From Gammaproteobacteria bacterium (GTDB lineage: Bacteria > Pseudomonadota > Gammaproteobacteria > Ga0077536): a DNA stretch of 64,000 bases. How positions within the stretch are numbered: position 1 is the first letter of the stretch; every line of letters begins with the position of its first letter. The stretch spans positions 1-64,000 of the forward strand of contig JADLGE010000048.1 of assembly GCA_020849475.1 (NCBI GenBank). The letters are read 5' to 3'. The notes under the pieces were generated by a model. It had not been told where the DNA came from, made no database searches, and was given only the letters and a program-made list of their open reading frames with translations. The position numbers were made by a program, and so were the translations under genes. This document shows, piece after piece, positions 1 to 64,000 of this stretch.

Positions 1-526
1 GGTTGACCAGGAAGGCCTTCAAGTTGGCGTAGATGGCGGTCGGACGCGTGTACCAGAAGCCGATCAGGAGATAAGACACCAGACCCACCGCTTCCCAGCC
101 GAAGAACAGCTGCAGGAAGTTGTTGCTCATCACCAGCATCAACATGCTGAAGGTGAACAGCGAGATATAGGAAAAGAACCGCTGGTAGCCCGGGTCATCG
201 TGCATGTAGCCGATGGTGTAGATGTGCACCATCCATGACACGAAGGTCACCGTCACCATCATGGTGGCGGTCAACTGGTCAACCAGGAAGCCGATATGGA
301 AATCGACGCCGGCGTTGGACATCCAGGTGTAGAGGTTCTCGTTGTAGCTCGGCTCGCCGCCCAGCACGATTTTCTTGAACACCAGCACCGACAGCGCGAA
401 CGACAGCGCGACCGAGCCGCTGGTCACCCAGTGCGCGCCGCTGCGGCCAATCTGGCGGCCGAAAAGTCCAGCCAGGATGGCGCCGCCCAGCGGCAGGAGA
501 ACGATGGCGAGAAGCAGATTACCCAT
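1..526 (-). CDS. nuoL: NADH-quinone oxidoreductase subunit L (N-terminal part, cut by window edge)
   Basis: This is the membrane antiporter-like subunit L of respiratory complex I, which takes part in proton pumping in the inner membrane. Only the first 175 codons are visible; the rest lies beyond base 1. The visible protein has hydrophobic helices and the family signature around YTIGYMHDD, NFLQLFFGWEAVGLVSYLL and FWYTRP. The ATG at 526 is preceded by GGAA at suitable spacing. It is the last visible gene of the nuo operon, 51 nt after nuoK. The assignment is secure from sequence and gene order. Confidence 0.95.
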   Translation of the reverse strand, partial: MGNLLLAIVLLPLGGAILAGLFGRQIGRSGAHWVTSGSVALSFALSVLVFKKIVLGGEPSYNENLYTWMSNAGVDFHIGFLVDQLTATMMVTVTFVSWMVHIYTIGYMHDDPGYQRFFSYISLFTFSMLMLVMSNNFLQLFFGWEAVGLVSYLLIGFWYTRPTAIYANLKAFLVN

Positions 527-577
527 GCGGCTTTCCAGCAATGCGTGACTTTTTGGCGCGCGGCATCATGTCCGTCA

Positions 578-883
578 TCAACCCTTCATGGTGCCGAGGT
601 CTTCGACGTTGATGGAATTACGGTTACGGAACAGCACCACCAGAATGGCGAGACCGATGGCGGCTTCCGAGGCGGCCACCGTCAGGATGAAGAACACGAA
701 CACCTGGCCGGCCACGTCACCGTTGAAATGAGAGAAGGCGATGAAGTTCATGTTCACTGCCAGCAGCATGAGTTCGATACACATCAACAGCACGATGACG
801 TTCTTGCGGTTGATGAAGATGCCGGCCACAGACAGGCAGAACAGAATGGCGCCGATGGTCAGGAAATGGGTGAGTGTCAGCAC
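578..883 (-). CDS. nuoK: NADH-quinone oxidoreductase subunit K
   Basis: This is the small membrane subunit K of complex I, homologous to ND4L and involved in proton translocation. It has 101 residues, the usual family length, and three predicted membrane segments. A conserved buried glutamate lies in the [10 protein letters not shown] segment and a second in the SEAAIGLA segment. The start is GTG, chosen because GAGGA lies seven bases upstream and no better ATG exists. It follows nuoJ after a 10-nt gap. Confidence 0.96.
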
Positions 884-893
884 GTCGTTTTCC

Positions 894-1496
894 TCAGCCC
901 TGACGCTCGGCGTCGACTTTGATCAGGCGCACGCGATCCTGACGGCGCACCGCCACCTGCTTCTCGGGTTTGGGCGCCTTGGTCTGGCGGGTGTGGCGCA
1001 GCGTCAGGGCGATGGCAGCGATGATCGCCACCAGCAAAATCACCGCGGCGATTTCAAACGGCCAGATGTACTGGGTGTAGAGCGCAAGGCCGAGTTCACG
1101 GGTGTTGCTGTAATCGGCGGCGTGGGTCACCGCCGAAGCGGGCTTCTCGAGACCGAAGTGTTCATGTTCGATGACCATGCCGATGGCGATGAACATCAGG
1201 ACTGCGACCATGCCGGCCACCGGCAGGTAGCGCGCAAAGCCCTCGCGCAGCACGGTGAGATTGATGTCGAGCATCATGACCACGAACAGGAACAGCACCA
1301 TCACCGCGCCGACATAGACCAGCACCAGCGCGATGGCGAGGAACTCGGCTTCCATCAGCAGCCACAGGCCCGAGCTCGCGAAGAACGACAGCACCAGGAA
1401 CAAGGCGGCATGCACCGGATTGCGCACCGTGATGACCATGGTCGCGGCCAGCACCAGCACGGCGGCGAACGAATAAAAGACGACTTGTTCGAACAT
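894..1496 (-). CDS. nuoJ: NADH-quinone oxidoreductase subunit J
   Basis: This is membrane subunit J of complex I (ND6 homologue), 200 residues with five predicted membrane helices. The conserved third helix segment [19 protein letters not shown] is clear. I chose the ATG at 1496 ([10 protein letters not shown]) because the family begins there; an in-frame extension to 1565 would add an unrelated hydrophilic stretch. The C-terminal 35 residues are basic and polar. A 161-bp gap separates it from nuoI, unusually long for this otherwise tightly packed operon. Confidence 0.95.
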
Positions 1497-1657
1497 GAAT
1501 CGTGGATAGACGGCTAGTGGATGGTCAGGTGAATGCAACGGCTCTGCACGCGAACATATCGCCATGCACTTTTACCGCGAGTCCCTGCCCTGCTCCCTGT
1601 CGCTGCGTCGTCCCCCTCCCGTTATCGTTCGTTATGGTGTGGCCAGTGCACAACCTA

Positions 1658-2146
1658 CTAGCGGTAGCGCGCTTCGGCGGCCCGATCAGCGGCGATCTGG
1701 GCCTCGAAACGTTCAGCGTTCGCGAGCAGCTTGTCCTTGGTCATGAGCAGATCGCCACGCTTCTCGCCGTGGTATTCGAAATGGCGGGTCTCGACGATGG
1801 AATCGACCGGGCAGGATTCCTCGCAGAAGCCGCAGAAGATGCACTTGGTCAGATCGATTTCGTACTTGGTGGTGCGACGGGTGCCGTCGTCGCGCTGCTC
1901 TGATTCGATGGTGATGGCGAGCGCCGGGCACACCGCCTCGCACAGCTTGCAGGCGATGCAGCGCTCTTCACCATTGGCATAGCGACGCAGCGCATGCAGG
2001 CCGCGGAAACGCGCCGACTGCGGCGTCTTCTCTTCCGGGTACTGGATGGTGATTTTGCGGTCGAAAAGGTACGCGCCCGTGAGCCGCAGGCCCTTGAGCA
2101 GTTCCCACAGGGTCAGGCTCTTGAAGTAATCGACTACTGCACTCAT
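1658..2146 (-). CDS. nuoI: NADH-quinone oxidoreductase subunit I (2x 4Fe-4S ferredoxin)
   Basis: Subunit I carries iron-sulfur clusters N6a and N6b, which pass electrons in the peripheral arm towards NuoB. The protein has 162 residues. Two CxxCxxCxxxCP motifs are complete: C63, C66, C69, C73 and C102, C105, C108, C112. I chose the ATG at 2146 ([11 protein letters not shown]) because it gives the family length and follows nuoH by 4 nt. A longer in-frame extension to 2389 overlaps nuoH and is not credible. Confidence 0.97.
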
Positions 2147-2150
2147 CGCC

Positions 2151-3251
2151 TCAGCCTCGCGCGCCAGCCGCGAACCACGGCGGCATGTGCCACACCACCA
2201 TCGCCGCGACGACCACGATCCACACCATGGTGATGGGCAGGAAGATCTTCCAGCCCAGACGCATGATCTGGTCGTAGCGATAGCGCGGGAACGTGGCGCG
2301 GAACCACAGGAACAGGAACAGGAAGAAAGCGGTCTTGCCCAGGAACCAGTGAATGCCGTCCATGAAGAACAGGCCCACACCAGGCACACTGGTCAGCCAC
2401 GGCAGCGGCGACAGCCAGCCGCCCAGGAACAGCACTGAAGCCAAGCCCGACACCAGGATCATGTTGGCGTATTCGGCCAGGAAGAACAGCGCAAAACCCA
2501 TGCCGGCGTATTCGACGTGGAAGCCGGCGACGATTTCCGATTCGCCTTCCGAGACGTCGAAGGGAGCGCGGTTGGTTTCCGCCACGCCCGAGATGAAATA
2601 GATGACGAACAGCGGGAACAGCGGCACGAAGAACCAGCTGCCCGGGCCGAGCGCGCCACGCTGCGCGTTGACGATGTCACCGAGATTCAGACTGCCGGCC
2701 GCGATCAGCACGCCGACCAGCGCGAAACCCATGGCGATTTCATAGGACACGATTTGCGCCGCCGAGCGCATGGCGCCGAGGAAGGCATATTTCGAATTGG
2801 ACGCCCAGCCGGCGACGATGATGCCGTACACGCCGAGAGACGTCAGGGCGAGGATGTAGAGCAGGCCGGCGTTGATATTGGCCAGCACCACTTCCGAGCC
2901 GAAAGGCACCACCGCCCACGCCGCGAGCGCCGGCCCCAAGGCCAGGATGGGCGCAATCAGGAACAGAAAGCGGCTGGCGCCGCTCGGCACCACCATTTCC
3001 TTGGTGAGCAGCTTCAAGGCATCGGCGATGGGCTGCAACAGCCCGAGAGGACCGACGCGGTTGGGGCCGTTACGCACCTGGATCCAGCCGATGATTTTGC
3101 GCTCGGCGAGGGTGAGGTAGGCGACGCCACCCATGAGCGGCAGCACGATGACGAGAATCTTGGCGACGATCACCGCCACCACGATGAGCGGCGCCGGGAT
3201 CATGCCGAGCGCCGTCAGTTGCTGTTCGAGCAATGCAAAGGGATTGATCAT
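2151..3251 (-). CDS. nuoH: NADH-quinone oxidoreductase subunit H
   Basis: Subunit H (ND1 homologue) is the membrane subunit that contacts the quinone site of complex I. It has 366 residues and about eight predicted helices. Family motifs are clear: [21 protein letters not shown] near residues 50-70, the acidic loop [17 protein letters not shown]-like stretch (here [16 protein letters not shown]), and [18 protein letters not shown] near the C-terminus. The ATG overlaps the nuoG stop codon in an ATGA arrangement, which points to translational coupling. Confidence 0.97.
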
Positions 3252-5647
3252 GCCGCTGCCTCACCGCGTGCCGCGCTGAGCGTGACCGCCGCGCCCTGGA
3301 CCGCAATCGCGGCCAGTGCCGCGCGTGCGCCGTGCACGAGGCACACGCCGTCAGGCAGGCCCTCGTCAATTGCCAGCGGCGCGTGGGCGCGTTGACCATC
3401 GCGTTCGATATCGAGCCGCTGTCCGGCCGCGAGACCGAGCTTGGCGGCGGTGGCGGCGCTCACGCGCACGCAATCGTCGCCGGCCTGCGGCATCTGCTGC
3501 AGGGCGCCGGCGTGACGCACCAGTGCGTCACTGGCGTACATCGGCACTTCCACCAGCAGTTCGAGACGGCTGGAGTCAATCTTGAGCGAGCTGGTTTCGA
3601 GCGTCGGGGTCAGACGCGGTGCGAGCTTGACCTGTCCGACCAGCGCTTCGATTTCGCGCGTCACGTCTTCGACGGTGACGGCGTCGAAGCCCGGCAAATC
3701 GAGCTTGGCGCCGAGCACACGCAGGATCTTCCACGCCGCGCGCGCATCGCCACGCGGCTTGACCGCCGGCGCGAAGCGCTGCCAGCGACCGGTGAGATTG
3801 ACGAACGAACCTTCGTTCTCACCATACAGCGCGCTCGGCAGGATGATGTCCGCCAGCGCTTCGAGGTTCGCGTTTTCAAAGGCGCTGACGGCGACCACGA
3901 ATTCGGCGGCGCCGAGCGCGGCGGCCAGTGCCGGGCTGTCGGCGACATCGAGCAAGGGGTCGACACCCAGCAGCACATAGGCCTTGCGCGGCTGTTCCAG
4001 CATCGCGCGCGCCGTGCGGCCGGGCTTCTCCAGCACACGGCCAGCGGGACCACGGTGCGGCACCGCGCCGGCCAGCCATGCACCCGCAGCGTTGGCGCCC
4101 TCGGCGAGTTCACCGATCACCGCGCCGCCGACCTGCGCCAGCGCGCTCGCGACCTGCACCAGCGCGCTACGCAAGGGATGGGTGTCGACGGCGGCGCCGA
4201 GCAGCACCAAGGGCCGAGAGGCCTTGGCCAGACGCTCGGCCAGGGCATCGATGCCCGCATCGTTGACCGCGCTCTGTTCGACCAGTTTGGCGGTCGGTGC
4301 GGCCAACGCCGCGCCACGACGGCTGGCGACACCCGCTGCAAGCGCCGCCACCGCGCCCAGCAGCTGCGACGGTTTGACCGCCACCTGGCCGCTCAGCGAA
4401 TAATTGAAGTCCTGCGCGTGGCTGCCTATCTGCATCACCGCCGCGCCCTTCAGCGCGGCCTTGCGCAGCGCGAGATTGAGCAGCGGGTTTTCGTGACGCG
4501 GATAGCTGCCGAGCAGCACCACGGCGTCAGCGTTCTCGATGGCGGCCAACGATTCGACGCCGGGGTACAAGGGCTCGGCGCTCTGATCGGAAAAATCGCG
4601 CTGCCGCAGACGGTGATCGACATTGTGCGAGCCGAGCCCGCGCAGCAGACGCTGCAGGAGATAGAACTCTTCGGTGGTCGACGACGGCGAAGCCAGCGCG
4701 GCTATCTGATCGGCATCGCTGGCGGCCACGGTGCGCAGCTTGTCGGCCACGACACTGAGCGCAGTCTCCCAATCACACTCGCTCCAGCGGCCGTCGCGCT
4801 TGATGCGCGGTGCAAGCAGACGCGCCTCGTGGTTCATGCCGAGATAACTGTAACGATCACGATCCGAGAGCCAGGTGGCGTTGACCGCGGCGTTCTCTTT
4901 CGGCACCACGCGCTTGACGGTCGAACCCTTGACGTGGAAATGCACGTTGGCGCCAAGCGCATCGTGCGGCGCGACGCCGTCGCGCTGCTGCAACTCCCAG
5001 GCGCGCGCCGAATAGCGATAAGGCTTGTTGGTGAGCGCGCCCACCGGACACAGATCGATGACATTGCCGGACAGCTCGGAAGTCATGGCCTTGGCCACGT
5101 AGGTGCCAATTTCCATGTGCTCGCCGCGGCCGGTGGCGCCAAGTTCGCGCAGGCCCGCGATTTCCTCGCCGAAGCGCACGCAGCGCGTGCAATGGATGCA
5201 GCGCGTCATGTCGGTCTGCACGAGGGGACCGATGTTCTTGTCGCGCACCACGCGCTTGCGCTCGGTGAACTGCGAGACGTCGCCGCCATAGCCCATGGCG
5301 AGATCCTGCAGTTCGCACTCGCCGCCCTGGTCGCATATCGGGCAATCGAGCGGATGGTTGATGAGCAGGAATTCCATGGTCGCGTGCTGCGCGGCCGTGG
5401 CCTTGGGCGAACGGGTGAATACCTTCATGCCATCCATGACCGGCGTTGCGCAGGCCGGCATGCACTTCGGCGCACGTTCGACTTCGACCAGGCACATGCG
5501 GCAGTTGGCCGCCACCGACAGATGCTTGTGATAGCAGAAGCGCGGCACGTAGATGCCGGCCGCATCGGTCGCCTCGATCAGCATCGCGCCTTTGCGCGCC
5601 TCGATGGTCTGGCCATCGACTTCAATCTTGATGCGGTCGTCACTCAT
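3248..5647 (-). CDS. nuoG: NADH-quinone oxidoreductase subunit G
   Basis: Subunit G is the large iron-sulfur subunit of the peripheral arm of complex I. The N-terminal 2Fe-2S ferredoxin domain holds [17 protein letters not shown]. It is followed by the His/Cys-ligated segment [15 protein letters not shown] and the 4Fe-4S motif [10 protein letters not shown] molybdopterin-oxidoreductase-like domain fills the rest but serves a structural role in this family. I use the ATG at 5647 (799 residues); an in-frame GTG at 5659 would add four residues and neither start has a strong ribosome site. It overlaps nuoH by 4 nt and lies 20 nt after nuoF. Confidence 0.95.
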
Positions 5648-5667
5648 GCCTGTTGTCACGTACTGGA

Positions 5668-6972
5668 TCAGGCCGCGGCCGAATGGCCACGCGCTTGCAG
5701 AATGCTGTGCCCGTGCTCGATGTAATACTCGAACTCGTGGCGGAACGTGCGCACGAAGCTGCGCACCGGCATCGCCGCCGCGTCGCCCAGCGCACAGATG
5801 GTGCGACCTTCAATCTTGCTCGCAACGAGATCGAGCTTGTCGAGATCGGCCGCCACGCCCTCGCCGTTCACGATGCGCGTCAGCATGCGGTACAGCCAGC
5901 CGGTGCCTTCGCGGCACGGCGTGCACTGACCGCAGGACTCGGAGTAGTAAAAGCGCGAGATACGCTGCAGCACTTTCACCATGTCGGTGGTGTCGTTCAT
6001 GACGATCACCGCGCCCGAGCCGAGCATCGAGCCGGCCTTGGAAATCGAGTCGTAGTCCATGTCGAGTTCAAGCATGGCCTTGCCGGTCAACACCGGCACC
6101 GACGAACCGCCGGGAATGACGGCCTTGAGTTCGCGACCATCGAGCACGCCACCGGCCAGTTCCAGCAGGGTGCGGAACGGCGTGCCCATCTGAATCTCGA
6201 AATTGCCGGGCGTGTTGACATGCCCGCTGACGGAAAAAATCTTGGTGCCGCCGTTGTTGGGCTTGCCGAGGCCGGCAAACCATTCCGACCCATTGCGCAG
6301 GATGGTCGGCACTGAGGACAGCGTCTCGGTGTTGTTGATGGTGGTCGGCTTGCCATACAGGCCGAAACTCGCCGGGAACGGCGGCTTGAAGCGCGGCTGG
6401 CCTTTCTTGCCTTCGAGTGATTCGAGCAAGGCCGTTTCTTCACCGCAGATATAAGCGCCGGCGCCGAGGTGGGCATGCAGGTCGAAATCGATGCCCGTAC
6501 CCTGGATGTTCTTGCCGAGCAGACCGGCCGCGTAGGCGTCCTTCAAGGCATTCTGGAAATTGATCGCCGGCTCGTCCATGAACTCGCCGCGCATATAGTT
6601 GTAGCCGACCGTCGCGCCCATCGCGTAACCGGCGATGGCCATGCCTTCGACCAGGGCATGGGGATTGAAGCGCAGGATGTCGCGATCCTTGCAGGTGCCG
6701 GGCTCCGATTCGTCGGAATTGCACACGAGGTAGCGCTGCATGTCGCCCTTGGGCATGAAGCTCCACTTCACGCCGGCCGGAAAGCCCGCGCCACCGCGAC
6801 CGCGCAGGCCTGCCGCCTTGACCACTTCGATGATGTCGGCGGGCGGTGTCTTCTCGCGCAGGATTTTTTCCCAGGCGCTGTAGCCGCCAATCGAGCGATA
6901 GGTCTTCATCGACCACGGCTCGGGCAGACTGCGCGTGGCGTAACAGGTCAGATCGAGCTTGATATCGGTCAT
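5668..6972 (-). CDS. nuoF: NADH-quinone oxidoreductase subunit F (NADH/FMN-binding)
   Basis: Subunit F oxidises NADH, holds FMN and passes electrons to its 4Fe-4S cluster N3. The 434-residue protein contains the glycine-rich FMN site [16 protein letters not shown], the NAD-related stretch [14 protein letters not shown], and the cluster motif [11 protein letters not shown] with the fourth cysteine in [13 protein letters not shown] chose the ATG at 6972 because it overlaps the nuoE stop as ATGA and matches the family start; an extension to 7074 overlaps nuoE. Confidence 0.97.
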
Positions 6973-7466
6973 TTCAGCCCGTCCAGAATTTCGTCGACAC
7001 GGTCGATGGTGAGATTTTCGTGGTAGACGTGATTGACCTGCATCATCGGCGCGCCACAGCAGGCCGCGAGGCATTCTTCTTCGCGCTTCAGGAAGATGCG
7101 GCCGTCGGGTGTCGACTCGCCGATGCGAATGCCGAGTTTGTTCTCGACATGGGTCACGATGTCTTCACTGCCGCGCAGCATGCACGACACGTTGGTGCAG
7201 ATGGCGACGCAATTGCGGCCGCAGGGCGAGGTCTCGTACATCGAGTAGAAGCTCGCCACCTCGTACACCGCGATACGCGGCAGTTCGAGGTAATCGGCGA
7301 CGGCGTCCATGAGTTCGGTGGTCAGGAAGCCCTGGTTCTCGTGCTGCACTTCAGCCAACGCGGCGAGCAGCGCGGACTGCTTGCGATCGGGCGGATACTT
7401 GGCGACCCACGCGTCGATCACCTCGCGCGCGTGGTGGGATAGCAGCTGGTCGTGTGACTCACTCAT
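6969..7466 (-). CDS. nuoE: NADH-quinone oxidoreductase subunit E (2Fe-2S)
   Basis: Subunit E carries the 2Fe-2S cluster N1a beside the FMN site of NuoF. The protein has 165 residues with a thioredoxin-like fold expected. The four cluster cysteines are present as C90 and C95 (CTNVSC) and C132 and C136 (CLAACCGAP). It starts with ATG 9 nt after the nuoD stop and shares 4 nt with nuoF. Confidence 0.97.
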
Positions 7467-7475
7467 GGCGCGGAC

Positions 7476-8729
7476 CTAGCGGTCGATTTCTCCAAACACG
7501 ATGTCCATGGTGCCGATCACGGCCACCACGTCGGCCAGCATGTGGCCTTTGACCAATTCATTCATGGCCGCCAGATGGGCGAAGCCCGAGGCGCGCGCCT
7601 TCAAGCGATAAGGTTTGTTGGCGCCATCGGACACCAGGTAAATACCGAACTCACCCTTGGGATGCTCGACCGCCGAATAGACTTCGCCGGCCGGCACGCA
7701 ATAGCCCTCGGTAAAGAGCTTGAAGTGGTGAATCAAAGACTCCATGTCGCCCTTCATGCTCGCGCGGTCGGGCGGCGTGAGCTTGTGATCATCGACGATC
7801 ACCGGGCCGGGATTGGCGCGCAACCATTTCACGCACTGCTTCATGATGCGCGCCGACTGGCGCATTTCTTCGACGCGCACGAGATAGCGGTCGTAGCAGT
7901 CACCGTTGACGCCGACCGGAATGTCGAAATCGAGGTCGGCATAGACTTCGTAGGGCTGCTTCTTGCGCAGATCCCATGCCAGGCCCGAGCCGCGCAGCAT
8001 CGGTCCGGTGAAGCCGAGTTCCAGCGCGCGTTCGATGGTGACGATGCCGATGTCGACGGTGCGCTGCTTCCAGATGCGGTTGTCGGTCAGGAGCGTCTCG
8101 TATTCGTCGACGCAGGCCGGAAAGCGATCACAGAAATCATCGATGAAATCGAGCATCGAACCGCGGCGATTGGCGTTCAGATGTTCGAGATCCTTGGCAT
8201 TGCGCCATTTCGAAGCCTGGTAGAGCGGCATCGAATCCGGCAGGTCGCGATACACGCCGCCCGGCCGGTAGTAGGTCGCATGCATGCGCGTGCCGGACAC
8301 CGCCTCGTAGCAGTCCATGAGATCTTCGCGCTCGCGGAAGCAGTACAGGAACATGGTCATGGCGCCGATGTCGAGGCCATGGGCGCCGAGCCACATGAGG
8401 TGGTTCAGGATGCGCGTGATCTCGTCGAACATCACGCGGATGTACTGCGCGCGTATCGGCACTTCGATGCCGCACAGTTTCTCGATCGCCATCACGTAAG
8501 CGTGCTCGTTGCACATCATCGAGACGTAATCGAGCCGGTCCATGTAACCGATGCTCTGATTGAACGGCTTGTTCTCGGCCAGCTTCTCGGTGCCACGATG
8601 CAGCAGACCGATATGCGGGTCGGCGCGTTCGATGACTTCGCCGTCCATCTCCAGCACCAGGCGCAGCACGCCGTGCGCGGCCGGATGCTGCGGGCCGAAG
8701 TTCAGCGTCAGATTACGAATCTCAGGCAT
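7476..8729 (-). CDS. nuoD: NADH-quinone oxidoreductase subunit D
   Basis: Subunit D (49-kDa homologue) forms the quinone-binding pocket together with NuoB. It has 417 residues. The N-terminus [22 protein letters not shown] contains the conserved histidines near the quinone headgroup, and the C-terminus DIVFGEIDR is the family hallmark. It is a separate protein here and not fused to NuoC as in enterobacteria. Its ATG overlaps the nuoC stop by 8 nt. Confidence 0.97.
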
Positions 8730-9420
8730 CGGCGGGCTTGCTCACGGGTTTCGAGGACTCGGCCCAGGTCTCTTCGCGGATCACACGCGGCACCAGGGTG
8801 CGCGGCTCGATGGAGACCGGCTGGTTGACGACGCGTCCGCGCTCCGGGTCGTACCGCACTTCGACGCGACCCTCGAGCGGGAAGTCCTTGCGGAACGGAT
8901 GGCCGATGAAGCCATAGTCGGTGAGGATGCGGCGCAGATCGGGGTGGCCGTCGAACAGGATGCCGAACAGGTCGAATACTTCGCGCTCGTACCAGTCCGC
9001 CACCGGCCAGATCTCGCTGACCGAGGCGAGCCGCGGCGGCTCGCCATTGAGATAGGCTTTCACGCGCATGCGCGTATTGGTGCTGACCGACAGCAGCTGG
9101 TAGACCACCGCGAAACGGCGGCTGTCGCCCTCGGCGACCTTCACCGAATTGCGCGAAACGCCACGGCTGAAACCGGACGAGGTGGCCTGGGTCTGCCAGT
9201 CGGCAAGGCCATAGGTCAGGTAATCGACACCACTCAGATCCGAGAGCTGGGTGAAACCCAGCGCAGCCGTCTCTTTCAACAGACGACAGACCGGCACGAT
9301 GCGCGCGGCTTCGACTTCGATGGTCAGTTCATCCCTGTCCAGACGTCGCGCCACGATGGCGTCGCCGACTACGGTGTCGAGCGTGCTCGACAGGGCTTCC
9401 AATTTGGCTTGCAGGGTCAC
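8722..9420 (-). CDS. nuoC: NADH-quinone oxidoreductase subunit C
   Basis: Subunit C (30-kDa homologue) is a structural peripheral-arm subunit. It has 232 residues with the signature [24 protein letters not shown] followed by [23 protein letters not shown]-like sequence, split here for brevity. The start is GTG, chosen because it follows the nuoB stop by 7 nt and gives full family length. The C-terminus is slightly extended with a Ser/Pro/Lys-rich end. Confidence 0.95.
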
Positions 9421-9427
9421 GGGCAGC

Positions 9428-9907
9428 CTACGAACGGTTGATGGTCGTGCTTCGTTTGATCTTGTTCTGCAACTGGATGATGCCGAACAGCAGCGCTTCC
9501 GCGGTGGGCGGACAGCCAGGTACGTAGACGTCTACCGGCACGATGCGATCGCAGCCGCGCGTCACTGCGTAGGAGTAATGGTAGTAGCCGCCGCCATTCG
9601 CGCAGGAGCCCATCGAGATGACCCACTTGGGCTCGGTCATCTGGTCGTAAACCTTGCGCAGCGCCGGCGCCATCTTGTTGACCAGGGTGCCGGCCACGAT
9701 CATGACGTCGGACTGGCGCGGACTGGGACGAAACACGATGCCGAAACGGTCGAGGTCGTAACGCGCCGCGCCGGCGTGCATCATTTCCACCGCGCAACAG
9801 GCCAGACCGAAGGTCATGGGCCACATCGAACCGGTGCGGGCCCAGTTCACCACCGTGTCCACGGTGGTGGTGACGAAGCCCTTGTCCTGTACTTCGCTCA
9901 TTCCCAT
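9428..9907 (-). CDS. nuoB: NADH-quinone oxidoreductase subunit B (4Fe-4S, N2)
   Basis: Subunit B holds cluster N2, the last electron carrier before quinone. In the 159-residue form the ligands are C37, C38, C102 and C132 ([27 protein letters not shown]). Two close starts are possible: ATG 9907, preceded by AAGGGG at good spacing, or ATG 9901, which forms an ATGA overlap with the nuoA stop. I prefer 9907 for its ribosome site; the difference is two residues. Confidence 0.96.
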
Positions 9908-10266
9908 TCCAGTGCCCCTTTGCGCCACTCGTAGATGAAGCCGACGACAAGGATGCCGAGGAAAATCATCATGGCCCAGAAGCCGTAGACGCCGATCTTG
10001 TCCAGCACCACGGCCCACGGGAAGAAGAACGCAATTTCAAGATCGAAAATGATGAACAGGATCGCCACCAGGTAGTAGCGCACGTCGAATTTCATGCGGG
10101 CGTCTTCGAAGGCTTCGAAGCCGCACTCGTAGGGAGAGGATTTTTCGCTGTCCGGGCGATGCACGCCGAGGATGCCGCCGACGCCGTAGCTGGCGGCCAG
10201 CGAGACCACACCGATAGCTACGCCGATGGTAATGAAGATCAGAATCGGCAGGTATAGTTCAAGCAC
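9898..10266 (-). CDS. nuoA: NADH-quinone oxidoreductase subunit A
   Basis: Subunit A (ND3 homologue) is the first gene of the operon. It has 122 residues with three membrane helices, the conserved loop [12 protein letters not shown] and the acidic helix [15 protein letters not shown]. The start is GTG, with GGAG about ten bases upstream. The operon is read leftwards from here; a hairpin and tRNA-Leu lie upstream. Confidence 0.96.
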
Positions 10267-10409
10267 GAACCGTTACACTCCACAGCGCAGTTGGCGCGAA
10301 AAACCCATGCGGGCGCGATTGCATTGCAATCCGGCCCAAGCCCCGGTCCCCACCAAGGCATGATGCACCGAGTTCACGCGTAGCACATCCACTTCGTCAT
10401 CATCGTCGA

Positions 10410-10440
10410 GCCCGGTGCAATTCGATGACTGGCACCGGGC
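10410..10440 (-). terminator. Hairpin 3' of tRNA-Leu(GAG), upstream of nuoA
   Basis: Two 9-base arms, GCCCGGTGC and GCACCGGGC, flank a 13-base loop, 12 nt beyond the 3' end of the tRNA-Leu on the minus strand. No T-run follows, so it could terminate or process the tRNA transcript, or act in the nuo leader. Confidence 0.4.
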
Positions 10441-10451
10441 ACTGCTTATTA

Positions 10452-10536
10452 TGGTACCGACGGACGGACTCGAACCGTCACGCCTCTCGGCACAGCCACC
10501 TCAAGGCTGCGTGTCTACCAATTCCACCACGTCGGC
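10452..10536 (-). tRNA. tRNA-Leu (anticodon GAG)
   Basis: A complete 85-nt class II tRNA with long variable arm. The acceptor stem GCCGACG pairs with CGTCGGT (one G-U), and CCA is encoded. The anticodon stem CAGCC/GGCTG encloses loop TTGAGGT, giving anticodon GAG for leucine codons CUC and CUU. It sits between secG and nuoA, a common gammaproteobacterial order. Confidence 0.97.
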
Positions 10537-10665
10537 TAAGCAGGTTGCGATTGAGCGCATACGTGATGCGAACAACCGGCGCGCAATGATACGAAATGCG
10601 GCACGAGCAATCCATAAAAAACTCGCGCGCGATCAACTTCAAGGCACTTATTTTTTATCTTTCGG

Positions 10666-11217
10666 TCATTTGTTGCTCGATGGCGTGCCGGTGCTGCTCG
10701 AGCTTTCCTTGGCCGCCGGTGCAATGGCCGCGGGCACATCGTTGGCAGGCGTATCGGCGCTCGGCGCTGGCGTAGTCGGCGCGCTGCTTGCGGGCGCGCT
10801 CGGCGCGGGCGTCGCAGGCACATCGGCAGGCGGCGGCGCCGGCACATCGACCGGCTTGCCTTGCGTGACCTTTTCAACCAGTTCGCCGACATCGACCTTG
10901 GTCGGCGCCTGTGCCGTGCCGGGCGCTCCCGGCGCGCTTTGCGCAGGCACCGCCACCTGGTCGAGCAGGCTCGTCGACTTGGTGGTCTGGCCATACAGAT
11001 AGGCGAGCAGCAGGCTGTTGGAGAAGAACAGCACCGCGAGTATCGCGGTCAGTCGCGTCAGGAATGACGCCGAGCCGCGCGCACCGAACACGGTCGACGA
11101 CGCGCCGCTGCCGAAGGCGGCGCCGGCCGTCGCGCCCTTGCCCTGCTGCAGCAGGATGACGCCGATCAGCAGCAGGGCCAGCAGGATGTGCACGGCCAGA
11201 AGTACGGTGAAAATCAT
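10666..11217 (-). CDS. secG: Preprotein translocase subunit SecG
   Basis: SecG is an inner-membrane accessory of the SecYEG translocon. The first 75 residues match the family: a first helix (VHILLALLLIGVILLQQG), the conserved GKGATAGAAFGSGASSTVFG loop and a second helix. A Pro/Ala/Ser-rich tail of about 100 residues follows, making it 183 residues, longer than the roughly 110 of E. coli; such tails vary. I chose ATG 11217, preceded by GGAG nine bases upstream, over a TTG one codon earlier. It follows tpiA by 30 nt. Confidence 0.93.
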   Translation of the reverse strand: MIFTVLLAVHILLALLLIGVILLQQGKGATAGAAFGSGASSTVFGARGSASFLTRLTAILAVLFFSNSLLLAYLYGQTTKSTSLLDQVAVPAQSAPGAPGTAQAPTKVDVGELVEKVTQGKPVDVPAPPPADVPATPAPSAPASSAPTTPAPSADTPANDVPAAIAPAAKESSSSTGTPSSNK

Positions 11218-11247
11218 CAAGTATCTCCAGGAGGCGCCGTCTCGCCG

Positions 11248-12012
11248 TCAGGCGAGCGCGGCACGGCATACAGCGATGAACGACGCGGCGACCAGGGCCG
11301 CGCCGCCGATGAGCCCGCCGTCGATGTCGGGCATGGCGAACAATTCGGCGGCATTGTCGGGTTTGACGCTGCCGCCGTAGAGGATGCGGGTGCGCGCGGC
11401 GAGCCCGGCGTCGACCGTCGCCAGGCGCGCGCGAATGGCGGCATGCACGGCCTGCGCCTGGGCCGGCGTGGCCGATTCACCGGTGCCGATGGCCCACACC
11501 GGTTCGTAGGCAATGACCAGTCGCGCCAGGAGATCGGCCGCTTCCGGCAGCGCCAACAAGGCGTCGAGCTGGCGGGCGATGACGGCCTCGGTGGCGTCGG
11601 CGCGGCGCTCGGCCAAGGTCTCGCCGACGCAGAATATCGGCGTCAGGCCGTGGGCCGCGGCGGTCTTGATCTTGGCCACCACGCGCGCATCGGTGTCGCC
11701 GAACATCTGGCGACGCTCGGAGTGACCGACGATGGCATAGCCGCAACCACAGTCGGCGAGCATCGCGGCGGCGATCTCACCGGTATAGGCGCCCGGCTCG
11801 TACTCCGAGCAATCCTGCGCGCCCAGCGCCACGCCGCTGCCGGCGATACTGGCGCCCACCACATCGAGATAGGGGCTCGGCGGACACAGCACGACATCCA
11901 GCGCGTTGTCGAGACCGGCGTCGACAACCGCACGCGCGAGCGCTGAGGCCATCGCACGCGAGCCGTTCATTTTCCAGTTGCCGGCAACCAGACGGCGCCG
12001 CTCAGTGCTCAC
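11248..12012 (-). CDS. tpiA: Triosephosphate isomerase
   Basis: This enzyme interconverts dihydroxyacetone phosphate and glyceraldehyde 3-phosphate in glycolysis and gluconeogenesis. All active-site parts are visible: LVAGNWKMNG (Asn, Lys), VGHSERR (electrophilic His), AYEPVWAIGTG (catalytic Glu, then loop 6) and YGGSVKPDN (phosphate site). The family start falls at a GTG at 12012, giving 254 residues; the in-frame open stretch upstream to 12198 overlaps rluB and is unrelated. No strong ribosome site is seen before the GTG. Confidence 0.95.
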   Translation of the reverse strand: MSTERRRLVAGNWKMNGSRAMASALARAVVDAGLDNALDVVLCPPSPYLDVVGASIAGSGVALGAQDCSEYEPGAYTGEIAAAMLADCGCGYAIVGHSERRQMFGDTDARVVAKIKTAAAHGLTPIFCVGETLAERRADATEAVIARQLDALLALPEAADLLARLVIAYEPVWAIGTGESATPAQAQAVHAAIRARLATVDAGLAARTRILYGGSVKPDNAAELFAMPDIDGGLIGGAALVAASFIAVCRAALA

Positions 12013-12124
12013 GGTTTGATCAGTCAAAATGAAGTACGGGGCAGTTGAAAAGCGGCCAAGCTTAGCGGCGCGGGCCTTGGAGATCAATGCGATGAGTGAG
12101 GCGCGCAGCGCGGACCGGCCGGCC

Positions 12125-12937
12125 TCAGCTGGCGGGACCGCCGCCGCGCAGTTCTTCTCCGCGTGAATCGAGGCCGACCAGCGCGCACAACTCGTCACGC
12201 AGCGCGCCGCCGAGTTCGACGGTCTGACCGCCGCGCAGATCGGCCGGCAGCATGATATTGCCGAAGCGCACGCGGATCAGGCGGCTGACCTTGACGCCCT
12301 GTGATTCCCACAGACGCCGCACTTCGCGCTGGCGGCCGCTCTGCACCACGCAGTAGTACCAGCGATTGGCGCCATCGCCCTCGCCTTCGACGATGTCATC
12401 GAAGTGGAAACGTTCACCGTCGATGTCGACGCCGTCGCGCAGGCGCTGCAACATCTCGTCCTCGACCTCGCCGAAAATGCGCGCGGCATATTCGCGATCG
12501 ACGCGGTAGCGCGGATGCATGAGGCGGTGCGCCAGTTCGCCGTGATTGGTGAACAGCAACAGTCCGCTGGTGTTGATGTCGAGGCGTCCGATGTTGATCC
12601 AGCGGCCACGCTCGATGCGCGGCAGATCTTCGAAAATGTTCGGGCGATTCTGCTCGTCACGGCGCGTGCACACCACGCCGGCCGGCGTGTTGTAGGCCAG
12701 CACGTGCAATTCCTGGCTGGCGCCACTGACGCGCAGCACGCGGCCGTCGTCCAACTGCACACGATCGCCGGGCGCGACGCGCGCGCCGGTTTCGGCGCGA
12801 CGGCCGTTGACACGGATGCGGCCGGCGTCTATCCAGCGTTCGATTTCGCGCCGCGATCCCCAGCCGGCGCGCGCCAGCACCTTGTGGATGCGCTCGCCAC
12901 CTTCGCCCTGCGCCTGCGGGTCGTTCGCGACGCTCAC
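12125..12937 (-). CDS. rluB: 23S rRNA pseudouridine(2605) synthase RluB
   Basis: RluB converts a uridine in 23S rRNA to pseudouridine during ribosome assembly. An N-terminal S4 RNA-binding domain (RIHKVLARAGWGSRREIERWI) is followed by the RsuA-type catalytic domain with the aspartate in GRLDINTSGLLLFT. It has 270 residues. The start is a GTG that overlaps the scpB stop by 4 nt (GTGA), indicating coupling. The alternative within the family would be RluE/RsuA, but the scpAB neighbourhood is typical for RluB. Confidence 0.92.
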   Translation of the reverse strand: MSVANDPQAQGEGGERIHKVLARAGWGSRREIERWIDAGRIRVNGRRAETGARVAPGDRVQLDDGRVLRVSGASQELHVLAYNTPAGVVCTRRDEQNRPNIFEDLPRIERGRWINIGRLDINTSGLLLFTNHGELAHRLMHPRYRVDREYAARIFGEVEDEMLQRLRDGVDIDGERFHFDDIVEGEGDGANRWYYCVVQSGRQREVRRLWESQGVKVSRLIRVRFGNIMLPADLRGGQTVELGGALRDELCALVGLDSRGEELRGGGPAS

Positions 12938-13839
12938 GAGGCCACCTCCGGATTTTCGTTGCCGTCGCCGTTGGTACTGGTACTGGTACTGGTGTTCGCG
13001 TCGTCGGCAGTGGCCGGCGTTTCGTCAGCGACCACCGTCTCTGACTCGGCAACCGCGACCGCCTCGTCGAGTGTCGCCTGCGCGGCAGCGGCGGGCTCGG
13101 TGTCCGGCCCGGCCGCGACCTCACCGCCGCTATCGGTCTCGCTCGCGGCACCATCGGCTGCGGATTCCGCTGCGGCCGCTGCAGATGCATGGTCGCCCCC
13201 GGCAGCAGCGGTGGTCGCGGCCTCGTCCGCCGTCGCGCCCTCTTCGTCCAATACGATGTTGGCGAAGAGATCGGCATTGATGGCGTCGAAATCCTTGAGT
13301 TCAGCCAGACTCGGCAACTCGGCGAGAGATTTCAGACCGAAGTAATCGAGAAACTCCTTGGTCGTCGCATAGACCGCCGGGCGGCCCGGCACGTCGCGGT
13401 GGCCCACCACTTTCACCCAGTCGCGCTCCAGGAGCAGGCGCATGATGTTGCTGCTGACGGCGACGCCGCGCACGTGTTCAATCTCGCCGCGCGTGATGGG
13501 CTGGCGGTAGGCAACCAGCGCCAGCGTTTCGAGCAGCGCGCGCGAATAGCGCGGCTTGCGCTCTTCCCACAGCCGCGATACGCGGTCGGCATAGGCGGCG
13601 CGCGCCTGGAAGCGAAAGCCGCTCGCCACTTCGACCAGCTCCACGCCGCGCTCGGCGTAGTCGCTCTGCAAATCGCCCAGCACATTGCGCAGAACATCCT
13701 TGCCGGGACCGTTGCCGCCTTCGTCTTCGAGAATCTTGGCCAGACGCTCGACGCTGACCGGCGCTTCGGACGCCATCACGATGGCCTCCACCACGGGCTT
13801 GAGATTCACTGCTTCCACGGCCGGGCTCTCCGCTTCCAT
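12934..13839 (-). CDS. scpB: Segregation and condensation protein ScpB
   Basis: ScpB is a winged-helix kleisin partner that works with ScpA and SMC in chromosome condensation. Residues 1 to about 200 form the conserved part (LLETLALVAYRQPITRGEIE, GRPAVYATTKEFLDYFGL). A tail of about 100 residues, rich in Ala, Glu, Thr and Ser, follows; it includes a Thr-Ser repeat encoded by a hexanucleotide tandem repeat near 12972-12992. The total of 301 residues exceeds the usual length of about 200 because of this tail. It starts 1 nt after scpA. Confidence 0.93.
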   Translation of the reverse strand: MEAESPAVEAVNLKPVVEAIVMASEAPVSVERLAKILEDEGGNGPGKDVLRNVLGDLQSDYAERGVELVEVASGFRFQARAAYADRVSRLWEERKPRYSRALLETLALVAYRQPITRGEIEHVRGVAVSSNIMRLLLERDWVKVVGHRDVPGRPAVYATTKEFLDYFGLKSLAELPSLAELKDFDAINADLFANIVLDEEGATADEAATTAAAGGDHASAAAAAESAADGAASETDSGGEVAAGPDTEPAAAAQATLDEAVAVAESETVVADETPATADDANTSTSTSTNGDGNENPEVAS

Positions 13840-13840
13840 G

Positions 13841-14677
13841 TCAGGCCACCAACTTCACGTAGATGGGTTCGCGCTCGCCGTTCTGCACGATTTCGATCAT
13901 CGCTTCCTTGATCAATTCGAGTATCGCCATCAAGGTCACCACGGCGCCGGCGCGCCCTTCCTCAAACGAGAAGAAATCATGAAAGGCGGTGAACACATCG
14001 CCGCGCGCCTGTGCCAGCACCCGCGACATGCGCTCGCGCACCGACAGCGCCTCGCGCTTGATGCGATGGTCGGCAAACATTTCGCCGCGATGCAGGACAT
14101 CGCGAAACGCATCGAGCAGGGCTTCGAGAGTCAAATCGGGCAATTCCTTATTGGCGCTGATACGCTCGAATTCCACTACCACCGGGTACCACTCGCGCTC
14201 CATGCGCGGCATGATTTCGATGTCCTCGGCGGCTTTCTTGTAGCGCTCGTATTCCTGCAGGCGTCGCACCAGTTCGGCACGCGGGTCGCCTTCTTCCTCG
14301 GTGTCGTTCTTGGGGCGCGGCAACAGCATGCGCGATTTGATCTCGGCCAGCATGGCCGCCATCAGAAGGTATTCGGCCGCCAGTTCGAACTTCATTTCTT
14401 TCATGAGTCCGATGTAGGTCATGTACTGCTCAGTGACGCGCGCTATCGGAATGTCGAGGATGTCGAGGTTCTGGCGCTTGATGAGATAGAGCAGCAGATC
14501 GAGCGGGCCTTCAAACGCCTCGAGAAAAACTTCCAGCGCTTCAGGCGGGATGTACAAGTCGCGCGGCGGTTCGCTGAGCGGCACGCCCTGCACCACCGCG
14601 AACGGCATTTCGGCCTGGCTCGGCGACGCGAATGCTTCAGCCGGCGCCTGCTCCGCGGCGGGCAGTGTCTCGTTCAT
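13841..14677 (-). CDS. scpA: Segregation and condensation protein ScpA
   Basis: ScpA is the kleisin that bridges SMC heads. The family N-terminal motif FEGPLDLLLYLIKRQNLDI is clear at about residues 55-73, followed by EYLLMAAMLAEIKSRMLLP. The C-terminal winged-helix ends in GAVVTLMAILELIKE. It has 278 residues with an N-terminal extension of about 45 residues. It lies one base after trpS and one base before scpB, so the trpS-scpA-scpB-rluB run is probably one transcript. Confidence 0.94.
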   Translation of the reverse strand: MNETLPAAEQAPAEAFASPSQAEMPFAVVQGVPLSEPPRDLYIPPEALEVFLEAFEGPLDLLLYLIKRQNLDILDIPIARVTEQYMTYIGLMKEMKFELAAEYLLMAAMLAEIKSRMLLPRPKNDTEEEGDPRAELVRRLQEYERYKKAAEDIEIMPRMEREWYPVVVEFERISANKELPDLTLEALLDAFRDVLHRGEMFADHRIKREALSVRERMSRVLAQARGDVFTAFHDFFSFEEGRAGAVVTLMAILELIKEAMIEIVQNGEREPIYVKLVA

Positions 14678-14678
14678 G

Positions 14679-15890
14679 TCAGCGATACACCAGGTTCATG
14701 ACCTGGCGCACGTCGTCGAGGGTGTCGCGCGCGACGCTGCGCGCCGCTTCACAGCCTTCATCGATGATGGCGCGCACTGAATCCGGGTCGGCGAGGAATT
14801 CCTGGCTGCGTTCGCGTATCGGCTGCTGTTCCTTGATCACGGCGTCGATCACCGGCTGCTTGCAGTCCAGGCAACCAATGCCGGCGCTGGTGCAGCCCTC
14901 GCGCACCCAGTTACGCACGTCGTCGTTGGAATAGACCTCGTGCCATTTCCACACTGGACATTTGCGCGGGTCGCCCGGATCGGTGCGCCGCACGCGCGCC
15001 GGATCGGTCGGCATGGTGCGCAGTTTCTGCGTCACCGACTCCGGCGCTTCGCGCAAGGAGATGGTGTTGCCATAGGACTTCGACATCTTCTCGCCGTCGA
15101 GACCCGGCATTTTTGATTCGGGGGTCAGCAGCGCCTGCGGCTCGGGCAGGATGACCTTGCCGCCACCTTCGAGATAACCGAGCAGGCGCTCACGGTCGCC
15201 GATGCTTATGTTCTGCTGTGATTCGAGCAGCGCGCGGCCGCGCTCCAGCGCTTCGCCATCGCCGGTTTCCTGGTAGGTGCGGCGGATGTCGAAATAGAGC
15301 TTGGCGTTTTTCTTGCCCATCTTCTTGGCAGCGGCTTCGGCCTTGTCTTCGAAACCGAGTTCGCGCCCGTAGAGATAGTTGAAGCGCCGCGCCACTTCAC
15401 GCGACAGCTCGATGTGCGCGACCTGATCCTCGCCCACCGGCACATGTCCGGCCTTGTAGATGAGGATGTCCGCCGACTGCAGCAGGGGGTAGCCGAGGAA
15501 GCCGTAAGTCGAGAGATCCTTTTCCTTGAGCTTCTCCTGCTGGTCCTTGTAGCTCGGCACGCGCTCCAGCCAGCTGATCGGCGTGATCATCGACAGCAGC
15601 AGGTGCAGCTCGGCATGTTCCGGCACCCGCGACTGCACGAACAGCGTCGCTTCGCCAGGATTGATGCCGACCGACAGCCAGTCGACCACGATGTCGAACA
15701 CCGACTCGCCGATGATGCTGGTGTCTTCGTAGGCGGTGGTCAGCGCATGCCAGTCGGCGACAAAGAAAAAACACTCGAATTCGTGTTGCAGCTGCACCCA
15801 GTTCTTGAGCACGCCGTGGTAGTGGCCGAGATGCAGTTGTCCGGTCGGGCGCATGCCGGACAGCACGCGTTTATTGGCGGCAATGGTCAT
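14679..15890 (-). CDS. trpS: Tryptophan--tRNA ligase
   Basis: This enzyme charges tRNA-Trp. It is a class I synthetase with the HIGH-like motif QLHLGHYHG near residue 20 and KMSKS in DGEKMSKSYGN. It has 403 residues, longer than the E. coli enzyme (334) but like the longer form found in many GC-rich proteobacteria. A CxxC-like segment (GIGCLDCKQP) lies in the C-terminal part. The start ATG 15890 fits the family N-terminus; an in-frame extension to 15941 has no support. Confidence 0.95.
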   Translation of the reverse strand: MTIAANKRVLSGMRPTGQLHLGHYHGVLKNWVQLQHEFECFFFVADWHALTTAYEDTSIIGESVFDIVVDWLSVGINPGEATLFVQSRVPEHAELHLLLSMITPISWLERVPSYKDQQEKLKEKDLSTYGFLGYPLLQSADILIYKAGHVPVGEDQVAHIELSREVARRFNYLYGRELGFEDKAEAAAKKMGKKNAKLYFDIRRTYQETGDGEALERGRALLESQQNISIGDRERLLGYLEGGGKVILPEPQALLTPESKMPGLDGEKMSKSYGNTISLREAPESVTQKLRTMPTDPARVRRTDPGDPRKCPVWKWHEVYSNDDVRNWVREGCTSAGIGCLDCKQPVIDAVIKEQQPIRERSQEFLADPDSVRAIIDEGCEAARSVARDTLDDVRQVMNLVYR

Positions 15891-16054
15891 TGCTCGGGTT
15901 TCCTGGTTGAGCGCGTGGGGCCAGCAACAGCCGCGCTGCACTTGGCGGTATGCCGCCCAGCGGCAAGATGAAGGGGCTGGATGCTCATGGTGACTGCGCC
16001 GGTATTATTCCAGCCTCGTCCGGCCAGATCCAGGCAGATCAAACCTGTGCCGGG

Positions 16055-16684
16055 CTACTGCAGCTCGGCGACATGGGACACATCGCCGAGGCCCTGGCGC
16101 ACCAGCACCGGCGCCGGCCCCGTGAGATCGATGATGGTCGTCATCTCGATACCGACAGCGCCGGCATCGAACACCGCGTCGACCGCATGGCCCAGCACTT
16201 CGACGATTTCCTCGGGGTCGGCGAACGGCAGACTCACCTCGTCATCGATGACGGTGGTGGCCAGCAATGGCGACTGGCTTTCGAGCAGACCGTGGATGAA
16301 CGGGTGATTGACGATGCGCAGACCCACCGTGCGGCGCTTCTCGTCCTGCAGGCGCCGCGGCGTTTCACGGGTGGCGGGCAGAATGTAGGTATACGGCCCG
16401 GGACTCAGAGTCTTCATGAGACGGAAGGCGTCGTTGCTGACCTTGGCGTAGGTCGCGACTTCCGCGGCATCGCGGCACAGCAGCGTCAGGTGATGATCGC
16501 GTTCCAGACGCCGTATCGCGCGCAGTCGATCCTCGGGCGCCTTGTTGCCGGCCGCGCAGATCAATGAATAGCAGGCATCGGTCGGCGCGATCACCACGCC
16601 ACCGCGGGCGATGATGTCCGCAGCCTGGCTGACCAAACGGGCTTGAGGATGCGTGGGATGTACGCGGATGTGTAGCGATTTCAT
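16055..16684 (-). CDS. YciO/TsaC/Sua5 family threonylcarbamoyladenylate synthase-like protein
   Basis: The family has a YrdC fold that binds RNA or nucleotide and, in TsaC/Sua5, makes threonylcarbamoyl-AMP for t6A tRNA modification. The protein has 209 residues and matches the YciO branch at its start (IHIRVHPTHP-type: LHIRVHPTHPQ) and in GGVVIAPTDACYSL and SPGPYTYILPAT. YciO's exact role is not settled, so I leave the function at family level. The position upstream of trpS-scpAB fits YciO. ATG 16684 was chosen by alignment to the family start; the longer form to 16783 reads into non-coding sequence. Confidence 0.85.
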   Translation of the reverse strand: MKSLHIRVHPTHPQARLVSQAADIIARGGVVIAPTDACYSLICAAGNKAPEDRLRAIRRLERDHHLTLLCRDAAEVATYAKVSNDAFRLMKTLSPGPYTYILPATRETPRRLQDEKRRTVGLRIVNHPFIHGLLESQSPLLATTVIDDEVSLPFADPEEIVEVLGHAVDAVFDAGAVGIEMTTIIDLTGPAPVLVRQGLGDVSHVAELQ

Positions 16685-16857
16685 GGGAGTCGTTCGGATT
16701 GTTGGCGCGTCCGCCGGAGGCTTTTCGCCGCCGGCCTTCTGGTCATGTGCACGTCGATGAGGCACACTGAACCAGCACGACAAGCCAGTGCGAGTCTAAC
16801 AGTCATCGAACCCGAAGCCACCATGTTTCCTGCGCGACAATCCAGCGGGGGCGCGCC

Positions 16858-17139
16858 ATGACGGGCGCTCCAGAGACACGCGTTGCGCGCATTCGCGCGG
16901 CGCTCGTGGCGGCGCTTGCGCCCACCGAATTGGACGTCAGCGACGACAGTCATGCCCACGCGGGCCATGCCGGCGCGTTGACCGGCAAGGGTCATTTCAG
17001 CGTGAGAATCGTGGCGCCCTGCTTCGCTGGCGTCGCACCGTTGAAGCGGCATCGCATGGTCTATGCCGCCGTCGATGAACTCATGAACAGCGACATACAT
17101 GCCCTCAGCATCGACGCCCGCGCTCCTGGGCAATCCTGA
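16858..17139 (+). CDS. BolA family protein
   Basis: BolA-family proteins partner monothiol glutaredoxins in iron-sulfur cluster handling and in some cases bind DNA. The 93-residue protein has the family pattern of an N-terminal helix (RVARIRAALVAALAP), the DDSHAHAGHAG stretch with conserved histidines, GHFSVRIVAPCFAG, RHRMVYAAVDELM and a terminal HALSIDARAP. A G-rich ribosome site lies about seven bases before the ATG. Its 3' end overlaps the next gene by 41 nt. Confidence 0.93.
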   Translation: MTGAPETRVARIRAALVAALAPTELDVSDDSHAHAGHAGALTGKGHFSVRIVAPCFAGVAPLKRHRMVYAAVDELMNSDIHALSIDARAPGQS

Positions 17140-17947
17140 GCCGCGCGGCCTGAAGGAAAGCTGGCGCAGCCGCGACGGCGAGTCGCGCCTGGTGCGCGGC
17201 GACCATATGGAACTGCTCGCCAGTCTGCCGGCCGATTCGGTGGACTGCATCTGGACCGATCCGCCCTATTTCCTCTCCAATGGCGGCACCTCCTGCCATG
17301 CTGGCAAACGCGTCGCCGTGCATAAAGGCGCCTGGGATCAAAGCCAGGGCGTGGCGGCGGATCATGCCTTCAACCGCACCTGGCTCGCCGAGTGTCGACG
17401 GGTGCTCAAGCCTAGCGGCACCATCTGGGTGAGCGGCACCCATCATGTGTATCTCTCGGTCGGCATGGCCTTGATGGAACTGGGCTACCGCCTGTTGAAT
17501 GACATCGTGTGGGAAAAACCCAATCCGCCGCCGAATCTCGGCTGCCGCTGTTTCACTCACGCAACGGAAATGATCCTGTGGGCGAGCAAATCGGCCAAGG
17601 GCGCGCAGAACCGTTATACCTTCAACTATGCCGATATGAAGGCCGAGAACGACGGCCGCCAGATGAAGAACGTGTGGCGCTTCACTGCGCCCGGCACGGG
17701 CGAGAAGCGTCACGGCAAGCATCCGACCCAGAAGCCACTGGCCTTGGTCGAACGCTGTCTGCTGGCCAGCACCCATCCTGGCGACCTGGTGCTCGACCCG
17801 TTTGCGGGCTCGGCCTCCACCGGCGTTGCCGCGCTCGGCGCCGGCCGCCGTTTCATCGGCGCGGAAATCGACACCAATTACTGCAAGCTCGCGAGCAAGC
17901 GCCTGACGGCAGCCGACCTCGCGCGCCCTCCGTCAGAGACACCATGA
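17099..17947 (+). CDS. Orphan beta-class site-specific DNA methyltransferase (N6-adenine or N4-cytosine)
   Basis: This 282-residue protein has the motif order of beta-class amino-methyltransferases: DPPY at residues 54-57 near the N-terminus, then the S-adenosylmethionine motif DPFAGSASTG about 180 residues later, followed by FIGAEID. The stretch PPYFLSNGGTSCHAGKR resembles GATC-type enzymes such as DpnA, but the target site cannot be read from sequence. No restriction gene is nearby. The 5' end is uncertain: ATG 17099 lies inside bolA and lacks a ribosome site. The stop shares ATGA with dapE, so it seems stably embedded in the operon. Confidence 0.85.
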   Translation: MPSASTPALLGNPEPRGLKESWRSRDGESRLVRGDHMELLASLPADSVDCIWTDPPYFLSNGGTSCHAGKRVAVHKGAWDQSQGVAADHAFNRTWLAECRRVLKPSGTIWVSGTHHVYLSVGMALMELGYRLLNDIVWEKPNPPPNLGCRCFTHATEMILWASKSAKGAQNRYTFNYADMKAENDGRQMKNVWRFTAPGTGEKRHGKHPTQKPLALVERCLLASTHPGDLVLDPFAGSASTGVAALGAGRRFIGAEIDTNYCKLASKRLTAADLARPPSETP

Positions 17948-19074
17948 ACCCGACCCTGGAACTGACCCGCGACCTCATCGCCTGTGCGTCCGTGACGCCG
18001 GCCGACGCCGGCTGCCTGGACATGATCTCGGCGCGTCTCGCGCCGCTTGGATTCGAATGCGTGCGCCTGCCGGCTAACGGCGTCGACAACCTGTGGGCGC
18101 TGCGCGGCGGCCATGGGCCGTGCCTGGCGTTCGCCGGTCATACCGACGTGGTGCCGCCCGGTCCGCTGGATGCCTGGACCCGCCCGCCCTTCGAACCGCG
18201 GGTGGTGGACGGAAAATTGTGGGGCCGCGGCGCGGCCGACATGAAAGGCAGTCTTGCGGCGATGGTGGTGGCGGTCGAGCGCTTCGTCACTGCGCATCCC
18301 AGCCACAACGGTCGCATCGCCTTCATGCTGACCTCCGACGAGGAAGGCCCGGCCACCGACGGCACGGTGCGCATCGTCGAACATCTGCGCGAGCACGCCA
18401 TCAAGGTCGACTGGTGCATCGTCGGCGAGCCGAGCAGCGATCAACGTCTGGGAGATACGGTGCGGGTCGGCCGACGCGGCTCGCTGAACGGTCGCCTGAC
18501 GGTGCGTGGCGTGCAAGGCCATGTCGCCTACCCGGACCGCGCCGACAATCCCTTCCATCGCGCACTGCCGGCACTGACGGAGCTGGTGGCGCGACGCTGG
18601 GACGCCGGCAATGCGTTCTACCCGCCGACTTCCTTCCAGATCTCCAACGTGCATACCGGCACCGGCGCCGAGAACGTCATTCCCGGCACGCTGGAGGTAC
18701 TGTTCAATTTCCGCTACTGCACCGAACAGACCGAGGCCGGCTTGAAGGCCGCGGTGCACACGCTGCTCGACAGCCATGGTCTCGACTACGAACTCAAGTG
18801 GCAGTTGTCGGGCGCGCCCTTCCTGACCGCCGGCGGCAAACTTGTGGAGGCAGTGCAGAAGGTGCTGGCGGCGGAACTCGACGTGCGTCCCGAGCTCTCC
18901 ACCGGCGGCGGCACCTCGGACGGACGCTTCATCGCGCCGCTCGGCGTGGAAGTCGTCGAACTCGGCCCGCTCAACGCCAGCATCCACAAGATTGACGAAT
19001 GGGTGAACGTCGACGAGCTCGACGAGCTCGCGCGCGTCTACCAGGGCATTCTCACCGAGCTGCTCGGCGCCTGA
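17944..19074 (+). CDS. dapE: Succinyl-diaminopimelate desuccinylase
   Basis: DapE is a dinuclear zinc hydrolase that releases succinate from N-succinyl-LL-diaminopimelate, giving the precursor for peptidoglycan and lysine. Zinc and catalytic residues are visible in FAGHTDVVPPG, WGRGAADMKGS, LTSDEEGPATDG and the C-terminal STGGGTSDGRF and LGPLNASIHKIDE. It has 376 residues, as expected. ATG 17944 overlaps the methyltransferase stop by 4 nt; the open frame further upstream is a shadow of that gene. Confidence 0.97.
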   Translation: MNPTLELTRDLIACASVTPADAGCLDMISARLAPLGFECVRLPANGVDNLWALRGGHGPCLAFAGHTDVVPPGPLDAWTRPPFEPRVVDGKLWGRGAADMKGSLAAMVVAVERFVTAHPSHNGRIAFMLTSDEEGPATDGTVRIVEHLREHAIKVDWCIVGEPSSDQRLGDTVRVGRRGSLNGRLTVRGVQGHVAYPDRADNPFHRALPALTELVARRWDAGNAFYPPTSFQISNVHTGTGAENVIPGTLEVLFNFRYCTEQTEAGLKAAVHTLLDSHGLDYELKWQLSGAPFLTAGGKLVEAVQKVLAAELDVRPELSTGGGTSDGRFIAPLGVEVVELGPLNASIHKIDEWVNVDELDELARVYQGILTELLGA

Positions 19075-19092
19075 TACGGGGCCCGAAAATGA

Positions 19093-19117
19093 CGACGCCG
19101 GCACGAGGCCGGCGTCG
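19093..19117. terminator. Hairpin between convergent dapE and aceA
   Basis: Ten-base arms CGACGCCGGC and GCCGGCGTCG surround a 5-base loop, between the 3' ends of two convergent genes. It lacks a clear T-run on either side, so a bidirectional terminator or transcript-end stabiliser is inferred from position. Confidence 0.5.
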
Positions 19118-19154
19118 GTGCACATGCGCGCAGAACGCGCAGCGCGTCAGAGGA

Positions 19155-20438
19155 TCAATGGAACTGCTGTTCTTCGGTCGAGCCGGTCAGCGCGGTGACC
19201 GAGGACTGGCCGCCCTGGATCACGGTGGTGACGTCGTCGAAGTAACCCGCGCCCACTTCCTGCTGGTGGCTGGCGAAGGTGTAACCACGCTTGGCGGCGG
19301 CGAATTCCTTCTCCTGCACCATTTCCACGTAGGCGGTCATGCCCTTTTCCACGTAGTTCTGCGCAAGGTCGAACATGTTGTACCACATGTTGTGAATGCC
19401 GGCCAAAGTGATGAACTGGTACTTGTAGCCCATCGCGCCCAGCTCGCGCTGGAACTTGGCGATGGAGGCGTCGTCGAGGTTCTTCTTCCAGTTGAACGAC
19501 GGCGAGCAGTTGTAGGCCAGCAGCTGATCGGGGAACTGCTTCTTGATGGCCTCAGCGAAACGCTTGGCTTCGTCCATGTCCGGCACCGCGGTTTCGCACC
19601 ACAGCAGATCAGCATACGGCGCGTAGGCGAGACCGCGGGCGATGGCCTGGTCGAGGCCCGCATTGGTGACGTAGAAGCCTTCAGCGGTGCGCTCGCCGGT
19701 CACGAACGGATGGTCACGCTCGTCGATGTCCGAGGTCAGCAGGTTGGCGGCATTGGCGTCGGTACGGGCCAGCACCACGGTCGGCACGCCGGCGGTATCG
19801 GCGGCGAGACGCGCGGCGACCAGCTTCTGAATCGCTTCCTGGGTCGGCACCAGCACCTTGCCACCCATGTGGCCGCACTTCTTGACGGACGCCAGCTGGT
19901 CCTCGAAGTGCACGCCGGCGGCGCCGGCTTCGATCATGTTCTTCATGAGTTCGAAAGCGTTCAGCACGCCGCCGAAGCCGGCTTCGGCGTCAGCCACGAT
20001 CGGAATGAAGTAATCAGTGTTGCCGTTCTGCTTGGACCACTGGATCTCGTCCGCGCGCTTGAAGGCGTTGTTGATGCGGCGAACCATGGTCGGCACCGAG
20101 TCGACGGCGTACAGCGACTGGTCGGGGTACATGGTCTCGGAAGTGTTGCCGTCGGCGGCGACCTGCCAGCCCGACAGGTAAATCGCCTGGATGCCGGCCT
20201 TGACCTGCTGGACAGCCTGGCCGCCGGTCAGAGCGCCGAGGCAGGGCACGAAGTCGGCGGTGTTGACCAGGTTCCACAGCTTCTCGGCACCGCGACGAGC
20301 CAAAGTGTGCTCGACCATTACGCTGCCGCGCAGGCGCACAACGTCTTCCGCGGAATAGGGACGGGTGACGCCCTTCCAACGCGGATTGGTGGCCCAATCC
20401 TGCTTGAGCTGCTTAGCTTGTTCCTCGAATGACGACAT
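19155..20438 (-). CDS. aceA: Isocitrate lyase
   Basis: Isocitrate lyase splits isocitrate into glyoxylate and succinate, the first step of the glyoxylate shunt used for growth on acetate or fatty acids. The catalytic loop [11 protein letters not shown] is present, as are DADAGFGG-type [10 protein letters not shown] and FNWKKN. The 427-residue length fits the short, prokaryotic type. A clear ribosome site (GGAGAA) precedes the ATG. No malate synthase is adjacent. A 555-bp divergent region separates it from clpS. Confidence 0.97.
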
Positions 20439-20749
20439 GCTCGTGTTCTCCTGCCAATGTCACTGGATAAATAAGAATCGGAAGCTTCTCGCGCCACGCT
20501 GGGACGAAGCTCGGTGTCCGGTCGGCGCATCGCGCGACGCAGAGGGGAAGGCCCAGGCGCCTGAGGGCGCGGATGGTAATCCTCCCCCGCCTGGTCCAGC
20601 AAGGAAATACGCGGGAAAACGTCGACTTCTGCGCGCCCGACCGGGGACGGTCACGGCTCAACGAAAGCGGGACTGGCCGTGGCCTGTGAAGCAACGCGGC
20701 GCGAGCCGTCGCGCAGAGCGGCCCGCAAGGTACGTTGCACTGCACCAAG

Positions 20750-20777
20750 TGTCAATGTGCCTCGATCAAAATTGACA
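20750..20777. promoter_or_regulatory. Dyad TGTCAAT-N14-ATTGACA
   Basis: Seven-base inverted repeats are separated by 14 bases, with half-sites about two helical turns apart. This is the spacing of a dimeric regulator site. The regulated gene could be aceA or clpS. The regulator is unknown. Confidence 0.3.
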
Positions 20778-20909
20778 ATCGAAGGCGCCCTCGGCGATGG
20801 TGGCGCCGCGCGCGCCGCGCTCATGGCAGCCGGTGCGCAGGCCGCGCCCCGCGTCCGCATAACCGCACGAAATTGCGGCCTTTCACCGCAGCTTTGCGCC
20901 CCGTGGCCA

Positions 20910-20937
20910 TTTACGCGGGCGACCCGGAACGTATAAA
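20910..20937 (+). promoter_or_regulatory. Candidate sigma70-type promoter for clpS-clpA
   Basis: TTTACG (20910-20915) and TATAAA (20932-20937) are separated by 16 bases. A start point near 20944 would lie just before the palindrome at 20948. The -10 box is good and the -35 box is weak. Confidence 0.4.
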
Positions 20938-20947
20938 TTCAAACGCA

Positions 20948-20970
20948 GCGCGACACTTGAAGTGTCGCGC
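20948..20970. promoter_or_regulatory. Perfect 23-bp palindrome just upstream of clpS
   Basis: GCGCGACACTT, one G, then AAGTGTCGCGC form a perfect inverted repeat ending 23 nt before the clpS ATG and just after the predicted transcription start. It could be an operator or a leader-RNA hairpin. No T-run follows, so it is not a typical terminator. Confidence 0.5.
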
Positions 20971-20993
20971 CTGAACGTGTTCGACGATGAGCC

Positions 20994-21317
20994 ATGTCCA
21001 ATCAACCTGCACACCACCGCGAATCCGGCATCGCGCTCCAGGAAGCGCAGCCCAAACTCAAGAAGCCGCCGCTGTACCGGGTGGTGATGTTGAACGACGA
21101 CTACACGCCCATGGAATTCGTGGTGCATGTGCTGGAAAAGTTCTTCCAACTGAACCGACCGACCGCAACGAGGGTCATGTTGGAAGTGCATACACAAGGG
21201 AAAGGTGTGTGCGGTATATTCACCCACGAGATAGCCGAAACCAAGGTGGCACAAGTCAACACTTACGCGCGCGACAACGAGCATCCGTTGCTGTGCACTC
21301 TCGAACTCGACTCGTGA
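20994..21317 (+). CDS. clpS: ATP-dependent Clp protease adaptor ClpS
   Basis: ClpS delivers N-end-rule substrates to ClpAP and blocks other substrates. The 107-residue protein has the family core [18 protein letters not shown], which forms the N-degron pocket, and [18 protein letters not shown]. The N-terminal 25 residues form the flexible tail needed for ClpA control. It lies 22 nt before clpA on the same strand, the standard pair. Confidence 0.97.
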
Positions 21318-21339
21318 CCTGCCATTAGAGGACGCCGCT

Positions 21340-23604
21340 GTGCTAAGCAAAGAACTCGAAGTCACGCTCAACATGGCCTTCAAGGAGGCTCGCGAGCAGC
21401 GCCATGAATTCATGACCGTCGAGCATCTGCTGCTGGCATTGCTGGACAATCCGACCGCCGCCAAGGTGCTGCGCGCCTGCGGCGCCGATCTCAACGCCCT
21501 GCGCCGACAACTGGTCGAGTTCATTCGTGAGTCCTCGCCACTCCTGCCCGAGGACGAAGACCGCGACACCCAGCCGACCCTGGGCTTTCAGCGCGTCCTG
21601 CAGCGCGCGGTGTTCCACGTGCAGTCCTCCGGCAAGAAAGAGGTGAACGGCGCCAACGTGCTGGTCGCCATCTTCGGCGAACGCGAATCCCATGCGGTCT
21701 ACCTTCTGAACCAGCAGAACATCGCGCGCCTGGATGTCGTCAACTGCATCTCCCACGGCATTTCCAAGGTCAACGAAGAAGAGAACAACGAAGAGGTCAA
21801 CCAGCAGCCGGAAGAAGAAGCCGAACAGGGCGAGACCACCAACAACGCGCTGACCGCCTACTGCACCAACCTCAACGAGCAGGCGGTTGCGGGCAAAATT
21901 GACCCCTTGATTGGCCGCCAGGAAGAGGTCGAACGCACCATCCAGATCCTGTGCCGTCGCCGCAAGAACAACCCCTTGTTCGTAGGCGAGGCTGGCGTCG
22001 GCAAGACCGCGATTGCAGAAGGTCTCGCCAAGATGATCGTCGACGGCGAAGTGCCGGAAGTGATCGCCAATTCGACCATCTACTCCCTCGACCTTGGCGC
22101 CCTGCTCGCCGGCACCAAGTATCGCGGTGATTTCGAGAAGCGCCTGAAGAACGTGCTCGCACAGTTGAAGCGTGAAGAAGGCGCGGTGCTGTTCATCGAC
22201 GAAATCCACACCATCATCGGCGCCGGCGCGGCCTCCGGTGGCGTGATGGATGCCTCCAATCTCATCAAACCCATGCTCGCCTCGGGCGATCTGAAATGCA
22301 TAGGCTCGACCACCTACCAGGAATACCGCGGCATCTTCGAAAAGGATCGCGCGCTGGCGCGCCGCTTCCAGAAGATAGACGTCGGCGAGCCGAGTGAAGA
22401 CGAGGCGGTCAAGATTCTGCAGGGCTTGAAGTCGCGCTTCGAAGATCATCACGACGTGCGCTACACCAACCAGGCGCTGCGCTCGGCGGTGGAACTCACG
22501 CACCGCTACATCAATGACCGCCACTTGCCAGACAAGGCCATCGACATCATCGACGAAGCCGGCGCACGCCAGCGCCTGTTGCCGGCCTCCAAGCGGCGCA
22601 AGACCATCGGTGTCAGCGACATCGAGGAAATCGTCGCCAAGATTGCGCGCATTCCGCCCAAAGCGGTGTCCACCTCTGATCGCGACGTGCTGAAGAATCT
22701 CGAGCGCGATCTGAAGATGGTGGTGTTCGGCCAGAACGCCGCCATCGAAAGCCTCGCGGCGGCCATCAAGATGTCGCGCTCGGGCCTCGGTCATACCGAG
22801 AAGCCCATCGGCTCCTTCCTGTTCGCCGGTCCTACCGGCGTGGGCAAGACCGAAGTGACGCGCCAGCTCGCGCGCATCATGGGCATCGAGCTCATTCGCT
22901 TCGACATGTCCGAATACATGGAGCGGCACACGGTGTCGCGTCTCATTGGCGCACCGCCCGGCTACATCGGTTTCGATACCGGCGGCCTCCTGACCGAGGC
23001 GGTCAACAAGCAACCCCACGCGGTGCTGCTGCTGGACGAAATGGAGAAGGCTCATCCGGATGTGTTCAACATCATGCTGCAGGTCATGGACCACGGCACC
23101 CTGACCGACACCAACGGACGCAAGGCGGATTTCCGCAATGTCATCATCGTCATGACCACCAACGCCGGTGCTGAACGCATGAGCCGCGCGTCGGTCGGCT
23201 TCACGCGCCAGGATCACAGCGCCGATGCGATGAGCGAAATCAAGCGCATGTTCAGCCCGGAATTCCGCAATCGCCTCGATGCGATCATCGAGTTCAACGC
23301 GCTGGCAGCGGACACCGTCGGTCACGTGGTCGACAAGTTTCTGGTCGAACTGGAAAGCCAGCTCGATGCCAAGAAGGTCACCATGGAAGTCGACAGTGCG
23401 GCGCGCCTGTGGCTCGCCGAGCATGGCTACGACCCCATCATGGGTGCGCGGCCGATGGCGCGGCTCATCCAGGACAAGATCAAGAAGTCGCTGGCCGAGG
23501 ACATTCTGTTCGGACGCCTTGCCAATGGCGGTCATGTGGTCATCACCACCAAGGATGACGACATCGCGGTCGAGTTCGAAGAGGAAACCGAACAGGCGAC
23601 CTGA
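21340..23604 (+). CDS. clpA: ATP-dependent Clp protease ATP-binding subunit ClpA
   Basis: ClpA is the AAA+ unfoldase that feeds ClpP. The 754-residue protein has a Clp-N double repeat, an acidic linker near residues 145-165, and two AAA+ modules with Walker A sites [13 protein letters not shown] and [13 protein letters not shown]. The D2 Walker B is [12 protein letters not shown]. The start is GTG, preceded by AGAGGA at good spacing. ClpP lies elsewhere in this window (48.5 kb). A strong terminator follows. Confidence 0.97.
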
Positions 23605-23627
23605 GCCGGCACAGCGCAAGCTCCACG

Positions 23628-23656
23628 ACGGCGGCCCAGGGCCGCCGTTCTTTTTT
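23628..23656 (+). terminator. Rho-independent terminator of clpS-clpA
   Basis: Nine-base arms ACGGCGGCC and GGCCGCCGT with a 3-base loop are followed by TTC and six Ts. This is a textbook intrinsic terminator 24 nt after the clpA stop. Confidence 0.9.
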
Positions 23657-23694
23657 CATCCGCTCGCAATCACGCGTGATACACGGAGACAACC

Positions 23695-24213
23695 ATGGTG
23701 CAGAACGTCAAGCAGGTCGGCCCGCATACTTTTCGCGAAACCTTCGGCCGCTATTTCGAGGACTTCGAAGTCGGGCACATCTACCAGCACCGCCCCGGCC
23801 GCACGATCAGCGAAGTGGACAACACCTGGTTCACCTTGCTGACCATGAACACCCATCCCCTGCATTTCGATGCTGAATACGCCAAGGCCTCGGAATTCGG
23901 CAAGGTGCTGGTCAACAGCGCCTTTACGGTGTCGCTGGTGGTCGGCATGAGCGTCAGCGATGTCAGCCAGAAAGCCATCGCCAATCTCGGCTGGAAGGAG
24001 ATCAAGCTGCCGGCGCCGGTGTTCGTCGGCGATACGCTCTACGCCGAATCGGAAGTACTGGGCAAACGGGAATCAGCGTCTCGCCCGACCGCCGGCATCG
24101 TCACGGTGCGCACCTGGGGCAAAAAGAGCGACGGCACGGTGGTGTGCGAGTTCGATCGCAACATGCTCATCCCCAAGCGCGGCCATGGGGTGGAGGACAA
24201 GGTGGCGTATTGA
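23695..24213 (+). CDS. MaoC family dehydratase
   Basis: MaoC-type proteins have a hotdog fold and hydrate enoyl-CoA-type substrates. The 172-residue protein contains the hydratase region FTLLTMNTHPLHFDAEYAK (Asp/His pair expected) and LPAPVFVGDTLYAESEV. It resembles the MaoC/mesaconyl-CoA hydratase-like group; the precise substrate is not readable. The ribosome site GGAGA precedes the ATG. It stands alone, with a terminator before and a repeat hairpin after. Confidence 0.85.
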   Translation: MVQNVKQVGPHTFRETFGRYFEDFEVGHIYQHRPGRTISEVDNTWFTLLTMNTHPLHFDAEYAKASEFGKVLVNSAFTVSLVVGMSVSDVSQKAIANLGWKEIKLPAPVFVGDTLYAESEVLGKRESASRPTAGIVTVRTWGKKSDGTVVCEFDRNMLIPKRGHGVEDKVAY

Positions 24214-24229
24214 GCGACGCCGCTTTCCC

Positions 24230-24255
24230 GTAGGTGCGAATTCGTTCGCACCTAC
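24230..24255. repeat. REP-like palindrome, copy 1
   Basis: GTAGGTGCGAA, TTCG, TTCGCACCTAC: 11-base perfect arms around a 4-base loop, between the convergent maoC-like and argA genes. A second copy, differing only in one loop base, occurs at 33419-33446 in another convergent gap. Confidence 0.85.
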
Positions 24256-24271
24256 AAGGGCGTTTTCGCAA

Positions 24272-25603
24272 TCAGCTGAGCGCTTTGACCAACACCGCCG
24301 AATTGCGCTGGTAATTGTACAGCTCGCGCTTCGCCATCGGCAGGGAGTCGATGGCAGCGGCGCGGAAGCCGCGTTCGTTGAACCATTGGGTGGCCTGGGT
24401 GGTGAGCACGAACACGGATTTCAGACCGGCATTGCGCGCGCGCCGCTCCAGGGCGTCCAACAGCACATCACCAAACTGCCCGCCGCGATAATCGGGGTGC
24501 ACGGCAATACAGGCGATCTCCGCCATGGCCTGCTCGTCATAGGGATATAGCGCACCGCAGGCGACGACGGTGTTCTCGCGCACCATCACCACGAAGTGAT
24601 CGATTTCGTTCTCGAGCTTTTCGCGGGAGCGCTTGACCAGAAGCCCTTGCGCCTCCAGCGGCTGCACCAGTTCGAGAATCCCGCCGACGTCCTCCACCCT
24701 GCCTTCGCGCAGTTGGTCGAAGGGCGCACTGCTCAACATCGTGCCGATACCGTCGCGCGTAAACAGTTCGCGCAGCACCGCGCCGTCCACCAGGCGCGTG
24801 ACGATGTGCACACGCTCGACACCCTGCTCGCAGGCGGCGATGCCGGTCTCCAGCGGCTCGAAGTCGACGAGGTCGGCGCGCTTGGTTTCGCGCAACTGCT
24901 GCGCCTCGCGCACCGTCAGCTGCCGTATCAGTTCGCCCCGGGCGTCGGTAATGCCATCGCGATCGGTCAATAAAATGAGCTTGGCCGCGCCGATTTCGGC
25001 GGCGACGGTGGCGGCCAGATCCTTGGCCTTGAGATTGAACAACTCGCCGGTCGGTGAATAGCCGAGCGGCGCGAGCAGCACGATTTCACCTTCGTCGAGC
25101 CGCGCGGCGATGGCCTTGCGGTCGACGTTGCGCACCAGGCCAGTGAAGAGCAAGTCGATACCGTCGATGATGCCGGCGGGTCGGGCCAGCACGAAATTGC
25201 CGCTCGCAATGCGGCAGCCCGCCGCCGACAAGGGCCCGCCGCGGCTGCCGAAGGAAAACGCCGCTTCGATATCGAGACGCATGGCGCCCACCACTTCACG
25301 CACCTCGTGCATGGTCGGCGCATCGCTCACCCGCAGGGCGCCGACCACGCGCGGCGTGATGCCGCGTGCCGCGAGGCGCTGTTCGATTTGCGGACGCGCA
25401 CCAAATACCACTACCAGACGGATGCCGACCGCGGCCAGCATCAGCAGATCGCGGATGAGGTTGGTGAAACCGGCGTCCGCCACCGCCTCGCCGCCAAAAT
25501 AGACCACGAAGGTCTGGGCGCGATGCTTGTGAAAATACGGTGACACCTGGCGCAGCCAGGCAACTACCGCGTCCCCTTCCAGCGGCGAACTCGATTCGGT
25601 CAT
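24272..25603 (-). CDS. argA: Amino-acid N-acetyltransferase (N-acetylglutamate synthase)
   Basis: ArgA acetylates glutamate with acetyl-CoA, the first step of arginine biosynthesis. The 443-residue protein has the classic two-domain layout: an N-terminal amino-acid-kinase-like regulatory domain (FVVYFGGEAV, VVFGARPQIEQRL, ILLTDRDGI) and a C-terminal GNAT domain (IACIAVHPDYRGGQFGDVLL). This form is expected to be inhibited by arginine. I chose ATG 25603, with GAGGA upstream; an in-frame start at 25633 is possible. Confidence 0.95.
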   Translation of the reverse strand: MTESSSPLEGDAVVAWLRQVSPYFHKHRAQTFVVYFGGEAVADAGFTNLIRDLLMLAAVGIRLVVVFGARPQIEQRLAARGITPRVVGALRVSDAPTMHEVREVVGAMRLDIEAAFSFGSRGGPLSAAGCRIASGNFVLARPAGIIDGIDLLFTGLVRNVDRKAIAARLDEGEIVLLAPLGYSPTGELFNLKAKDLAATVAAEIGAAKLILLTDRDGITDARGELIRQLTVREAQQLRETKRADLVDFEPLETGIAACEQGVERVHIVTRLVDGAVLRELFTRDGIGTMLSSAPFDQLREGRVEDVGGILELVQPLEAQGLLVKRSREKLENEIDHFVVMVRENTVVACGALYPYDEQAMAEIACIAVHPDYRGGQFGDVLLDALERRARNAGLKSVFVLTTQATQWFNERGFRAAAIDSLPMAKRELYNYQRNSAVLVKALS

Positions 25604-25778
25604 CGCAGTGTGGTCCTCGCGCGGCGCGCGCATCGTGATGGCGGCATTCTAGCGGCTTTGTCCTTGCGCGCTTCACGCCTCGTGCCGCGCGCCTTGGGAG
25701 AGCGTGGCCGGGGCGCTATCATGCGCGCTGGCCACTGGCCAGCCACCCCTATCAGCCGACAGCACGCCGGAGAACACC

Positions 25779-27458
25779 ATGGCGACCAAGATCAACAAGA
25801 TCAGTGAACGTATCACCCAACCGCGCTCGCAGGGCGCCTCGCAAGCCATGCTGCTCGGCACCGGCTTGACCGAAGAGGATTTGAGCAAGGCCCAGGTCGG
25901 CATCGCGAGCGTGTGGTTCGAAGGCAACCCCTGCAACATGCATCTGTTGTCACTGGCCGAGGAAGTGAAAAAAGGCGTGCAACAGGCCGGCATGGTCGGC
26001 ATGCGTTTCAACACCGTCGGCGTCAGCGACGGCATTTCCATGGGCACGCGCGGCATGAGCTATTCGCTGCAGTCGCGCGACCTCATCGCCGACTCCATCG
26101 AAACCATCATGGGCGGCCAGTGGTATGACGCCAATATCTCGATTCCGGGCTGCGACAAGAACATGCCCGGCTGCCTCATCGCCATGGGCCGCTTGAACCG
26201 CCCGGCGCTGATGGTCTATGGCGGCACCATCAAGCCCGGCCATTCCCATGGCAAGGTGCTCGACATCGTGTCGGCCTTCCAGAGCTATGGCTCCTACATC
26301 GCCGGCACGATTAGCGAAGAAGAGCGCCAGGACGTGGTGCGCCATGCCTGCCCGGGCGCCGGCGCCTGCGGCGGCATGTACACCGCCAACACCATGGCCT
26401 CGGCCATCGAGGCCATGGGCATGACCCTGCCCTACTCGTCTTCGGTGCCGGCGGTCGATCCGCTGAAACTGGAGGAATGCCGTCGCGCCGGCGCCGCCAT
26501 CCGCGTGCTCATGGAGCGCGACATCAAGCCCAGCGACATCATGACCCGCGCCGCCTTCGAGAACGCGATGGTGGTCATCACCGTGCTCGGCGGTTCGACC
26601 AACGCGGTGCTGCATCTCATCGCCATGGCCAAGGCGGTCGGCGTCAAGCTCACCATCGACGACTTCCAGTCAGTCAGCGATCGCGTGCCTTTCCTCGCCG
26701 ATCTCAAGCCCAGCGGCCAGTACGTGATGGAAGACCTGCACAAGGTCGGTGGCATCCCGGCGGTGCTGAAATTCCTGCTCGAGGCCGGCCTCATTGACGG
26801 CAGCTGCCTGACCGTCACCGGCAAGACCTTGGCCGAGAATCTCGCCGACCTGCCCGGTCTGACCGCCGGCCAGCAGGTGCTGCGACCGCTGTCCAATCCC
26901 ATCAAGCCCAGCGGCCACATCCAGATCCTGAAAGGCAACCTCGCGCCCGGCGGCTCGGTGGCCAAGATCACGGGCAAGGAAGGCCTGCGCTTCGAGGGCC
27001 CGGCCAAGGTCTATGACTCGGAAGAGGACATGCTGGCGGGTCTCGAACAGAAGAAGATCGCAAAGGGCGACGTCATCATCATCCGCTACGAAGGCCCCAA
27101 GGGTGGGCCGGGCATGCCCGAGATGCTGACCCCGACCTCGGCGCTCATGGGCGCGGGACTCGGTGACTCGGTGGCGCTCATCACCGATGGCCGCTTCTCC
27201 GGCGGCTCCCATGGCTTTATCGTCGGCCACGTGGTGCCGGAAGCGCAGGAAGGCGGCCCTATCGCGTTTGTGAAGACCGGTGATCGGGTGACGCTGGATG
27301 CTGAAAACAAGAGCATCAGCATGGCGGTGGACGAGGCCGAGCTTGCGCGTCGCCGTGCAGGCTGGACGGCGCCCCCCTACAAGGCCGAGCGTGGCACGCT
27401 GTTCAAGTACATCCAGCGCGTGACCAATGCCTCGGAAGGCTGCGTGACGGACGAATAA
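25779..27458 (+). CDS. ilvD: Dihydroxy-acid dehydratase
   Basis: IlvD removes water from dihydroxy acids in valine, leucine and isoleucine synthesis. Cluster and active-site motifs are present: [21 protein letters not shown] and [17 protein letters not shown]. The 559-residue length is that of the shorter IlvD form, compared with 616 in E. coli. ATG 25779 has GGAG eight bases upstream; the extra in-frame codons from 25704 are not credible. It diverges from argA. Confidence 0.96.
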
Positions 27459-27471
27459 GGACTGGCGAGAG

Positions 27472-27496
27472 GTCGGCGGCCGCAATGGCCGCCGAC
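27472..27496. terminator. Hairpin between convergent ilvD and transglycosylase gene
   Basis: Ten-base perfect arms GTCGGCGGCC and GGCCGCCGAC flank loop GCAAT in a 45-bp convergent gap. No T-run is present; position suggests bidirectional termination. Confidence 0.6.
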
Positions 27497-27503
27497 GGCG
27501 CGG

Positions 27504-28106
27504 CTACATATCCCGCTTGTAGTCGTTGTAGTACTTCAGCACCCGCTGCACGTAGACCTCGGTTTCCTTGTACGGTGGAATGCGACGGCCGTTGTTGATG
27601 ACGGCGTTCTCGCCGGCGTTGTAGGCCGCCAGCGCCAGCACCAGGTTGTCATCGAACATGTTGAGCAAATCACGCAGGTATTGGGTGCCACCCGAGACGT
27701 TGGCGGTCGGATCGCGACGGTTGCGCACACCGTAACGTTCAGCGGTGCCCGGCATGAGCTGCATAAGGCCGACAGCGCCGGCAGTCGACACCGCTTCCGG
27801 GTTATAGCCGGACTCGGCGGTGATGACGGCGTGCAGCAAGGCGGGCGGCAGGCGGTGGACCTTGGCGGCTTGCGCGATGGTCGGGCTGTACTTCTGCCGG
27901 TTCTTGAACAGGCTCTTGAAATCGACGCGCGCTTCGGACCAGCCCTTCCAGGTTTTCACCAGCCGCCGGTAACCGCCGTGATCGGGTCTGTCGGTCAGAT
28001 GCACGTGGCCGTGGCCATCGACGTACTTGTAGATATCGGCGCCGGCCAGGAACGGCACCAGGACCAATAACGCACCGAGTACGAAGAAGAAGATCCGCTT
28101 CTGCAT
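27504..28106 (-). CDS. Exported lytic transglycosylase with N-terminal DUF4124 domain
   Basis: This enzyme is expected to cleave peptidoglycan glycan strands with formation of anhydromuropeptides. A signal-type helix (FFFVLGALLVLVPFLAGA) is followed by a DUF4124 segment (IYKYVDGHGHVHLTDRP). The SLT domain follows, with the catalytic glutamate in ITAESGYNPEAVS, then GLMQLMPGTAERYGV and LALAAYNAGENAV. It has 200 residues from ATG 28106; an in-frame GTG at 28124 would add six. It belongs to the small Slt family 1 proteins; no gene symbol is assigned. Confidence 0.88.
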   Translation of the reverse strand: MQKRIFFFVLGALLVLVPFLAGADIYKYVDGHGHVHLTDRPDHGGYRRLVKTWKGWSEARVDFKSLFKNRQKYSPTIAQAAKVHRLPPALLHAVITAESGYNPEAVSTAGAVGLMQLMPGTAERYGVRNRRDPTANVSGGTQYLRDLLNMFDDNLVLALAAYNAGENAVINNGRRIPPYKETEVYVQRVLKYYNDYKRDM

Positions 28107-28124
28107 GAGTTGGCGAATGGGCAC

Positions 28125-28424
28125 TTGAGTTATTATCTAAAGTGATTTATTGGATTATTCTATAACTCAATGATAGTTATTGGAATAGACACTTCAAGAT
28201 ATAAATTACATTAGGTCTGGGTCAGCCCCCGATTGGGCGCCCCTCCAGGCAGCATAGTCGACACAGGCGAATTTCCGCACCCGCAGCGGGCGTCGTGGTC
28301 GCGCATTTAACACAAGTTTTGCGCGCCATGCCCGGCGTCCCGAACGCTGGCAGGCCGTCCCCGACCTTGTAGACTTGCCGGCCAGTCGGCGCCGTGATGC
28401 CGCAAGACCACTCGAGGATTGAAC
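28125..28424. other. Divergent intergenic region with an AT-rich block
   Basis: Bases 28125-28215 are strongly AT-rich in contrast to the GC-rich surroundings; the remainder up to lpxD is of ordinary composition. The region holds promoters for the transglycosylase (minus) and the lpxD-like gene (plus). No gene is visible in it. Confidence 0.5.
28170..28197 (-). promoter_or_regulatory. Candidate promoter of the transglycosylase gene
   Basis: On the minus strand TTGAAG (28197-28192) and TATCAT (28175-28170) are spaced by 16 bases inside the AT-rich block, about 65 bp upstream of the start codon. Confidence 0.35.
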
Positions 28425-29396
28425 ATGGCTTATTCCCTGGCCGAGATCGCGCGGCGCTTTGAGCTTCCGATGAGCGGCGACGGCACGCTCGAAATCGAGG
28501 GCGTCTGCGGCCTGTCCGACAACCTGCCGCGCTGCCTGTCCTTTGCCAGCGGCGCCAGGCATGTTCAAGAAGCAGCCTCGGCACGCATCTCGGCCTTCAT
28601 CTCCCATCCCGACCATCCGGTCGCCGGCAAAGCCAATCTGTTCCATGCCGAACCCGAGTACATGATGGCGCGCATCGCCAGCCTGTTCGCGCGCAGCCAG
28701 TTAGGCGACGCGCGCGGCGTGCATCCCAGCGCCATCGTCTCGATCAGCGCGGCGCTGGGCGATGATTCCTATATCGGCCCGAACGTCGTAATCGGTAACC
28801 AGGTCAAGATCGGGCCGCGCTGCAAGATTTTCCCCAACGTCGTGATCATGGACCGCGTCGAGCTCGGCGCCGACTGCGTCATCTACCCCAATTGCACCCT
28901 GCGCGAGGACACCCTGCTCGGCAACCGCGTCATCCTGCAGCCGGGCGTGTCCATCGGCGGTGACGGGTTCGGTTTTGTCAGCCACGACGGCCAGCATTTC
29001 AAAATTCCCCAGCTCGGGCGCGTGGTGCTGGAGGACGATGTCGAAATCGGCGCCAATTCGACGGTCGACCGCGCGCGCTTCAGCGAAACGCGCATCGGGC
29101 GCGGCACCAAGGTCGACAACCTGGTGATGCTGGCGCACAACGTCGTGACCGGCGAGAACTGCGTGATCGTGTCGCAGGTCGGGGTGTCAGGTAGCACCCG
29201 TCTCGGCAACCGCGTGACCCTCGCCGGCCAGGTCGGCACGGTCGGGCATGTGACGGTCGCCGATGACGTCACCGTGCTCGGCAAAGGCGGCATCACCAAG
29301 GACATCCGCGAAGCGGGCGTGTATGCCGGCATGCCCCTGAAGCCTGCGCGCCTGTGGCGCAAGGCCATGGCCAAACTCTACGCCGGGCTTTCCTGA
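28425..29396 (+). CDS. lpxD: UDP-3-O-acylglucosamine N-acyltransferase, LpxD type, outside the lipid A cluster
   Basis: LpxD adds the second hydroxyacyl chain from acyl-ACP to UDP-3-O-acylglucosamine in lipid A synthesis. The 323-residue protein has the LpxD N-terminal domain (about residues 1-100), a left-handed beta-helix of hexapeptide repeats, the conserved GGDGFGF segment and the catalytic histidine in [17 protein letters not shown] precedes the ATG. It is a single gene here, not beside skp, fabZ, lpxA or lpxB, so it may be a second LpxD. Its end overlaps the convergent transporter gene by 19 nt. Confidence 0.87.
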
Positions 29397-30322
29397 GCGC
29401 GCGCCGCGGTCGCGCGGGTCTCCAATACCACGATGCCGGCGATGATCAGCGCCGTGCCCAGCATCTGGATCGGATGCATGGCCTCGCCGAGGATGAAGGC
29501 CGCCAGCACGAAGGTCGCCGGCGGGCCGATGGTGCTGACGATGGACGCGCGCTGCGCGCCGATGCGGCGAATGCTGGCAGAGAACAGGAACAGTGGCAGC
29601 ACGCTGGTGGTGAGCGTCATGCCGATGATGAGCGACCAGTCGCGCGGCGCCAGGGCCACGAAGCTGGCGAGATTCGTGCCGCCCATGAGCGCCGCATGTA
29701 CAGTCAGCGCTATCGCGCCGGCGGTGCTGGCATAGACCAGGAACGGCGCGCTGCCGAGCACCGTCGCCACCCTTTCATTGGCAATGAGGTAGTAGGCGAA
29801 GCCCGCCGCCGAGGCCAGCACCAGCGACGCGCCGAGCCTGTTGGCTTGCCATAGCGCCGCGTCGAAGCCACCCACCGCGCAAGCCACGCCGAGATAGGTC
29901 AACACCACCGCCGTTACCAGCCGCAGCGATGGCCAGCGTCGCGCGACCAGCGCGCGCGCCAGCACCACCATCGCCGGGTAGCTGAACAGCAGCACCCGTT
30001 CGAGACTGGCGTTGATCATGGTGAGGGCGACGAAGTTGAGCCACGCGGCGGCGTAGTGGCTGGCGAGGCCCGCCAGCATGGCGCCGGCAATCAAGCGAGG
30101 TTCCGCCCGCCAGAGCTGGCGCAGCGAGGTGCGATACAAGGCCCAGCCCCACACCAGCGGCAGCGTGAACCATGAGCGCAGCAGCAGAATCGACTCCACC
30201 CCCACGCCGTCGCGAAACAGGAGCTTGGCGAAAATGCCCTTGCCCGATACGAGCAAGGCGCCCAGCACCACCAGCGCGACGTCGCCGTGGCGCTGCCACC
30301 AGCGCGCGCAGACGGGCCGCAC
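29378..30322 (-). CDS. EamA/DMT family transporter
   Basis: This is a 10-helix inner-membrane protein of the drug/metabolite transporter superfamily. The 314 residues form two EamA repeats of about five helices each; the second contains [19 protein letters not shown] and [19 protein letters not shown], typical of the family. The substrate is unknown. The 3' end overlaps lpxD tail to tail. It follows the HMG-CoA lyase gene on the same strand by 58 nt and could share its transcript. Confidence 0.85.
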
Positions 30323-30380
30323 GGCTTACAGCCGGCCCGGCGTCGCGGACGATGTCACTTGCCGCCCCGGCGCGCGAGCC

Positions 30381-31289
30381 TCAAGCCGCACGCGGCGGCG
30401 GAAACACACTGGCGCGGCTCATGCTGGCCTGCATCGGCGCCTGCAGCGGACCTTCCAGCCATTTGGAGGTCGCGACCACCTTGGCAATGTCGATGCCGGT
30501 CTCGAAGCCCATGCGGTGCAGGAGGTATAGCACGTCCTCGGTGCCAACATTGCCAGTCGCGCCCGGCGCGAAGGGGCAACCGCCGACACCCCCGCAGCTC
30601 GCGTCGATGATGCGCACACCGCTGTCGACCGCGGCGTAGACATTGCCAATGCCGGTGCCGCGGGTGTTATGGAAATGCATGCGCAGCGGCGTCGCGCCGA
30701 TGTGCGGACGCACCGCTTCAATCAACCGTTTGACGTCCGACGGCACCGCCACGCCGATGGTGTCGGCCAGCGCGATCTCGTCGACACCCATGGCGTGCAG
30801 TCGCGCGGCGATGGCCACCACGGTGGCGGGCGCCACTTCGCCTTCGAAGGGGCAACCGAAAGACGCGGCGATGGTCACGCCGAAAAACCTGCCGGCGTCC
30901 TGCGCGCGGCGCGCCAGGGAGGCGATGAGATCGAGCATGTCGGCCGCGGTCTTGCCCTGGTTGCGCAGGCAGAAGCTGTCGGTGGTGACGGCCGCGCAAT
31001 TGATTTGTTCGACGCCGCTCGCCAGCGCGCGGTCGAGGCCCTGCTCGTTCAACACCAGGCCGATGTAATTCACGCCTGCGCGGCGCGGCAGGCGCGCGAT
31101 GATGGCGTCGGCATCGGCCATCTGCGGCACGCGCTTGGGATTGACGAAACTTGCCACCTCGAGGCGCCGCACGCCGGCATCGAGCAGGCGCTCGATGAGC
31201 GCGAGCTTGGCCTCGGTGTCGAGCAACTGCGGCTGTGCCTGCAGGCCGTCACGCGGCCCCACTTCGACGATTTCGACCCGCTCACCCAT
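30381..31289 (-). CDS. Hydroxymethylglutaryl-CoA lyase
   Basis: This lyase splits HMG-CoA into acetyl-CoA and acetoacetate, the last step of leucine breakdown. It is a metal-dependent TIM-barrel enzyme: EVGPRDGLQ at the N-terminus, the metal-binding pair in [10 protein letters not shown] and the catalytic-cysteine loop [15 protein letters not shown]. It has 302 residues. I chose ATG 31289 because AGGAG lies eight bases before it; a GTG at 31298 overlaps that ribosome site. Other leucine-degradation genes are not adjacent. The symbol mvaB is used for such genes but not assigned here. Confidence 0.93.
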
Positions 31290-31450
31290 GTCATCCACTC
31301 CTGCTCACGATTGTCTGTCGCATCGCGACCCTGCGCGATTGTAGCCAAAGCAGGCGCCACCAGGCACGGCGCAAAATCCGCGTCGCGGGCGTGGAATCAG
31401 CGCCCGCGCGAGCCTCTATACTAGGCCGAAGGCAACAGCCAGGAGTGAAC

Positions 31451-32803
31451 ATGGCGTCTTACGATTACGATCTCTTCATCATCGGTGGCGGCTCGGGCGG
31501 CGTGCGCGCGGGCCGCATGTCAGCCAGTTTCGGTGCGCGTGTGGCGATGGCTGAAGAACGCTATATGGGTGGCACCTGCGTCAACGTCGGCTGCGTGCCG
31601 AAAAAATTATTCGCCTACGCCGCGCATGTGCATGAAGAAGTGCACGATGCCGCCGGCTTCGGCTGGAAGATAGCCGACGGCAGTTTTGACTGGCCGACCC
31701 TGGTCGCCAACAAGAACAAGGAGATCGAGCGCCTGAACGGCATCTATCAACGCCTGATGGACAACGCCGGCGTGACGGTGTTGCACGAACGCGCCGTCAT
31801 CAAGGACGCCCACACCGTGACGGTCGGCGGGCGTGATATCAGCGCCGAGCGCATCCTGGTGGCGACCGGCGGCTGGCCTTTCGTGCCGGACTTTCCCGGC
31901 AGCGAACTCGCCATCAATTCCAACGACGCGTTCTTCCTCGAGCGCCTGCCGAAGCGCGCGGTGGTGGTCGGCGGCGGCTACATCGCGGTTGAATTCGCGG
32001 GCATCTTCAACGGTCTCGGCTGCGACACCACGCAACTCTATCGCGGGCCCTTGTTCCTGCGCGGCTTCGATGACGATGCACGGGTATTTCTTGCCGACGA
32101 AATGAAGAAGAAAGGTGTGAAGCTGTGCTTCGACACCGACGTCACGCGCATCACCCGCGAAGCCGACGGTCTGCGCCTGGCGCTCAACGACGGCAGCACC
32201 CTCGATTGCGATCTCGTGATGTACGCAACCGGGCGTAAACCCAACAGCGCCAATCTCGGCCTCGAAGCCTGTGGTGTAGCGCTCGATGCCAACGGCGCGG
32301 TCAAGGTCAACGGCAACTACCAGACCAGCGTGCCTTCGATTTACGCCATCGGTGATGTTACCGACCGCATCAACCTGACGCCCGTCGCGCTGGCCGAAGG
32401 TATGGCACTGGCCTGGCATCTGTATCGCGACCGCGAGCGCCCTGTCGATTACGAATTTGTACCGAGCGCGGTGTTCAGTCATCCGAACCTCGCCACCGTC
32501 GGCTACACCGAGGCACAGGCGCGCGAAAAGTTCGGCGCAGTGACGATATTCAAATCGACGTTCACGCCGCTCAAGCACACGCTGTCAGGCTCCAAGGAAA
32601 AGACCTTGATGAAACTGGTGGTCGATAGCGCCAGCGATCGCGTGGTCGGCGCCCACATGATCGGTCCCGACGCGGGTGAATCCATCCAAGGACTGGCCGT
32701 TGCCATCAAGGCCGGCGCCACCAAGGCAATGTTCGACCGCACCATCGGCATCCATCCGACCTCGGCCGAGGAATGGGTGACGATGCGCGAACCGGTGGCC
32801 TGA
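31451..32803 (+). CDS. gor: Glutathione-disulfide reductase
   Basis: Gor reduces oxidised glutathione with NADPH in the cytoplasm. The 450-residue flavoprotein has an FAD-binding [16 protein letters not shown], the redox-active disulfide [13 protein letters not shown], a second dinucleotide fold [14 protein letters not shown], and the C-terminal dimer-interface motif [14 protein letters not shown] with the catalytic histidine. AGGAG precedes the ATG. A peroxiredoxin gene with an in-frame TGA starts 69 bp downstream on the same strand. Confidence 0.95.
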
Positions 32804-32872
32804 GATCCGTATGACATCTCACGGTCGTAACGAGAAAGACAGCCGGCAGGTTTTCAACAGGAGCAAACAGCC

Positions 32873-33412
32873 ATGGGCATGATGAAACTACGCGCGCTGG
32901 CAGCCTTGCTGCTGGGCGCGATGACGGGTCTGGCAGGCGCGTCGGCACAGGCCGCCGAGCTTGCCGTCGGTGACGTCGCACCTGACTTCACCCTCGCCGG
33001 CTCTGACGGCAGACAGCATCACCTCGCCGACTACCGCGGCACCGCCGTGGTGCTGGCGTGGTTCCCTAAAGCCTTCACCGGCGGCTGAACCGCGCAGTGC
33101 AAATCACTCCGTGAGAGTGGTGCATTGCTGAAGAGCTTCAAGGTCGCCTATTTCATGGCGAGCACCGATGACGTCGCGACCAACACCAAATTCGCGGCCG
33201 AGACCGGCGCGGATTTCCCGATACTCGCCGACCCGGACAAGAAAGTCGCCGGCGACTACGGTGTGCTGGGCATGATGGGCTTCGCGTCGCGCTGGACGTT
33301 CTATATCGACAAGGACGGCAAGATTGCCTACATCGACAAAGACGTGAGCGTGGTGAAAGCCGGCGCCGACACCGCGGCGCGCCTCACGGCTCTCGGCGTG
33401 GAAAAACGCTGA
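32873..33412 (+). CDS. Exported selenocysteine peroxiredoxin (TGA 33086-33088 read as Sec72)
   Basis: Seen: an ATG with AGGAG nine bases upstream opens a frame with a signal peptide (LLLGAMTGLAGASAQA), VAPDFTLAGSDG and VLAWFPKAFTGG. It meets TGA at 33086, then continues in the same frame as TAQCKSLRESG through a full peroxiredoxin C-terminal half (FPILADPDKKVAGDYGVLG, TFYIDKDGKIAYID) to a stop at 33412. The TGA replaces the peroxidatic cysteine expected after AFTGG. A SECIS-like hairpin follows at 33095-33127. Known: Sec-containing peroxiredoxins exist in bacteria. Inferred: a 179-residue periplasmic selenoprotein reducing peroxides, with Cys76 as possible resolving residue. The alternative is a nonsense-mutated pseudogene or base error. 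Confidence 0.78.
33095..33127 (+). promoter_or_regulatory. Candidate bacterial SECIS element in the peroxiredoxin mRNA
   Basis: Beginning six nt after the TGA, CAGTGCA (33095-33101) pairs with TGCATTG (33121-33127) with one G-U. After an AA bulge, TCACTC (33104-33109) pairs with GAGTGG (33115-33120), including one U-G. The apical loop CGTGA (33110-33114) has G in second position. The loop starts 21 nt after the TGA. This fits the described bacterial SECIS geometry (loop 16-37 nt from UGA, a G among the first two loop bases). Confidence 0.65.
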
Positions 33413-33418
33413 ATGACT

Positions 33419-33446
33419 GGTAGGTGCGAATTCATTCGCACCTACC
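33419..33446. repeat. REP-like palindrome, copy 2
   Basis: GGTAGGTGCGAA, TTCA, TTCGCACCTACC: 12-base perfect arms around a 4-base loop. It matches the copy at 24230 except for one loop base. It lies between the convergent peroxiredoxin and MATE genes and overlaps the MATE stop codon. Confidence 0.85.
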
Positions 33447-34809
33447 TATGCGGCTGACGCGCCTGCAACAGGCGCCGCGTCAGGAGCACGAAACGACCGA
33501 TAAGTAGAAACGACGCGACCCACAGCGCGGTGGTCAGCCCCACCCAGATGCCGGCCGCGCCTGCGTCGCTGTAGCGACCGAGCGCGTAGGCGAGCGTGAA
33601 TCCCACACCCCAGTAATTGAGCGCATTCAATACCAGCGGCACGCGCGTGTCTTTCATGCCCCGCAGCGCGAAGGCGGCCGCCACCTGCAGGCCATCGGCC
33701 ATCTGCAGCGCCGCGCCGACCTTGAACAGAGTCAGGGCAATCGCGACCACCGAGGCGTCGGTGGTGTAGAGCGCGATGATGCGCGGCGCGAACAGCCAGG
33801 TGCTGAGCGCCGCCGTGGTGGTGCACACGCCGCACAACACAAACCCTGTATAGCCAAGCCGCCGCACGGCCACGAGATCGCGCCGCCCGACGGCCTGACC
33901 GACGCGCACCGTCAACGCCATGGCAAATCCGAGCGGCGCCATGAACACGATGCCGCAGTAATTGAGCGCAATCTGGTGGGCGGCCACCGCCGCGCTGCCG
34001 AGCGTGCCCATCAGCATCGCCACCGCCGTGAACAATCCCGATTGCAGGAACAGCGAAACGCCTATCGGCAGGCCCAGGGCCACGAGCCGCTTGATGGCGA
34101 CGTAGTCGGGCGCTTCCAACCCTTGCCAGAGATTGAAACGTTGGTAGTGCGGTGAGGCAAGTGTGTGCCCACCCAACAGCGCCAGCATCACCCAGAAGCT
34201 GAGCGCGCTGCCCAGTCCGCAGCCCGGTGCGCCCAAGGCCGGCATACCAAGGCCACCAAACAGAAAGAGATAATTGAGCAGCACGTTGAGCGGCGATACC
34301 GCAGTGACGACGGTCATCACCGGCACGGTGCGGCCGACACCTTCATTCATCTGCTTCAAGGTGTGATAACCATAGGCGCCCGGCACACCCCAGGACAGAA
34401 AATCGAGATAGCCCTGCGCCAGCACGGCCACTTCGTGTTCGATGCCAACCACGACGAATAGCGGCGCCATGTGGCGCATCGCGGTCATCACCAACAGCGA
34501 AATCAAGGCCGCCAACCACAGGCCCTGACGCGTGTCGTGACCTATCTCGGCATCGCGTCCGGCGCCGAAGTGCTGCGCAACGGTCGGCCCCAGCGCCATG
34601 AGCGTGCCGAGCCCTAGCAGAAACAGCGCTATCCATACGCCGTTGCCTATCGCGACCCCGGCCAGTTGCACCGAGCCCAGACGCGCCGCCATCATGGTGT
34701 CGGCCACACCGACACCGATGCTGGCGAGATTGTTGATGATGAGCGGCGCGCCCACCGTCACCAGCGAGCGCAGGTCGGCTCGCAACTGCGCGAGCCAGGG
34801 CGAAGTCAT
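33442..34809 (-). CDS. MATE family efflux transporter
   Basis: MATE proteins export cationic drugs or metabolites in exchange for sodium or protons. The 455-residue protein has about 12 helices in two halves, with family signatures at GAPLIINNLASIGVGVADTM, PLNVLLNYLFLFG and the second-half VAAHQIALNYCG. ATG 34809 gives the usual N-terminus; an in-frame extension to 34896 overlaps the ABC ATPase gene. It starts 31 nt after that gene, so it is probably co-transcribed with the ABC importer. Confidence 0.9.
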   Translation of the reverse strand: MTSPWLAQLRADLRSLVTVGAPLIINNLASIGVGVADTMMAARLGSVQLAGVAIGNGVWIALFLLGLGTLMALGPTVAQHFGAGRDAEIGHDTRQGLWLAALISLLVMTAMRHMAPLFVVVGIEHEVAVLAQGYLDFLSWGVPGAYGYHTLKQMNEGVGRTVPVMTVVTAVSPLNVLLNYLFLFGGLGMPALGAPGCGLGSALSFWVMLALLGGHTLASPHYQRFNLWQGLEAPDYVAIKRLVALGLPIGVSLFLQSGLFTAVAMLMGTLGSAAVAAHQIALNYCGIVFMAPLGFAMALTVRVGQAVGRRDLVAVRRLGYTGFVLCGVCTTTAALSTWLFAPRIIALYTTDASVVAIALTLFKVGAALQMADGLQVAAAFALRGMKDTRVPLVLNALNYWGVGFTLAYALGRYSDAGAAGIWVGLTTALWVASFLLIGRFVLLTRRLLQARQPHR

Positions 34810-34840
34810 GAGGGCATGGGGCGATGGTGTGCTGACGGTG

Positions 34841-36469
34841 TCAGGCGCTGTGCCCGATGCTCGGCACCGCCGCCAGCAGTTGTCGCGTGTATTCATGCCG
34901 GGGACGGTGCAGGACTTCGTCCACCGGCCCCTGCTCGACGATGCGTCCGCCGCGCATCACCGCCACCTGGTGCGCGATGTAAGCCACTACGCCAATGTTG
35001 TGGGTGACGAACAGATAGCTCAATCCAAGCCGCTCCTGCAGCGAGCGCAGCAAAGCCAGGATTTGCGCCTGTACCGACACATCGAGGGCCGAGGTCGGTT
35101 CGTCACACACGATGAGACGCGGTTCGACGGCCAGGGCGCGAGCAATGCAGATACGCTGACGCTGGCCGCCGGAAAACTCATGGGGATAGCGTCGCGCGTG
35201 GCCAATTTCCAGCCCCACCTGCCCCAACAACTCGGCCACGCGTTCGTCACGTTCACTGTTACTGGCGCCTATGCCCTGCGCCACCATGCCTTCCTTGATG
35301 ATGTCACCGACCACCATGCGCGGATTCATGGACGCCACCGGGTCTTGAAACACGATTTGCAATTGCGCGCGCCGTCGGCGCATCGCAGCAGCATCCAAAG
35401 TCGCGAGATCCACGCCATCAAATTCCACCACGCCAGCGGCCAGCGGCGTCAGGCGCAAAATGCCTTTGCCCATGGTGGTCTTGCCGCAACCCGATTCGCC
35501 GACGATGGCCAGCGTGCGCCCCTTCTCGACCGCGAGCGATACGCCATCGACCGCGCGCAACGCGCCGACCTTGCGCTTGAACAGGCCACGGCGAATCGGA
35601 AACTCGATCGCGAGATCGCGCACCGTCAACAAGGGCTCGGCCTGCGCAGCGGTCGGCGCATGGCCTTCGCGCACGCGCTTGTCCCAACTCGGCAAGGCAT
35701 CGAACAGCTGCCGTGAATAGGCGTGCTGCGGACTGCCGTAGAACTCATCGCGCGTACCACTCTCGACCAGGCGCCCGTGGCGCATGACCAGCACGCGATC
35801 GGCAATCTGGTATGCGACCGCCAAATCGTGCGTGATGAACAGGATGCCCATGCCGCGGCGTTTCTGCTCTGCCTTGATGAGCTCCAGCACCTGCGCCTGG
35901 ATGGTGACGTCGAGCGCGGTGGTCGGCTCGTCGGCAATCAAGAGGCGCGGGTCGGCGGCGAGTGCGATGGCGATCATCACGCGCTGTTTCATGCCGCCCG
36001 AAAACTGGTGCGGGTATTCGTCTAGACGCGCGGCGGCGTCGCCGATGCCGACCGCTTCCAGCAGTTCGATGATGCGTGCGCGCAATGCCGCGCCGCGCAA
36101 GCCTTGATGGCGCACCAGGGCCTCGCCGATCTGCGCACCGATACGCATGACAGGATTGAGCGAAGACTGCGGCTCTTGAAAAATCATGCCGACCGCCGCG
36201 CCGCGCACGTCACGCATGCGATATTCCGGCAGCTTGAACAAATCCTCACCGTCGAGTCGCACCGCGCCGCTGACGATTCGCGCGGTCGCCGGCAACAGAC
36301 GCGTGATGGCGAGTGCCGCCATCGACTTGCCGCTGCCAGACTCACCGACCAGCACCACCGTCTCACCGGCGGCGACCGAGAACGACAGGCCATCGACCGC
36401 GTGCACGGCATGCGCCTCGGCGCCAAAATGAATGACGAGATCTTCAACCTCCAGCAGAACGGCGCTCAT
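34841..36469 (-). CDS. Double ATP-binding subunit of a peptide-type ABC importer (YejF-like)
   Basis: One polypeptide carries two ABC ATPase domains of the oligopeptide/nickel family, like YejF. The first has Walker A GESGSGKSMAAL, signature FSGGMKQRV and Walker B LLIADEPTTALD; the second has GESGCGKTTMGKG, FSGGQRQRI and LIVCDEPTSALD. Both sites look competent. It has 542 residues from ATG 36469. It lies 13 nt after the YejE-like permease. In E. coli YejABEF imports microcin C and peptides; the substrate here is unknown. Confidence 0.92.
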   Translation of the reverse strand: MSAVLLEVEDLVIHFGAEAHAVHAVDGLSFSVAAGETVVLVGESGSGKSMAALAITRLLPATARIVSGAVRLDGEDLFKLPEYRMRDVRGAAVGMIFQEPQSSLNPVMRIGAQIGEALVRHQGLRGAALRARIIELLEAVGIGDAAARLDEYPHQFSGGMKQRVMIAIALAADPRLLIADEPTTALDVTIQAQVLELIKAEQKRRGMGILFITHDLAVAYQIADRVLVMRHGRLVESGTRDEFYGSPQHAYSRQLFDALPSWDKRVREGHAPTAAQAEPLLTVRDLAIEFPIRRGLFKRKVGALRAVDGVSLAVEKGRTLAIVGESGCGKTTMGKGILRLTPLAAGVVEFDGVDLATLDAAAMRRRRAQLQIVFQDPVASMNPRMVVGDIIKEGMVAQGIGASNSERDERVAELLGQVGLEIGHARRYPHEFSGGQRQRICIARALAVEPRLIVCDEPTSALDVSVQAQILALLRSLQERLGLSYLFVTHNIGVVAYIAHQVAVMRGGRIVEQGPVDEVLHRPRHEYTRQLLAAVPSIGHSA

Positions 36470-36482
36470 GGCGGTGAAATCC

Positions 36483-37895
36483 TCATTCCAGATCGCGCAG
36501 ACGCGGGTCGAAGGCATCACGGACCGCGTCGGCAAAAATGTTCGCCGCCAGCACCAGCGCGAACATCAGCACGAAAGCCGCCCCCAGCGACCACCACACC
36601 ACCGGTTCGCGCGCCAGTTCGAGGCGCGCGCCGTTGATCATATTGCCCCACGATTCCATGCTCGGGTCGACACCGATGTCGATATAAGTCAACACCGCTT
36701 CCGCCAGCACCAGTCCGCTGAAATCAAGCACGATGGAAATCATCACGATGTGCATGATGTTGGGCAGGATGTGGCGCGCGAGAATCTTGCCGTTGGAAAC
36801 ACCGAAGGCGCGCGCCGCCTCGATGAAATCGACCGCCCTCAGCTTCAAGGCTTCGCCACGCAGGTAGCGACACAGGCCGGTCCAGGTGGTGACGCCGAGA
36901 ATGATGCATAAGGCCAGCAAGCGCAGATCGGCGCGCGCCGCGAGACTGCCGTAGGCGTCGGCATGACGGCTCATGTAAACCTCGAGCATCAAGGCCGCGG
37001 CCGCCACCAGCAGCACACCGGGAATGGATGACAAGGTCGTGTAGAGGTACTGGATGACGTCATCCACCCAGCCACCAAAATAGCCCGCCACCAGCCCCAG
37101 CACCACGGCGAATGGCAGCATCACCAAGGTCGTCAGCGTGCCGATGAGCAGCCCCGTACGGATACTCTTCAATGCCTGGTAGAGCACGTCGTTGCCGACC
37201 TGGTCAGTGCCAAACACGTGGTAGTAAGGTGCAAGCTCGACGGCGCAGCCGAACAACAGACTGATCGCCAGCACCGTGCCAAGGATCGCGCGCCACGGCA
37301 GCGGGCTTTCACCCCGCAGCATGCCGAGAGCGACCGCTTGCCAGGGCATACGCGCCCGGCGCGCGCATACCGCGACAACCAGCGCGGCCAAGGCCGAGGC
37401 CAAGGCCAGACCCAATAGAATGCCGCCAATCAGACGCGCAGCGATGTCCGGCCCACGTTCACTGGCAGGGTCGCGCAGATGCACACCGCCGTGCTCGAGG
37501 CGCGGATAGGCACGGGAGTTGGAACCGTCGGCCAGTTCAACGATTTCCTTGGCGTAGGCTTCGGCGGCAAAGGGCGCTGAATAGGTGCGCTCTACGCTGT
37601 CGCGCAAGGGTGTCACCAGCACGTCGAATACGCTGTTGAGGTCATGACTATAGCCAGCGCCGCCGTGGGGAGCCGATGCGCTGGCGCGAAAATGCAGCGA
37701 GTCAAGAAACGCGATGGCCAGATAAATAGCCAACACCACCGCCGCGGCCATGCCCAGGGGCTGCCGCGCCACCTGTCGCCACGGCGCACGCAAATGCTCG
37801 TGGCGTCGCGCATAACTGCCGTAGGCGACCATCGCCGCAATGAGAACGAAGAACAGGACATCGGTCTTGAGCAACACCGGCTCGATGCCGCTCAC
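36483..37895 (-). CDS. ABC importer permease, DppC/YejE type, with long periplasmic insert
   Basis: The C-terminal half carries the binding-protein-dependent transport fold with the EAA-type loop EAARAFGVSNGKILARHILPN. At 470 residues it is about 130 longer than YejE. The extra part lies after the first helix (about residues 70-190), is hydrophilic and predicted to be periplasmic, then two more helices precede the core. It overlaps the upstream permease gene by 4 nt (ATGA). The insert seems matched to the odd binding protein of this system. Confidence 0.88.
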   Translation of the reverse strand: MSGIEPVLLKTDVLFFVLIAAMVAYGSYARRHEHLRAPWRQVARQPLGMAAAVVLAIYLAIAFLDSLHFRASASAPHGGAGYSHDLNSVFDVLVTPLRDSVERTYSAPFAAEAYAKEIVELADGSNSRAYPRLEHGGVHLRDPASERGPDIAARLIGGILLGLALASALAALVVAVCARRARMPWQAVALGMLRGESPLPWRAILGTVLAISLLFGCAVELAPYYHVFGTDQVGNDVLYQALKSIRTGLLIGTLTTLVMLPFAVVLGLVAGYFGGWVDDVIQYLYTTLSSIPGVLLVAAAALMLEVYMSRHADAYGSLAARADLRLLALCIILGVTTWTGLCRYLRGEALKLRAVDFIEAARAFGVSNGKILARHILPNIMHIVMISIVLDFSGLVLAEAVLTYIDIGVDPSMESWGNMINGARLELAREPVVWWSLGAAFVLMFALVLAANIFADAVRDAFDPRLRDLE

Positions 37896-38869
37896 GTGAG
37901 ACGCACCCGCGGGTCGGCCAAGGTGTAGGAGATATCCGTCAGAATGAGCCCTGCGATGTACAGCAGCGAGCCCAGGAACACCATGGCACGCACAATCGCG
38001 AAGTCCTGGCTTTGAATCGCTTCGATGGTGTAGCTGCCGAGCCCTGGAATGCCAAAGAACGCTTCGATGATGAGATTGCCGATGAATAGCGTCGGCAGGA
38101 TGACCACCACACCGGTGAGTATCGGAATAAGGGCGTTGCGCAGCACATGCTTGAACAATACGCCGCGCTCCGACAGTCCCTTGGCGCGCGCGGTGCGCAC
38201 ATAGTCGCGTTGAATCTCTTCGAGGAACAGCGTTCGGTACCAGCGCGTGCCGAATCCAAGCCCCGCCACCACGCTGACCAGCACCGGCAGCGCGATGAAC
38301 TTCACTACGGCGCTACCGCCGTCGAAGCCGGAAATCGGCACCAGGCGCAGCAGCTTACCCATCAGGAACTGGCCGCCGATGATGTAGAACAGGAGGGAAA
38401 TCGACATCATGGCCACGCACACGATCACTGCCCATGTGTCGAAATACGTGCCGCGCAACAGCGCAATACTGAGCGCGAGCGTAATGGTCAGCAGCAGTTC
38501 GAGTACGAATACCGGCAGCGTCACCACCAAGCTTGGCACCATGCGTTGCGAAATATCGAAAGCAATATCACGACCGCTGTCTGACTGTCCGAATTTGAAC
38601 AGAAACAATTTGACCGTATTGCGATAGAAGATGGTGTCGGTCACGCGCTGCACGCCGTGCTGCTCAGCATTCCACAGCAGGGGTTTGTCGTAACCGCGCT
38701 CTGCTTTCCAATTCTCCACCGCCTGTGCTGTGACATGCTTGTTGCCAAGATGCAGCCGCGCCATGTCATCCGGCGAATTGACCACGAAGAACAGGAAGAA
38801 CGTGATGACATTGACGCCAAGCAAAATCGGCAGCGCATACAGCACGCGACGCGCGATGTAGGCACTCAT
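37892..38869 (-). CDS. ABC importer permease, DppB/YejB type
   Basis: This 325-residue membrane protein starts with the DppB-type helix ARRVLYALPILLGVNVITFF and has the EAA-type loop RTARAKGLSERGVLFKHVLRN. A periplasmic segment of about 75 residues follows helix 1. ATG 38869 overlaps the binding-protein stop as ATGA; the longer in-frame extension to 39115 is a shadow of the binding-protein gene. Confidence 0.9.
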   Translation of the reverse strand: MSAYIARRVLYALPILLGVNVITFFLFFVVNSPDDMARLHLGNKHVTAQAVENWKAERGYDKPLLWNAEQHGVQRVTDTIFYRNTVKLFLFKFGQSDSGRDIAFDISQRMVPSLVVTLPVFVLELLLTITLALSIALLRGTYFDTWAVIVCVAMMSISLLFYIIGGQFLMGKLLRLVPISGFDGGSAVVKFIALPVLVSVVAGLGFGTRWYRTLFLEEIQRDYVRTARAKGLSERGVLFKHVLRNALIPILTGVVVILPTLFIGNLIIEAFFGIPGLGSYTIEAIQSQDFAIVRAMVFLGSLLYIAGLILTDISYTLADPRVRLT

Positions 38870-41031
38870 CGCGCGGTCGCCCGCTGGCGTGCGCGATAGC
38901 TGCGCCACGCGGGAATGACGCTCCCAATCAGCACCAAAAGCACGATGGCCAGCGGCCACAACAGCGGCCTGTTCCACTCGCGCTGCAGACGCGCGCGCAG
39001 GTCGGCGTCGACCGTCTTGTACTTGAGAGTGTTGCGGGCCATGAGATTCGGCTTCGAATTGCCGTACCAAGCATGATTGAGCGCGTAGGCCATGGGATGA
39101 AAGCCCCATAGCCACGGCGAATCCCGCCGCACGATCTCGACCATGCGGTCGATCAGGCGCTGGCGCTCAGCGCCATTGGGCAAGGCGCGCATGCGCACGT
39201 ATAACTGGTCGAACTCCTCGTTGTGATAGTTCGACGCGTTCTCGCCGCCGTACTTGCTCTTGCCATTGGGACCATAGAGCAGAAACAGGAAATTCTCCGG
39301 GTCCGGATAGTCCGCATTCCAGCCCCAGCTGAAGATCTGCGCCGTCCCTTCGCGCACCTTCTCCTGGAAACGGTTGTAGTCAGTGACACGAATGACGAGT
39401 TGCAGCCCGAGCTTTTCAAATTGCTTGCGATACCAGTTGAGCTGGGCTTTGCCGCTCGGACCGCCACTGATGGCCTCGTAGTACAGAGTGAGGGGCTGAC
39501 CGGTAGCCGGATCGCGGCCATCGGCGTAGCCCGCTTCGCGCAGCAGGGCGCGCGCATCGTCGAGAGAGCGTCGCGCGGCATGGCCCGAACGCCATTCGTA
39601 GACATAGGGGTTGATACCGGACTGCCCGGCGCGATAGCCGAATATTTCCGGAGGGATGGGGCCGTGGGCAGGTACGCCACGGCCATTGGCGAAAATAGAA
39701 ATCAGTTCTTCGAAGTCCACCGCGATGGCTATCGACTGGCGTAACAGTCGCGCCCGCTCCGAATCACCACCGACCACCGGGTCCGCCATGTTAAAGCCCA
39801 TGTAGGACGTCGCCTGCTCGACCGCCGTCACCAGCTTCACGCCCTTGTCCTGCATGCTGGGCGTGAGTTCAGCCTCGCCTTTCATACCGAATTGAATCGC
39901 CTGGTCGAAGCTGTCGGGCAGCACCGCCGCGACGTCGTAATAGCCCTGCAGGAATTTGGTCCACTGCGGAATCTCTTCCTTTTCGAGGCTGTAGTAAGCG
40001 ACATCGATGAAAGGCATGGTCTTACCGGCCATGCGCAGCATGCCCGCCACGGCATCGCCCGGCGCGCCGCGGTCAGGATAGGGTTCGCCGCGAAAATTCG
40101 GATTGCGCTCCAACACCATGCGACGATTGGGATTGTTCTCGGTCAGCATGTAAGGGCCGGTGCCGACCGGATACCAGTCAAGAGTGAAATTGCGCTCCTT
40201 CATGCCGGGCTGCGCATAGAAGCTATCGGCCTCCCACGGCACCGGCGCGAAGAACGACATCGCCAGCCAGTAACGAAACTGCGGATATTTCTCCGTGATG
40301 CGGATTTCGAAAGTGTAGCGATCAATGACGCGCGCGCCGTCAAAATCATATTTGCGCAAGTCGACAAAACCATGATTGCCGCCTTCTGCGGCACGCAGTC
40401 TTTCGGCAAGCGCGGTCAGTCCCTTGATGTATTTGCCCATCAAGCCCGCCACTGGCGAATGCAGATGCGGATGGGCGAGGCGCTTGATTTCGTAGACGTA
40501 GTCATCGGCCGTCAACTCGCGCGAACCACTGTGAGTGAAATCCGCGAGCGTGGCGCGAGTCGCAACTTCTTCGCGCGTGAGGTGATGGTAGTAATAGCGT
40601 CCGTCGCTTCGCTGCGCGAATGCCGGGTGCGGCTGGAAAAGAATGCCGCGCTTCAACGTTACGCGGTAGACAGCCTGCGCCACATTTTCCGCCGGCGCAT
40701 CGGCCGGCAACTCGAAGCCGTCCTTGTCGTAATAACGAGGTTCCGGCAAGGCCGTCGCGGTCAAGGGTACGAGCTGGTAGGGGCGCTTCAGAAAATGGTA
40801 TTGCACCACTGGTTCATAGATCTGGCCGGTGAACTGCGCTTCGTTCTCGCTGTAGGACGAAACCGGATCGAGATGCTTTGGACGTTCGGCGAACGCGCCG
40901 TAGAAAATTGCGCGTCCGGCATCCGCGGCACGATAAGGATCGTTCCACGGCTGCTCACCGCAGCCTGCGATGCTCGCGGCCAGCATGACCAGACAGACCG
41001 TTGCCAGCACGGTCGGCGGCAAGAATCGCAT
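38866..41031 (-). CDS. ABC importer substrate-binding lipoprotein with C-terminal membrane helix
   Basis: This is a family 5 extracellular solute-binding protein (peptide type). An N-terminal lipoprotein signal ends in ASIAGC, giving a lipidated cysteine near residue 24. The body contains AGRAIFYGAFAERPKHLDPV, KYPQFRYWLAMSFFAPVPWE and FSWGWNADYPDPENFLFLLY. It is unusual in ending with a hydrophobic helix (LLWPLAIVLLVLIGSVIPAW) followed by RSYRARQRATAR, so both ends would be membrane-attached. It has 721 residues, longer than YejA (about 600). First gene of the importer operon. Confidence 0.9.
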   Translation of the reverse strand: MRFLPPTVLATVCLVMLAASIAGCGEQPWNDPYRAADAGRAIFYGAFAERPKHLDPVSSYSENEAQFTGQIYEPVVQYHFLKRPYQLVPLTATALPEPRYYDKDGFELPADAPAENVAQAVYRVTLKRGILFQPHPAFAQRSDGRYYYHHLTREEVATRATLADFTHSGSRELTADDYVYEIKRLAHPHLHSPVAGLMGKYIKGLTALAERLRAAEGGNHGFVDLRKYDFDGARVIDRYTFEIRITEKYPQFRYWLAMSFFAPVPWEADSFYAQPGMKERNFTLDWYPVGTGPYMLTENNPNRRMVLERNPNFRGEPYPDRGAPGDAVAGMLRMAGKTMPFIDVAYYSLEKEEIPQWTKFLQGYYDVAAVLPDSFDQAIQFGMKGEAELTPSMQDKGVKLVTAVEQATSYMGFNMADPVVGGDSERARLLRQSIAIAVDFEELISIFANGRGVPAHGPIPPEIFGYRAGQSGINPYVYEWRSGHAARRSLDDARALLREAGYADGRDPATGQPLTLYYEAISGGPSGKAQLNWYRKQFEKLGLQLVIRVTDYNRFQEKVREGTAQIFSWGWNADYPDPENFLFLLYGPNGKSKYGGENASNYHNEEFDQLYVRMRALPNGAERQRLIDRMVEIVRRDSPWLWGFHPMAYALNHAWYGNSKPNLMARNTLKYKTVDADLRARLQREWNRPLLWPLAIVLLVLIGSVIPAWRSYRARQRATAR

Positions 41032-41141
41032 GTTCGCGTGCTCTGAAATGCGCTGCGGGATTATAAACTCGGTCCGGGCACTGTACACTTTGATGGCCCC
41101 ATGCGGGGCGCTAGAAAATCAGCCAGCAAGGTAGTCAGACC

Positions 41142-41924
41142 ATGGGAATTCTGCAAGGTAAACGCGCCCTCATCGTCGGTGTGGCCAGCAACAAATCGAT
41201 TGCCTGGGGCGTTGCCAAGGCCATGCATCGGGAGGGCGCCGAACTTGCCTTCACCTATCAGAATGATCGCCTCAAATCGCGGGTCGAGGATTTCGCCGCC
41301 GAACTCGGCTCCGAGATCACCCTGCCCTGCGAGGTGCAGAGCGATGAGGAAATCCAGGCGGTTTTCAATCATCTGGACGACTACTGGGACCATCTCGACA
41401 TCCTTATCCACTCGGTGGCCTTCGCGCCGCGCGAAGAACTGCAAGGTGGCTATCTCGACAGCGTCACCCGCGAAGGATTTCGCATCGCCCACGAGATCAG
41501 CTCCTACAGCTTTGCCGCACTTGGCAACGCAGCCCGCCCGTTGATGAAGGGACGACAGGGGGCAATGCTGACCCTGAGCTATCTCGGCGCGGTGCGTACC
41601 ATGCCAAGTTACAACGTCATGGGTCTGGCCAAGGCCAGCCTCGAAGCGAACGTCCGCTACATGGCGGAAAGCCTGGGGCCTGAAGGGATCCGCGTCAATG
41701 CGGTGTCCGCGGGGCCGATACGCACCTTGGCGGCGTCCGGCATCAAGGACATGCGCAAGTTTCTGACCTACGTCGAGAACACCGCACCGCTGCGTCGCAA
41801 CGTCACCATCGACGAAGTCGGCAATGCTGCCGCTTTCCTGTGTTCGGATCTTGCGTCGGCAATTACCGGCGAAATCACCTACGTCGACTGCGGCTACAAC
41901 ATCATGGGCATGGGCGGCATGTAG
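41142..41924 (+). CDS. fabI: Enoyl-[acyl-carrier-protein] reductase (NADH)
   Basis: FabI reduces enoyl-ACP in the last step of each fatty-acid elongation cycle and is the triclosan target. The 260-residue short-chain-dehydrogenase-fold protein has [14 protein letters not shown] at the cofactor site and the FabI-type catalytic pair Tyr-x6-Lys in [16 protein letters not shown]. The ribosome site is weak (AAGG, 11 bases upstream). It converges with ppiD, 20 bp apart, and diverges from the ABC binding protein. Confidence 0.97.
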
Positions 41925-41944
41925 GCCGCCCGAGAAACCATCGC

Positions 41945-43852
41945 CTAGAGATTCTTGGCGATGACCTTCACGTCGCTGGCGCCTCGCACGGCAGCGACAA
42001 AGGATGTCCAAGCCGCGCTCATACGGCCTTTCACGAGTTCACCCTGGATAGCCGCGATGTCACCGCGCGCAATTTCACTTTCACCCGGCACCACCACGTT
42101 GGCTACGCGAATAATCGCGTAGTCGGTATTGCCTATCGGGATACCGGTGTACTGCGGCTCATTGCCCGTGACTTCAACACTGAACGCCGCGCGCAATACG
42201 GCGCGATTGATATCGCCTGACTCGCGAGTCGCGCCCTCTTCCTGCTCCCAGCCGAAACCGCGGCCTTTGACCAGTTCAGTAACGGTTTCGCCCTTGCGCA
42301 GCTTTTCGATCAATTCTTTGCCGAGCGCCTCGGTCAGCTCGCGACGATGCTGATTGCGCACCGCGTCCTCGACCTTGGTCTTGACGACGGCCAATTCCGG
42401 AATCGCCGATGGCACGTGTTCCAAAACGCGCACCGCAATTACGCGACTGTCCGGCAGTTCTATCGGCTCGCTGTTCATGCCCTCGCTGAGCACCTCGGCG
42501 GTGAAGATCGCACCGGCGGCCTTGTCGGAGAACTTCTTGGCGAACTCGTCCTTGCTCAGCACTTCGGTCTTCTGCGTCGCGATGCCCAGCGTCTCGGCCG
42601 CAACACTCAGACTGTCGGAGTGCTCGTAGACCAGATTGGAGAACTGCTCGGCCTGCTCGAAAAACGCTTTCTGCGCTTCGCTGTTGCGATAGGCCGTCTC
42701 CACTTCAGCCTTGACCTTGTCGTAGGGCTGCAGACCACCTGCCTTGATGTCTTTCAACTTGATGATGTGCCAGCCGAATTTGGTCCGAACCGGCTGACTG
42801 ACCTCGCCAACCTTGAGCTTGAAGGCAGCCTCTTCGAACTCGGGCGCCATGGCGCCGCGCGCAAAAAATCCAGTGGAGCCGCCCTCGGCCTTGGAGCCAA
42901 CGTCGTCGGACAATTCCTTGGCGAGCTTTTCAAAATCCTCGCCGCCTTGGGCACGCTTGAGTACATCCTTGATCTTGGCTTCTGCCGCGCTCTCGGTCGC
43001 CGCTGTTGCATCCTGCGCGACCTGCACCAGAATGTGATTGGCGCTGCGCTCCTCCGCCACCGTGTAAGCGGCAGGATTTGCGTCGTAATACTGATGCAAT
43101 TTTTCGTCGGTGATTTCCACCTTGCCCGCAAGCGCGGCAGCGGATATCTCGAGGTATTCGATGCTGGCCTTCTCGAGCGTGCGATAGTCTTCCTTATGCT
43201 CTTCAAAGTAGGCGTTGGTTTCGGCGTCCGTCACCGTGATTTGCTTTTCGACTTCGGCCGCCGGGATCACCGCGTATCCAATGTCGCGCTTCTGCTTGCG
43301 CAGCGCCGCGATCTTCTCCGCCTCTTCGCGCGTCACGAATTCCGACGCCGCCACCCCATTGCGCAATTGTGATTTGGCCAGATCACCGCGCAGCTGCTGC
43401 TCGAAGCCAAGCTGTGAGAACCCCATGGCAGTGACACGCTGGTCGTAGAGGGCGCGCGAGAAGCCCCCCTTCTCGTCCTGAAACGCGGGTATCTGCAATA
43501 GCTGCTGGGCGAGCTGCTCGTTGGTCACACGCACACGGGCATCATCGATAAGACGCGACAGCACCCGGTCGTTAATCAATTCGTCGAGAGCCTTGCTCTT
43601 GACCTCGGGCTTGTCCCAGTCGGCGGCATTGAAGGCTTCACCGAGCATCGATTCGGCCTGGCGCCGAAAGCGTTGCAGCGCCTTTTGAAACTCTTCGATC
43701 GGAATCTCATCGCCATCAACCTTGGCGACAATCACGCGTTTGGCTGCGTTGATGTAACTCTCAACGCCCCACAGGATGAAGGTCAGCGAGATAAGACCGA
43801 CGATGACGGCAACGATCAAACCCTGGGTTCGATCACGTATGGTTTGCAGCAT
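41945..43852 (-). CDS. ppiD: Periplasmic folding chaperone PpiD
   Basis: PpiD is an inner-membrane-anchored chaperone at the Sec translocon exit. An N-terminal anchor helix (GLIVAVIVGLISLTFILWGV) is followed by a SurA_N-like chaperone domain, a parvulin domain (ANHILVQVAQ to GWHIIKLKDI, about residues 265-365) and a C-terminal chaperone region. It has 635 residues, near the usual length. It follows tRNA-Val and tRNA-Asp on the same strand, as in many relatives. Confidence 0.93.
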   Translation of the reverse strand: MLQTIRDRTQGLIVAVIVGLISLTFILWGVESYINAAKRVIVAKVDGDEIPIEEFQKALQRFRRQAESMLGEAFNAADWDKPEVKSKALDELINDRVLSRLIDDARVRVTNEQLAQQLLQIPAFQDEKGGFSRALYDQRVTAMGFSQLGFEQQLRGDLAKSQLRNGVAASEFVTREEAEKIAALRKQKRDIGYAVIPAAEVEKQITVTDAETNAYFEEHKEDYRTLEKASIEYLEISAAALAGKVEITDEKLHQYYDANPAAYTVAEERSANHILVQVAQDATAATESAAEAKIKDVLKRAQGGEDFEKLAKELSDDVGSKAEGGSTGFFARGAMAPEFEEAAFKLKVGEVSQPVRTKFGWHIIKLKDIKAGGLQPYDKVKAEVETAYRNSEAQKAFFEQAEQFSNLVYEHSDSLSVAAETLGIATQKTEVLSKDEFAKKFSDKAAGAIFTAEVLSEGMNSEPIELPDSRVIAVRVLEHVPSAIPELAVVKTKVEDAVRNQHRRELTEALGKELIEKLRKGETVTELVKGRGFGWEQEEGATRESGDINRAVLRAAFSVEVTGNEPQYTGIPIGNTDYAIIRVANVVVPGESEIARGDIAAIQGELVKGRMSAAWTSFVAAVRGASDVKVIAKNL

Positions 43853-43947
43853 GCAGGGACCCTCTGCTCGGGGACGACGAGGAAATTCGGGGCTACAAAA
43901 ACAACGGGCGCACCATCTGGTGCGCCCGTGTGCTATTCCATCGAATT

Positions 43948-44024
43948 TGGCGGAGTGGACGGGACTCGAACCCGCGACCCCCGGCGTGACAGGCCGGTAT
44001 TCTAACCAACTGAACTACCACTCC
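43948..44024 (-). tRNA. tRNA-Asp (anticodon GTC)
   Basis: A complete 77-nt tRNA. Acceptor GGAGTGG pairs with CCACTCC, discriminator G, CCA encoded. The anticodon stem CCGGC/GCCGG encloses CTGTCAC, giving GTC for aspartate. Confidence 0.97.
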
Positions 44025-44036
44025 GATGGCTAACTC

Positions 44037-44112
44037 TGGTGGGTGCTGAGGGGATCGAACCCACGACCTTCGCCTTGTAAGGGCGACGCTCTCCCAGCTG
44101 AGCTAAGCACCC
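44037..44112 (-). tRNA. tRNA-Val (anticodon TAC)
   Basis: A complete 76-nt tRNA. Acceptor GGGTGCT pairs with AGCACCC, discriminator A, CCA encoded. The anticodon stem TCGCC/GGCGA encloses CTTACAA, giving TAC for valine. It lies 12 nt upstream of tRNA-Asp on the same strand. Confidence 0.97.
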
Positions 44113-44137
44113 AGGCAGTTGTGCTCTGGGAAGGGCG

Positions 44138-44410
44138 CTAGTTTACTGCATCCTTAAGCGCTTTGCCAGGTTTGAAACCAGGAACTTTCGATGCCTTGAT
44201 CTCAATCGTGGCACCCGTCTGCGGATTGCGACCCGAACGTGCCGCGCGACTGCGCACGACAAAAGTGCCGAAGCCAACCAGGCTGACTTGTTCGTCTTTC
44301 TTCAGTGCCGTGCAAATGTTGTCGAACACTGCATCGACGGCGCGAGTTGCAGAGGCCTTGGTAATGTCTGCGGCAAGCGCCACGGCGTCGATCAGTTCTG
44401 CTTTGTTCAT
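44138..44410 (-). CDS. hupB: DNA-binding protein HU-beta
   Basis: HU is a small histone-like dimer that bends DNA and compacts the nucleoid. The 90-residue protein has the full family length and the arm motif [13 protein letters not shown] with [13 protein letters not shown] at the end. The position directly after lon is typical of the beta subunit. The start is ATG 44410. Confidence 0.96.
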
Positions 44411-44554
44411 GGAGCTTATCCCCTTGGTCCCAGCGCGATGGAAATGTCAGCTGCGGCAAATCGGCTGCGCGCTGATGATTATTGTGGGTTGCGTGAGCGT
44501 GCCCGTGCGAATGCGCGGTCGTTATATCAAGCGCCCCCGACGAGCGTCAAGCAA

Positions 44555-44576
44555 GCCGGGTCGCTCAGGACCCGGC
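44555..44576 (-). terminator. Hairpin downstream of lon
   Basis: Eight-base arms GCCGGGTC and GACCCGGC with a 6-base loop lie 15 nt after the lon stop on the minus strand, followed by TTGCTTG. Probably a partial terminator before hupB. Confidence 0.5.
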
Positions 44577-44590
44577 CTGTGACAGCCGCC

Positions 44591-47002
44591 TCAGTGTCGT
44601 CTGAGTGCGTCGCTGTCGTCGTCGTTGGACGATTTTTCTTTTGCCGGTGCTGGCGTTGCAGTTGCATCCCCGACGCCCAAAGGCTCAGGTACGCGTTGCA
44701 AAGCGATCTGAAATACTTCGTCTATCCAGCGCACCGGTTTTATTTCAAGTTGCTGCGCGATGTTGGCTGGAATCTCAGCGAGCTCACGCTCGTTCTCTTT
44801 CGGGATCACCACTTGCTTGATGCCGCCGCGTAACGCGGCGAGCAACTTTTCCTTCAAGCCGCCGATCGGAAGCACCTCGCCACGCAGCGTGATCTCACCG
44901 GTCATTGCGACACTCGCCTTGACCGGAATACCTGTCAGCGCTGAGACCATCGCGGTACACATGCCGACACCGGCGCTTGGGCCATCTTTCGGCGTCGCGC
45001 CTTCGGGCACGTGAAAATGAACGTCATTGGTTGCGTAGAAATCCGGCTCTATACCAAGAGAACGGGCGCGACTGCGCACCACCGTCATGGCGGCCTTGAT
45101 CGATTCCTGCATGACATCGCCAAGTCTGCCGGTATAAATCTCTTTGCCTTTACCCGGCACCACCACGGCTTCGATAGTCAACAGGTCGCCGCCGGTTTCT
45201 GTCCACGCAAGTCCGGTGACTTGGCCAACGCGATCTTCTTCTTCGGCCAGGCCATAACGGAATTTCTTGACGCCGAGATACTTGTCGAGAATCTTGGGTG
45301 TAACCGTCACCGTCTTGGTCGACGGCTTTTGCAGGATGCCCTTCACCACCTTGCGACAGATGGTTGCCATCTCGCGTTCGAGATTTCGCACACCGGCTTC
45401 ACGGGTGTAAAAACGGATGACGTCACGTATCGCCGCTTCCGAGACCTTGATTTCCTCAACCTTGAGGCCCGCATTTTCGATCTGCTTTGGCAACAGATAC
45501 TTCTGCGCGATGCTGACCTTCTCGTCCTCCGTGTAACCGGAGATGCGGATCACTTCCATGCGATCGAGCAGTGGGGCCGGAATATTCAGACTGTTGGCGG
45601 TCGTCACGAACATGACTTCAGACAGGTCGTAATCGACCTCAAGGTAATGATCGTTGAAAGAATTGTTCTGTTCCGGGTCCAGCACCTCAAGCAATGCCGA
45701 GGCCGGGTCACCACGGAAGTCCATCGCCATCTTGTCGACTTCGTCGAGCAGGAACAGCGGATTCCGCGTCGCGACCTTCGCCATGTTCTGCAGAATCTTG
45801 CCGGGCAGTGAGCCGACGTAGGTGCGACGGTGTCCGCGGATCTCCGCTTCATCGCGTACACCACCCAGCGACATGCGCACGAATTTGCGATTGGTCGCGC
45901 GCGCAATGGAGCGGCCGAGCGAAGTCTTGCCAACGCCGGGAGGACCGACCAAGCACAGTATCGGCCCTTTCATCTTGTTCACACGCTGCTGCACGGCAAG
46001 ATATTCAAGGATACGTTCCTTGACCTTCTCCAGACCGTAGTGGTCGGATTCGAGAACTTCCTCGGCGCGGTTCAGATCGCGGCTGGTCTTGGAGCGCTTT
46101 TTCCACGGCACGGAGACGATCCAATCGATGTAGTTACGCACCACCGTCGCCTCGGCGGACATCGGCGACATCATGCGCAGTTTCTTCAATTCTGCATCGG
46201 CCTTTTCGCGTGCTTCCTTGGCCATGCCGGCGCGCGCGATCTTTTTCGCGAGCTCTTCGAATTCGTTGACGCCGTCTTCGCTCTGGCCAAGCTCGTTCTG
46301 AATGGCCTTCATCTGCTCGTTCAGATAATACTCGCGCTGACTTTTCTCCATCTGCTTCTTGACGCGGCCCCGCAGACGCTTCTCGACCTGCAGCAGGTCG
46401 ATTTCCGATTCCATCAGGTGAATGAGATGTTCCAGCCTCTGACGCAGCGGAATGATTTCGAGGACTTCCTGCTTGTCCTGGATTTTGATGGCCATGTGCG
46501 CGGCGATGGTGTCGGCCAGGCGCGAGGGGTCATCGATGCTGGACAAGGAAGAGATGATTTCCGGCGGCACTTTCTTATTGAGCTTCACGTACTGCTCAAA
46601 CTGCGTCATGAGCGAACGGCTGAGCACCTCTGCTTCGCGACCACTGACCTCTTCAGGCTCAATCATTTCGCAATTGGCAGCGTACAGGTCATCGGTTTCG
46701 ATGAAGTCGACGATACGCGCACGCTGCACGCCCTCGACCAGCACCTTGATGGTGCCATCGGGCAACTTCAGTAACTGCAGGATGTTCGATACCGTCCCGA
46801 CCGCGTGGATGTCGGCGGGCTGAGGGTTGTCATCGCCCGCACTCTTCTGCGCGACCAGCAGGATCTGTTTGCCATCTTCCATGGCGCGTTCCAGGGCCCG
46901 GATAGATTTCTCACGGCCAACGAACAGCGGAATGACCATGTGCGGATAAACGACAACATCGCGCAGCGGCAATACCGCCAACACATTGGTGGAATCGGTC
47001 AT
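44591..47002 (-). CDS. lon: ATP-dependent endopeptidase Lon
   Basis: Lon degrades misfolded and regulatory proteins. The 803-residue protein has the N-terminal substrate domain ([20 protein letters not shown]), an AAA+ module with Walker [10 protein letters not shown] and Walker [10 protein letters not shown], and the Ser-Lys protease domain with [14 protein letters not shown] (catalytic Ser) and [16 protein letters not shown] (catalytic Lys). AGGAG lies nine bases before the ATG. It sits between clpX and hupB as in most gammaproteobacteria. Confidence 0.98.
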
Positions 47003-47170
47003 GATGAAAAGCTCCTGCGCATAGCAGCCGCGGCAGGGTCGCCGCAGCCAGGCACTGAAAATAAGGGAGCCGGGAGCGATGACGTCCCGTGCGGATAGGT
47101 CAGGTCAGAGTCGCAGAGCACCCGACGGGCGCGGGAATGCGCCCGGGTGGCTGGGGCGGTGGCGCCAGGA

Positions 47171-48448
47171 TTAATCTGGAGCCGCCTTGGAAATTTCTGC
47201 GCTTTCGTAGATGACAAGCGGTTTGGACTCGCCTTTGATTGCGCCTTCGTCCACCACCACCTTGGTAGCGTTCTTGAGCGACGGAAGCTCATACATGGTG
47301 TCGAGCAGCGATTGTTCAAGTATCGAACGCAGGCCACGAGCGCCGGTCTTACGTTCGACTGCTCGCTGGGCCACGGCCCGCAGCGCATCTTCGCGAAACT
47401 CAAGCACACATGATTCCATCTCGAACAGCTTGCCATACTGTTTGGTCAGGGCGTTCTTGGGCTCGGTCAGGATCTGAATCAACTGTTCTTCGTCGAGTTC
47501 ATCCAGCACCGCCAGCACCGGCAGGCGACCCACAAACTCGGGGATGAGGCCGTAGCGGATCAGATCCTCAGGCTCGACCTGGTGCAGCAACTCGCCAGCG
47601 GTTTTCTTGTCGTCCTTGCTCTTGACCTCGGCCGAGAAGCCGATGCCGCCCTTCTCGGAGCGGTCGCGGATAATCTTGTCGAGACCGGCGAACGCGCCGC
47701 CGCAGATGAACAGAATGTTCGAGGTATCGACCTGCAGGAATTCCTGTTGCGGGTGCTTGCGTCCGCCCTGCGGCGGCACCGAGGCCACCGTGCCTTCGAT
47801 GAGTTTCAACAGCGCCTGCTGCACGCCTTCACCCGACACGTCGCGCGTGATCGACGGATTGTCGGACTTGCGTGAGATCTTGTCGATTTCGTCAATGTAG
47901 ACGATACCGGTCTGCGCCTTCTCGACGTCGTAATCGCACTTCTGCAGAAGCTTCTGGATGATGTTCTCGACGTCTTCGCCGACGTAGCCCGCTTCGGTCA
48001 GCGTGGTCGCATCGGCGATGGTGAACGGCACGTTGAGAAGCCGCGCGAGGGTCTCCGCGAGCAGCGTCTTACCGCTACCCGTCGGTCCGACCAGCAACAC
48101 GTTGCTCTTGGCCAATTCTACGTCGTTCTGCTTGACGCGCGTTTCGAGACGCTTGTAGTGGTTGTAGACCGCAACCGCCAGAATCTTCTTGGCGTGCTGC
48201 TGGCCGATCACATACTCGTCGAGGATGTTCTTGATCTCGCGCGGAATCGGCAGCTTGCTGCCATGACCGCCCGGGCTCTTTTCCTGAATCTCTTCGCGGA
48301 TGATGTCGTTGCACAGTTCAACGCACTCATCGCAGATGAACACCGATGGACCGGCGATCAGTTTACGGACTTCGTGCTGGCTCTTGCCGCAGAATGAGCA
48401 GTACAGCAGCCGGTCGCCGTCGCCCTTGGAGTTCTTGCCATCGCTCAT
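47171..48448 (-). CDS. clpX: ATP-dependent Clp protease ATP-binding subunit ClpX
   Basis: ClpX is the AAA+ unfoldase partner of ClpP. The N-terminal zinc-binding domain has CSFCGKSQ and CDECVELC. The AAA+ domain has Walker [16 protein letters not shown], the pore GYVG loop in [10 protein letters not shown] and Walker [11 protein letters not shown]. It has 425 residues. It lies 7 nt after clpP on the same strand. Confidence 0.98.
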
Positions 48449-48455
48449 TCAGGTA

Positions 48456-49136
48456 CTACCTCGAAGATGGACCCTTGGCGTCCGTTTTATCGCCGCCGAC
48501 GGATTCCCGTTTCGACAGCACGGCATCAATGATGCCATAAGTTGCCGCTTCGTCAGCGCTCATGAAGCGGTCACGATCCGTATCTGCGGCAATCTTTTCC
48601 AACGGCTGCCCGGTGTGGAAAGCGAGGATATCGTTCAATCGGTCGCGCGCCTTGAGGATTTCTCGGGCATGAATGTCGAAATCCGAAGCCTGCCCCTGGA
48701 AGCCGCCCAGCGGCTGGTGAATCATGACTCGCGAGTGCGGCAGGCAGTAACGCTTGTTGGCGGCGCCGCCAGCGAGCAGCAATGCACCCATGCTCGCGGC
48801 CTGGCCGATGCACATGGTGCTGACGTCCGGCTTGATGAATTGCATGGTGTCGTAAATCGCGAGTCCGGCTGACACCGAACCGCCTGGCGAATTGATATAT
48901 AGATGGATGTCCTTGTCGGGATTTTCCGATTCCAGGAACAAAAGCTGCGCAACGATGACGTTGGCAACGTAGTCCTCTACCGGTCCGACCAGGAAGATCA
49001 CGCGCTCCTTGAGCAAGCGTGAGTAGATGTCATACGCACGCTCGCCGCGAGCCGATTGCTCGACCACCATGGGCACCAGATTCAGTGCCCGCGGACTGCT
49101 GGCCTGCATGCGAAAATCGGAATGTTCTATCGACAT
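48456..49136 (-). CDS. clpP: ATP-dependent Clp protease proteolytic subunit ClpP
   Basis: ClpP is the serine peptidase that forms the double-ring chamber used by ClpX and ClpA. The catalytic serine is in [14 protein letters not shown] and the histidine in [14 protein letters not shown], with the aspartate further on. It has 226 residues; the extra length over the roughly 207 of E. coli is at both ends. The ATG overlaps the tig stop by one base (TGATG), so translation is probably coupled. An internal ATG ten residues in is an alternative start. Confidence 0.97.
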
Positions 49137-50470
49137 CAGGTACTTGCCTCGGTCGTGTTGTCAGTCTGCACCGGATTCATCAAAGCGTCAAACGAGACGG
49201 TCTGTTCGCTGACCTGCGCGCGGCTGGCTATCCAGTTGACGGCCTCGTCTTCCAGACACATGCCTTCAATCTGCTGCAGCTGCTGCGGATTCTCGTAATA
49301 CCACTTGACCACCGCAGCTGGATCTTCGTAACTCGCGGCCATGCCTTCGATGGTCTGGTGCACTTTCGCAGGGTCGGCTTTGAGTTGCGCCTGCTTGACG
49401 ATTTCGGCCATCACCAGCCCAAGCTTGACCCGCTTGTGCGCCTGGGCCTGGACCGAGTTCTCAAATTCGGCCATCGCGTTGCTCGGATTCATGCCGCGCA
49501 TCGCCATCTCGCGAGCGACCTGCTGACGCAGGCGCTGTGCTTCGGACTGTACCAGCGTACTGGGCAATTCAAAATCGTTCGCAATTGCGACCTTGTCCAT
49601 GACTTCCGACGTGAACTGCTGACGCAGCGCGCGCTCACGTTCTTTCTCCATGTTCTGGCGTACTTCGGCGCGGAAAGCATCCACCCCGCCTTCTTTAACG
49701 CCAAACTTCTGCATGAAGTCGTCAGTCAGCGCCGGCAACAGGGACTCAGACACCTTGTTGACCGTAATTTCGAAGCGCACCGGCTTGCCTGCCAGTTCGG
49801 TGTTGCGATACTCGTCGGGGAAACGCAGGTCGAGCACGACCTTCTCGCCGGCTGACTTGCCGGTCAGACCCGCTTCGAAGCCTTCGATCATCATGCCGCT
49901 GCCGAGGTTGATGGTGAAATTCTCACCTTTGCCACCCTCGAAAGGCACGCCGTCAATGGTGCCCAGGAAATCGATGGATAACTGGTCGCCATCGGCCGAT
50001 GCGCGCTCGACTGCCAGCCATTCCTTATTCTGTTCGCGCAACTTTTCAATCATGGCATCGACATCGGCGTCACCGATGTTGCAGACGCGACGAACGACAG
50101 CCAACCCTTCGACAGGCGCGAGTTCGAATTGCGGGAAGACCTCGAACACCGCGGTGTAGCGCAGACCGTTGCCGACAGTGCTCTCAACCTTGTCGATAAC
50201 TGGCTGGCCGGCGGGGCGCAGGTCTTCCTTGTTCATCGCTTCGCCAAAGCTGCTCTGCAGGATCTCGCCCACCACTTCGTCGCGAACCCGCGAACCAAAT
50301 TGCTGACGGACAACCTTGGCCGGGGCTTTGCCCTGCCGGAAGCCAGGGATGCGAGCATTCTTCGAGAGCTTTTCGAGACGCGTCTGCACCTCGGCAGCGA
50401 TGCGGTCTTCGGGGATCTCGACGGTCAAACGGCGCTCGAGCGTGGTCGATTTTTCTACAGATGTGTGCAT
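49136..50470 (-). CDS. tig: Trigger factor
   Basis: Trigger factor is the ribosome-bound chaperone for nascent chains. The ribosome-binding signature is present in [16 protein letters not shown] near residue 45. An FKBP-type isomerase domain follows ([19 protein letters not shown]) and then the helical chaperone domain. It has 444 residues from ATG 50470; an in-frame stretch upstream to 50539 reaches towards the tRNA and is not credible. First gene of the tig-clpP-clpX run. Confidence 0.96.
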
Positions 50471-50553
50471 TTGAAGCAAACTGCCGATAAGCATGCCGAT
50501 ACCGCGAGCGCACCAATGGCCGCCGGCGGCGTTAAACACTACGTTGCAATATT

Positions 50554-50637
50554 GGTGCGAAAGGAGAGACTCGAACTCTCACGGGTTGCCCCACTGGCAC
50601 CTAAAACCAGCGCGTCTACCGATTCCGCCACTTTCGC
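50554..50637 (-). tRNA. tRNA-Leu (anticodon TAG)
   Basis: A complete class II tRNA. Acceptor GCGAAAG pairs with CTTTCGC, discriminator A, CCA encoded, long variable arm present. The anticodon loop TTTAGGT gives TAG for leucine. It lies upstream of tig on the same strand. Confidence 0.97.
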
Positions 50638-50827
50638 CCTTCCTGGTACATCGGTCGCGGCGACGGTCACGACTGAACAGTCCATAGCGGCCATTGCCGA
50701 CAATTTGTTACCGGGAAGTGGGCCACGCGGACCCAGCCGGAGGCGGCGGCGATCGCTGTGCGCCGGTATTATAGGAGCAGGCATGGCGACTTGATAGCCC
50801 TTGGAAAGACCGCCGAACGAACCCGGC

Positions 50828-50836
50828 TGCTATACT
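50828..50836 (+). promoter_or_regulatory. Candidate extended -10 promoter for the glutaredoxin-like gene
   Basis: TGCTATACT fits an extended -10 element about 55 bp before the start codon at 50891. No matching -35 box is seen at standard spacing. Confidence 0.35.
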
Positions 50837-50890
50837 TCGCCGGCCTGCGGCCGCGGACGAAATTTCATTACTTAGAGGGAGATACGCTAG

Positions 50891-51388
50891 ATGAAAAACT
50901 TCATGTCCGGATGTGCCCTGATACTCGCCCTCGTCACCCTGCCAAGCCTGGCGGCGGTCACGGTGGTCGAGTGTGTCGACGCCGACGGCACCAGTTCGTT
51001 TCGCGACAAGTGCCCGCCCGGCACCACCAAGACCGGCGACAAAAAGCTGACCGGCATCGCCCCCAACAAAGCCAAGACCGCCGCCGAAGTGGCCGCCTCC
51101 ATGCCGGTTTTCCTCTACACAGTACCGAACTGCGATGCCTGCGACCTGGTGCGCAATGCCCTCAGCACGCGCGGTGTGCCGGTCACCGAAAAAAACGTCG
51201 AGGACAACAGCGCCAACCAGGATGAATTGAAAGCCAAGGCCGGCAGCCTGACCGTGCCCTCGGTGGTGGTCGGTGGCACCGTGCTGTCGGGCTACAACCG
51301 TTCGGCACTCGACAATGCGCTCAACCAGGCGGGTTACCCGGTATCAACGGCCGCCGGGGGCGGCGCCGCGGCCAACGCGAAGCCCTAG
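50891..51388 (+). CDS. Exported DUF4124-glutaredoxin fusion protein
   Basis: A signal peptide (ALILALVTLPSLAA) is followed by a short DUF4124-like segment with a Cys pair (VECVDADGTSSFRDKCPPGT) and then a glutaredoxin/thioredoxin-like domain from about residue 72 (MPVFLYTVPNCDACDLV). The CDAC motif at the helix start and the cis-Pro segment TVPSVVVGG are intact. It is expected to act in thiol-disulfide exchange outside the cytoplasm. It has 165 residues and a purine-rich ribosome site (AGAGGGAG). The next gene starts 25 nt downstream. Confidence 0.82.
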   Translation: MKNFMSGCALILALVTLPSLAAVTVVECVDADGTSSFRDKCPPGTTKTGDKKLTGIAPNKAKTAAEVAASMPVFLYTVPNCDACDLVRNALSTRGVPVTEKNVEDNSANQDELKAKAGSLTVPSVVVGGTVLSGYNRSALDNALNQAGYPVSTAAGGGAAANAKP

Positions 51389-51413
51389 TCAGCAACTTTC
51401 TCGACGGGCTCGC

Positions 51414-51839
51414 ATGTTCAAAAGTTCAGAAGCGGCAGAAGAGGCTTTCTACGCCGCCTTCAGCATGAGCCGGCTCGACGACATGATGCGCGTATGGGCC
51501 GCCGACGGCGAGCCGGTATGTATTCATCCGGGCGGACCACGCCTCAGCACCATCGCCGAGATCCGCGAAAGCTGGGGCCTCATTTTCACCGACAGCCTGC
51601 CGCGCTCATTCAACTTGCGCGGCCGCATCATCAGCGGCGAGAGTAATCAGCGCGTTCACCTGCTGGAAGAGAACATCAGCGTGCCCGGCACCTCCTTCGT
51701 CGCCCCACCGGTACTGGCCACCAACATCTACCGACTGTCGGCCGCTGGTTGGCAGATGGTGCTGCACCATGCCAGTGTTGCCCCGCAGAGCCTGCACCTC
51801 GAAGGCGCATCCACGCCGTCCCGACCCCACCTGCACTAA
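51414..51839 (+). CDS. NTF2-like/SnoaL-type protein
   Basis: This 141-residue protein resembles the NTF2-like superfamily that includes DUF4440 and SnoaL proteins: an N-terminal helix EEAFYAAFSMSRLDDMMRVWA is followed by VCIHPGGPRLSTIAEIRESW and beta strands ending in GWQMVLHHAS. A catalytic or ligand-binding role cannot be read. The start ATG 51414 sits 25 nt after the glutaredoxin gene, so the two may share a transcript. Confidence 0.75.
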   Translation: MFKSSEAAEEAFYAAFSMSRLDDMMRVWAADGEPVCIHPGGPRLSTIAEIRESWGLIFTDSLPRSFNLRGRIISGESNQRVHLLEENISVPGTSFVAPPVLATNIYRLSAAGWQMVLHHASVAPQSLHLEGASTPSRPHLH

Positions 51840-51928
51840 GCCGCTGAACGACTGCGCACGACAGCCCGGCTAAAGGAATGTCCGGCTGCGGCCGCTGCTG
51901 GGCAGACCAGTCGGCGGTTGGAGACCCT

Positions 51929-53701
51929 GTGGCGACGCCTCGCAAACAAGTGCTACCGGAGAGCATCGGACGCTATACCGTCGAACGCCTGCTCGGCAAA
52001 GGCGGCGAAGGTGTGGTGCTGCTGGCGCGCGACAACGAACTCGATCGACTGGTCGCCATCAAGCTTCTGAAACCGAGCGCCACCGAGAATGAGGGTGTGC
52101 TCGCCGGTGAAGCCCGGATCGTCAGTCGCTTGCAGCATCCCAACATCGTCACGCTGCACGACATCGGCACCTACCACCGCATGAGCTATCTGGTGTTCGA
52201 ATACATCGATGGCGAATCATTGCGGGCCCGCATCGACCGCGGCGGCGCGCTGCCGTTTTCCGAAGCGGTGGTGATGATGAGTCAAATTCTGGCCGGGGTT
52301 GCCTATCTGCACGAGAATGATGTCGTGCACCGCGACCTGAGTCCCGGCAACATCTTGCTGACCGGTGACAACGTCCCCAAGGTGACCGATTTCGGCCTGT
52401 CCGTATTGCGACAGGCGCAGCCACAGGACGAGGTCACCGGCACGCTGCGCTACATGGCGCCCGAACCATTCGCCCACCTGCCCGGCGGTTCGCATTCCGA
52501 CGTCTACACGCTGGCCAGCATCTTCTTTGAGATGCTGACTGGACGGCGACGTTTCGATCAGCCCTCACCGGGCGCCATCATCGAAGCCATTCTGAGTGAA
52601 GGCGCGATTGATGCCGACGCGCTAGGCATGGTCGTCGACGCCAAGATTCTGGACGTTCTTAAGGAAGCTTCGGCACGCGACCCGGTACTGCGCTTTCGCC
52701 ATGCGCGCGCCATGAAAAACGCGCTGGACCAATATCGTCTGCCACGCGCCGGCCACGACAACGTCGTGCACGCCGATCACGGCACGGTCGATTTTCTGAT
52801 GCGCCGCATGAGCGTCAAACGCGGCTTCTCTGCCCTCTCCCAGCACATCAATGAATTGCTGGAGATTACGTCGGACGAATCAACCGCACCGGCCAGCCGA
52901 CTGGTCAATATCATCGCCAAGGACATTACGCTTACCCAGCGGGTTCTGACCATGGCCAATTCGGCGTTCTACGGAAAAACAGAGATTACCGCGCTGGCGC
53001 GTGCAGTAACGATGCTGGGCGTGGAGCAGGTGCGCATATGCGTCACCAGCGCCTTGCTCGAAAACGAATTCGAACTCGGCTCGCCAGAATTGCGCGAAGC
53101 TCTATTGCAGTCGTTTCACAGCGCGGTGCTGGCGCGCGGGCTGGCCGGCCCGTTCAACATCACCAATCGCGCGGATGCCTTCACCTGCGGGCTGTTCAAT
53201 CAGCTCGGCCGCACACTCACCATCCATTACTTCCCGGAAGAATTCAGCGCCGTCGTGCAACGTGCCGAGCGCCTGCACAGCGATGAACTGACCGAGTCGC
53301 GCGCGGTGCTTGGCGTCGCCTATCACGAACTCGGCGCGGGGATCGGCGCGCGCTGGAAACTGTCCGACGCAATAATTTCGGGAATGCGCCCTTTGTCGCG
53401 CGGCGATTTGGCGCCTGCCGCCGATGACAACGAACGCCTGCAGAACTGCGCCGCGTTCGCCAACGCAATCAGCCGTATTGTGGCGACGGCGGACTCATCG
53501 GAAGACTGCGGTTTGGCGTTGCAAGATTTACTCGAGCGCGCCACGCCCATGGTCAGCATCGACATGGCGCAACTGCATGGCCATCTGGACGAAGCCGCGC
53601 AGCTGACGCGTCAGTACGCACGCCTGCTGAAACTGGGTGCGCAGGTCAGCGCGGGCTGCGTACGTCTGCAGGAAGCCCCACCATTGGCGGGCGCCGCCTG
53701 A
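51929..53701 (+). CDS. Serine/threonine protein kinase fused to HDOD signalling domain
   Basis: Residues 1 to about 265 form a Hanks-type kinase with all key parts: LLGKGGEGVVLLA, the lysine in LVAIKLL, VVHRDLSPGNILL, KVTDFGLS and YMAPEPF. It looks active and has no membrane helix. From about residue 290 an HDOD domain follows (LVNIIAKDITLTQRVLTMAN, FTCGLFNQLGRTLTIHYF), a non-catalytic relative of HD phosphohydrolases used in signalling. I chose GTG 51929 because GGAG lies six bases before it; ATG 51878 has its purines too close. It has 590 residues. The targets are unknown. Confidence 0.9.
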   Translation: MATPRKQVLPESIGRYTVERLLGKGGEGVVLLARDNELDRLVAIKLLKPSATENEGVLAGEARIVSRLQHPNIVTLHDIGTYHRMSYLVFEYIDGESLRARIDRGGALPFSEAVVMMSQILAGVAYLHENDVVHRDLSPGNILLTGDNVPKVTDFGLSVLRQAQPQDEVTGTLRYMAPEPFAHLPGGSHSDVYTLASIFFEMLTGRRRFDQPSPGAIIEAILSEGAIDADALGMVVDAKILDVLKEASARDPVLRFRHARAMKNALDQYRLPRAGHDNVVHADHGTVDFLMRRMSVKRGFSALSQHINELLEITSDESTAPASRLVNIIAKDITLTQRVLTMANSAFYGKTEITALARAVTMLGVEQVRICVTSALLENEFELGSPELREALLQSFHSAVLARGLAGPFNITNRADAFTCGLFNQLGRTLTIHYFPEEFSAVVQRAERLHSDELTESRAVLGVAYHELGAGIGARWKLSDAIISGMRPLSRGDLAPAADDNERLQNCAAFANAISRIVATADSSEDCGLALQDLLERATPMVSIDMAQLHGHLDEAAQLTRQYARLLKLGAQVSAGCVRLQEAPPLAGAA

Positions 53702-53708
53702 CATTGCC

Positions 53709-53912
53709 ATGCGCATGAACAAGAACGACAGTCCACTCCCCGCACGCGAAATCTATCGCGTCATACGTGTGGGCGACGACAGCACCGCGCTCGGCGCTCA
53801 GCGTCCGAACGGTGCCGGTCGCGGCGCCGTCATCCGGGTTCGAGTGGACAGCGCGGCCCGCCCGCGGTCAGGCGCCGTGGCGGGAAATCCACAAGGAATG
53901 TCTTTGGAATGA
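53709..53912 (+). CDS. Doubtful small ORF
   Basis: An open frame of 67 codons starts 7 nt after the kinase-HDOD stop. The predicted product (MRMNKNDSPLPAREIYRVIR at its start) is basic and Ala/Gly/Arg-rich. There is no ribosome site and no recognised domain. It may be a random open frame in GC-rich sequence. Confidence 0.2.
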   Translation: MRMNKNDSPLPAREIYRVIRVGDDSTALGAQRPNGAGRGAVIRVRVDSAARPRSGAVAGNPQGMSLE

Positions 53913-53963
53913 TGATCGGCGCCTCGTGGCTGGCACCGCTGCGATAACGCGAAAGAAGGAAAT

Positions 53964-54039
<76 letters not shown>

Positions 54040-54056
54040 GATACAAAACGCTAAAA

Positions 54057-54133
54057 TGGGGTGGACGATGGGGATCGAACCCACGACCACAGAAGCCACA
54101 ATCCTGTGCTCTACCAACTGAGCTACGTCCACC
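54057..54133 (-). tRNA. tRNA-His (anticodon GTG)
   Basis: A complete tRNA with the extra G at -1 paired to C73, as expected for histidine. The anticodon stem CAGGA/TTCTG encloses TTGTGGC, giving GTG. CCA is encoded. Confidence 0.97.
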
Positions 54134-54230
54134 ATTGAAGCACTAAGCAGAAAAGGCGCTGCGTACACCTCGAGGGTGTTGACCAGCTCTTGCTGACCAC
54201 TGCGACCTTTCGGCTTGCCACTCTTTACTA

Positions 54231-54307
54231 TGGCGCGCCTGGCAGGATTCGAACCTGCTACCCTCGGCTTAGAAGGCCGATGCTCTATCCGAATGAGCTA
54301 CAGGCGC
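54231..54307 (-). tRNA. tRNA-Arg (anticodon TCT)
   Basis: A complete 77-nt tRNA. Acceptor GCGCCTG pairs with CAGGCGC, discriminator G, CCA encoded. The anticodon loop CTTCTAA gives TCT for arginine codons AGA and AGG. Confidence 0.97.
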
Positions 54308-54379
54308 ATGGTAAGCCCTGAGCACAATCATCCAGTCCGACCCTGACTCCGCAGGCATGTTGGCTGCCTTCGGTCGACA

Positions 54380-54456
<77 letters not shown>

Positions 54457-54726
54457 GCGTCGTAAAGCCATGCCTGCCCGACGGGAGCGGGGATGATACG
54501 CAGGCCTCCCGACGGGGTCAATGCGCGTTGCGCCAATTCGGCCCGGGCACGGTCGCCTCATCGTGATTTCCATGCCCTGTTTACGGCGCCGAGCCGCGCT
54601 TGCGCGCTTGCCATACGCCCGGCACCATGGCGCCCTGCGCGCCATCGGGCGCGAGCGATGTCCGCGCCTGCACTGCGCGGCAAATCCTTAAGCCATCCAT
54701 GACCGCGCCCAGCGCCGGAGACTCGC

Positions 54727-55230
54727 ATGCCAGTTGTCAAACTCACCACCACCCTGGGCGATATCACGCTCGAACTCGACGCCGTCGCGGCCCCGGAAAC
54801 GACCCGCAACTTTCTCGCCTACGTGGAAAGCGGTCACTACACCGGCACCATCTTCCACCGCGTGATCAACGGTTTCATGATCCAGGGCGGCGGCATGGAC
54901 CGCGACATGAAACAGAAATCGACCCTCGCCCCCATCAAGAACGAGGCCAATAACGGCCTTAAAAACGACAACGGCACCATCGCCATGGCGCGCACCAACG
55001 ACCCACATTCCGCGTCGTCGCAGTTCTTCATCAACGTCAAGGACAATGACTTCCTGAATCACTCGAGCCCGACGCCCAGCGGCTGGGGTTATTGCGTTTT
55101 CGGTCGCGTGACCGACGGCATGGACACCGTCAACGCCATCAAGGGCGTCAAGACCGGTTCCCACGGCCCGCATGGCGACGTGCCTGTCGAAGTGGTCGAG
55201 ATCCTCGGCGCCGAGGTCGTCAGCGCCTGA
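54727..55230 (+). CDS. ppiB: Peptidyl-prolyl cis-trans isomerase B (cyclophilin type)
   Basis: This cytoplasmic cyclophilin speeds proline isomerisation during folding. The 167-residue protein has no signal peptide and carries the catalytic arginine in [15 protein letters not shown] and [16 protein letters not shown] lies seven bases before the ATG. It lies 22 nt upstream of lpxH, a common pairing. Confidence 0.95.
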
Positions 55231-55252
55231 CAATCACCTCGAGACGAAGGCG

Positions 55253-55999
55253 ATGACGACGCTGTTCGTCTCCGATCTGCATCTGGCGAGTGCGCGCCCC
55301 GCGCAACTCGCGCTGTTCCAGCAGTTCGTCGCCCGCGTCGCGCAACGGCGCGCGCGGGCCTTGTACATCCTCGGCGACCTTGTTGACGCGTGGTTGGGAG
55401 ACGACGATGACGGCAGCCCGCCCAACCGCGAAATCATTGCCGCACTGGCGAGTCTGCGTGCAGCTGGCGTCGAATTGCATGTAGGCCACGGCAATCGCGA
55501 TTTTCTCTACGGCCCACGCTTCGTCGCTGCGACCGGCGCGCGCTTGTTGAGCGATTACGCGGTCATTGATCTTTACGGCACGACCACGCTACTCACCCAC
55601 GGCGATCTGCTGTGTACGCGTGACGTCAAATACCAGAGATTCCGCCGCGTGGTGCGCCACCCGCTGACACGCCATGCGTTTCTCGCCACACCGCTGGCCT
55701 GGCGGCAACGCATCGCGCAGCGCACCCGCAGTGGCACCGTTGCGTCCATGCGCCGCAAGGACGACGCCATCATGGATGTCGAGGAATCAAGCGTGGCGGC
55801 AATCATGGCGCGCTACCAAGCGAGGCTGCTGATTCATGGCCACACCCACCGCCCCGCCATCCACGACTATGCCGATGGCCGACGCCGCATCGTGCTCGGT
55901 GATTGGTATGAACGCGATGGCGTGCTGGTGTGTGACGACGCGGGACAGCGCGCGCTGCGAGTCAGCGACTACCTGCACCTGCCTGCCGTGCAGGCCTGA
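55253..55999 (+). CDS. lpxH: UDP-2,3-diacylglucosamine diphosphatase
   Basis: LpxH hydrolyses UDP-2,3-diacylglucosamine to lipid X in lipid A synthesis. The 248-residue calcineurin-like phosphoesterase has the metal motifs SDLHLA, LGDLVDAWLGDD, GHGNRDF, THGDLLCTRD and IHGHTHRP. The start ATG 55253 begins directly with TTLFVSDLHL as in the family; the longer in-frame stretch overlaps ppiB. Confidence 0.96.
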   Translation: MTTLFVSDLHLASARPAQLALFQQFVARVAQRRARALYILGDLVDAWLGDDDDGSPPNREIIAALASLRAAGVELHVGHGNRDFLYGPRFVAATGARLLSDYAVIDLYGTTTLLTHGDLLCTRDVKYQRFRRVVRHPLTRHAFLATPLAWRQRIAQRTRSGTVASMRRKDDAIMDVEESSVAAIMARYQARLLIHGHTHRPAIHDYADGRRRIVLGDWYERDGVLVCDDAGQRALRVSDYLHLPAVQA

Positions 56000-56011
56000 G
56001 CCTGGCGCCTC

Positions 56012-56884
56012 TCAACTCACCGCCAGCAAAGCCAGCAACGCCATCCACACATTCAGTGCGCGGCGCACCAGCCCGCGCATCTGCTGCAGACGTAATAGAT
56101 GGGCGTCTTCGCCACTGCCCTCATGCACGCGCCCGTAGTCGGTCGCCGCCAAGGCTGAACGCGCGACCAAAGCGCCACTCGCGCCCCAGCGGAACACGCC
56201 CGCAGCCGGCGCCGCCTCGAGCACGGGCACCAATGTGCCGGCGATGCCGAGCGTGAAGGCGGTGATGCGTGCAGGCACGAACGCCAGCGCTTCATGCAGC
56301 CACGCAAGTGGCGCCGTCATGCTTTGTTCGACCTGCGGCGCCCGTTCCAGACTCGCCGCCAGGCGATAGGCCACCACGCCCGTCGGACCGGCGACAAAAA
56401 ACCAGAATAAGGGTGCGAACCAGGCACGCTCGGCCGCGAGCGCGACCGCCGCCAGTTCGGCGCGGCATGCATCGAACTCGGCATCGCCGGAAGGCGGACC
56501 GAAGTCGATGCCGGCGGTGGTGGTAGTGAAGGCCGGCGTCGCCGCGGCGCGTTCATCGGCGTTCAACGACAAGGAGCGCCGGTACTCCTCGAGTTCACGG
56601 TTCAAGTCGGTCGGTCCCAGCATCCACACCAATACGGCGAGACTGGCCAGGATATATAAAAGGTGCGACACGCCCAGCAGCCAATCGCCGAGCAGTTCGA
56701 CGACCATCACCGGCACGGCCAGCAACAGCAACGCACCCAGCCAACCGCGATACCAGCGCAGTCCCGCGCACATCGACGCCGCACGCGCCGCCCATGCGCC
56801 GCTCCAATGCGGCGTGCGCAAGCGCACCACGCCACTCAAAGTGAATTCGATGATGATCGCCGCCAGCGCCAGCAGGAAATTCAT
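56012..56884 (-). CDS. ampE: Regulatory signalling modulator protein AmpE
   Basis: AmpE is an inner-membrane protein encoded with AmpD; its role in beta-lactamase control is not well defined. The 290-residue protein has four to five hydrophobic segments (LLALAAIIIEFTL, LLLLAVPVMVVELL, LLYILASLAVLVWML, APLFWFFVAGPTGVVAYRL) and a soluble loop, as in the family. The ATG overlaps the ampD stop as ATGA. It converges with lpxH. Confidence 0.88.
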   Translation of the reverse strand: MNFLLALAAIIIEFTLSGVVRLRTPHWSGAWAARAASMCAGLRWYRGWLGALLLLAVPVMVVELLGDWLLGVSHLLYILASLAVLVWMLGPTDLNRELEEYRRSLSLNADERAAATPAFTTTTAGIDFGPPSGDAEFDACRAELAAVALAAERAWFAPLFWFFVAGPTGVVAYRLAASLERAPQVEQSMTAPLAWLHEALAFVPARITAFTLGIAGTLVPVLEAAPAAGVFRWGASGALVARSALAATDYGRVHEGSGEDAHLLRLQQMRGLVRRALNVWMALLALLAVS

Positions 56885-57447
56885 CGCGACAATCCTGCGC
56901 GCAGCCGCGTCCAGTCGAAGTGCGGGCCGGGGTCGGTCTTGCGCGTCGGCGCGATATCACTGTGTGCCACCAGGCGCTCGCTGTGCAGCGCCGGCACGAG
57001 GTCATACAAGGATTCCGTCAACCCCTGCAAGCGCTGGTACTGCGCGTCCTCAAACGGCAAGTCATCACAGCCTTCCAGTTCCACGCCTATCGAGAAATCA
57101 TTGCAGCGGCTGCGCCCGTTCCAACTCGATTCACCGGCATGCCAGGCGCGCTCGAAGATGTCGACAAACTGCGTGAGCGCGCCGTCGCGCGAGATGAAGA
57201 AATGCGCCGACACACGCAAGCCCTCGAGGCCGGCGAAATAGTCATGGGCGTGACTGTCGAGACGGTTGGTGAAGAGCTGTTCGACATAGGGTCCGCCGAA
57301 CTGCCCGGGCGGCAGGCTGATGGCATGCACCACCAGCAGATCAATTGTCATGCCGGCAGGCCGCGCATCGCAGTTGGGAGACCTCACGCAACGCGCATCG
57401 CGCAGCCAGCCGCGGCGGACGGCGGGTATCGACAGTGCGTCGTTCAC
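56881..57447 (-). CDS. ampD: 1,6-anhydro-N-acetylmuramyl-L-alanine amidase AmpD
   Basis: AmpD cleaves anhydro-muropeptides in the cytoplasm during peptidoglycan recycling, lowering the inducers of ampC. The 188-residue zinc amidase shows LLVVHAISLPPGQFGG (zinc His), SAHFFISRDG, and VAHSDIAPTRKTDPGPHFDW (zinc His and Asp). The start is GTG, overlapping the egtD stop by 4 nt; the family N-terminus (RRGWLRDARCVRSPN) supports this start over the internal ATG at 57351. Confidence 0.95.
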   Translation of the reverse strand: MNDALSIPAVRRGWLRDARCVRSPNCDARPAGMTIDLLVVHAISLPPGQFGGPYVEQLFTNRLDSHAHDYFAGLEGLRVSAHFFISRDGALTQFVDIFERAWHAGESSWNGRSRCNDFSIGVELEGCDDLPFEDAQYQRLQGLTESLYDLVPALHSERLVAHSDIAPTRKTDPGPHFDWTRLRAGLSR

Positions 57448-58430
57448 ACCGGCCGCGCGAGCACCAGCGAGAAGGCCGGCGCACGGGATTCATAATGCCG
57501 CTCCACCGCGAAGCCGGCGTCGCACACCATCGCCTCCAGCGAAGAACGTGTGAATTTGCGACTGATTTCAGTGCGTATGGTGTCGCCTTCGCGGAGCTCC
57601 AGCACCGCGTCGTTGACAGCAAATTTCACACGCTGCGGCGCCATCGCCACCAGGTGCATCTCGATTTGCGACTCGAGTGGGTTGAAGTATGCGTAGTGCG
57701 CATAGCGCTCAAGATCGAAATCGGCGCCGAGTTCATGATTGATGACCCGCAGTACATTGCGATTGAACTCCGCCGTGACGCCGGCGAAGTCGTTGTACGC
57801 CGCATGCAATGCTTCCGGTCGCTTGACGCGGTCCGCGCCCAGCAGCAATCGATCATCCGGCCCCATGAAAGCGCGCAGTTCAGACAGGAAAGCATGGCTC
57901 TCGCTGGCACTGAAATTGCCGATAGTGCCGCCAAGGAAGGCCACCAGGTTGCGCTCGCTGCGGCGCGGCAACCGCGCCAGCCCGGCGCTGTAGTCGCCAC
58001 TCAAGGGCTGCACCGTGAGCCACGGGAATTCGTGCATCAAACGTTCGCCCGCCAACAGCAGCACTTCATCGCACACGTCGAACGGCGCATAGCTGGCATA
58101 GCAGTCTTGACGCGCGCAGGCTTCCAGCAGGTGATGGGTCTTGCGCGACATGCCACTGCCGAGTTCGATGATGCTGGCCGGCATGGCGCGCGCGATGATG
58201 TCACCGGCGACTTCCGCCAGCAGCGCGTTCTCGGTGCGGGTCGGGTAGTACTCCGGCACGTTGCAGATCTGATCGAACAACTGCGAGCCGCGCTCGTCGT
58301 AAAAATATTTGGCCGGCAGATGACGCGGCGTGCTGAACAACCCGCGCGCAACATCATCCCACAGGCTCGGGACGGCGCGGGTGGCGGCCACGGCTTCGCA
58401 TACGATGGGCAGTCGAATTGCGGTGTTCAC
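57444..58430 (-). CDS. egtD: L-histidine N-alpha-methyltransferase EgtD-like
   Basis: EgtD trimethylates histidine to hercynine with S-adenosylmethionine, the first step of ergothioneine synthesis. The 328-residue protein has the family features YFYDERGSQLFDQI near residue 42, IIELGSGMSRKT for cofactor binding, FLGGTIGNF and the substrate-site IRTEISRKF. No egtB-type sulfoxide synthase is adjacent; instead it heads an operon with ampD and ampE, each pair overlapping by 4 nt. ATG 58430 is the only good start. Confidence 0.9.
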   Translation of the reverse strand: MNTAIRLPIVCEAVAATRAVPSLWDDVARGLFSTPRHLPAKYFYDERGSQLFDQICNVPEYYPTRTENALLAEVAGDIIARAMPASIIELGSGMSRKTHHLLEACARQDCYASYAPFDVCDEVLLLAGERLMHEFPWLTVQPLSGDYSAGLARLPRRSERNLVAFLGGTIGNFSASESHAFLSELRAFMGPDDRLLLGADRVKRPEALHAAYNDFAGVTAEFNRNVLRVINHELGADFDLERYAHYAYFNPLESQIEMHLVAMAPQRVKFAVNDAVLELREGDTIRTEISRKFTRSSLEAMVCDAGFAVERHYESRAPAFSLVLARPV

Positions 58431-58579
58431 GGTGGATCCTTGTAAGATACCCGCCAGTCGACACGCCGGCGATGGCCATCCACTCTAATCGGCGGATGGG
58501 TCTAGGTTAGCATCCGTCGTCACAATATTCACCGCTGCTCACCGATGGCGAGCATGCTTGCCTTTGGATAGCCCGCATC

Positions 58580-59431
58580 ATGTCCAGCACCGCGCTCATG
58601 CTCGATCTTCCGACCGATATCGACAGCACCGTCCGTCTTGCCCTGAGCGAAGATGTCGGCAGCGGTGATGTCACCGCGACCTTGATTCCGGCATCGCGCA
58701 TCTGCTCGGCGCGCGTGGTCTGTCGCGAGCCCGCAGTGCTGGCGGGCGCGCCGTGGTTCGACAGCGTGTTCCGTCATATCGATCCAGCAGTGACGGTGAC
58801 CTGGCAATTCGCCGACGGCGCCGCGCTGGCGGCCGATGACGTGGTCTGTCGTCTGCATGGACCGGCGCGCGCTATCGTCACCGGCGAGCGCAGCGCACTC
58901 AATTTCCTGCAGACCTTGTCCGCCACCGCTACCGTCACACGTCGTTACGTGACGGCTCTCGGTGACAGCAGCACGCGCATACTCGACACGCGCAAGACCG
59001 TTCCCGGCCTGCGCAGTGCGCAGAAATATGCCGTCCGTGCGGGCGGCGGCGTGAATCATCGCATGGGCCTGTTCGACGCCATCCTCATCAAGGAGAACCA
59101 CATCGCCGCCGCCGGCTCAATCAGTGCCGCGGTCCGTGCGCTGCGCGCATCACACCCGGCGCTGCGCATCGAAGTCGAAGTCGAAAACATGCAGGAACTC
59201 GACGAGGCGCTGGCCGCCGGGGTCGAGATGATCATGCTCGACAACTTCACGCTGGACGCCATGCGTGCTGCCACGGCGCATGTTGCCGGTCGCGCCCTGG
59301 TCGAGATCTCCGGCGGTGTGGAATTGGACGCGCTGGCGGCGCTGGGCACGGTGGGCGCGGATTTCATCTCCGTTGGCGCCTTGACCAAGAATGTGCGGGC
59401 TATCGATTTCTCGATGCGGATCGAAAGCTGA
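58580..59431 (+). CDS. nadC: Nicotinate-nucleotide diphosphorylase (carboxylating)
   Basis: NadC turns quinolinate and PRPP into nicotinate mononucleotide in NAD synthesis. The 283-residue protein shows LSEDVGSGDVTATLIP, GERSALNFLQTLSATAT, RILDTRKTVPGLR, KYAVRAGGGVNHRMGLFDA and the barrel motif MLDNFTLDAMR. It starts 149 bp from the divergent egtD. The nearby nadA and nadB are not in the window. Confidence 0.96.
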   Translation: MSSTALMLDLPTDIDSTVRLALSEDVGSGDVTATLIPASRICSARVVCREPAVLAGAPWFDSVFRHIDPAVTVTWQFADGAALAADDVVCRLHGPARAIVTGERSALNFLQTLSATATVTRRYVTALGDSSTRILDTRKTVPGLRSAQKYAVRAGGGVNHRMGLFDAILIKENHIAAAGSISAAVRALRASHPALRIEVEVENMQELDEALAAGVEMIMLDNFTLDAMRAATAHVAGRALVEISGGVELDALAALGTVGADFISVGALTKNVRAIDFSMRIES

Positions 59432-59558
59432 TTGCCAAACTGAAGCGGCCGGCCGCAGGCATGCGTCAGCGTATGGCCGATGCGTCGCGCTGCTCGCTTG
59501 CCGTGCGCAACGGCGCGCGCTACGTTGCAAAGCGTCATCGGCCAACGCGGAGCACCCC

Positions 59559-60425
59559 ATGAAAAAAATCCTGTTCCAGCTCGACACCGATCCCATTCCC
59601 AATACCTTCGATACCGTGGTGGCCTATGACGGCGGCGCGGCTCATGTGTCCTGCCGCGGCAATATCAAGCCGAGCACGGTCGGCACCATGGTCGATGGCG
59701 CGGTGTTCACGCGCCCGCCCAAGCACAAGAAAAATACCGCGCTGTTCATCACCGGCAGCAACATGGGTGAAGGCGAAGCGGTGCTGGCCTCGATTCGCAA
59801 TCATTTCTTCGGCGACTTCCGCGTGTCGGTGATGCTCGACAGCAACGGCAGCAACAGCACCGCGGCCGCCGCCGTCGCCTATATCGGCCAGCACATGAAG
59901 ATGGCCGGCAAACGCGCCGTGGTATTGGCCGGCACTGGCCCGGTCGGGCAGCGCGCGGCCGTGATGCTGGCCCAGGAAGGCGCCGACGTGGTGCTCACCT
60001 CGCGGCGTGTCGATCGCGCCGCCACCGCCTGTGAAGCAATGCGGCGGCGCTTCGGCGTGGATCTGCGGCCCGCTGCCGCGGGCGAACCCGAATCGATGCG
60101 TGAAGCGCTGCGCGGCGTCAACATCCTGCTCGCCACCGGCGCCGCCGGTGTGCAGTTGCTGCCGGAAGACATGTGGAAAGATTTGCCCGATCTCGAAATC
60201 CTGATCGACGCCAACGCCACGCCGCCCTTGGGCATTCAAGGCATCGACCTCATGGACCGCGCCACGCCCAAGCACCGCAAGCTGTGTTACGGCGCCATCG
60301 GCTTTGGCGGCTTCAAGCTCGAAGTGCATCGCGCCTGCATCGCGAAATTGTTTGAAAGCAACGATCAGGTGCTGGACGCGCCGGAGATCTATGCGCTGGC
60401 CAAGGCCATGATGGCGGCACGCTGA
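59559..60425 (+). CDS. NAD(P)-dependent methylene-tetrahydromethanopterin dehydrogenase (MtdA/MtdB type)
   Basis: This family oxidises methylene-H4MPT (MtdB) or methylene-H4MPT and methylene-H4F (MtdA) in C1 metabolism of methylotrophs. The 288-residue protein, the MtdA length, has the N-terminal pattern LFQLDTDPIPNTFDTVVAYD, the segment VSVMLDSNGSNSTAAAAV, the cofactor loop VVLAGTGPVGQRAAV and FGGFKLEVHRACIAKLFES. GGAG precedes the ATG by six bases. No other H4MPT-pathway gene is in the window, so whether it serves a C1 pathway or a dehydrogenase on another pterin is open. Confidence 0.85.
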   Translation: MKKILFQLDTDPIPNTFDTVVAYDGGAAHVSCRGNIKPSTVGTMVDGAVFTRPPKHKKNTALFITGSNMGEGEAVLASIRNHFFGDFRVSVMLDSNGSNSTAAAAVAYIGQHMKMAGKRAVVLAGTGPVGQRAAVMLAQEGADVVLTSRRVDRAATACEAMRRRFGVDLRPAAAGEPESMREALRGVNILLATGAAGVQLLPEDMWKDLPDLEILIDANATPPLGIQGIDLMDRATPKHRKLCYGAIGFGGFKLEVHRACIAKLFESNDQVLDAPEIYALAKAMMAAR

Positions 60426-60435
60426 GCGTCGACCC

Positions 60436-61104
60436 ATGTGCGGCCGTTACATGTTGGCGCGCGATGCGCAGAGTCTGGCCGAGGAATTCGGCGTCAGCGC
60501 GCCCGACAGACTCGCACCGCGATACAACATCTCGCCGACCCAGCCCGCGTTGATCGTGCGCGAAGTGGACCGCAAACGCGTGGCGGCGTTGGTGCGCTGG
60601 GGACTCGTGCCGTTCTGGGCCGATGACATAAGCATCGGCCAGCGCATGATCAATGCACGCAGCGAGACGGTTGCTGACAAGCCGGCGTTTCGCGCCGCGT
60701 TTCGCCGCCGACGCTGTCTGGTGCCGGCCGATGGCTACTACGAATGGCAAAGCCGCGATGGTCGCAAACAACCCTATCTCATCGCGCCTGCCGATGGCGG
60801 GTGCTTTGCGCTGGCGGGCCTGTGGGAGCATTGGCAGCGCGACGGCAACGAACTCGAAACCATGAGTCTCATGACCTGCGCCGCGAATGCCGCGCTCGGC
60901 GTGATTCACGACCGCATGCCGGTCGTGATCGCGCGCGCCGACTACGGGCGCTGGCTGTCCGGCGACACACCGGCGGCGCAACTGCAGGACCTGCTCAAAG
61001 CCGCCAGCGATGATTACTTCGTGGCGCGTGCCGTCAGTACGCGCGTCAATTCACCGCGCAATGACGACATCGAATGCATCGCGCCGCTCGCCGCTCTGTC
61101 CTGA
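60436..61104 (+). CDS. SRAP domain protein (YedK/HMCES family)
   Basis: SRAP proteins form a covalent link to abasic sites in single-stranded DNA through Cys2, protecting forks. The 222-residue protein starts MCGRYML with Cys2 exposed after Met removal. Family residues are present in RYNISPTQ, NARSET, the glutamate in GYYEW and the histidine in VIHDRMPV. It starts 10 nt after the dehydrogenase stop, so the two are probably co-transcribed. Confidence 0.95.
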   Translation: MCGRYMLARDAQSLAEEFGVSAPDRLAPRYNISPTQPALIVREVDRKRVAALVRWGLVPFWADDISIGQRMINARSETVADKPAFRAAFRRRRCLVPADGYYEWQSRDGRKQPYLIAPADGGCFALAGLWEHWQRDGNELETMSLMTCAANAALGVIHDRMPVVIARADYGRWLSGDTPAAQLQDLLKAASDDYFVARAVSTRVNSPRNDDIECIAPLAALS

Positions 61105-61105
61105 C

Positions 61106-62143
61106 ATGAGGCTCCGTCTGTGGCTGTTCAGTGTCGCACTGCTGACGTTCAGCCTGACGCCCGCCGCGCAACTTCCTGAACCGGTACAGCGCGGCCTGGC
61201 GGCGGCCGTCGCGGCCGGTGATCGACAGGCTGCACGCACCGCTGACGAACTCATCGCCCGTGGTGAAATGACTGGAGACGCCGCCGCTGCGCGCACCGCG
61301 CTGGCCGCGGCTGCGCGCAGCGGCGACACACAGGCCGCTTATGTGCTTGGCGTGCTGGCCTACCGCGCCCGCGATCTGGCGAACGCGCTGGCGCACTGGC
61401 AACAGGCCGCGGCCGCTGGCCATCTCGACGCCCATTACAATCTCGCGCTGCTGTTGGCGCGCAATCCTGCCACCGCGAACGCCGCCGACGCCGAATTCGA
61501 AGCTGCCGCGCGTGGCCATCACGTGCTGGCCTGCTTTGCACTTGGCACGCGCCTCGCGGCCAGTGACGAGCCTGCCGCGCGGCGTTGGCTGGAATGCGCC
61601 GCCAGTCAGGGTTACGCCCCCGCGCAATTCAATCTGGCCACGCTCTACGCGCGCACGCCGCGCGATGCGTCAGGTCTTGAGGTTGCGCGCCGCTGGTATG
61701 CGGCGGCCGCTCCCACTTTTGCACCCGCCGCGAGCGCGCTGGCCGCCTTGCCCGGTGCGCCCGCCTCCGCCGCGCCATCCGCGCCTGGTTCGAGCTTGAT
61801 GCTGCGCGATCACACGTGGGTCCTGGCCCAGCCTGGCGCCGCTTACACGGTGCAGATCGCCAGTGGCAGCAGCGCCGCGGTGCTGGAAGCGATGCTTGAA
61901 CGTGAGGTGGCCAGCGGCGACGCCGCGTGTGTGCATGAACATCCCGACGCGCGCCAGGCCTATAGCGCCATCGTCGGTGTATTCGCCGACCGCGCCAGCG
62001 CCGAGCGCGCGCGCGCCGCGCTGCCCGCATCGGTGCGCGCCAATAATCCCTGGGTGCGGCGCCTGGGTTCACTCCAGCAGTCGCTGCGCGCCGCCGACAA
62101 GCAGGCAGCCAGTGGCGCCGATGCGCACGCAGATTCGAACTGA
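61106..62143 (+). CDS. Exported Sel1-repeat and SPOR-domain protein
   Basis: A signal peptide (LWLFSVALLTFSLTPAAQ) is followed by Sel1/TPR-like alpha repeats between about residues 30 and 210 (e.g. AHWQQAAAAGHLDAHYNLAL and ECAASQGYAPAQFNLATLYA). A C-terminal SPOR-like domain follows at about residues 245-330 (YTVQIASGSS to YSAIVGVFADRASAERARAA). SPOR domains bind denuded glycan strands at division sites. It has 345 residues, starting 1 nt after the SRAP stop. The role is probably in the cell envelope; no specific function is assigned. Confidence 0.8.
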   Translation: MRLRLWLFSVALLTFSLTPAAQLPEPVQRGLAAAVAAGDRQAARTADELIARGEMTGDAAAARTALAAAARSGDTQAAYVLGVLAYRARDLANALAHWQQAAAAGHLDAHYNLALLLARNPATANAADAEFEAAARGHHVLACFALGTRLAASDEPAARRWLECAASQGYAPAQFNLATLYARTPRDASGLEVARRWYAAAAPTFAPAASALAALPGAPASAAPSAPGSSLMLRDHTWVLAQPGAAYTVQIASGSSAAVLEAMLEREVASGDAACVHEHPDARQAYSAIVGVFADRASAERARAALPASVRANNPWVRRLGSLQQSLRAADKQAASGADAHADSN

Positions 62144-62197
62144 GTTACCATCCCAGCGTCTTTTCAAAAGCAACCACAGCGAGCAGCCGCCCCTTCG

Positions 62198-62935
62198 ATG
62201 AGCCAGTTCGAGGAACTTCTTGTCGCGCCCAGCGAGTCCTTGCTGAAGACGCTGTACAAATCCGCGGCGAGTCAGCCCGAGCGCCCCGGTGGCGGTGTCG
62301 CCCGCACACGACAAATTGCCAAGAGCCTCGGCCTCACCTACACGCAATTGATCTGCGCCTTGGGTTTCAATGCGCGTATTCAGGACTTGTCCGACGTGCT
62401 CGCGGTGCTGGGCTTCGAGAGTTACGACGCGCTCGCCCACGAACGCAACCTCGCCTTCGCGAGTGATATCTACCAGCAGCTCGGCATCAAGGATTTGCTG
62501 GCCATCTACCTGCACGTGCCGCGCTCGCGCCCGCTGCTGGAAGTCATCCAGCACCTTCTGAACAAACGTCTGCAGACCATCGAGGATCGCATCGAGGCGA
62601 CCGTCAACTCGGTCGTCATCGAGCGTTATAAGAAGGAAATGCGCGCCATCTACAACGACGGCGTGGCACAGATTGATTTCGCCGAAGAACGCCTGGCACG
62701 TCCCTACAATGGCTTTCGCGCGCTGCTCGGCGAGGTGTCATTGATCGTTGAGAGCCGCTTGATCCCGATAGGCGACATCTTCTTTCGCGACAACATCCTG
62801 CCGGAAGAAAAGCGCCGTCTCATGATTCGCGGCTTGATTCCGCGCTCGCTGGTCGAGTCCCGCCTCGCCGATCACAATCTGAGCGACCAGGAGCGCACGG
62901 TGCTGGAGGATCAGCTCAAGCTGCTGGGCCCGTAG
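62198..62935 (+). CDS. Unrecognised 245-residue soluble protein
   Basis: I do not recognise this protein. It has no signal peptide or membrane helix. The N-terminal part contains a helix-turn-helix-like stretch (TRQIAKSLGLTYTQLICALG). The middle is helical and charged (LLNKRLQTIEDRIEATVNSV, ERYKKEMRAIYNDG), and the C-terminal part has DIFFRDNILPEEKRRLMIRG. Codon usage resembles its neighbours, so it is very likely a real gene. It lies 54 bp after the SPOR gene and converges with ppsA. Confidence 0.75.
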   Translation: MSQFEELLVAPSESLLKTLYKSAASQPERPGGGVARTRQIAKSLGLTYTQLICALGFNARIQDLSDVLAVLGFESYDALAHERNLAFASDIYQQLGIKDLLAIYLHVPRSRPLLEVIQHLLNKRLQTIEDRIEATVNSVVIERYKKEMRAIYNDGVAQIDFAEERLARPYNGFRALLGEVSLIVESRLIPIGDIFFRDNILPEEKRRLMIRGLIPRSLVESRLADHNLSDQERTVLEDQLKLLGP

Positions 62936-62960
62936 CCGCGCGTTCATTTGCACGTTCAAG

Positions 62961-63024
62961 TGTCAGACTGAAGTCTGACCCACAATAAAAACCATTCTTC
63001 TGTGAGTCAGACCCCAGTCTGACA
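62961..63024. repeat. Doublet of inverted REP-like palindromes between convergent genes
   Basis: Unit A (62961-62983) contains GTCAGACT-GA-AGTCTGAC; unit B (63002-63024) contains GTCAGAC-CCCA-GTCTGAC. B matches the reverse complement of A at 20 of 23 positions, with 18 bp between. The two hairpins lie between the 3' ends of the unrecognised gene and ppsA. Confidence 0.85.
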
Positions 63025-63043
63025 TCCACTGCGATGAACTACC

Positions 63044-64000
63044 TCAGCGCTTGGCCAGATCCAGCCAGGTGCTGACCACGGTGTCGGGATTGAGCGAGAT
63101 GCTCTCGATACCCTGATCCAGCAGCCACTCCGCCAGGTCTTCGTGATCCGACGGCCCCTGGCCGCAGATGCCGATGTACTTGTTGGCTTTACGGCAGGCA
63201 TCGATGGCGCGCTTCATGAGCGCCTTGACCGCGTCGTTGCGTTCGTCGAAACGATCGGCCACCAGGCCCGAGTCGCGGTCGAGACCCAAGGTCAGCTGGG
63301 TCAGGTCATTCGAGCCGATCGAGAAGCCATCGAAGTGCACCAGGAACTCGTCGGCCAGCAAGGCATTGGACGGCAGCTCGCACATCATGATCACGCGCAG
63401 CCCGTGCAGGCCGCGCTTCAAGCCATTGGCGCCCAGCAGTTCGACCACCGACGCCGCCTCGCTGACGGTGCGCACGAAGGGCACCATCACTTCGACGTTG
63501 GTCAGGCCCATCTGCTCGCGCACATAGCGCAGCGCTTCGCACTCCATTTCGAAGCAGGGCTTGAAGGATTCGGCCACGTAGCGCGAGGCGCCGCGGAAAC
63601 CCAGCATGGGGTTTTCCTCGTGCGGCTCGTAGCGCTGGCCGCCAATCAGGTTGGCGTATTCATTGGACTTGAAATCCGACAGGCGCACGATGACCGGTTG
63701 CGGCGCGAAAGCCGCGGCGATGGTCGCGATGCCTTCAATCAGACGCGACACGAAAAATTCGCGCGGGCTCGGATAAGCGGCTATCAGCGGCGCGATGGTG
63801 CTCTTGAGATCGGCCGGCAGCGTGTCGAATTCGAGCAGCGCGCGCGGATGAATGCCGATCATGCGATTGATGATGAACTCCAGACGCGCAAGGCCGACAC
63901 CGCGATGCGGCAGGCTGGCGAACGCGAACGCACGGTCGGGGTTGCCGACGTTCATCATGATCTTGACCTTGAGATCCGGCATTGCGGTCAGCGAGATCTC
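63044..64000 (-). CDS. ppsA: Phosphoenolpyruvate synthase (C-terminal part, cut by window edge)
   Basis: PpsA makes phosphoenolpyruvate from pyruvate and ATP in gluconeogenesis. The visible 318 codons form the PEP-binding TIM-barrel domain of the PEP-utilising family: [64 protein letters not shown] and ICGQGPSDH with the active-site cysteine. The frame is open to base 64000, so the N-terminal part lies outside. With isocitrate lyase in the same window it fits growth on C2 or C3 carbon. Confidence 0.96.

Follow-up and report, generated by a model that had tools for sequence, protein, structure and literature searches.

Selenocysteine-containing peroxiredoxins (Sec-Prx) are an established family that is common in marine metagenomes, as described in PMC1088965, PMC2398784 and PMC13188914. 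A Sec-Prx was isolated in 2001 (cited in PMC13188914), and by 2005-2008 such proteins had proved plentiful in ocean metagenomes. In the Sargasso Sea set, Sec-Prx was reported to rank second in abundance among known selenoprotein families, with 43 genes, a TxxU motif and assignment to COG1225 (PMC1088965), and the GOS data were reported to contain 253 members (PMC2398784). PrxU of Eubacterium acidaminophilum (NF040737) is likewise a bacterial Sec-dependent peroxiredoxin. In PrxQ enzymes, a single helix carries both the peroxidatic residue and the resolving Cys. AhpE is a one-Cys enzyme that uses Cys and has neither a second residue at +4 nor a signal peptide.

Here we analyzed a 64,000-nucleotide stretch of DNA (the window; positions 1 to 64,000 of contig JADLGE010000048.1, assembly GCA_020849475.1) from a gammaproteobacterium of the lineage Ga0077536. 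The explanation that best fits the whole of the evidence, and in which we place very high confidence, is that a gene in this window codes for an exported Sec thiol peroxidase in which Sec72 would be inserted by means of SelB and a SECIS element.

A peroxiredoxin frame with one internal TGA

The gene (positions 32873 to 33412, plus strand) is predicted to encode an exported selenoprotein peroxiredoxin of the AhpC-TSA type, PrxQ/AhpE-like, of 179 residues including Sec72. Its frame runs from an ATG at 32873, preceded by a ribosome site (AGGAG) about 9 nt upstream, to a TGA at 33410-33412. As a reading made from the sequence alone had stated, these 179 codons contain exactly one internal stop, the TGA at 33086-33088 (codon 72). 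Standard gene callers would split the gene into a 71-codon fragment and a second piece of about 95 codons further downstream. The glutathione-disulfide reductase gene gor (31445 to 32803, plus strand), which that reading had also placed next to the peroxiredoxin, lies 69 bp upstream and was identified by profile matches to NF004776 and TIGR01424, both above cut-off. A MATE transporter gene follows downstream on the opposite strand.

Residues 32 to 154 of the readthrough product matched PF00578 (AhpC-TSA) with an E value of 4.6e-30 and a score of 104.6 bits against a gathering score of 26, and the match spans the TGA. The surrounding sequence is PKAFTGG-U72-TAQC76-KSLRESG. P65, T69, U72 and R140 were invariant in 36 aligned sequences, so that both the PxxxTxx(C/U) motif and the active-site Arg are present. 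The match and the motif together bear out the earlier placement of the TGA at the active-site cysteine. Cys76 (33098 to 33100, plus strand), at U+4, was kept by every aligned homologue of the subfamily and, on the basis of the alignment and the predicted structure, is a candidate for the resolving residue, sharing a helix with Sec72. An AlphaFold2 model (mean pLDDT of 90) has a peroxiredoxin fold with Sec72 and Cys76 inside a helix spanning residues 70 to 81, and its top structural matches in the PDB were Sulfolobus Bcp1 and mycobacterial AhpE. The gene product scored below the cut-offs of three NCBIfam models: PrxU (NF040737; 40.9 bits, cut-off 270), Prx-SUH (NF045827; 28.5, cut-off 298) and the PrxQ/BCP equivalog (NF006960; 83.4 bits, cut-off 140).

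The second conserved redox residue four positions from Sec72 would also suit a selenoprotein that is a thiol:disulfide oxidoreductase or another redox enzyme and not a peroxidase, with U-x3-C serving as a dithiol-type site. The protein belongs to the broad Trx superfamily, and related Prx-like selenoproteins with a UxxC motif are known (PMC1088965). However, the UxxC motif of the Prx-like thiol:disulfide oxidoreductases is absent from this protein, which has U-x3-C. Further, the peroxiredoxin signature PxxxTxxU is complete, Arg140 is invariant and the nearest structures, Bcp1 and AhpE, are peroxidases. Together, these features make a function other than peroxidase unlikely.

The TGA is conserved among homologues

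The predicted Sec codon at the peroxidatic position of PxxxTxxU (33086 to 33088, plus strand) falls in an alignment column that is invariant (U/C72). Among 36 genomes sampled from the same family, a close homologue is present in 20 (the source genome among them), in every case with a single TGA at the same codon. Relatives that are 54 to 89% identical retained the TGA at codon 72 although the flanking DNA had diverged, in agreement with the earlier argument that its placement is not random. The wider sample comprised the nearest 80 loci in other species genomes, from Acidobacteriota, Planctomycetota, Verrucomicrobiota, Myxococcota and other Gammaproteobacteria (taxa as given in the record titles, not all of them reliable); the majority had TGA and the remainder TGC or TGT. 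Across all aligned loci, some of them duplicates, the codon 72 column contained 83 TGA and 27 TGC/TGT codons and no other codon. The distinct homologues across phyla (n = 87) comprised 69 with TGA and 18 with TGC/TGT. The alignment that the sequence-only reading had proposed thus returned TGA or Cys codons and nothing else. Within the wider class, the closest homologue with Cys belongs to a genome (G057) without selA.

Six relatives (G007:C31, G008:C155, G014:C23, G015:C108, G020:C29 and G021:C60) encode a second, distant peroxiredoxin (31 to 38% identity) with one in-frame TGA, which is probably another Sec-Prx subfamily. Two public MAG records titled Klebsiella pneumoniae, CAMCBY010000003.1 (L051) and CAMATU010000207.1 (L053), are probably mislabelled, since their genes are closest to those of this gammaproteobacterial family, to which Klebsiella is unrelated.

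The source genome encodes the Sec insertion machinery

The source genome is a 5.4-Mb draft of 137 contigs that is 96% complete. On contig C26, selA, selB, the tRNA-Sec gene and selD lie within about 8 kb in one direction. SelA (596 bits), SelB (431 bits) and SelD (424 bits) each scored above cut-off, and the tRNA-Sec, with anticodon TCA, scored 65 bits (cut-off 47) and was also found by ARAGORN. The Sec insertion genes for which a search had been advised are therefore present in one locus of the same genome. At this locus (L131, approximately 7100-8560), a serine-hydrolase-like gene lies between selB and the tRNA-Sec gene, and an MsrA/MsrB-like fusion lies between the tRNA-Sec gene and selD.

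When the genomes of 46 loci from the wider homologue sample were included, a selA match was present in 42 of the 47 TGA-form genomes and in 10 of the 18 Cys-form genomes (Fisher p = 0.005, an optimistic value because members of one clade do not count as independent observations). No selA match was obtained in five MAGs carrying the TGA form; two of these are only 62% and 87% complete, and the five negatives may reflect incomplete assemblies.

Elsewhere in the source genome, a SelW/T/H-like gene on the minus strand (G000:C2:7475-7663; L136) carries a CxxU motif whose U is an in-frame TGA (MKFEIEFCVQ-U-NYLP) and is a second predicted selenoprotein. The sole intact formate dehydrogenase alpha gene is free of internal stop codons. 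The start of an FdhA-type molybdopterin oxidoreductase gene (G000:C90:39580-39840; end of L135) is cut by the contig end, so the genome may still encode a Sec formate dehydrogenase.

At the sequence level, an open frame interrupted by a single UGA would look no different if that codon were decoded without Sec, either by general reassignment or by low-level near-cognate readthrough (for example, as Trp). Both the peroxiredoxin gene and gor terminate in TGA, which indicates that UGA is a normal stop here, and general reassignment was rejected on this ground. The aligned residue is always Cys where it is not TGA, the Sec machinery is in the genome, and an enzyme with Trp as its peroxidatic residue would presumably be inactive. 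Decoding without Sec is thus highly improbable.

A conserved hairpin follows the TGA

A predicted apical SECIS stem-loop (33104 to 33120, plus strand) consists of a 6-bp stem, UCACUC/GAGUGG, and a CGUGA loop with GU at loop positions 2 and 3; the loop starts 21 nt after the UGA codon. With its lower stem, which belongs to this species and is missing from some relatives, the full predicted hairpin extends approximately from 33094 to 33128 (plus strand), with a fold energy of -18.3 kcal/mol. The hairpin agrees with the four constraints of the published bSECIS model (PMC13188914).

The six hairpin pairs form in 94 to 100% of the 69 distinct TGA sequences, whereas pairs 21-31 and 23-29 form in merely 28% and 22% of the 18 Cys sequences. 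Pair 20-32 is G-C in some sequences and A-U in others, a compensatory change. At pair 21-31, sequences coding for Leu and Ser have C-G and those coding for Phe and Asn have U-A, so that the two residues shift jointly and the RNA pair is kept; most Cys homologues have Leu and Asn together, and the pair is lost. The Arg codon in the loop is CGU in 58 of 70 cases, compared with 16 of 122 Arg codons in the other stretches sampled from these genes. CGC, the top Arg codon in those stretches (47/122), does not occur in the loop (0/70). This covariation and loop codon choice are the strongest evidence for selection on the RNA element itself.

Fold energy was less informative. In stability, the hairpin of this gene exceeds about 98% of its synonymous recodings, and dinucleotide shuffles of 63 nt, a weak test, gave a z of -1.4. 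Mean recoding z values were -1.1 for all TGA sequences and -0.6 for Cys sequences, and fold energy alone therefore fails to separate the two groups; they are separated by pair conservation and loop codon choice. One Cys homologue from Verrucomicrobiales (L078, 3001-3510) has kept both a SECIS-like stem and a CGUGA loop and may have switched from Sec to Cys only recently.

A single base change from TGC/TGT, through a nonsense mutation or a miscalled base, would be enough to give an ordinary Cys peroxiredoxin this TGA, but such an origin is scarcely credible and was rejected because the same TGA is conserved in 69 distinct sequences from several phyla and independent assemblies, with downstream coding intact (as the earlier reading had seen, without decay), a covarying hairpin and sel genes present. 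The probable selenoprotein first proposed is now supported by the sel genes, by homologues that carry only TGA or Cys, and by the conserved covarying hairpin. With the outcomes of the machinery and homologue searches also in its favor, the TGA almost certainly specifies selenocysteine in the active site, as judged from comparative sequence data.

Predicted export and linkage to gor

The N-terminal segment MGMMKLRALAALLLGAMTGLAGASAQAA (32873 to 32956, plus strand) is signal-peptide-like by hydropathy and reading. A hydrophobic N terminus followed by small residues precedes the peroxiredoxin domain in nearly every homologue, and export thus looks like a family trait. Four homologues (L028, L104, L110 and L128) have a lipobox-like Cys at the N terminus, which suggests that some family members are lipoproteins.

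In 14 of the 20 family genomes, gor adjoins the Sec-Prx gene on the same strand; it was not found at the loci from other phyla. Gor has no visible signal peptide, which leaves no obvious route by which it could pass electrons directly to an exported peroxiredoxin. The linkage might speculatively reflect glutathione as reductant or merely shared regulation under oxidative stress. A literature search, incomplete in its coverage, found no exported, gor-linked Sec-Prx.

Discussion

The anatomy and conservation of the locus suggest a pathway in which SelB with Sec-tRNA-Sec would bind the hairpin just past the UGA and place selenocysteine at residue 72. The signal peptide would direct the protein to the periplasm or envelope. 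There, Sec72 at the start of helix alpha-2 would reduce H2O2 or an organic peroxide and become a selenenic acid, which Cys76, one helical turn away, would probably resolve as a selenenyl-sulfide. A small thiol or thioredoxin-like partner could then reduce the selenenyl-sulfide, the candidates being glutathione and a periplasmic thioredoxin-like protein.

The family is a natural experiment, with the same protein in Sec or Cys form and with or without a SECIS, that bears on the benefit of Sec to an exported peroxidase. It also lets one measure how far an RNA element within a coding region limits protein evolution.

Like the described Sec-Prx (TxxU) family, this protein combines PF00578, Sec at the peroxidatic position of PxxxTxxU, a bacterial SECIS and Cys homologues (PMC1088965, PMC2398784, PMC13188914), and the COG1225 assignment of the Sargasso Sea Sec-Prx (PMC1088965) agrees with the Bcp/PrxQ-type best matches found here. 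It differs in its signal-peptide-like N terminus and the invariant Cys at U+4; no such subfamily appears in the available portions of PMC1088965, PMC2398784 and PMC13188914. PrxU belongs to a different peroxiredoxin subfamily, given the score far below its cut-off (40.9 versus 270 bits), and comes from a strict anaerobe. The best NCBIfam and PDB matches were to the PrxQ/BCP thiol peroxidases (NF006960; Bcp1, 3drn), from which the protein differs in scoring below cut-off, in having its second Cys at +4 and not +5, in its predicted export and in Sec. AhpE of Mycobacterium tuberculosis (1xvw, 4x1u) shares the fold and the FTG-x-C context, with 34% identity in the structural match. Since the PrxU and Prx-SUH models miss this protein, the exported U-x3-C group may merit a model of its own.

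There is about an even chance that the group is a distinct, unnamed subfamily of exported U-x3-C Sec-Prx that spans several phyla, is operon-like with gor in one gammaproteobacterial family and has a SECIS that dictates paired residues (Leu-Ser or Phe-Asn), a constraint from which Cys homologues are mostly free. The sequence-only reading had expected a notable case. Sec-Prx has long been established and is common in marine metagenomes, and the gene is a convincing but ordinary member of the known bacterial Sec-peroxiredoxins; what is modestly new is the signal-peptide-bearing U-x3-C subfamily, its linkage to gor in 14 of the 20 family genomes and a SECIS that constrains protein sequence.

Follow-up and report, generated by a model that had tools for sequence, protein, structure and literature searches.

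A hairpin downstream of an in-frame TGA as a probable bacterial SECIS element in a gammaproteobacterial peroxiredoxin gene

From sequence comparison, we consider it highly probable (roughly 94%) that a hairpin following the in-frame TGA of a peroxiredoxin gene in the window (the whole 64,000-nucleotide stretch of DNA that was analysed) is a functional bacterial SECIS (bSECIS) element for selenocysteine (Sec) insertion, comprising positions 33103-33121 and, in this genus, extending to 33094-33128. With the ribosome at the UGA at 33086-33088, SelB carrying Sec-tRNA-Sec would bind the stem-loop through the G-U of its loop and would deliver selenocysteine in place of termination. The predicted product would be a PrxQ/BCP-like peroxiredoxin, either periplasmic or secreted, with Sec as its peroxidatic residue. 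The features concerned are as follows.

32873-33412, + strand: putative Sec-peroxiredoxin gene, from the ATG at 32873 to the TGA at 33412, with AGGAG at 32859-32863
33086-33088, + strand: in-frame TGA at the peroxidatic position (P65-xxx-T69-xx-U72), aligned with the peroxidatic Cys
33103-33121, + strand: conserved core of the proposed SECIS, a 7-bp upper stem (33103-33109/33115-33121) plus the apical loop
33110-33114, + strand: apical loop CGUGA, starting 21 nt past the TGA, with G second and then U
33094-33128, + strand: extended hairpin with an 8-bp lower stem, an AA bulge and the upper stem; minimum free energy (MFE) -18.3 kcal/mol

In translation, the frame at 32873-33412 is broken only by the TGA at 33086-33088, and decoding this TGA as Sec (residue 72) gives a product of 179 residues that begins with a signal-peptide-like stretch. 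The product matches the Pfam AhpC-TSA domain (4.6e-30) and carries T-x-x-U at the peroxidatic site, within the motif PKAFTGGU. It is closest to PrxQ/BCP proteins by its best NCBIfam and PDB matches while scoring below the curated cut-offs of all named subfamilies, and its solved relatives in the PDB include 3drn and 1xvw. P65, T69 and R140 are invariant (91 of 91 homologue rows). Measured against the nearest relative, dN/dS is 0.04 before the TGA and 0.045 after it, and the latter value implies that the downstream part remains under strong purifying selection at the protein level.

The residue at +4 from Sec is also a Cys (residue 76, 33098-33100), kept in 72 of 72 Sec proteins and in 18 of 19 Cys proteins. 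The sequence-only reading had pointed out that this codon lies inside the SECIS region, which is correct, but because the residue is shared by all Sec forms and nearly all Cys forms, we ascribe its conservation to the protein and not to the RNA. PrxQ/BCP proteins usually have their second Cys at +5, and the +4 Cys may act as the resolving residue in a peroxiredoxin subfamily of its own.

Secondary structure was predicted with RNAfold for positions 33086-33130, with 200 shuffled sequences as a control. The MFE and centroid structures were alike (-18.3 kcal/mol, z -3.6), and one of the 200 shuffles was equally stable. The lower stem pairs 33094-33101 with 33121-33128 and the upper stem 33104-33109 with 33115-33120, while a seventh upper pair, A33103-U33121, competes with A33101-U33121. 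This is the shape that had been proposed from the letters alone, folding having been set beforehand as a possible refutation: the AA bulge, the 6-bp upper stem and the 5-base loop CGUGA, with its G at the second position and its start 21 nt past the TGA, were all recovered, as was the lower stem, at 8 bp rather than the 7 originally described. The hairpin was kept in contexts of 45, 165, 245 and 345 nt with stem pair probabilities of about 0.9-1, except for the competing pairs at the bulge; in a 105-nt context it was weaker, with pair probabilities of about 0.7 in the upper stem and 0.24-0.7 in the lower stem.

Nevertheless, as a single sequence the hairpin is not strongly above chance, and the published bSECIS model is permissive. 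When the peptide was recoded with synonymous codons, 5.8% of the recodings folded equally well and 49% satisfied the model; of the window's 1,895 TGAs, 19% also satisfy it. The agreement with the model claimed in the sequence-only reading is thus real, but weak as evidence when taken by itself, and we rejected the single-sequence z-score as proof, synonymous recodings often being equally stable. An Rfam search of 32800-33450 returned no SECIS and no other credible family. The fold and model evidence on one sequence being modest, our claim rests on comparison with homologues, across which the upper stem stands far above chance.

Homologues were drawn from a scan of a genome collection (80 loci) and from the bacterial family to which the window belongs; as these sets partly overlap, distinct sequences were counted. 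The 103 hits comprise 84 with TGA, which span several phyla, and 19 with a Cys codon, and within the window's family the TGA is carried by 20 of the 21 genomes with a match. Covariation was assessed in an ungapped alignment of 67 distinct TGA sequences, with 18 Cys sequences forming the second set. Among the TGA sequences, 94.5% of upper-stem cells are paired, and double compensatory changes occur at five of the seven pairs (for example, G-C to A-U in 10 sequences and C-G to U-A in 6). The 35 double-change cells compare with a shuffled mean of 7.1 and exceed nearly all of 500 shuffles, a control that ignores relatedness. Sliding the register of the upper stem gave at most 65% pairing, in every case below the true register. 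In contrast, the Cys sequences are 59.5% paired, about their shuffled mean, and have no covariation; RNAalifold likewise recovered the upper stem in the TGA set, and it is absent from the Cys set. A SECIS should show compensatory change in UGA genes but lack it in Cys genes, and this is the outcome of the covariation check that accompanied the original proposal. At least six upper-stem pairs are present in 93% of TGA hits, versus 13% expected under synonymous recoding.

The loop points in the same direction. Its G[G/U] is found in 72 of 72 Sec rows versus 3 of 19 Cys rows, and the Arg codon within it is CGU in 55 and CGG in 9 unique sequences (64 of 64), with CGC and CGA at 0; elsewhere in the same genes CGU and CGG together make up 35% of CGN codons, and CGC is the commonest. 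The encoded Arg is kept in 70 of 72 Sec proteins versus 7 of 19 Cys proteins, many Cys forms having Ala. Since Sec forms keep the Arg far more often than Cys forms do, it is probably the RNA, and not the enzyme, that demands it, and the loop-held Arg codon would neatly illustrate how an RNA signal can dictate the sequence of a protein. The full bSECIS model was satisfied by 63 of the 84 TGA hits, some homologues with AT-rich stems folding weakly. A tree with six changes of label offered only three supported independent contrasts between Sec and Cys forms, too few for significance; on average 2.7 of them ran as expected and none ran the other way. A class-wide survey found homologues in 5 of 369 genomes, too few for an association test, and no close homologue of the peroxiredoxin was found in plasmid records.

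Several loci deserve separate mention. A Verrucomicrobiales metagenome-assembled genome (L034) has a peroxiredoxin gene with TGC at the position in question and yet a full 7-bp stem and CGUGA loop; judging from its sequence, this stem-loop looks like a fossil SECIS left after a recent Sec-to-Cys change. Two loci (L046 and L070) each hold one Sec copy and one Cys copy of the peroxiredoxin, and another (L055) holds two Sec copies.

The source genome, a 5.4 Mb draft that is 96% complete, contains intact selA, selB, selC and selD, the genes that together define the Sec-decoding trait. The matches for selA (596 bits), selB (431 bits), selD (424 bits) and tRNA-Sec (65 bits, Rfam) are all above cut-off, and the genes are clustered on one contig (C26) that also holds an MsrA/MsrB gene and an esterase-like gene. 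The former is a fusion gene situated between tRNA-Sec and selD (C26:30000-46000, L006); the start listed for it overlaps the tRNA gene, so the true start lies further downstream. Across genomes, selB was found in 31 of 34 with the Sec form versus 11 of 16 with only the Cys form (p 0.09), and no selB hit was obtained in 3 Sec-bearing genomes of this 34-genome set or in 2 of 20 in the family set (62% and 87% complete). We rejected selB co-occurrence as proof, since it is too weak (p 0.09 and 0.37) and suggestive only.

PF00578 and PF02627 searches of the source genome returned five further redox genes with an in-frame TGA at a redox motif (L115-L119; contigs C47, C3, C51, C83 and C119), so that the genome has at least five further selenoprotein candidates. 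Three of them encode AhpD-like CxxU proteins and one a UPYC peroxiredoxin-like protein; the fifth encodes a WGSYUGC protein, which comes near the NCBIfam family WAxxUGC_long (295 bits versus a cut-off of 300). In four of these genes, a stem of at least 5 bp carries a G[G/U] loop 19-24 nt past the TGA, compared with 7.4% of background TGAs, and two of those four loops also start with CGUG; in the gene on C119 the stem is only 4 bp. Similar hairpins across TGA genes point to a shared SelB recognition rule. Formate dehydrogenase was considered as an additional selenoprotein and rejected, with no match above cut-off and no TGA.

The TGA could in principle be a nonsense codon, arising in a pseudogene or from a sequencing error, with the hairpin a chance by-product of coding. 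How readily TGAs and synonymous recodings pass the bSECIS model (19% and 49%, as above) lends this some plausibility for the hairpin, but a chance structure does not account for stem covariation that is lacking in Cys genes, and a pseudogene is difficult to reconcile with the same TGA in 84 homologue hits from several phyla or with full Sec machinery in the genome. Sequence comparison also yields a dN/dS of about 0.05 past the TGA (0.045), which speaks against a pseudogene. We regard this explanation as very improbable, and the preference for active Sec insertion over a pseudogene voiced in the sequence-only reading is supported by covariation, Sec machinery and low post-TGA dN/dS together. 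Equally improbable, in our view, is that the UGA is read through in some other way, by near-cognate Trp or Cys insertion or as a reassigned codon, with a hairpin that only stimulates readthrough in a general way or acts as a pause site. A stable stem 3' of a stop codon can raise readthrough, so a hairpin at this place is compatible with such an account; yet the other genes in the window and in the sel cluster use UGA as a normal stop, and further points against this account are that the TGA falls on the catalytic Cys/Sec residue, that the loop G-U and 21-nt spacing are SelB-type features, and that a tRNA-Sec above the Rfam cut-off is present.

A different question is whether function requires the complete two-stem hairpin, the AA bulge and both stems included. 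In this genome the arrangement is the one of minimum free energy, and the nearest relative (L007/L090) keeps it with a G-U to A-U change; these two genomes are the only ones in which the lower stem is complete. In the family as a whole, however, the lower stem is 38% paired, its covariation is within the range of controls, and it gains pairs when slid by +3, while RNAalifold retains the upper stem alone. We therefore excluded the lower stem from the conserved element, leaving the two-stem requirement unlikely and this portion of the original description true of the local fold but not of the family. To judge by the alignment, neither the lower stem nor the AA bulge is a general part of the element; both are genus-specific, and the lower stem may add stability locally. 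The reading we prefer remains a SECIS whose conserved core is the upper stem and its loop.

Directly upstream of the peroxiredoxin gene lies a second redox gene.

31235-32803, + strand: glutathione-disulfide reductase gene (PRK06116, 614 bits; TIGR01424, 608.6 bits, above cut-off)

Its end is 69 nt from the peroxiredoxin ATG, and its true start is near 31457, since homology begins at residue 75. A reductase gene adjoins the TGA-containing peroxiredoxin in 13 other genomes of the family, a conserved gor-prx pairing that, from gene order, hints at a glutathione-linked function. More speculatively, and with considerable doubt, the pair could form a family-specific selenoenzyme module in which a Sec peroxiredoxin with an unusual +4 Cys, possibly exported, would be recycled by glutathione via the reductase and act in a manner resembling glutathione peroxidase.

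We would like to note that a standard gene caller would split the peroxiredoxin gene or label it a pseudogene, where the SECIS evidence marks a selenoprotein. The published bSECIS model has a hairpin right behind the UGA within the coding sequence, places the loop 16-37 nt from the UGA and allows a loop of 3-9 nt and an upper stem of 4-16 bp, with G as the first or second loop base, in most cases with G or U next to it, and an MFE of at most -7.5 kcal/mol (PMC13188914). The hairpin described here agrees on every count (spacing 21, loop 5 nt, upper stem 6-7 bp, CGUGA, -18.3 kcal/mol) and has no feature outside the model, its 8-bp lower stem being an addition of this genus. A selenoprotein family of Sec-containing peroxiredoxins with TxxU has likewise been published: it is abundant in marine metagenomes, in the selenoproteomes of the Sargasso Sea and GOS (PMC1088965, PMC2398784), and a genome survey places it in several bacterial genomes (PMC1794560). 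The published family (COG1225/PF00578, TxxU) has the same PF00578 fold, and TGGU fits TxxU with Sec as the peroxidatic residue; by description, the present case differs in coming from a gammaproteobacterial family and in its signal-peptide-like N terminus, invariant +4 Cys and reductase neighbour. PrxU (NF040737), named for a Sec peroxiredoxin, belongs to the same peroxiredoxin family, but the product scores 40.9 bits against a cut-off of 270 and so falls outside it. The best NCBIfam match is to PrxQ/BCP (PRK09437, NF006960; E 1.5e-23), again below the cut-off for membership (83.4 bits versus 140), and the product differs from PrxQ/BCP in having Sec in place of Cys and its second Cys at +4. 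Sec peroxiredoxins and bSECIS elements are both already known, and this hairpin is a well-supported new example.
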